Source of the DNA: Ochromonadaceae sp. CCMP2298 | Lineage: Eukaryota > Sar > Synurophyceae > Ochromonadales > Ochromonadaceae | Direction: 5' to 3' | Assembly: GCA_026770595.1 (NCBI GenBank) | Contig: MU633653.1 | Location: forward strand, 9,839 to 32,702 | DNA: 22,864 nucleotides | In this document: piece by piece, positions 1-22,864 of the stretch | How the letters are laid out: every line of letters starts with the position of its first letter | Numbering within the stretch: the stretch's first letter is position 1 | Position numbers and translations under genes: made by a program | The notes under the pieces: generated by a model | What the model was told of the DNA's origin: nothing | Database searches by the model: none | Seen by the model: the letters and a program-made list of their open reading frames with translations, nothing else

Positions 1-6
1 CCGCCC

Positions 7-873
7 CTACAGCCCACACGCCTCTGCCAGCACGATCCGCGCCTGCTCCACATGCAGCGCCTCCACCATCCGCCCGTCCACCACACACACTCCCCTCCCA
101 TCCGCCACCGCCTCCGCCCACCCAGCCACCACCCTCCTCGCCGCCTCCACCTCCCACACAGAAGGCGCGAAGGCCGCATTGGCGATAGCCACCTGGCTGG
201 GGTGGATGAGGGTCTTGCCGTCGAAGCCAAGGTTACGTCCCTGCTCGCTTGAGACCCGCAGTCCCTCGGGATCGTTGAGCTCGATATGCACTCCGTCCAG
301 CACCAGCTTGCCCTCCGCGCGCGCCGCCAAAATCACGTGCGACATGGCGTAGAGCAGGGGCTGTCGACAGGGCGTGTGCTTGGCGCGCAGGTCCTTGGTG
401 AGGTCGTTGCTGCCAAAAACCAAACATTCCACAGAGCTGCTGCGCGCAATCGCAGCCGCGTTCAGCACGCCCCTGGCTGTCTCGATCATCGCCCAGATCG
501 GCAGCGGCTTCTGGCGGGTGCTGTTTTCAGCCAGGATCGAGTTGATCAGGTCGAACCCGATCTCGTCCTCCACTTTGGGCAGAATGACGGCGTCGACGTT
601 TTGAATGCCTGCGAGCATTTTCAGGTCCCCCTCGCCCCACTCGGTTGTGAAGGGACAGTTGACACGAACAATGTGGACGGGGCTGTTCTTGCGGTCCTCA
701 AGACTGCGCAAAAACTGATCCACAGTGCTGCGCGCCAGGATCTTGTTGTCTGGAGCCACAGCATCTTCGAGGTCAAACACTACCGCATTGGTGGGCAGGG
801 TGACGGCCTTGGCCAGAGCGCGCTGCTTGTCCCCCGGGCAGAAGAGCACCGACCGCAGCAAGCGCCTCGACAT
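7..873 (-). CDS. HpcH/HpaI aldolase / citrate lyase beta-like protein (CLYBL-type)
   Basis: A single uninterrupted frame of 288 residues that begins at the ATG ending at 873 and stops at 7-9. It has the hallmarks of the CitE/HpcH family: VLFCPGDK near the N-terminus, VFDLEDAV around residues 31-38, LPKVE, MIETARG, FGSNDLTKDLR and GKTLIHPSQV near the C-terminus. Family members are Mg2+-dependent TIM-barrel enzymes that cleave or form acyl-CoA thioesters such as citramalyl-CoA, malyl-CoA or citryl units; the length fits CLYBL-like proteins. An in-frame ATG 14 codons upstream (ending at 915) would add a short Ser/Arg-containing leader that could target the mitochondrion, as in animal CLYBL. The frame continues further upstream, but that part lies inside the foldback repeat at 928-1195 and is unlikely to be coding. 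The exact substrate cannot be told from the sequence. Confidence 0.88.
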   Translation of the reverse strand: MSRRLLRSVLFCPGDKQRALAKAVTLPTNAVVFDLEDAVAPDNKILARSTVDQFLRSLEDRKNSPVHIVRVNCPFTTEWGEGDLKMLAGIQNVDAVILPKVEDEIGFDLINSILAENSTRQKPLPIWAMIETARGVLNAAAIARSSSVECLVFGSNDLTKDLRAKHTPCRQPLLYAMSHVILAARAEGKLVLDGVHIELNDPEGLRVSSEQGRNLGFDGKTLIHPSQVAIANAAFAPSVWEVEAARRVVAGWAEAVADGRGVCVVDGRMVEALHVEQARIVLAEACGL

Positions 874-927
874 CCTAGAAAGAGTGATCCAGGGTGTTGA
901 ACAATGGCTGAGCATCAGAATTCTAGG

Positions 928-1195
928 TCCGGCCCCCCCCCCGCCAAACACCCCAAAAGGTCCCGGCGGACATGCATGTGACTCTGAGCTTTGCGCTATA
1001 TATGTGTTATCGGTACTAGTTACAGCGCCAGTCTTTCTGGGCATAGTAGGTTGTTGGAGATGCCCATTTTCAGAAACGACGGGGTGTGCTCTTGCCCAGA
1101 ATGACTAGCGCTGTAATTAGTACCAATAACAATATACAGCGCACAGCTCAGAGTCACATGCATGTCCGACAGGACCCTTTCGGGGGGGGGCCGGA
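928..1195. repeat. Foldback (inverted-repeat) element, MITE-like
   Basis: Two arms of about 100-115 nt, 928-1042 and 1093-1195, are imperfect reverse complements around a loop of about 50 nt. They share TCCGG plus a C-run at the outer ends, the block GGACATGCATGTGACTCTGAG, then an ATATA-rich stretch, and TTCTGGGCA at the inner ends. The arms carry scattered substitutions and a small indel near the C-run, as expected of an ageing foldback MITE. I see no target-site duplication. It lies just upstream of the lyase gene, so it may overlap that gene's promoter. Confidence 0.8.
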
Positions 1196-1349
1196 GCGCA
1201 TTGCGAAAACAAAATCGGCACTTTTTCGAATGGTTTGGGGGTTTTAGTTTACAGTATCAAAGAGGACACTATCTTCCCACATTCCTGTCGTCTCGGTTGG
1301 TCTCTCTAAAAGCCTATTGTCATCGATGACCAAATTTTGGATGGGAGGG
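1196..1349. other. Intergenic spacer, nothing recognised
   Basis: AT-richer, single-copy-looking sequence between the foldback element and the TIR element. It has no convincing reading frame or RNA gene. Confidence 0.5.
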
Positions 1350-1515
1350 TCACACTGTCAAAGTAAATGTACAGATTTTCCAGTACGTTTTTGTACTTTA
1401 AGACTGGAATACTAAATTACTGTACTGTAAGTGTAATCCTGTACTTTAATGTTACTGTAAAGTACAGCAAAACCAGTACTATTTGACAGAGCCAGGCCCT
1501 TCTGCTGCTGTACAA

Positions 1516-1584
1516 AGTACAGCTTAACCTGTACTCCCACACCGAGAAAGGGTTATTTATGAAATCCCAAAAAGGGATTTCATG
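1516..1584 (+). repeat. 69-nt direct repeat, copy 1, with internal hairpin
   Basis: Begins AGTACAGCTTAACCTGTACT and ends with a hairpin whose arms GAAATCCC and GGGATTTC flank AAAAA. It matches 1829-1897 at 66 of 69 positions. Confidence 0.9.
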
Positions 1585-1690
1585 CCTGAAGAGCGACCGT
1601 GGTACCTGTCCTACGACACCGAGAAAGATTTAAAGAGGAAATCCTTACTTTGATTTCCTCATTTAGAAACCCAAAAAAAGAGTTCTCCAC

Positions 1691-1765
1691 AGCATACAGC
1701 ACACAGCATACAGCACATAGTGTACAGCACATAGCATACGGCTTTTAACATACTGCACATAAAAA
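1691..1765. repeat. Degenerate tandem repeat of ACAGCACAYAGCAT type
   Basis: Roughly five imperfect units of about 12-14 nt built from CAGCACA and AGCATAC, lying between the two 69-nt modules inside the putative TIR element. Confidence 0.6.
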
Positions 1766-1828
1766 ACGGCACCTAGAATAAAGCATACTGCTAGCCGACC
1801 AGTCAGGAAGGGATCTATGCATTCACTT

Positions 1829-1897
1829 AGTACAGCTTAACCTGTACTCCTACACCAAGAAAGGGTTATTCATGAAATCCCAAAAAGGGATTTCATG
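1829..1897 (+). repeat. 69-nt direct repeat, copy 2, with internal hairpin
   Basis: Second copy of the module at 1516-1584. It differs at three transitions, including T for C after CTGTACTC. The terminal hairpin is intact and extends by two pairs here (ATGAAATCCC / GGGATTTCAT). Confidence 0.9.
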
Positions 1898-2204
1898 AAT
1901 CGCGTTCAAAACCCTTTTTAAGCATGTACTAAGTACAGGTTTAACTGTACTTTTCTTATAAAAAATTTCTGCACCTGTACTAAGTACAGGTGTATCTGTA
2001 CTTTAAGTGTAATCCTGTACTTTTTAGTACGTTTACTTTGCCGGTGTCAATCCTCTCCCCCATCTCGTTCAATCGAGCCATATACGTAGGGAGTGGTCTT
2101 TTTGCTTCTGTCTGGCATAGAACGCCTAGCAGAGGCCACTAAGAGTTGTATACCGCGTAGCGCCGCTGAAATCGGCCGCCTAGATCGAACGCCTCCAGTC
2201 GAAC

Positions 2205-3261
2205 ATGCGTGCGCTGTTATTCGTAGTCGCGGCGTTGCTTTACCTGTCGGTTAGCGCCTTCAGAGCTCATGCCGTCTTCAAGAACAGACTTGCCGTGTCG
2301 GCCAAGATGAGGTGAGACCTGCTGAAAGCAACGCGTGGAGTAGATCAAAGTCACTGTAGCTTCACTATTTCCTCGACTCGTCCGCGAGCTCAGACTGGCC
2401 AGCGGCGTGCTGCGGGTCGTGTTCAACCACAAACTCTTTTCTAAACATTGTATCGACATCGTTGAGGAATCCAAGACCCTCACCATGACCATTAGCCCCG
2501 CCATGTTGATGAACTATTACGTCGGCACGATGACCAGAACTGAGGGCGAGGCGAGCTCGGTCTCGTCCAAGTGCTATCTCATCGGACCCATGCCACGCAA
2601 CCCCAGCCTCATGTTTGTCCGTGCCAACCCTCTGGCATTGCTTACTATATCGACGCAGCTAAAGGCTGTCGTCTCCAGTTTCACTTACCAGATCGCATTC
2701 GTCTTCGAGGACTTTATCAACTTCTTTCTGTGCATGGGCGACACGATTGACGGCGTCAAGTTGCCTCAGCGCAACAGAGTCAACGCAGACAGTGAGGCCA
2801 AGACGTCCGAGTTGATCCGCGCCCTGACCGGTGAAGAAAATCAGTTGGTGGTGGCGCACACTGGCTACCCGGTACTGGACTCAGCCACTTCACTCTACGA
2901 CTGGTTTAATGCCAAGGTGGGGCCCAAAGCCGAGGTCAATTCCGAGCCATTTGTCACATTGATGACCGAGCTCGGTATGGCAAGCATCGTAGGGGATGAC
3001 CTTAAATGGAAAGGCAAGAAAGGCAAGAAAATTACGCTGACGTACGTGCGCAACAAGCCTTCCGAAGATTTCGAGTGTAAGTTCAATCAGAGCAAAGCGA
3101 AACACATGAAGGAGATGGATTTCGATAAGCTGGAGGCGTTCTACAATAAGCACGTCGTAGTCGTGCCGCTCGACGCCTCCGACTGGGAGAGATATCACAA
3201 GGACATAGTAAGCACGAATCAACTTTACAATGCGTATAAGGTGATAATACAACAAGTTTGA
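2205..3261 (+). CDS. Unrecognised protein with N-terminal signal/plastid leader (two exons)
   Basis: Proposed exons are 2205-2311 and 2394-3261, giving 324 residues. The intron 2312-2393 starts GTGAGA and ends CTCAG; joining AG with A restores the frame, and without it the first exon stops after 36 residues. The N-terminus is Met-Arg followed by a hydrophobic stretch (LLFVVAALLYLSV) and then SAF, a signal-peptide plus Phe pattern like that of secondary-plastid preproteins, so the product probably enters the ER and perhaps the plastid. The rest is soluble-looking with one hydrophobic patch (AFVFEDFINFFLCMGD), a lysine-rich KGKKGKK segment near the last third, and no motif I can assign to a family. 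Base composition is less GC-rich than in neighbouring genes. It sits beside the TIR element. The reading frame is well supported; the function is unknown. Confidence 0.72.
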
Positions 3262-3703
3262 TCCCCCCCGAACTTCATGTTTGAATACTCAGCTATGACC
3301 GATTGATGCCAATTACTGCCAAATTACTGAATTGCTGTACATGGGTTGCTAATGGGCTATGGCTAGAGGGAAACTGTGTTAGTCCCAATCCCTCCCTCCA
3401 CATATCCCCTTCTCCCCATCTCCACACACCCCTATCCCCATCCACCCCCTTTCCCCATCTCCCTATCACCCCCCTATCTCCATCTCCCTCCCCACCCAAC
3501 CCACACCTAACCCCCTAATACCCCTTACTTGAGTAACCCCCACCTAACCCTCTAATACCAGGGGGGGGTAAAAAGACAAATAAAAAGACATAAGTTAAGG
3601 ACTATTGTGTGTTTTTATAACACCTACACCTACCTGGTACATCTGCTGTATAGTATATATAGTATGTATTTTTTAGCTTATTTTTTAACTCACCTCCTCC
3701 CCG
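3262..3703. other. Convergent 3' region with pyrimidine-rich low-complexity tract
   Basis: Lies between the 3' ends of the orphan gene (+) and ORC3 (-). About 3390-3545 is C/T-rich on the plus strand, with repeated CCCCATCTCC-like units and two copies of a CACCTAACCCYCTAATACC motif about 35 nt apart, followed by a run of eight G at about 3551-3558. The downstream part is AT-rich and probably holds the ORC3 3' UTR. The short reading frames here are composition artefacts. Confidence 0.6.
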
Positions 3704-6325
3704 TCACACCCATGCATATATTTTCCGATCAATTACTATGCTATTCGTGCCTGCCTTGTGGCACTTGATGATCCCGCTCTTCTCTATGTCGTGCAGGGCA
3801 TTGGCGAAGCGGCACTTGAGAGAGGCGTGCACCTCCTCGGAGGTGCGCACCCCCTCTACCTCCTTACGCCTCCTCTTGGGCTTGCGCACAGCCCCCCAGG
3901 TCACAATCCCATTCTCCCCACCATTCGCACCCCCAACAGCCGTGCCCCTAACGCGCGCGACGAATTTGTCGAACCACTGGCTGGCCAGCTCCTTCTGCCT
4001 GCAGTCCTTTATCAGACTGTGCAGCAGAGCGGCGTCGGGAGAAAAGCCGCGGGGATCTAGGGGGGGGGGCTGTGCTTGTGCCTGGGCCTGGGCCTGGTGG
4101 GACCTCAGCAGGAGGGGCGAGAGGGGGGAGAGGGGCCCTTCGGGGGGGGCGACATGAGGCGTTATGGTGCGCACTGGGTCCTTGAGCGCTGTCACGAAGC
4201 TGCGCGGGAATTAGGGAACAAAGGAAAGAGAAAGAAGAATGAGATAAGAAGGGGGTGAGAGAATGATGGAAGGGTGGTAGGGGGAAAGGAGGGAAGAAGA
4301 GAAAGTGTAAAGTGAAACCTAGGATGGAAATGTGCGGGATTAGGGCTTACGTTGCGTGTATGTTGCTGTTGAGCGCCCGCATCGCTTCCTCCTGCACCTC
4401 CTCGCTTACCACCATAATACCCTTAAGGCAGTGCGGTGCCGGTAAAGCGGTGTGGCTGAGAGCGGTGTTGGAGAGCCAGCTATTGACATCCACCAGCAAC
4501 TCTCCATACGCCTGCACCGAGTCCAGCAGAACAGTCTGGTCTGCCTCTTCGCTCCAATCTCCACCCATCCCACTCCCCATCCCCACCGCGAGTGTTACAC
4601 TCACGGCCCCCGCGGCCCCCACGGCACCCCCCCTCGCCCCCACGCCCGCCTCAGGCGTTCCCGCACCCGTTTTCAGCAATTGGCGCATGCGCAGCAAGGA
4701 TGCACTGAGGGTGACGCCAGTTCCCTGTAACAGCTCCTGCACTAGCTCAAACGTGCTCTCTAGCAGCTCGACGCCCTCCAGAGCCCCCCGCAGGAAGAGG
4801 AGCTCCGCGGACTCACCCGCACCCGCACCCGCATTCGCAGTACCCGAAGGCCCAACTGACCCCACCACCCCCGCTTCCCCCATCACCACTGCCCCCACTG
4901 CCATCGCCGCCGCCGCCGCTAAGGCTGGTTTGTTCTGTGCTAGGAGTCGCACACTGGCGGCCAGGTGTGCACGTATCTCTGCCACAGCGTCTCGCACAAA
5001 AGTGCCCGGTAGGTTCTGCAGCTGCTCCTGCGTGCGGTGGATAAGGTGCGCCACAACGCGGCCCCGACCCGCACCACCCACGCCCGCACCCATACCGCCC
5101 CCCCTACCCGCACCCATACCCGTACCAGCATCCTCCGCGCCACAGAGCATCTCATTCAGTCGCGCCTGGTCATGTGCCCGCACATCTGCACCTGCGCTTA
5201 CACCTGCACCTGCGCCCCCGGGGTCCACCACTCTGCTCTGCAGCAGCTCGGCCCAGAGCAGATCGGCACTGAATCCGGAGCGCAGAGGCCTGGGCAGCAG
5301 ACTATCTCGCAATATCTACACCACGAACAAGTAGACGATATAGTATACATATATATGCACAACATGTTCATATACAGAGACAGAGACAGAGAAGAGAGGA
5401 AGTTAGGTGAGAACGATGTGCATCCATACCCATGTTCCTGCCCCTGTACATAGACAGACAGAGAAACATGTCAACACAGATAGACAAATAGACAACACAC
5501 ACAAGCGCACCTTAAGAGTCGCGAACCACGCCTGATCCAGCACGCCCCTCGCCTCATACCGCCCGCACACCTGCATCGCCCACTGCACCTCTCCGCTTCT
5601 CTTAACGTCCTCCTTCGCACTAAGTCCCAGCCCCGTGCCATGCAGGTCCGCCACCCCCATCACCGCCAGCAGCGCGCTTAGAGAGCCGCGCAGGGGAGAC
5701 ACCTCCCACGTCCGCTCCTGTGCTTTTATCTGCATCTGCGCCGCTAAACTGTGTCCTCTGCTGTTGGTGCTGGTCTTGCTGGTCTCGCTGCCTGCAAAAC
5801 TACCAGCCACGCTGCCCCCCCAGCTGGCCTCCTGCTCTGTCTCGTCGTCGCTGCCTATCGTCCCAGTCCTACTGGGGGCCTCTCCCTTCTGCCCCTGCGC
5901 CTGCCCCTGCCCCTGCGCCTCTTTCTGCTTCTTCATCGCAGGAGCCCCCACAACTCTAAAGGACTTTTTCAGAAAATGCATCTGAGGGGGGGAGGTGGTA
6001 TGGGGGTGGTAAGGGGTAGGTAAAGGGGGTAGCAGTGAACGCAGAGCATATAGAAACATGGGCAGATTGATGCGCAGAGAGACAGACGCACTTTCAGAGG
6101 GGCAGAGGGGCAGGCAGATGAACTGATGAACTGATAGACATACAGACATACAGACATACAGATATACAGACATACATATATGCAGATATGCGGGTATTGC
6201 AGACACATGCGCACCTGCTCGAGCCAGGCGGTCTCTTGGTACATGCACAGCAGGCTGCGGCGATGGCGGAAGTGCAGCTGCAGACACAGCTTGAATCTGT
6301 GGGGGCAGCAGTAGTGGCAGTGGCA

Positions 6326-6356
<31 letters not shown>

Positions 6357-6760
6357 TGTTGTTGTTGTTGTTGTTGTATTAGTAGTAGTGGAAGTAGCAG
6401 TAGTAGCACAGATGTTAGAATATGTAACACAGTTGATGGAAGTAGAGGGTAGTAGGGTGAATAAAGCAGCGGGTAAAGGACAAAGCAGGGGATAGGGGAT
6501 GGGGACACCTGTCAACCGCGGAACTTGAGCACATCTCCGAATGCTCGAAGGCCCTGTGCATGACCCTCACTAGGGTAGGCGTGAGCACTACTGGCACCTC
6601 CCTTCCGCCCAGTAGTCTGCCGCATATCTCATCATACAGATCCCATGGGTCGGCGGTGCTGGCGAGGCTCACGTGCACTGCGGCCTGGACGGGGGGGCTG
6701 AGCTGCACAGGCAGGGAGCACATGATGTCGCAGAATGCCAGCACAAGCACGCCACTGCTG

Positions 6761-6804
<44 letters not shown>

Positions 6805-7862
6805 GCTGCTACCACCCCCACCGCCCCCACCACCTCCGTCGACCCTCCTGTGTAGTGCTAGCACAAGGCTGCTGAAAAGCCCCTGGTCCATCATCTCGCA
6901 ATTCCGAAGCACCACCACCAACCGCCCCCCCTGTACCTGTCCCCACTCCCCCTTGTCCTCCTGTGCCTGCGCCCCCCCCTGCGTCCCAATACCCTTCCCC
7001 CCCTGTCCCCCCAGGAGGGTCTCAATCGCCTGCATCGGCGCCTCTTGCACGTTAAGGGTGCGGTACAATGCCGGGTCGCTATGTGATACGTAAAGGAGGT
7101 CCTCTGCTATGCGCACCAGACAGTCGTGCGCAGACACGCAGCCGGTCATATGCGGGTCCGCCACAGACACTGGCCCCCTCCCAGACCCAGACCCCGACCC
7201 TGATCCTGATTCGTATTGTCCGCGCAGGCTGGGTACGAGTTCGTCGATGAGCAGGTCCCTGTCTGCGTCGCTGAGGCCTGCGTGGGGAAGTGGGGGGTTG
7301 GAGGGAGGGCGGGAGGGCGGGAGGGCGGGAGGGTGGGGTTAGGTGGGAGGGTAGAGGGTGGGAAGGAAGACGGGAGGGCGGGAGGGATGGCAGGAGGGCG
7401 GGAGGACAAGCAGTAAGCAGGGCGCAGGGTGTAGAATGCAGGGTGCAAAATGTAGGGTGCAGGGCAGGGTGTGGGGTGAAAACGACAGGCGCTCTTACTC
7501 GTCGTGATGAAGGACACGTGCACCTTTCCCTGCGGGCTGCACATCTGCCGCACCTCCTCGCACAGGCTCTTGTACAGCGTGGCATGGTAGAGGCGAAACA
7601 CCGACCGCACTGTGCTATCGATTGACTTCCGCCACCACTCTATCGCGTTGTACCTCGAGTCGAACGTGTCATCGGCCTTGAACAGCCGGTGGTGCGTGGC
7701 GGGACGGTAGTCGGCGGGCGGCGCGCGCTGGGAGAGTGTGCGGCAGAGCACCTCCGCGGGCGGATTCATGGCGACCACCGCTTGGAAGTAGGATGTCAGC
7801 AGTCCCTCCCAGAAGTGAGTGGCTCGCAGAGCACGGGGGCTCATCAGTTTGCAGTTCCACAT
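3704..7862 (-). CDS. ORC3: Origin recognition complex subunit 3 (ORC3), six exons
   Basis: Reconstructed exons, in order, are 7862-7499, 7277-6509, 6296-6215, 5981-5511, 5315-4351 and 4199-3704. All introns are GT-AG with matching phases, giving 1048 residues. ORC3 is the AAA+-like subunit of the complex that marks replication origins and helps load MCM in the nucleus. Support comes from the order of conserved parts. A degenerate AAA+ core contains GRLVVVLRNCEMMD. The run around the exon 2/3 joint (CSSSAVDRFKLCLQLHF) resembles the NFIKGLQLSLLEHF region of animal ORC3. A C-terminal NSNIHATFVTALKDP segment is followed by a winged-helix-like end with SQWFDKFV and RFANALHDIEKSGIIK. The protein is about 340 residues longer than human ORC3, mainly from low-complexity inserts: Gly9-Ser19 in exon 2, a Gln/Gly-rich part of exon 4 and Gly/Ala-rich stretches in exon 5. 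The start ATG at 7862 is the first in frame; an upstream exon cannot be excluded. Confidence 0.85.
4200..4350 (-). other. ORC3 intron 5
   Basis: GTAAGC donor and CGCGCAG acceptor. Most of it is purine-rich on the plus strand and so gives a long polypyrimidine tract in the transcript. Removing it joins AC with C in phase 2 and restores the C-terminal domain. Confidence 0.8.
5316..5510 (-). other. ORC3 intron 4
   Basis: GTGCGC donor and GGTGTAG acceptor, phase 0. It contains TA-rich and GACAGA microsatellite-like sequence. Confidence 0.75.
5982..6214 (-). other. ORC3 intron 3, with ACAGACAT microsatellite
   Basis: GTGCGC donor and CCCTCAG acceptor, phase 0. The stretch from about 6137 to 6185 on the plus strand is an imperfect tandem repeat of ACAGACAT/ACAGATAT. 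Confidence 0.75.
6297..6508 (-). other. ORC3 intron 2, with (TTG)n microsatellite
   Basis: GTGTCC donor and CCCACAG acceptor. It joins AG with A to make Arg just before the conserved FKLCLQLHF segment. The stretch from about 6326 to 6376 (plus) is a nearly pure TTG repeat, interrupted once by an extra T. Confidence 0.78.
6752..6843. repeat. Coding trinucleotide repeats (CTG/CTA and CCN) in ORC3 exon 2
   Basis: On the coding strand a run of GGN codons is followed directly by about 19 AGC/AGT codons, encoding Gly9-Ser19. The run mixes AGC and AGT, so it is not a freshly expanded pure repeat. It falls within the AAA+-like core region and probably forms a flexible loop. Confidence 0.9.
7278..7498 (-). 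other. ORC3 intron 1, with GGGAGGGC repeats
   Basis: GTAAGA donor and CACGCAG acceptor, phase 1. About 7298-7410 on the plus strand is built from GGAGGGCG-type units with many closely spaced GGG runs, so the non-template strand could form G-quadruplexes. Near 7415-7475 there are tandem GGGTGCAG/GTAGGGTGCA units. Confidence 0.8.
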
Positions 7863-7924
7863 GTTCAAACGCCAGAAGTTACGTTACGTACGTTACGTAC
7901 GCTCGGGGCAAAGTCAGGAAACTC

Positions 7925-7959
7925 CCTCAAAACCCACAAATCATTTGTGGGTTTTGAGG
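7925..7959. repeat. Perfect 17-bp inverted repeat (1-nt spacer)
   Basis: CCTCAAAACCCACAAAT, then C, then its exact reverse complement. It lies roughly midway between the divergent ORC3 and hydratase starts. It may be a factor-binding operator, a cruciform-forming site or the remnant of a small foldback element. Confidence 0.95.
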
Positions 7960-8133
7960 ATGATCCTCATTTCTGCGATTCCGATCGATGATCGGTTGAT
8001 GTTGCTCGGGGCAGGGCAATGTCTTCGGTCACCTACGAGTACAGTACAAGCTGTCCGCTGCTCAATCTCTCAGCCGTCTATCATTCGCTCAGTTGTCGCT
8101 CAAGCTCTCAGGCTCTGAGTTGGCAGCCACACC

Positions 8134-8171
8134 CAGTCTCTCAGTCTCTCAGTCTCTCAGCCTCTCTCTCC
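8134..8171 (+). repeat. CT-rich tandem repeat (TCTCTCAG)n in the presumed 5' UTR
   Basis: About four units of TCTCTCAG end shortly before the ATG at 8184. CT-rich leaders are common near eukaryotic transcription starts. Confidence 0.7.
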
Positions 8172-8183
8172 TGAACTGCTGGA

Positions 8184-8708
8184 ATGGCGTTGCTGCGCAG
8201 CTTCACGACAGGTTACCGTACGGTCTCAAGGGCGGGCAGAGGCGCTGATATCCGGCGAGCCCTCTCCACGAAACCATTTGACATGAAGGGCACGCTTCTT
8301 ACAGAGCCCGCGGTGAAAGTGGGGCTGTACGCTGAGGTGGAGCACACGTTCTCCCAAGACGCCGTGAACGTGTTCGCGGGACTCTGCGGCGACAACAACC
8401 CACTGCACTGCGACCCAGCATTCGCCAAGAACACCATGTTCGGGGGCACAATTGTGCACGGCATATTCGTGTCGAGTCTCTTTTCAACGCTATTCGGCCG
8501 CTCCGTGGCGGGGTCCATCTACGTCAGCCAGAATCTGGCCTTCAAGCGCCCCGTGCATGTGGGCGTGCCCGTAACCGCGAAGATGGTCATAGAAGCCATA
8601 GAGGATAAGAGGAAAGGGCAGCTGCTCATCTGCTCCACCACGTGCAGCTTGGCGGATGGGACTGTCGCCGTGACTGGAGAGGCGAGGGTGCTCCTGCCCT
8701 TCAAGTAG
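8184..8708 (+). CDS. MaoC-like (R)-specific 3-hydroxyacyl thioester dehydratase, mitochondrial HTD2-type
   Basis: A single-exon frame of 174 residues. The hot-dog-fold hydratase-2 motif is clear at residues 64-93 (FAGLCGDNNPLH, then FGGTIVHGI). The catalytic pair Asp70 and His75 keeps the five-residue spacing known in PhaJ-type R-hydratases. These enzymes dehydrate (R)-3-hydroxyacyl thioesters to trans-2-enoyl thioesters; HTD2 does so in mitochondrial fatty acid synthesis, and others supply beta-oxidation or PHA pathways. The first 30 residues are rich in Arg, Ser and Ala with no acidic residue before Asp22, like a mitochondrial presequence, which favours the mitochondrial FAS II role. The protein has normal single-hot-dog length. 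The start is the first ATG after the CT-rich leader. Its promoter is shared with ORC3. Confidence 0.9.
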   Translation: MALLRSFTTGYRTVSRAGRGADIRRALSTKPFDMKGTLLTEPAVKVGLYAEVEHTFSQDAVNVFAGLCGDNNPLHCDPAFAKNTMFGGTIVHGIFVSSLFSTLFGRSVAGSIYVSQNLAFKRPVHVGVPVTAKMVIEAIEDKRKGQLLICSTTCSLADGTVAVTGEARVLLPFK

Positions 8709-9037
8709 CAATAGAGTCTTAAGATCTTAAGATTGTTCTCCTTCTGTCCCCTCAGGATTCTGTGTTAACTTAATATGACTTTGTCTCTGTTCCATGCGCC
8801 CTAACTCTGTAGACGTAGTGAAGGATCCCAGAAGTCGGGTCTGGGAGGGTTTTGATATCCTCCCCTCCATTTCCGGTATTGGAACCACCAATTTCCACGC
8901 TACTGTCTCACTGGCAGTCTCGAGAGAGGAGCTGGTACAGAGAGCGAATCTACTCTACCCAACCAGATTAAGTTTATATTATTACATTAAATATGCGTTT
9001 CTAGCCTCCGCCAAAGCCTAGCCCAAGGCGAGTAAGT
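8709..9037. other. Convergent 3' region of the hydratase and PAP/fibrillin genes
   Basis: No gene is supported. It contains a 16-nt palindrome made of two TCTTAAGA units at 8717-8732 just after the hydratase stop, and an AT-rich stretch around 8965-9000. It presumably holds both 3' UTRs and polyadenylation sites. Confidence 0.55.
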
Positions 9038-10214
9038 TTACTCCTCCATGAAGACCGGCCGTGTGTATATGAACATCTCTCCGTCCACGTCTTCCATAAT
9101 CCGGAAGTCCTCGTCCGAGTAGCGGATCTTGATCGTGGCCACCGCCGCCCTTCCTTTGTTCCAGGGGAGCAACTTCCACACCGCCCCCACTGGGACCTTG
9201 GTTCCCCAGACAAACTCTCCCAGCCCACTGAGTCCCCTGACCGGTTTTGCCGTGGTGTAGTCCACCTCTAGGGAGAGCGTGCCGTCTGCAGCCAGCCCGG
9301 TCACCTTGGACACCGTCACGACACGCCCGCCGAATGTCTGTGCAGGTGCATGCAGGGGAGCAGGGGGGTGGAGGGGTAAGAGGGGGCAGGGAGAGCAAGG
9401 AGAGCTAGGGAGAGCAGGGTGGACACAGGGAGCAGAGGGGAGCATGCAGGGGGGAGCATACAGGGGACGCAGGGGGAAGCAGGGGTGGGGGCATGAGGGG
9501 GAGTACGGGAGGAGGGGGGTGGGTCATTCGCAAGAATCGCATTCTAGATGAGCTTACAGGTAGCAGCTTGCCCCAGCCCAGCAGCGGCACGGAGGTGAGG
9601 CTGAACAGGCTAGTGTCGAACTCGCTCACGAAGGTAGACGTCTGCGCGTCGATCACCTGGGCTACCCGGCCGACCTTCGACACACCCCAGGAGCAGGTCT
9701 GCAGCTCGTGCAGCTTGAAGAACAGCAAAGCCTTGCTGGTGTCGCCGCCCATTGCGTAGGCCTCCTGGATGGCGAGGAAGAAGGGGGAGGAGCGGAAGAT
9801 GCCGTGGGGCACGGTGGTCAACACGAGTTCCCACTCGCCGTCAAAGTCTGCCAGGCTGGTGGGCAGTGGGGGTCTGTCGGGGTGCTCGATGAGGGAGGCT
9901 ATCTTCCTCTTCGCGAACTGCATCTTCTCCGCGTAGTACTCGCCCGAGGTTGGATTGTATGCCTGCCCCCTGTCGAGTGCCGCGCCTAGCTGCAGGATCT
10001 GGCTTTTGATGGAAGCCAGATCCTGTTTATTCATCATGCTCTGCCTGCGAGTGGGCGCGACAGCCTCAGTCGATCCCTCGGTGGTCAGTGATACGTCGGT
10101 CATGTGCAGAGAGAAGGCAGAGGAAGACCTCAGCGACGTGTGCGTGAAAGAAGGTAGAAAGCAGACCGCGGTAGACAGCAGGCACGCCATCAGGCACAGC
10201 TGGAGCACCGTCAT
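9038..10214 (-). CDS. Plastid lipid-associated protein (PAP/fibrillin family), two exons
   Basis: Exons 10214-9558 and 9337-9038 join in phase 0 across a 220-nt GT-AG intron, giving 318 residues. Residues 1-18 form a signal peptide (TVLQLCLMACLLSTAVC) followed at once by Phe-Leu-Pro and a Ser/Thr/Arg-rich stretch: the bipartite ASAF-like presequence of secondary red plastids. The mature part shows PAP_fibrillin features: an N-terminal helix (KSQILQLGAALDRGQ), FDGEWELVLTT with PHGIFRSSPFF, VGRVAQVIDA, then VTVSKVTGL and the C-terminal GEMFIYTRP near the end. Fibrillins are lipocalin-like proteins that bind lipids or quinones in plastoglobules and thylakoids. The subfamily cannot be fixed by eye. 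Confidence 0.9.
9338..9557 (-). other. Intron of the PAP/fibrillin gene, G-rich repeats on the plus strand
   Basis: GTAAGC donor and GCACAG acceptor, phase 0. The interior (about 9345-9520, plus) repeats GGGAGCAGGG/GGAGCATGCAGGGG-like units and becomes a long C-rich tract in the transcript. Confidence 0.8.
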
Positions 10215-10603
10215 CGTGCCTGGAGCTTGCTCAAGATCAGCTCAAGCGCTCAACTGTGATCGCTGTTGTCCATCTTCTTCTGTTGTCCCATCTCCTCTCC
10301 AGTTCCAGAGTTCCACTTTTGCCCCTTATACGATTAAAAAACCCGCAACCAGAATTCGAAGTCGAAAAGCGAATTCTTTTCTGAAAACCGAATTTTGTGC
10401 GAAATATCTCTCATTTAGGCGCTTTTGCCAATAACCCTTCCCGACACATGCGTGGATTGGCTACGCTCGGCAGGTAAGCGGATTCACGATGAAACTGTTG
10501 AGGTGAAAGTCTTTCGACCCCTTATTAGACTAGGTAGATGAGATTAGAGATAGTCGGGCAGTAATAATAAACGGCACTCGTGTCTATCAGTGATATAGGT
10601 ATA
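10215..10603. other. Intergenic region upstream of PAP/fibrillin, downstream of the GH16 gene
   Basis: No gene is supported. About 10330-10400 has GAATTC/CGAAAA-type near-repeats. The part next to 10215 should hold the PAP promoter and 5' UTR, and the part next to 10604 the GH16 3' UTR. Confidence 0.5.
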
Positions 10604-11638
10604 CTATGCCATATCGGAGGAGTAGACGCTAATGGAGTTGATCAGCCAGTAGGCTTCAGAGAAGTCGGCCATGTTCGCCTTAACATAGTCGGTACAAGTG
10701 GAGGCCAGGCTGGGGCAGTTGGAGGCGAAGGTGTTGCCTGCCCAGTCCCCGCATATATCCGTGTTGAGCATGATCTGCATGTCGTTGAAGTACTCGCCCT
10801 CGCACAGAGACCCCGCACCCACCGCGAACCTGGACTGCGGCAGCCCCCAAGAGTCAGGAATGGGGCTTCCCGACACGATATCGGCGGGCACCTGGTCACG
10901 CGGGAAGTAGAACACGCGTATCTCTTTGTCGCTCCACTCTGCGGCGTACACCCCTCCCTGGGTGTTGAACCCAGCCCCCACGCTGGCGTTGGGCGATGCG
11001 ATGCCGCAGCCTAAGGTGCCGTTGGCGCCCGAGCCCAGATTGCAGTCCCCCGTGCTGGCCCAGTAGCCGTCGAAGTCTGCCTCCGATGTGTCCTGGAAGC
11101 AGCCGTAGGAGGAGTGCAGCGTGCTCTGGTCGTAGTTTAGGTTGTTTGCGAACTCGATGATGTCGATCTCTCCGTTGGCAGGCCAGCTAGGTGGCGCGCT
11201 GCCCAGGAGCCAGAAGGCCGGCCAGAGCGCACAGCCTGCATTTTCCCCCTGCTGCGCGGTGGTAGGCATGTGCTCGAGATCGAGCAGCACCAGGTTGTGC
11301 CCCTGCAGGGCGAGCCGCGAGTGCACACGAATGGACTTGGGGGGGCTCTCGTCAGACACAGAGGCGTTGTAGTTCACGCCCAAATATAGCCGCCCATCCA
11401 CAGCTTTCGCCATGCCCAGCTCCTGCGCGGTGGCCTGGTCCACGTACTCCACGAAACCGTGCGTGGGGTCGTTGCCAAGCCAAGACTCGAACTCGAAGAA
11501 TGAGAAGAAGTTTGTTGCGTCTGTTCGCTGCAGCAGTTCGTAGGTGATGCTATCCTTTCCCTTGCTTGCTGCAGTCGACACCGCGGTGATGATACTCAAG
11601 GCCAAAGCAATTCGCCCCATCATCCCAGTCCTCGGCAT
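10604..11638 (-). CDS. Secreted GH16 endo-1,3(4)-beta-glucanase, fungal Lam16A-like
   Basis: A single-exon frame of 344 residues from the ATG at 11638; the ATG pair at 11623 and 11620 are alternative starts that keep the signal peptide. Residues 6-26 form a signal peptide. The catalytic GH16 motif GEIDIIEF is at 156-163, with Glu157 as nucleophile, Asp159 and Glu162 as acid/base, preceded by ALWPAFWLLG. The N-terminal half (NFFSFFEFESWLGNDPTHG, YVDQATAQ, LYLGVNY) closely follows the pattern of fungal laminarinase/lichenase-type GH16 enzymes. The likely substrate is a beta-1,3 or mixed-linked glucan such as storage chrysolaminarin, cell-wall glucan or food polysaccharide; the enzyme acts outside the cell or in the vacuole. 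No carbohydrate-binding module or membrane anchor is visible. Confidence 0.92.
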   Translation of the reverse strand: MPRTGMMGRIALALSIITAVSTAASKGKDSITYELLQRTDATNFFSFFEFESWLGNDPTHGFVEYVDQATAQELGMAKAVDGRLYLGVNYNASVSDESPPKSIRVHSRLALQGHNLVLLDLEHMPTTAQQGENAGCALWPAFWLLGSAPPSWPANGEIDIIEFANNLNYDQSTLHSSYGCFQDTSEADFDGYWASTGDCNLGSGANGTLGCGIASPNASVGAGFNTQGGVYAAEWSDKEIRVFYFPRDQVPADIVSGSPIPDSWGLPQSRFAVGAGSLCEGEYFNDMQIMLNTDICGDWAGNTFASNCPSLASTCTDYVKANMADFSEAYWLINSISVYSSDMA

Positions 11639-11993
11639 TGTTTTGCTAAAGGAGCAAAGACGTGCAGTGAGAGCGATCCTGGTCCAGTATAATGGAGTTG
11701 CTCCTGTGCCTCCTCGCTGTCCTCGGCTACAAGCAGCTCCCTGTGGACGAAGACCGGGTCTCTGGCAGTTCAACTGTTCAAGAATGAGGGCTGCTGGTGC
11801 TTCTCGAGTTGAAGAACACTTCTGGATCGTTCCAGAAGAAGGAGAACAAGGATCCTGGAAAAAATCCAGAATTGGGAGGTAACGTACGTAACGTATTAAT
11901 AACGTTACAGTAACATTAAAGCTTTACACCTTTCAAGGGGGTGACGGACTACACTAACAGGTATATCATTCATAGTGTACAAATTTTATCTCT
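11639..11993. other. Spacer between the GH16 start and the TcdA-TatD 3' end
   Basis: Contains the GH16 upstream region, a small GA/TTC-rich stretch with TCTGGATCGTTCCAGA (imperfect palindrome, 11821-11836), and copy 1 of a dispersed repeat (11851-11958). Confidence 0.6.
11851..11958. repeat. Dispersed repeat, copy 1 (downstream of TcdA-TatD)
   Basis: Shares with 15002-15087 the ordered blocks ATCCTGGA, ATCCA-AATTG-GAG, TAACGTACGTAAC, a TTACAGTA block, and ACACCTTTCAAGGGGGTGAC followed by GGACTACACTAA. Copy 1 carries about 20 nt more in the middle. It ends about 36 nt from the stop codon of the minus-strand gene at 11994. Confidence 0.85.
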
Positions 11994-14509
11994 TTACGCG
12001 AGGTTGAATGCGCGCAGGGCGTTGGTGCGCGTGAGTAAGGCCAGCTCAGCGGGGTCCATGTTTAGTTTCTCGGCCAAAGCGACGCAGTGCAGATGCAGCA
12101 GCGCGGGCTCGTTGTACTGCGCGTAAGCCGCGCCCGCACCCGCGCCAGTGGCGCTGGGGTTGGGGTTGGGGTTGGGGCGTGATTTCTGTCTGAGGTGTGG
12201 GGGCAGCTGGTCCGGCGCGTCAGTTTCTATCAGCAGCCGGTCCCTAGGGACTGCCGCGATCAGCTTCAGCGTCTTGTCAGGAACCCGGCCCAGGGCAGCG
12301 AAGGAGAAGTACACGCCGGGGAGGGCAGCAAAGTCGGGAAGCATCTGCAGGGGGAGGCTGTTGCAGGAGTGCAGGATGGTGGACCACGGGAAATGCGCGG
12401 AGCCCACGTCAGAACCTGTACTAGGCTCTAGGGTTCTAGGCCCACTTCTTTTCGACACCTTGGGAGCTGCGGAAGTCAGGAGTGCGAGCATTCTTGCCCA
12501 GGCTCCGGACACGCAGTGTAGGGTGAGTGTGCGCTGGTGCTTGGCGGCCAGGCGTAGATGTGTGAGGACGATTGACTCCTGCTGTGCGTAGTCGCAGTCT
12601 TTTAAAATGGCCTTGTCAAGTCCGCACTCGCCAACGCCTGCGCAAGGAATGGCCAGCAGTAGCGCCTCTAGCTCGAGCTCCCATGCACCCAGTTGCAAAG
12701 ATTGCACACCAGCACCCGTAACCGCAACCGCACACGCATCTGCACCCGTAGCTGAGCCAGCCTCCGTACCCCCCTCCTGCCCCTCCTGCTGCTGCCTCTC
12801 CTGTTGGAGTTTGGCAATCCACCACGGGTGCAGGCCAAAATTGGGGACTACTGTTTCTGGGAACTGTGAGTGCAAGTCTCTAACGCGATCCCAGTCCTCG
12901 CCAGGACAGGTGCCGCACACAGCTACCCGCTGCACACCGTGCGTGCGCGCTAACGCCAGAGCGTCTGCTGTGTGGGTGTGCAGGGGCGGCAGCTGCAGGT
13001 GGCAGTGGGCGTCGAATAGATCGAGATGGTCTGGGGTTTGCATTGTGGCGCTGATAACTGCCTCCTGGTCGGCACGCGTGGGTGCGGGGGCCTCGACAAC
13101 GTGGGCAATATCCGCTCCCGCTTTACCCCCTCCACCCTCGCCGCCCTCCCCACCCATCTCTGCTTCGCTCTTAGCCTTCTCCCTCTCTGTCTTGCTGAGG
13201 TATGCGTGAAAGCTGCCCAGCCGCTTAGGCCGCGCCTGCTGCAGCTCACCCGCACCCAGGGCATTCACCACCACACTAGCCATCATGAAGCCCGCCACTC
13301 CTGTGGCAAAGCAGACGTTGCCGAAGGACACGTCGCACTTGCGGAGGCTGCCGACAGAGCCTGGGCCTAGGCTCGAGTCTGCGTCTGCATCTGAGCTATC
13401 GCTGTCACCCTCGGACAGAGCAGAGGATTCGTCATCATCAGAACCAGACCTAGTACCAGACTTCCCTGCCCCCCCTCCCCCCCCTGCCCCTGTCCCATCC
13501 TTGGGGCCTCCGCTCCTCTGGACACCCGTGGGCAGCGTGTGCACCGCCTTGACCCCCCACCTACGCGCCTTGCGCTCACTCGCACTGGGGTAGCCGCTAT
13601 GCTGGCGGAGCTTCTTTCTCACCCGCATTAGCAGATTGTCTCCTGTTGGATAAAAAGGAAATTGGTGATGGATAATCTACTGCTAACCTGCTACCCTATA
13701 TTGCCCTGCAATCAAAACAAGTTAACTAATCAGTAATAATCATTACCTGTAACATGTGCGAGGTCCGTGATCGTGATCAATGTAGGATCCAGCAGCCCCC
13801 CCACCCCACCCGAGGTAACTACCGGCGTGCCTGATCGCACACATGCGTCGATGATGGCTACCTTGTCGCTAACCCCGTCTGCAGCATCCACCACGTAGTC
13901 GAACCGCTGCAGGTATGTGTGGGCGAAGGCCGCATCAGCGTTGGCATCAGCGTTGGCGTCGGAAGCAGCACTGGAGGCACCAGCGTTGGCGGTGGCGGTG
14001 GCGTTGGCGGTGGCGTAGGCGTGGGGGCTCTTGTGCGTGAGCAGTTCCTCGGCGTTGTCTGGGCGCACGAAGTTCAGGGCCATCGTCACCTGCGCAGAGG
14101 GATTGATGTCCAACACGCGCGTGCGCAGCGCCTCCGCCTTGAACTTGCCGATTGTGCTGCTCTGCGCCATAACCTGTCTGTTCACATTGCTGATACATAT
14201 CTCATCCATGTCGATCAGGGTCAGCTTGCCCACGCCACTACGTGCTAGCGACTCCACAACCCACGAGCCCACCCCACCTAAGCCGATCACGCACACGTGA
14301 GCATCCGCCAGTCGAAGAAGGACCTCTCCGCCCCCGCCGTATGCACGTGCCACATTGTTGAATCTGGCGGTGTAATCCTCGCTCAGGTCTGAGGTCGCCA
14401 TCGTTGCCAGTTTCAAAGTTGCAGTGCTGCCTGCCCACCCTCCACCGTTCCTCGGCCGAAAGCTACGACCAAACGAGCTGAGCAGGCACAGGCTCAGGGC
14501 CACTTTCAT
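11994..14509 (-). CDS. Fusion of TcdA/ThiF-family tRNA t6A dehydratase with TatD-family metal-dependent hydrolase
   Basis: Exons 14509-13747 and 13642-11994 join across a 104-nt intron (GTAATG...AACAG, phase 1), giving 803 residues. N-terminal part: E1-like ATP-binding motif VIGLGGVGSWVVESLARSG (about 74-92), then LIDMDEICISNVNRQ, DYVVDAADGVSDK and TSGGVGGLLDPT. The joint reads DLAHVTGDNLLMRVRKKLR, the usual TcdA continuation, and the fold ends with VSFGNVCFATGVAGFMMAS (about 359-377). TcdA cyclises t6A37 to ct6A in tRNAs. After an acidic, Gly-rich linker a TatD domain runs from about 462 to the end: FDAHCH (His467, His469), NFGLHPWW, GVGECGLD, LHCV, ILHSC and ETDAPDQ. TatD enzymes are metal-dependent nucleases or deacylases. 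The TcdA tail and TatD lie in one exon without a stop. Residues 1-20 resemble a signal peptide with Phe (SFGRSFRPR), so organelle targeting is possible; a cytosolic start at an ATG ending at 14401 is the alternative. Confidence 0.85.
13643..13746 (-). other. Intron of the TcdA-TatD gene
   Basis: GTAATG donor right after GTTACAG; acceptor TTTTTATCCAACAG with a good polypyrimidine tract. Without splicing the first exon ends at a TGA a few codons later, in the middle of the TcdA fold. Confidence 0.85.
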
Positions 14510-15168
14510 CGCCCTCTCAACACCCACCTTCACCGACCCGTGGCCCACGTCTGTGTGGCTTATACTGTTACCTGACTCTGTGTCGATGTCGGGAAATGTG
14601 AAATCATCCAAGTTATGGATTTGCCATATACAAAAACCGTGGACATCTTTCATCGCAATCCGGCCTCCTGGTGAGCGGTTAGAAGCCGCGAAGCCGCGAG
14701 AATATGTAACTGAATGATTACGCGGGTTTTATAAAGACGTCTCCTATCTTATTGATTAAAACCCACTTGGAATAAACAATTTTTGGCGGGTAAAATTACC
14801 CCCAAGTAGCAGTACTTGTGGACTGGTCAAATGGCACTGTTTTGTTACGTATCGCAATATGCACTAAATGGCGCTGTTTTTGAGGGGGTGACAGTTTTTG
14901 AGTGGGGCACAATCGTTAACTTTACAGGGTAACTACCGGCAAGAGCATAGCGGACTGCTGAATCCCCTACTCGAGAGCCCCCGCGACCCCCCCCGCAATC
15001 GGAAATCCTGGATTTGAAATCCAAAATTGAGAGCGTAACGTACGTAACTTACAGTACACCTTTCAAGGGGGTGACCGACTACACTAAATCTTGCCGATAA
15101 CTTCTATGCGAGCGCCCCACATTCTTGTTTGTAGTTACAGTATGTACATATGAAGCCTAGCATGAACG
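14510..15168. other. Spacer upstream of TcdA-TatD and downstream of the AT-hook gene
   Basis: An alternative in-frame ATG for TcdA-TatD lies at 14653, so 14510-14653 is probably 5' UTR. Further up are a short duplication (AAATGGCACTGTTTT at 14829 and AAATGGCGCTGTTTT at 14866), a GAGGGGGTGACAGTTTTTGAG stretch (14881-14901) resembling part of the dispersed repeat, and copy 2 of that repeat at 15002-15087. No gene is supported. Confidence 0.6.
15002..15087. repeat. Dispersed repeat, copy 2 (downstream of the AT-hook gene)
   Basis: Matches 11851-11958 in order and orientation, with the strongest block ACACCTTTCAAGGGGGTGAC followed by CGACTACACTAA. It starts with an inverted repeat (GGATTTGAAATCC, 15010-15022). 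It lies about 80 nt beyond the stop codon of the minus-strand gene at 15169. Confidence 0.85.
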
Positions 15169-16272
15169 CTAACGAGGAAAGGTGGGTTTGGGGGTGCCTG
15201 TGCGGTCGGCGAGGGCACGGTAGAGGGGGTCGTACCACAAATCCGGGTCTTCCTGGAGTATGCCGCCTAGCACGCTTTTAAACTCGCCACTTCGATCCTC
15301 AGCCTCCATAGCCTCCAGCTTGTCTGACAGCAGCTGGACAGTGAGAGGAGAGGAGATAGCGCGATTATGCGAGAATTAAGTGAGAATTCAGTGAGAATTA
15401 AGTGAGAATTCAGCCCTGCACGCGGAACGTCACATGTACGTCTGCATCCTCTGTGCGATTAAGCACGTGCAATGGGACATTAATACATGGTCCAAAGTAT
15501 CACTGTGCCCTACAGTCTACGTTATACGCTTTATGCATGCTCTACTCTCTAAGCTCTACTCTCTACTCTCTACCCTCCCTCTTACCTGCAGCGTCTCCAG
15601 GCGCTTCGCTACCTTCCTGTTGGCGTCCTCCCTCACCTCCACCTCCTCCTTCAGAGAGATCATCGCACAAGAGAAGTCGAACTTCGAGAATTCCGCTAGA
15701 CAGAATACGCCCACGTTGGAGGCCGAGTGGGGCTTAGGGGCGTCCTTGTTAGTCAGCTGCACCACCACGCCCACCACCTGCAGCACCTCCAGTACGCCCT
15801 GCACGCTCTCGCGACTACAGTCAGGACAATACTTGCACAGATCCGCCAGACTCATCGGGTCGGACAGCATCAGAGCGTGCATCACCTTGCGCGCCGTCTC
15901 CTGCGCCAGCGGCCTCGGCTTGGGCACGTGCACGACGGTCTCCTCCCAGGGATTGTACTCCTTGGCCTTCTTGCTCCCCTTGGCGCTCGGTTTGTCCTCG
16001 TACGAGGACAAGCTGGGGTTGGCCAACATCTCGCTCAGCGTTGGGACAAAGTGCAGGCGTGACTTGGACGATCCCGTTCCCTGCTTCGAGGTCGTCTTCG
16101 TCTTGGTGCCGATCCCAGGGATCAGCGGCGGGCGGCCGCGAGGTCGCTTTACTGGCTCAGCAGCTGCCTGCCCAGAGGTGGTTGCCCTCTGCGGCTTGAA
16201 GAACATATCCACCGTGGACAGCGCGCTGGCCGAAGCTGCCTTCTTCTTCTTCCCTTTGTTTCCGTGCACCAT
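15169..16272 (-). CDS. AT-hook protein with a predicted winged-helix-like domain (two exons)
   Basis: Exons 16272-15586 and 15333-15169 join in phase 0 across a 252-nt intron (GTAAGA...TCCAG), giving 283 residues. The basic N-terminus (NKGKKKKA) looks like a nuclear signal. STVDMFFKPQ at 19-28 resembles a PCNA-interacting (PIP) box without the leading Gln. KRPRGRPP at 42-49 is a classic AT-hook that binds the minor groove of AT-rich DNA. Residues of about 125-195 (ARKVMHALML, MSLADLCKYC, VQGVLEVLQVVGVVVQL, GVFCLAEFS) have the helix-helix-wing pattern of a winged-helix fold. A charged, probably coiled-coil helix follows (SLKEEVEVREDANRKVAKRLE) and runs across the splice joint. The end DPDLWYDPLYRALADRTG comes from exon 2. 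A chromatin or replication-linked role is inferred; I do not recognise a named family. Confidence 0.75.
15334..15585 (-). other. Intron of the AT-hook gene
   Basis: GTAAGA donor and CACTGTCCAG acceptor, phase 0. The plus strand holds a TCTACTCTC-type run (about 15541-15575) and a duplicated GTGAGAATTAAGTGAGAATTCA unit (about 15379-15412). Confidence 0.8.
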
Positions 16273-16663
16273 TGCCGGGGCTATTGATCCTGGGCTCGTG
16301 GCTCCTGTCCTATGTCCTATGTCTAGGTCGCCGCCTCCGTCTTACCAGCCGACTCTGTTTCCCTGTCCGTGATGGCTCCGATGGTGACGAGCGCCTGCTC
16401 TTGAGAGCTGTTGATCCCTCCCAACTCTCGAGATTTTATCTCTCTTCACCAAAAGGCGTGTGGCTTTTATGCCAGAGGAAAAACAACAAGAAGCGCCTAA
16501 ACTGACGAAACTGACCATCCTAGAGATGGGTAACCCTCGATTCACAAGATTCTAAGATCACTTGAATAGAATAAAATGATGATTGTGGAACTAGTACATT
16601 CATTGTTATGTGATAGATAGATCTTGGCAGAGAAAAACAAAATCGAGGTAAAAAGGCAAAAAG
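16273..16663. promoter_or_regulatory. Promoter/5' region of the AT-hook gene and 3' flank of the tRNA
   Basis: No further gene is supported. It should hold the minus-strand promoter and 5' UTR of the AT-hook gene. The stretch 16520-16650 is AT-rich and ends at the tRNA terminator. Confidence 0.5.
16658..16662 (-). terminator. RNA polymerase III oligo-T terminator of tRNA-Val
   Basis: On the minus strand TTTTT follows the tRNA 3' end after one base; a second T run lies 4 nt beyond. Confidence 0.85.
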
Positions 16664-16736
16664 TGATCGTATCCGGTTTCGAACCGGAGACCTTTTCGGT
16701 GTTAACGAAATGTGATAACCACTACACCATACAACC
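16664..16736 (-). tRNA. tRNA-Val (anticodon AAC)
   Basis: A 73-nt cloverleaf without an intron. The acceptor stem GGTTGTA pairs with TACGATC, including two G-U pairs, with discriminator A. The D arm GTGTAGTGGTTATCAC carries the A box, and the T arm TCCGG-TTCGAAA-CCGGA carries the B box GGTTCGAAACC. The anticodon stem TTTCG/CGAAA encloses loop TTAACAC, so the anticodon is AAC (16701-16703 on the plus strand), read as Val with inosine at the wobble position. CCA is not encoded, as in eukaryotic nuclear genes. The sequence closely resembles eukaryotic cytosolic tRNA-Val. Confidence 0.96.
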
Positions 16737-17108
16737 AGTCAGTAAGACGATGATTGTCGAAAACAGAATGTGTATCAAGGAATGTAATGGCCTCCCACAG
16801 CGAATTCTTCAATAAAATGTCCCAAACATATTGACGTGGTTTTTGCGTATTTCATCACTTTCACTGCGTCAATTCTTCGCACATCTACTCAAAATCACTC
16901 CTTTTTGATGATGCCGCGATCTTCTCCAACCGCACTCTGCTTGATCCACTTGGTATTCAAGCTGGCACCTCATCAGTCCTCTTCATTCCTGTGGTGTGTC
17001 GAGCGACCTGCTTGTTCCTCCACTGCCGCTCTCAGCCAGCCTCGAGCGTGCGGAGTCAGCTGGTGGTCGTGGTAAACAGTAGCATCGAATCTAACGCCGC
17101 GAGTCACG
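16737..17108. promoter_or_regulatory. Upstream region of PI4-kinase and tRNA-Val
   Basis: A 372-nt divergent spacer. No conserved protein is encoded. The part near 17000-17108 is GC-rich and probably includes the PI4K 5' UTR; an upstream non-coding or short coding exon cannot be excluded. Confidence 0.45.
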
Positions 17109-20100
17109 ATGGAGGCGGACAAGATGGAATCCCTGCTCGACCTGGACATATTGACGGCGGACAAGTCGACCATTTGCGTGCTGAAGGTGCTCGTCAAAAT
17201 ATGGGAGAACAAGCACAAGATGGAGGCCGTGGCAAACCTGGCGGACCTGCTTTGGTGAGAACGCACCCTGCTTGCGCCGTGCAGACACTTCTTATCGGTC
17301 TGCTCCTGCGCTGGTTGTGATTTACCCCATGCCATGCTGATGTTATTCTCTCTGCCTCGTTGCTTTTGGTGAGCGCTCGACATGCTCTGTATAACCATCC
17401 CGCGACCCCTCCCGCGCAGCAAATTCACTGACGAAAAGCGAGTCTTCGACGACATCGAGTTCTACATGCTGGAACTCGCCCACCTCATCATCCACCTCGA
17501 CCAGAACTCGCAAACGCAAGGTCTGGAGAAGTTGGCCATGGTTATTGCGCAGACGAGTATGCACAGCGCGCTGCAGCTGAGCTTCCTGTTCGCCGCAGCG
17601 CTGGAGGACTACCAGCCAGAGAGGGTTAGCGGCACACACAACGCCGCCTGCAACCCCTACTTCTTCCGGCGCTGCTCGAGGCTGCTGCAGGACCTCGAGC
17701 GCGCGGTGATATTCGGCAGCCAAACTCTGACGCACAAGGAGGAGACCGTATTGATGAAGCGCATGTCTATGGACCCACGTCAATCCATGGACGAAATGGA
17801 CGACGCCCAGCTAGGCAGCGAGCTGGCCACGCTCAAAAAGCACGAGATCGCCGCGCGTCTGTCTAGACACACCTCTGATAACTTCTACGACGGGGCGCTG
17901 AACGGCACGCTGCTGTTCAAGCGCAACACGCGCAAGAGCTCTCTGCACACGAAGGGCTGGAAACAGCGCCATTTCGTGGTGGATAATAGGGTGTTGCTGT
18001 GCTTCATGGAGCCCCACTCGGTCAACCCGCTGCGCACCATAGCCCTCCAGTCGTGCCACATCGAGGCCCACCACCTGGACAGTAAGTACGGCGAGACGCG
18101 GTTCGACATAATCAACTACTCGAACAACAACCGCTTCCAGCTGCGCGCGGAGGACAAGGAGCAGCGCGACAAGTGGGTGGCGTTTCTGCGCAGGTGAGAG
18201 ATGGCGCAGATGGGGTGGTGCTGTTGTGGGTTTTATATGTATAAATGCATCTTTCGCAGGACTGCTGCTGCGTCGTCGCTTCCAAACCTCAAATCTTCAC
18301 ACATACAAACCTCACCACACAACCGCAAACACACACAGCGAGGTGTCCGGCGCCCCCCAGGTGGTACTGGATGATATCGAGTGCTCAAGCCTGGGCCCCC
18401 ATTCCCCCTCTCCCACCACCACACAGGAGGGCGACGACTCTGCCTCCCTCTCTCCGCGCAAATGCCCCATCATAGAGGAGCGGGAGATGACGCCTGTGCA
18501 GCGCAAGCGCTTCAACTACTTCAAGCAGGTGCGTCCGACTTTGATTTGTATTAAACCCCAAAACCCCTAACCCCCCTCCTACATACAACCTATAAAACCC
18601 TCCCTCCTACATACTACCTACTACCTATTAAAACCCTCCTACATACTACCTACTACCTATAAAACAGGTACGCGTGCTGCTCACCAACATGACCAACATC
18701 TGCGAGAGGCTGCGGTTCAAGGACCGCACAGTGCGCAAGTTCTTCCTCAGACGGGACATGCACGACCTGCAGATCCCCCCCTTCTCCTACCTGCCCATTG
18801 CCGGGTCCACCGGGAGCTTCACGCAGGTGCCCCCCGCATCCCTGTATTCCCTGCCCTGTGCTGCCCTATCCTGTACTATTATGCCCTATACTGCCCTATC
18901 TGGCTCCACTCCCTGCCCTACATACACTACAGACCCTGAACACCCCCCTCCATCCACATCCCCCACCCTTTATCCAGATTCTGCGCTCCCTGCCCAACGA
19001 GGGCCACGCCTTCTCCACCAAGGCCCGCTGCCCCGCTTTGATGATCTTCGAACTGCAAGTGCATCCCCTGGGAATAGACACCGCCTCCTTCCTGGCCTCT
19101 GAGATGGAGCAGTATGAGGAGGAGCAGGTGATAGATCGCACAGTGGAGGTGCAATGCGGCAGCGCGTCCAGCTGGGAGAACGACTCCTCTACGGCTGAGC
19201 CGGCGTCGGCAGGTTCTGCTGACGACTCGCCCATACCCCAGAAAACCACGCGCGCTATTCCCCTGGGCGAGCAGGGGGGCACGCCGAGTGTTTGGCAGTC
19301 CACAGGCACGGGGTTGGTGCGACTGGGGGCGAGAAAATTGTCCTCTGTGCGCCACAGCCCCACCACCCCTAAGCCCCTCCCCGCCACTACCCAGTGCGCG
19401 GTGGCGGGGGCCATCGCCTGGGCGGGGAAGGCGGGGGGAAAGTCGGACGAGGTTGTCAAGTCGGACGATGTACAGCTCGATATGAAGGAGGAGGAGGGGG
19501 ACGGAGCCACAACAGGAACGCTGATCGGCGAAACCTTCAGCGAGCGCGCCACCCGCCTCAAGGCCAGCTCGCCCTTTGGAGAGCTGCCAGGTTGGAAGCT
19601 GGGCGGCCTGATCGCCAAGTCTAACGACGATGTGAGACAGGAGGTGTTCGTGATGCAGCTGATCCGCTACTACAAGACAGCCTTCGAGGACGCCCACCTG
19701 CCCTGCTGGCTGTACACCTACACGATCCTGTCTACCTCCCAGTCCACGGGTCTTATCGAGCTGATCCCCAACGCAGTCTCGCTGGACGGGCTGAAGAAAA
19801 TTGAAGGGTGAGGGGTGTAGGGAAACGGGGGAGAGCAGGGGGGTCTAACAGAGGAATATATTCCCTCATTCGCCTCATTTCATTATTCACTTATTCACTT
19901 ATTCTCTCCCTCCTTACCATTCCCCAGCTACCCCGGGTCCCTGCGCGCCTACTACGAGCAAACCTACGGCTTCGTCAAGGGAAAGCCCGAACCCCCCGCC
20001 TTCCGCGCCGCCCTCAACAACTACATCACCTCTCTCTCCGCCTACTCCGTCATCTCGTACCTCCTGGGCATCAAGGACCGCCACAACGGCAACATCATGA

Positions 20101-20525
20101 TCGACACTCTGGGCCACCTCATACACATCGACTTCGGCTTCGTATTCGGTCTGGCGCCCGGCAAGGCGGCATCTATGGAGCGCGCGCCCTGGAAGCTGAC
20201 CTGGGAGATGGTGGAGGTGCTGGGGGGGGCTAAGTCCCCAGACTACGAAGAGTACGTACGGCAGTGCGCGCTGGCCCTAGGCGTGGCGCGGCTGCACCAC
20301 AAGCAGGTGAAGGGCCTGATGGAGGTGATGACCTTCCACTCCTCCTACCCCGCCTTCCAGTACAACAATAACGCAATCCGGGACTTCGAGAGGCGGCTGG
20401 CCATCGACGTGCCTGAGAAGGACCTGGAGAGGTTGGTCAGAAGGCTGGTGTACAAAAGTTACGGATCCACAGGCACTTACTTGTATGACGAGTTCCAGCT
20501 GGCGACCAACGGGATCGCTGTGTAG
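17109..20525 (+). CDS. Phosphatidylinositol 4-kinase beta-type (PI4KIII-beta) with PH domain, six exons
   Basis: Exons are 17109-17254, 17420-18193, 18339-18528, 18668-18826, 18978-19807 and 19928-20525. All introns are GT-AG and all phases agree, giving 898 residues. It phosphorylates phosphatidylinositol at position 4 on Golgi and endosomal membranes. Order of parts: an N-terminal helical lipid-kinase-unique region (to about residue 115, ending ALQLSFLFAAALEDYQPE), a PH domain at about 208-307 (GTLLFKR, KGWKQRHFVVDNRVLLCF, FQLRAEDKEQRDKWVAFLRR), a Ser/acidic linker, then the catalytic domain from about 440. The catalytic domain shows AKSNDDVRQE with the ATP-binding Lys, the catalytic loop GIKDRHNGN (750-755 for DRHNGN) and the metal-binding IHIDFGF (DFG 768-770). 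The end, YLYDEFQLATNGI, matches the PI4K-beta C-terminus rather than PI3K or PI4K-alpha. A low-complexity insert of about 170 residues (about 450-620) interrupts the kinase N-lobe, at the site where animal PI4KB also carries a disordered insert. Confidence 0.92.
17255..17419 (+). other. PI4K intron 1
   Basis: GTGAGA donor and CCCGCGCAG acceptor, phase 2. It joins TG with C to give Cys-Lys-Phe. Confidence 0.8.
18194..18338 (+). other. PI4K intron 2
   Basis: GTGAGA donor and ACACACAG acceptor, phase 2. It directly follows the end of the PH domain, so the domain is bounded by a splice site. Confidence 0.8.
18529..18667 (+). other. PI4K intron 3, with tandem repeat
   Basis: GTGCGT donor and TAAAACAG acceptor, phase 0. 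It contains repeated units of the form AAAACCCTCCTACATACTACCTACTACCTAT (about 18595-18665). Confidence 0.85.
18827..18977 (+). other. PI4K intron 4, with CTGCCCTAT repeats
   Basis: GTGCCC donor and TTTATCCAG acceptor, phase 0. It carries several degenerate CTGCCCTATNCTG units (about 18850-18920), which are slippage-type repeats and pyrimidine-rich. Confidence 0.75.
19808..19927 (+). other. PI4K intron 5
   Basis: GTGAGG donor and TTCCCCAG acceptor with a TTATTCACTTATTCTC-type pyrimidine tract, phase 2. It joins GG with C to give Gly-Tyr-Pro-Gly of the kinase domain. Confidence 0.85.
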
Positions 20526-20854
20526 AGAGGCACGGCATGTCTCTGGTCTGTGGTCTGGTCTGGGAGTCTGCAGGTGTACCTTTCAGCGCTGAATCTTTTT
20601 CTTGTTTATATAGCCTGAATGTATAAAATAATCCTATAGTTTCGTATTATATTGATCTATATGCCTATTTTTGGCGAACAAAGGATTAAGAGAACTCTTT
20701 GTCGACAGTCCGCAGCGGCACTGCATAGATGCATGATACAAATAGAACAAATAAACAAGTCGGTGTTCGCTATTAATTAAGGACGGGGGGTTGACGTGGT
20801 GGCTAATCTAACGTCGTACGGTTGTGGCTCTCCACTACGGTAATGTATTAAACC
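20526..20854. other. Convergent 3' region of PI4K and the LRR gene
   Basis: AT-rich, with no gene supported. It is expected to hold the 3' UTRs and polyadenylation signals of both genes; an AATAAAC-like signal occurs near 20750 on the plus strand. Confidence 0.5.
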
Positions 20855-21892
20855 TCAGCCCTCCCGTGGCAGTGTCAGAGAGTACACCTCTCCGAGAGCG
20901 CTCACATCCGTGATGTTACTACAGCGAGTCAGATCCAGTGTATGTACGCTTCCGAGAGCGCTCACATCCCTGATACCCCTACAGCTACTAAGAGTTAGCT
21001 TATGCACGCCTCCGAGAGCGCTCACATCCGTAATACCCTGACAGCCCCATAGAGTCAGCGTATGCACACCTCCGAGAGCACTCACATCTCTGATACCCTC
21101 ACACCAACTAAGATCCAGCATATACACGCCTCCGAGAGCCCTCACATCCGTAATATCCTGAGAGCAACGAAGCCTCAGCGTATGCACGCCTCCCAAAGCA
21201 CTTACATCACTGATACCGTCACAGCAACTAAGATCCAGTGTGTGCACACCTCCGAGAGCACTCACATTCCTGATACCCCTACAGCCTTCAAGATCTAGCG
21301 TATGCACGCCCCCGAGAGCACGCACATCCGTAATATTCTCACAGCAACTTAGATTCAGAGTATGCACACCTCCAAGAGCACTCACATCCGTGATATTCGG
21401 ACAGTGAGTAAGATCCAGCGCATATACGCCTCCGAGAGCGCTCACATCCATGATACACCTACAGCCGGTAAGATTCAGAGTATGCACGCCTCCAAGAGCG
21501 CTCACATCCGTGATACCTCTACAGTCACAAAGATTAACTGCGTACACGCCTGCCAATGCATCCACATTTCCTACATGCTTTCTTGTCCTCATCGTGACGC
21601 TCAAACGAGACCCCAGATATGGAACCAAGTCGAAGCTTGACCTTCCCTCGAAGCACGGTGGCACTGAGTGGCGCTGGGTGCGGAAGACCCAATAAGAAGT
21701 ATCATCGAGCTCGACATCCCATCTGCCCAGGTCGTACCGCAGCCGCAGCAGTTTGCGGGAGCATGCCGAAAGTGCGAAGATATTCTTGTTCGTGAGAAAT
21801 GGCGTGACGGCCAGTGCGAAAGGGCTGCCGAGAAGTTGTGCCCAGTCGGGCTGCTCGGGCTGCGCCATCCTGCAGGAAATCGATGGTCCCAT
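20855..21892 (-). CDS. F-box-like leucine-rich-repeat protein with 20-residue repeats
   Basis: A single-exon frame of 345 residues from the ATG at 21892; an alternative ATG at 21868 begins MAQPEQPD. Residues of about 20-55 (SPFALAVTPFLTNKNIFALSACSRKLLRL) resemble an F-box: a short helix, then the Leu/Cys-rich ACSRKLLRL segment. From about residue 108 to the end there are 11 full repeats and one partial repeat of exactly 20 residues, with consensus DVSALGGVHTLDLSxCxxIT. This is an LRR of the cysteine-containing or BspA-like kind. Such proteins usually bind partners through the curved repeat surface; with an F-box they select substrates for SCF ubiquitin ligases. Near-identical VSALGGVHTL cores with variable surface positions point to recent duplication or homogenisation. 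The target is unknown. Confidence 0.85.
   Translation of the reverse strand: MGPSISCRMAQPEQPDWAQLLGSPFALAVTPFLTNKNIFALSACSRKLLRLRYDLGRWDVELDDTSYWVFRTQRHSVPPCFEGRSSFDLVPYLGSRLSVTMRTRKHVGNVDALAGVYAVNLCDCRGITDVSALGGVHTLNLTGCRCIMDVSALGGVYALDLTHCPNITDVSALGGVHTLNLSCCENITDVRALGGVHTLDLEGCRGIRNVSALGGVHTLDLSCCDGISDVSALGGVHTLRLRCSQDITDVRALGGVYMLDLSWCEGIRDVSALGGVHTLTLWGCQGITDVSALGGVHKLTLSSCRGIRDVSALGSVHTLDLTRCSNITDVSALGEVYSLTLPREG
20861..21568. repeat. 60-bp tandem coding repeat array (about 11.7 units)
   Basis: The period is exactly 60 nt on the minus strand, in frame with the LRR protein. The most conserved part on the plus strand is CTCCGAGAGCRCTCACATCC. Units differ mainly in the half coding for LxLxxCxxI. 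There are no spacers, so it is not a CRISPR array. Confidence 0.95.
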
Positions 21893-22284
21893 TCACTTGA
21901 AAGCATGGGCTGAGAGATTGTGCTTGTGCTGCTCATTCTCTGCCTTTGGTGCGAAAGAAACCGAGGATTGATTGCAAACGATGGCATACTGAGGATTGCA
22001 AAGGAGGATGGCAATGAAGGATTTGGAAGGAGGGTAGGAGGCTGAGAGTGAAGAGGGGGTTAGAATGCTGCCTTTAAAGGTGAACAGAAACAGAGGGGTT
22101 CACCTTTAAAGGTGAACCCTCTGTTCATTCTAACCCCCTCTTCACCCTCACCTCCGGCAATGTTCCTGACAAAACGACTGCAACAAGAATACGACTTAGG
22201 CAAAAGAAACAGAACAGAACACTGCAACTGCCACAGCAGCCCAGCCAATCATCGTTCATCCCTTCTCCAGGCCACAATCAAACG
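21893..22284. promoter_or_regulatory. Divergent promoter region between the LRR gene and the hydroxylase gene
   Basis: 392 nt separate the two divergent starts. It contains the nested inverted repeat 22043-22150; the rest near 22150-22284 is probably the 5' UTR of the plus-strand gene. Confidence 0.5.
22043..22150. repeat. Nested inverted repeat with inner hairpin
   Basis: Outer arms of 25 nt (22043-22067 and 22126-22150) are complementary except at one position. Inside, 22089-22125 forms a near-perfect hairpin (AACAGAGGGGTTCACCTTT against AAAGGTGAACCCTCTGTT, one extra G). A third partial copy, CCTTTAAAGGTGAACAGA, lies at 22071-22088. It could be a small foldback element or a structured promoter/5' UTR site. 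Confidence 0.9.
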
Positions 22285-22702
22285 ATGGAGGAGTTCTTGA
22301 GGGGCTGGTTGGAGAACAGATGGCTGTGCTGGGGAGCGGGTCCTGTCGTGGCCGCAAACGTGGGCTTCTTTTCGACCATGGTGGCGCTCGAGGTGGCGCC
22401 GAGGTTTTTGAGCTCGGCCGCATTCCTCACCTACGGTGGAAAGGACAAGAAGCGCTCGGCTTTCATCCAGGGAACGCAATCGCGGATCTCTTTTTCTCAG
22501 CAGTTGCGCCTGTGCTTCTGGACAATGATTGGCCCCACCGCGATCTTTAACGGCCTTCTCAACGCCGTCATCGCAGATTACCTGTTCCCCTTCAAGTCAG
22601 GGGACTCCCTCTATCCCGCCCTCTGGCTTTTCGTGCTGCAGGTTGTTGGCCTGCTGGTGGTGGGCGACTTCGGGCTATATTGGGGACACCGCATCCAGCA
22701 CG
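22285..22702 (+). CDS. Fatty acid hydroxylase / sterol desaturase family protein, first exon (partial)
   Basis: The frame opens at the ATG at 22285 and gives 139 residues before a GTGAGC donor after the codon CAC (22699-22701) plus one base; the remaining exons lie outside the window. It has several hydrophobic segments (about 17-40, 75-95 and 110-130). The final residues GDFGLYWGHRIQH contain the first histidine box HRIQH, the HxxxH signature of membrane di-iron hydroxylases such as C-4 sterol methyl oxidase, C-5 sterol desaturase and fatty acid hydroxylases, which act in the ER. The later HxxHH boxes should follow in exon 2. If the intron were not spliced, the frame would end at a stop at 22729-22731 after NRTCTP. 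The exact substrate cannot be decided from this part. Confidence 0.78.
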
Positions 22703-22864
22703 GTGAGCCCAACCGCACTTGCACACCCTAACTCCCATGCGTGGATGCGTGCCTCCTTTCGCTCCGCTGGCCCTCGCTCATCGCACTCCCACCCCCTCTA
22801 ACCCCCACTAACCCCTACTCACCACCACTCACCACCACTCACCACCACTCACCACCACTCACCC
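22703..22864 (+). other. Partial intron with (ACCACCACTC)n minisatellite at the window end
   Basis: Starts with the GTGAGC donor. From about 22818 on, a 10-nt unit ACCACCACTC is repeated at least four times and continues to the window edge; before it are CTAACCCC units. Confidence 0.8.

Follow-up and report, generated by a model that had tools for sequence, protein, structure and literature searches.

Fusion of a TcdA-type tRNA dehydratase with a TatD hydrolase in algae, and recurrent tcdA-tatD gene pairs in bacteria

Introduction

TcdA converts t6A, by adenylation and cyclisation, into the hydantoin ct6A (PMC13139853), and E. coli TatD has been described as a 3'-5' exonuclease acting on ssDNA and RNA (PMC10085689). 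TatD is very widespread and its cellular substrate is unsettled, and the reason why bacteria cyclise t6A is poorly understood. E. coli TcdA (CsdL), the tRNA t6A37 dehydratase, has no TatD domain and no long insertions, unlike the protein encoded in the window, the whole stretch of DNA analysed here (22,864 nucleotides of contig MU633653.1 from Ochromonadaceae sp. CCMP2298). Likewise, the TatDs of solved structure (S. aureus 6l25/2gzx, E. coli YjjV 1zzm and YcfH 1yix, human TATDN3 2y1h) are stand-alone, unlike the fused TatD.

The presence of the fusion across several algal lineages and the recurrent pairing of the two genes in bacteria tie the substrate of TatD and the purpose of ct6A together, and make the fusion a candidate ct6A enzyme for plastids. 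The domains are known; what appears to be new is their conserved pairing, with a predicted second activity. A full-text literature search, with most subscription journals outside its coverage, found no paper on TatD with ct6A or with a ThiF fusion among those listed.

Gene structure and genomic setting

A two-exon nuclear gene is predicted from the sequence on the minus strand of 11994-14509, and its spliced frame encodes 803 amino acids from the ATG at 14509. An alternative in-frame ATG at 14653 would give 851 amino acids, the next upstream in-frame stop being at 14731. The 803-residue product contains, in order, a signal-like N-terminus, a complete TcdA-type t6A dehydratase, a linker and a complete class II TatD hydrolase. 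The gene is composed as follows.

13747-14509, minus strand: exon 1, encoding the N-terminal extension and the ThiF/E1-like TcdA core (residues 1-254)
13643-13746, minus strand: intron of 104 nt, GT...CAG (GT-AG), with in-frame stops inside; its removal preserves the frame
11994-13642, minus strand: exon 2, a single open frame encoding the TcdA C-terminal part, the linker and the TatD domain (residues 255-803 and stop)

Pfam ThiF matches exon 1 with 128 bits (cut-off 28), and TatD_DNase matches exon 2 with 127 bits (cut-off 27) over profile positions 1-253 of 253. The initial annotation described a complete TcdA followed by TatD in the same exon, with the RKKLR and FGNVCFATGVAGFMMAS segments sharing the exon of TatD. 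The latter is correct, as the C-terminal third of TcdA lies with TatD in exon 2, but TcdA as a whole is split across both exons. In the whole genome (11.2 Mb, 724 contigs) this gene is the sole TatD place found, and two of the five ThiF matches are exon 1 of the same gene.

Other open frames surround the gene in the window. An HpcH/HpaI aldolase-citrate lyase family protein is encoded at 7-1044 (minus strand) and a MaoC-like dehydratase at 8184-8708 (plus strand); a simple-repeat tract at 6415-7170 lies within an open frame, giving runs of Gly and Ser, or of Leu on the other strand. Frames at 17382-20525 (plus strand) carry a PH domain (PF00169) and a phosphatidylinositol 3/4-kinase domain (PF00454), perhaps as exons of one gene, and 20855-21892 (minus strand) encodes a leucine-rich-repeat protein with near-identical DVSALGGVHTLDLS-like repeats (Pfam LRR_4, LRR_6).

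The TcdA half

The following features were located in the TcdA half.

14261-14284, minus strand: ATP-binding loop GLGGVGSW (residues 76-83)
13919-14038, minus strand: Ala/Asn/Asp-rich insertion in the TcdA core (about residues 158-197); most of 18 aligned fusions lack it or have a short version
13605-13619, minus strand: RKKLR segment, beginning of the TcdA C-terminal part
13350-13532, minus strand: Gly/Asp/Ser-rich insertion in the TcdA C-terminal part (about residues 292-352)
13275-13325, minus strand: FGNVCFATGVAGFMMAS, the last TcdA segment, in which the C-terminal helix begins

This half has the ThiF/E1 fold, with an ATP loop of the form GxGGxG and the core residues D100, N108, R111, Q112, K124 and D208. 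The C-terminal half specific to TcdA, not that of the MoeB/ThiF type, is present, and the best PDB sequence matches of the spliced TcdA half are E. coli TcdA structures. Among the 67 fusions in which all ten TcdA sites are readable, 63 are identical to the window protein at these sites. The top NCBIfam family for exon 1, which was scanned rather than the spliced whole, is TcdA (NF011696) at 181 bits, below the equivalog cut-off of 304 bits; the same family is top for four whole fusions (189-212 bits) and for a bacterial TcdA of the tatD-linked type (228 bits), all likewise below 304. Judged from these sequence features, the TcdA half would convert t6A to ct6A in tRNA.

The linker and the TatD half

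The remainder of the protein comprises the following features.

13023-13241, minus strand: linker between the domains; the equivalent region of a relative (P0010) is predicted to be disordered
13041-13043, minus strand: in-frame ATG just before TatD (residue 455), a candidate separate TatD start
12003-13016, minus strand: TatD_DNase domain, full length
12999-13007, minus strand: metal ligands H467 and H469 (HxH, class II TatD as defined in PMC10085689)
12627-12629, minus strand: metal ligand E593
12516-12518, minus strand: metal ligand H630
12369-12371, minus strand: metal ligand H679
12219-12221, minus strand: metal ligand D729

All six metal ligands (HxH, E, H, H, D) are intact in 78 of 78 readable fusions, the window protein included. 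The linker has a median length of 87 residues between profile edges and can be as short as 6 (P0119). The best PDB sequence matches of the TatD half are TatD-family proteins, and its best structural matches are TatD-family deoxyribonucleases. With NCBIfam TatD (TIGR00010, cut-off 206 bits), exon 2 scores 80 bits and four whole fusions 76-108 bits, all below the cut-off.

Two narrower assignments were discarded. Identity with QatD of the anti-phage Qat system is contradicted by the score of exon 2, 48.5 bits vs the NCBIfam equivalog cut-off of 230. W528, the residue after HP, was considered as a mark of TcdA-linked TatDs; it occurs in 51 of 82 linked and 15 of 34 unlinked proteins (Fisher p 0.10), and the pattern also caught stray matches. 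In profile-aligned TatDs, HPH or HPD is found in none of 77 readable linked proteins vs 11 of 34 unlinked ones, a contrast to which we give no weight because it tracks phylogeny and our own choice of unlinked genes.

Distribution of the fusion in algae

A protein database of about 5.8 billion entries was searched three times, first with the spliced protein as seed and afterwards with two alignments of related proteins, each search scoring only the roughly 8,000 candidates that shared most words and the third providing the best 120 of 131 matches. When profiles of TcdA and TatD built from an 18-sequence alignment were applied, both domains were found in at least 94 of the 214 different proteins listed, with TcdA first in all 95 fusions including the window protein. 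In 84 of these 95 the TcdA match runs past profile position 300 and the TatD match begins ahead of position 12, and some of the others are fragments. The claim of a single TcdA-TatD gene in the initial annotation stands, the spliced frame being intact and both domains complete. The fusion is regarded as genuine because these other proteins have the same domains in the same order; the open frame between the halves alone is not decisive. For the same reason, the architecture is not unique to this gene, and the statement in that annotation that no described protein was known to have it is not supported: the architecture is widespread in algae, and a JGI annotation already names the pair ('tRNA A37 threonylcarbamoyladenosine dehydratase/Tat protein secretion system quality control').

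The nearest relatives of the window protein are P0001-P0003. Labelled carriers of the fusion include Tribonema minus (P0047), Heterococcus (P0046), Prymnesium (P0116) and a protein with a Bigelowiella label (P0052), and P0051, P0066, P0073 and their kin are taken by us to be from prasinophyte green algae. TcdA without TatD is seen in the diatom Nitzschia inconspicua (P0175) and in P0181 and P0194, its two companions in the TcdA tree. Another possible tRNA-modification fusion was seen in a 459-residue metagenome protein (P0054), which joins a PF02677 domain, presumably the QueH family of the queuosine pathway, to TcdA.

N-terminal extension and probable location

The window protein begins with an extension of the organelle type.

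14393-14509, minus strand: N-terminal extension of about 39 residues, signal- or transit-like in composition, moderately hydrophobic, with no acidic residue in the first 30

Its peak 14-residue hydropathy of 1.55 lies narrowly below the counting threshold of 1.6. Targeting features were scored in 69 fusions, chosen for an initial Met and an ATP loop recognised by the search pattern. An extension of at least 25 residues was scored in 53 of the 69, although at least P0078 and P0081 were mis-scored, without the loop's true start. In 46 of the 69 the extension goes with two or fewer acidic residues in the first 30, a composition fitting plastid import, and 27 of the 69 pass the hydropathy threshold. 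By eye, hydrophobic N-termini are found mostly in the stramenopile- and haptophyte-like groups and Arg/Ser/Ala-rich ones in the green-like group. The type of N-terminus expected for plastid import differs between these groups in just this way. Light-harvesting proteins (PF00504) account for 21 matches in the host genome, some being exons of one gene, and the host is therefore very likely photosynthetic. The composition fits an earlier reading of the N-terminus as organellar, import into the plastid being the better guess and a mitochondrial location a possible one.

A chloroplast review lists t6A for chloroplasts and leaves ct6A off the list, which counts against a ct6A enzyme in the plastid. 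The same review describes the enzymes behind t6A37 in Chlamydomonas as unknown. The algal TcdAs without TatD (P0174, P0175, P0181, P0194) also have N-termini that look signal- or transit-like by eye, from which ct6A may be a wider plastid feature.

Pairing of tcdA and tatD in bacteria

Bacterial loci were scored with both profiles, adjacency being defined as tatD within 700 nt of tcdA, and weaker TcdA-like places were left out of the counts. In Bdellovibrionota, the phylum of the Halobacteriovorax genome G001, tatD adjoins tcdA at 51 of the 62 TcdA-type places listed in 114 genomes (E 5.7e-65 or better): tatD precedes tcdA in 38 and follows it in 13, with a median gap of 85 nt. In Verrucomicrobiota, adjacency is found at 10 of the best 39 TcdA places (E 1.2e-71 or better) among 115 genomes, all tail to tail, and in Pseudomonadota, the phylum of G004, at 4 of the best 30 among 150 genomes, 3 tail to tail and 1 with tatD before tcdA. 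The tail-to-tail neighbours (10 in Verrucomicrobiota, 3 in Pseudomonadota) do not form one operon. TatD was not found beyond 700 nt in the flanks of the scored loci, many of which extend 1.5 kb or less, so TatD may have been missed at contig ends. By a rough estimate rather than from a null, tatD would lie beside tcdA by chance in well under 1% of genomes with 2-3 TatD genes among about 3,000. This recurrent pairing supports the functional link between TcdA and TatD that had been suggested for the algal gene alone.

A pattern-scan set of 80 loci with flanks of up to 6 kb (64 gammaproteobacterial by title, 13 from Verrucomicrobiota and 3 of the Bdellovibrionota type) contains the pair once, in Halobacteriovorax (L081, the same place as L091 among the 62). 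The pair is therefore not obligatory, in view of this count and of the TatD-less TcdA of the diatom and its two close relatives. At the Halobacteriovorax locus (L081:161-1610), tcdA and a short TatD of 223 residues lie on one strand, and the listed tatD start at 939 overlaps the tcdA end at 949. In Pseudomonadota and Verrucomicrobiota, genes of a second, shorter TcdA subfamily (about 250 residues) also neighbour tatD, in most cases immediately downstream (L149-L152, L212-L221, L229-L231); these loci were picked for visible adjacency and serve as examples, not as a rate. Three of them were scanned, two from Pseudomonadota and one from Verrucomicrobiota, and TcdA is their top NCBIfam family, below its cut-off. 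No ready-made TcdA-TatD fusion was seen in the bacterial loci examined; a candidate, L143 (G062), proved to be a long TatD frame in which another N-terminus, presumably pseudouridine-synthase-like, precedes TatD, followed by a separate TcdA-like gene.

History of the fusion

Trees were made from hand-picked rows, with bacteria of three phyla only: 112 rows for TatD and 110 for TcdA. For the TatD tree, bacterial sequences were kept if the match spanned at least 150 residues, which retained 5 of 12 chosen Bdellovibrionota tcdA-then-tatD loci. This tree places the fused TatDs in a group with those of Verrucomicrobiota (54 rows, 95/84); their union in a single clade has weak support (52/55), and its two component clades are strongly supported (99/97 and 100/96). 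For TcdA, a clade (92/91) unites 30 of the 31 fused proteins with 4 unfused algal ones and leaves the Bigelowiella protein P0052 outside, and the diatom TcdAs adjoin the group of the window protein (88/69). These diatom neighbours, like the fusions in xanthophytes, agree with a stramenopile host. Both one early fusion with later losses and two fusions would fit these trees. The linked TatDs are spread over separate, well-supported TatD clades. The two genes were therefore probably brought together, or brought together again, on more than one occasion; alternatively, an ancient tcdA-tatD pair may have undergone rearrangement and local loss.

Proposed function and alternatives

From the directly observed fusion, its conservation, the intact sites in both halves and the recurrent bacterial pairing, we infer a plastid location, an activity for each half, a shared tRNA substrate and a direction for the TatD reaction. 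The reading that we favour, and consider probable, is an algal bifunctional enzyme, most likely of the plastid, in which a TcdA dehydratase and a tethered TatD act on the same tRNA. The TcdA half would adenylate and cyclise t6A37 to ct6A in tRNAs reading ANN codons, and the TatD half, an HxH-class two-metal hydrolase with an intact active site on a flexible tether, would act on the tRNA passed on by TcdA. Its most likely role would be that of a phosphodiesterase, for 3'-5' trimming or for degradation of wrongly modified or damaged tRNA; hydrolysis of the modified base itself ranks second. DTD3, which deacylates D-aminoacyl-tRNA and is said to be TatD-like, provides a lead for the TatD half. 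This enzyme is used by cyanobacteria. Points against the favoured reading are that known TatDs are described mainly as DNA enzymes (PMC10085689), and that neither half reaches its NCBIfam cut-off (181 of 304 bits for TcdA in exon 1, 80 of 206 for TatD in exon 2).

A conceivable, if doubtful, alternative is that TatD reopens the ct6A ring by hydrolysis to give t6A, or clears epimerised or mis-adenylated products, which would place writer and eraser on one chain. Hydantoinases belong to clan CL0034, which counts in favour of this. TatD (PF01026) is assigned to the same amidohydrolase clan (PMC5133447), ct6A in tRNA is a hydantoin (PMC13139853), and RudS is a precedent for a tRNA eraser made by fusion. 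Moreover, the tatD link is to TcdA itself, in two TcdA subfamilies. On the other hand, the ligands HxH, E, H, H, D match those of TatD nucleases, TatD-family deoxyribonucleases are the top structural matches, and we know of no TatD that opens a hydantoin. Somewhat more speculative is the extension of this idea to both the plastid polypeptide and the bacterial gene pair, by which TatD would be the missing hydrolytic partner of ct6A (ring opening to t6A, or repair of epimerised or wrongly adenylated t6A); if so, ct6A would be a reversible or proofread mark.

A role in DNA is also rather unlikely: the TatD half would serve plastid DNA as an AP endonuclease or 3'-5' exonuclease and be joined to TcdA only for shared targeting. 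AP endonuclease activity is indeed described for human TATDN1 and TATDN3 and for the three TatD paralogs of E. coli, and 3'-5' exonuclease activity is reported for TatDs (PMC10085689), but shared targeting does not explain the bacterial pairing, which involves different TatD clades. We give little credence to TatD as a mere addition to the tRNA-binding surface, in the manner of the HNH-like C-terminal domain of yeast Tcd, whose probably inactive nuclease-like domain matters for tRNA binding (PMC13139853): the strict conservation of the six ligands in 78 of 78 readable fusions argues against a binding-only role, as does a linker that is usually long (median 87 residues) and disordered in the model predicted for P0010. 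Finally, the in-frame ATG at 13043 immediately before TatD might suggest that two adjacent genes, or a mistake in assembly or annotation, lie behind the fusion; with at least 94 other proteins carrying the fusion, and linkers down to 6 residues between profile edges (P0119), such an artefact is hardly credible.

Comparison with known systems

Yeast Tcd1 and Tcd2 resemble the fusion in having an extra C-terminal nuclease-like domain beside a TcdA-type domain (PMC13139853). They are unlike it in that the extra domain has a probably inactive HNH-like fold rather than that of TatD, and they are located on the outer mitochondrial membrane, facing the cytosol, which differs from the proposed location of the fusion in the plastid. 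TsaN (TsaD-TsaC-SUA5-TcdA; 8ide) also carries TcdA on one chain with other enzymes (PMC13139853); in this case, however, TcdA is joined to the steps that make t6A, the title of 8ide names no TatD, and the protein acts on nucleotides or nucleosides rather than on tRNA, as described in the same source. RudS (TudS-DUF1722) likewise combines two domains in a tRNA enzyme, and one of its parts reverses a modification, but its domains are unrelated and its substrate is 4-thiouridine. Bacterial tcdA-tatD pairs bring the same two families side by side, though as separate genes in several orders.
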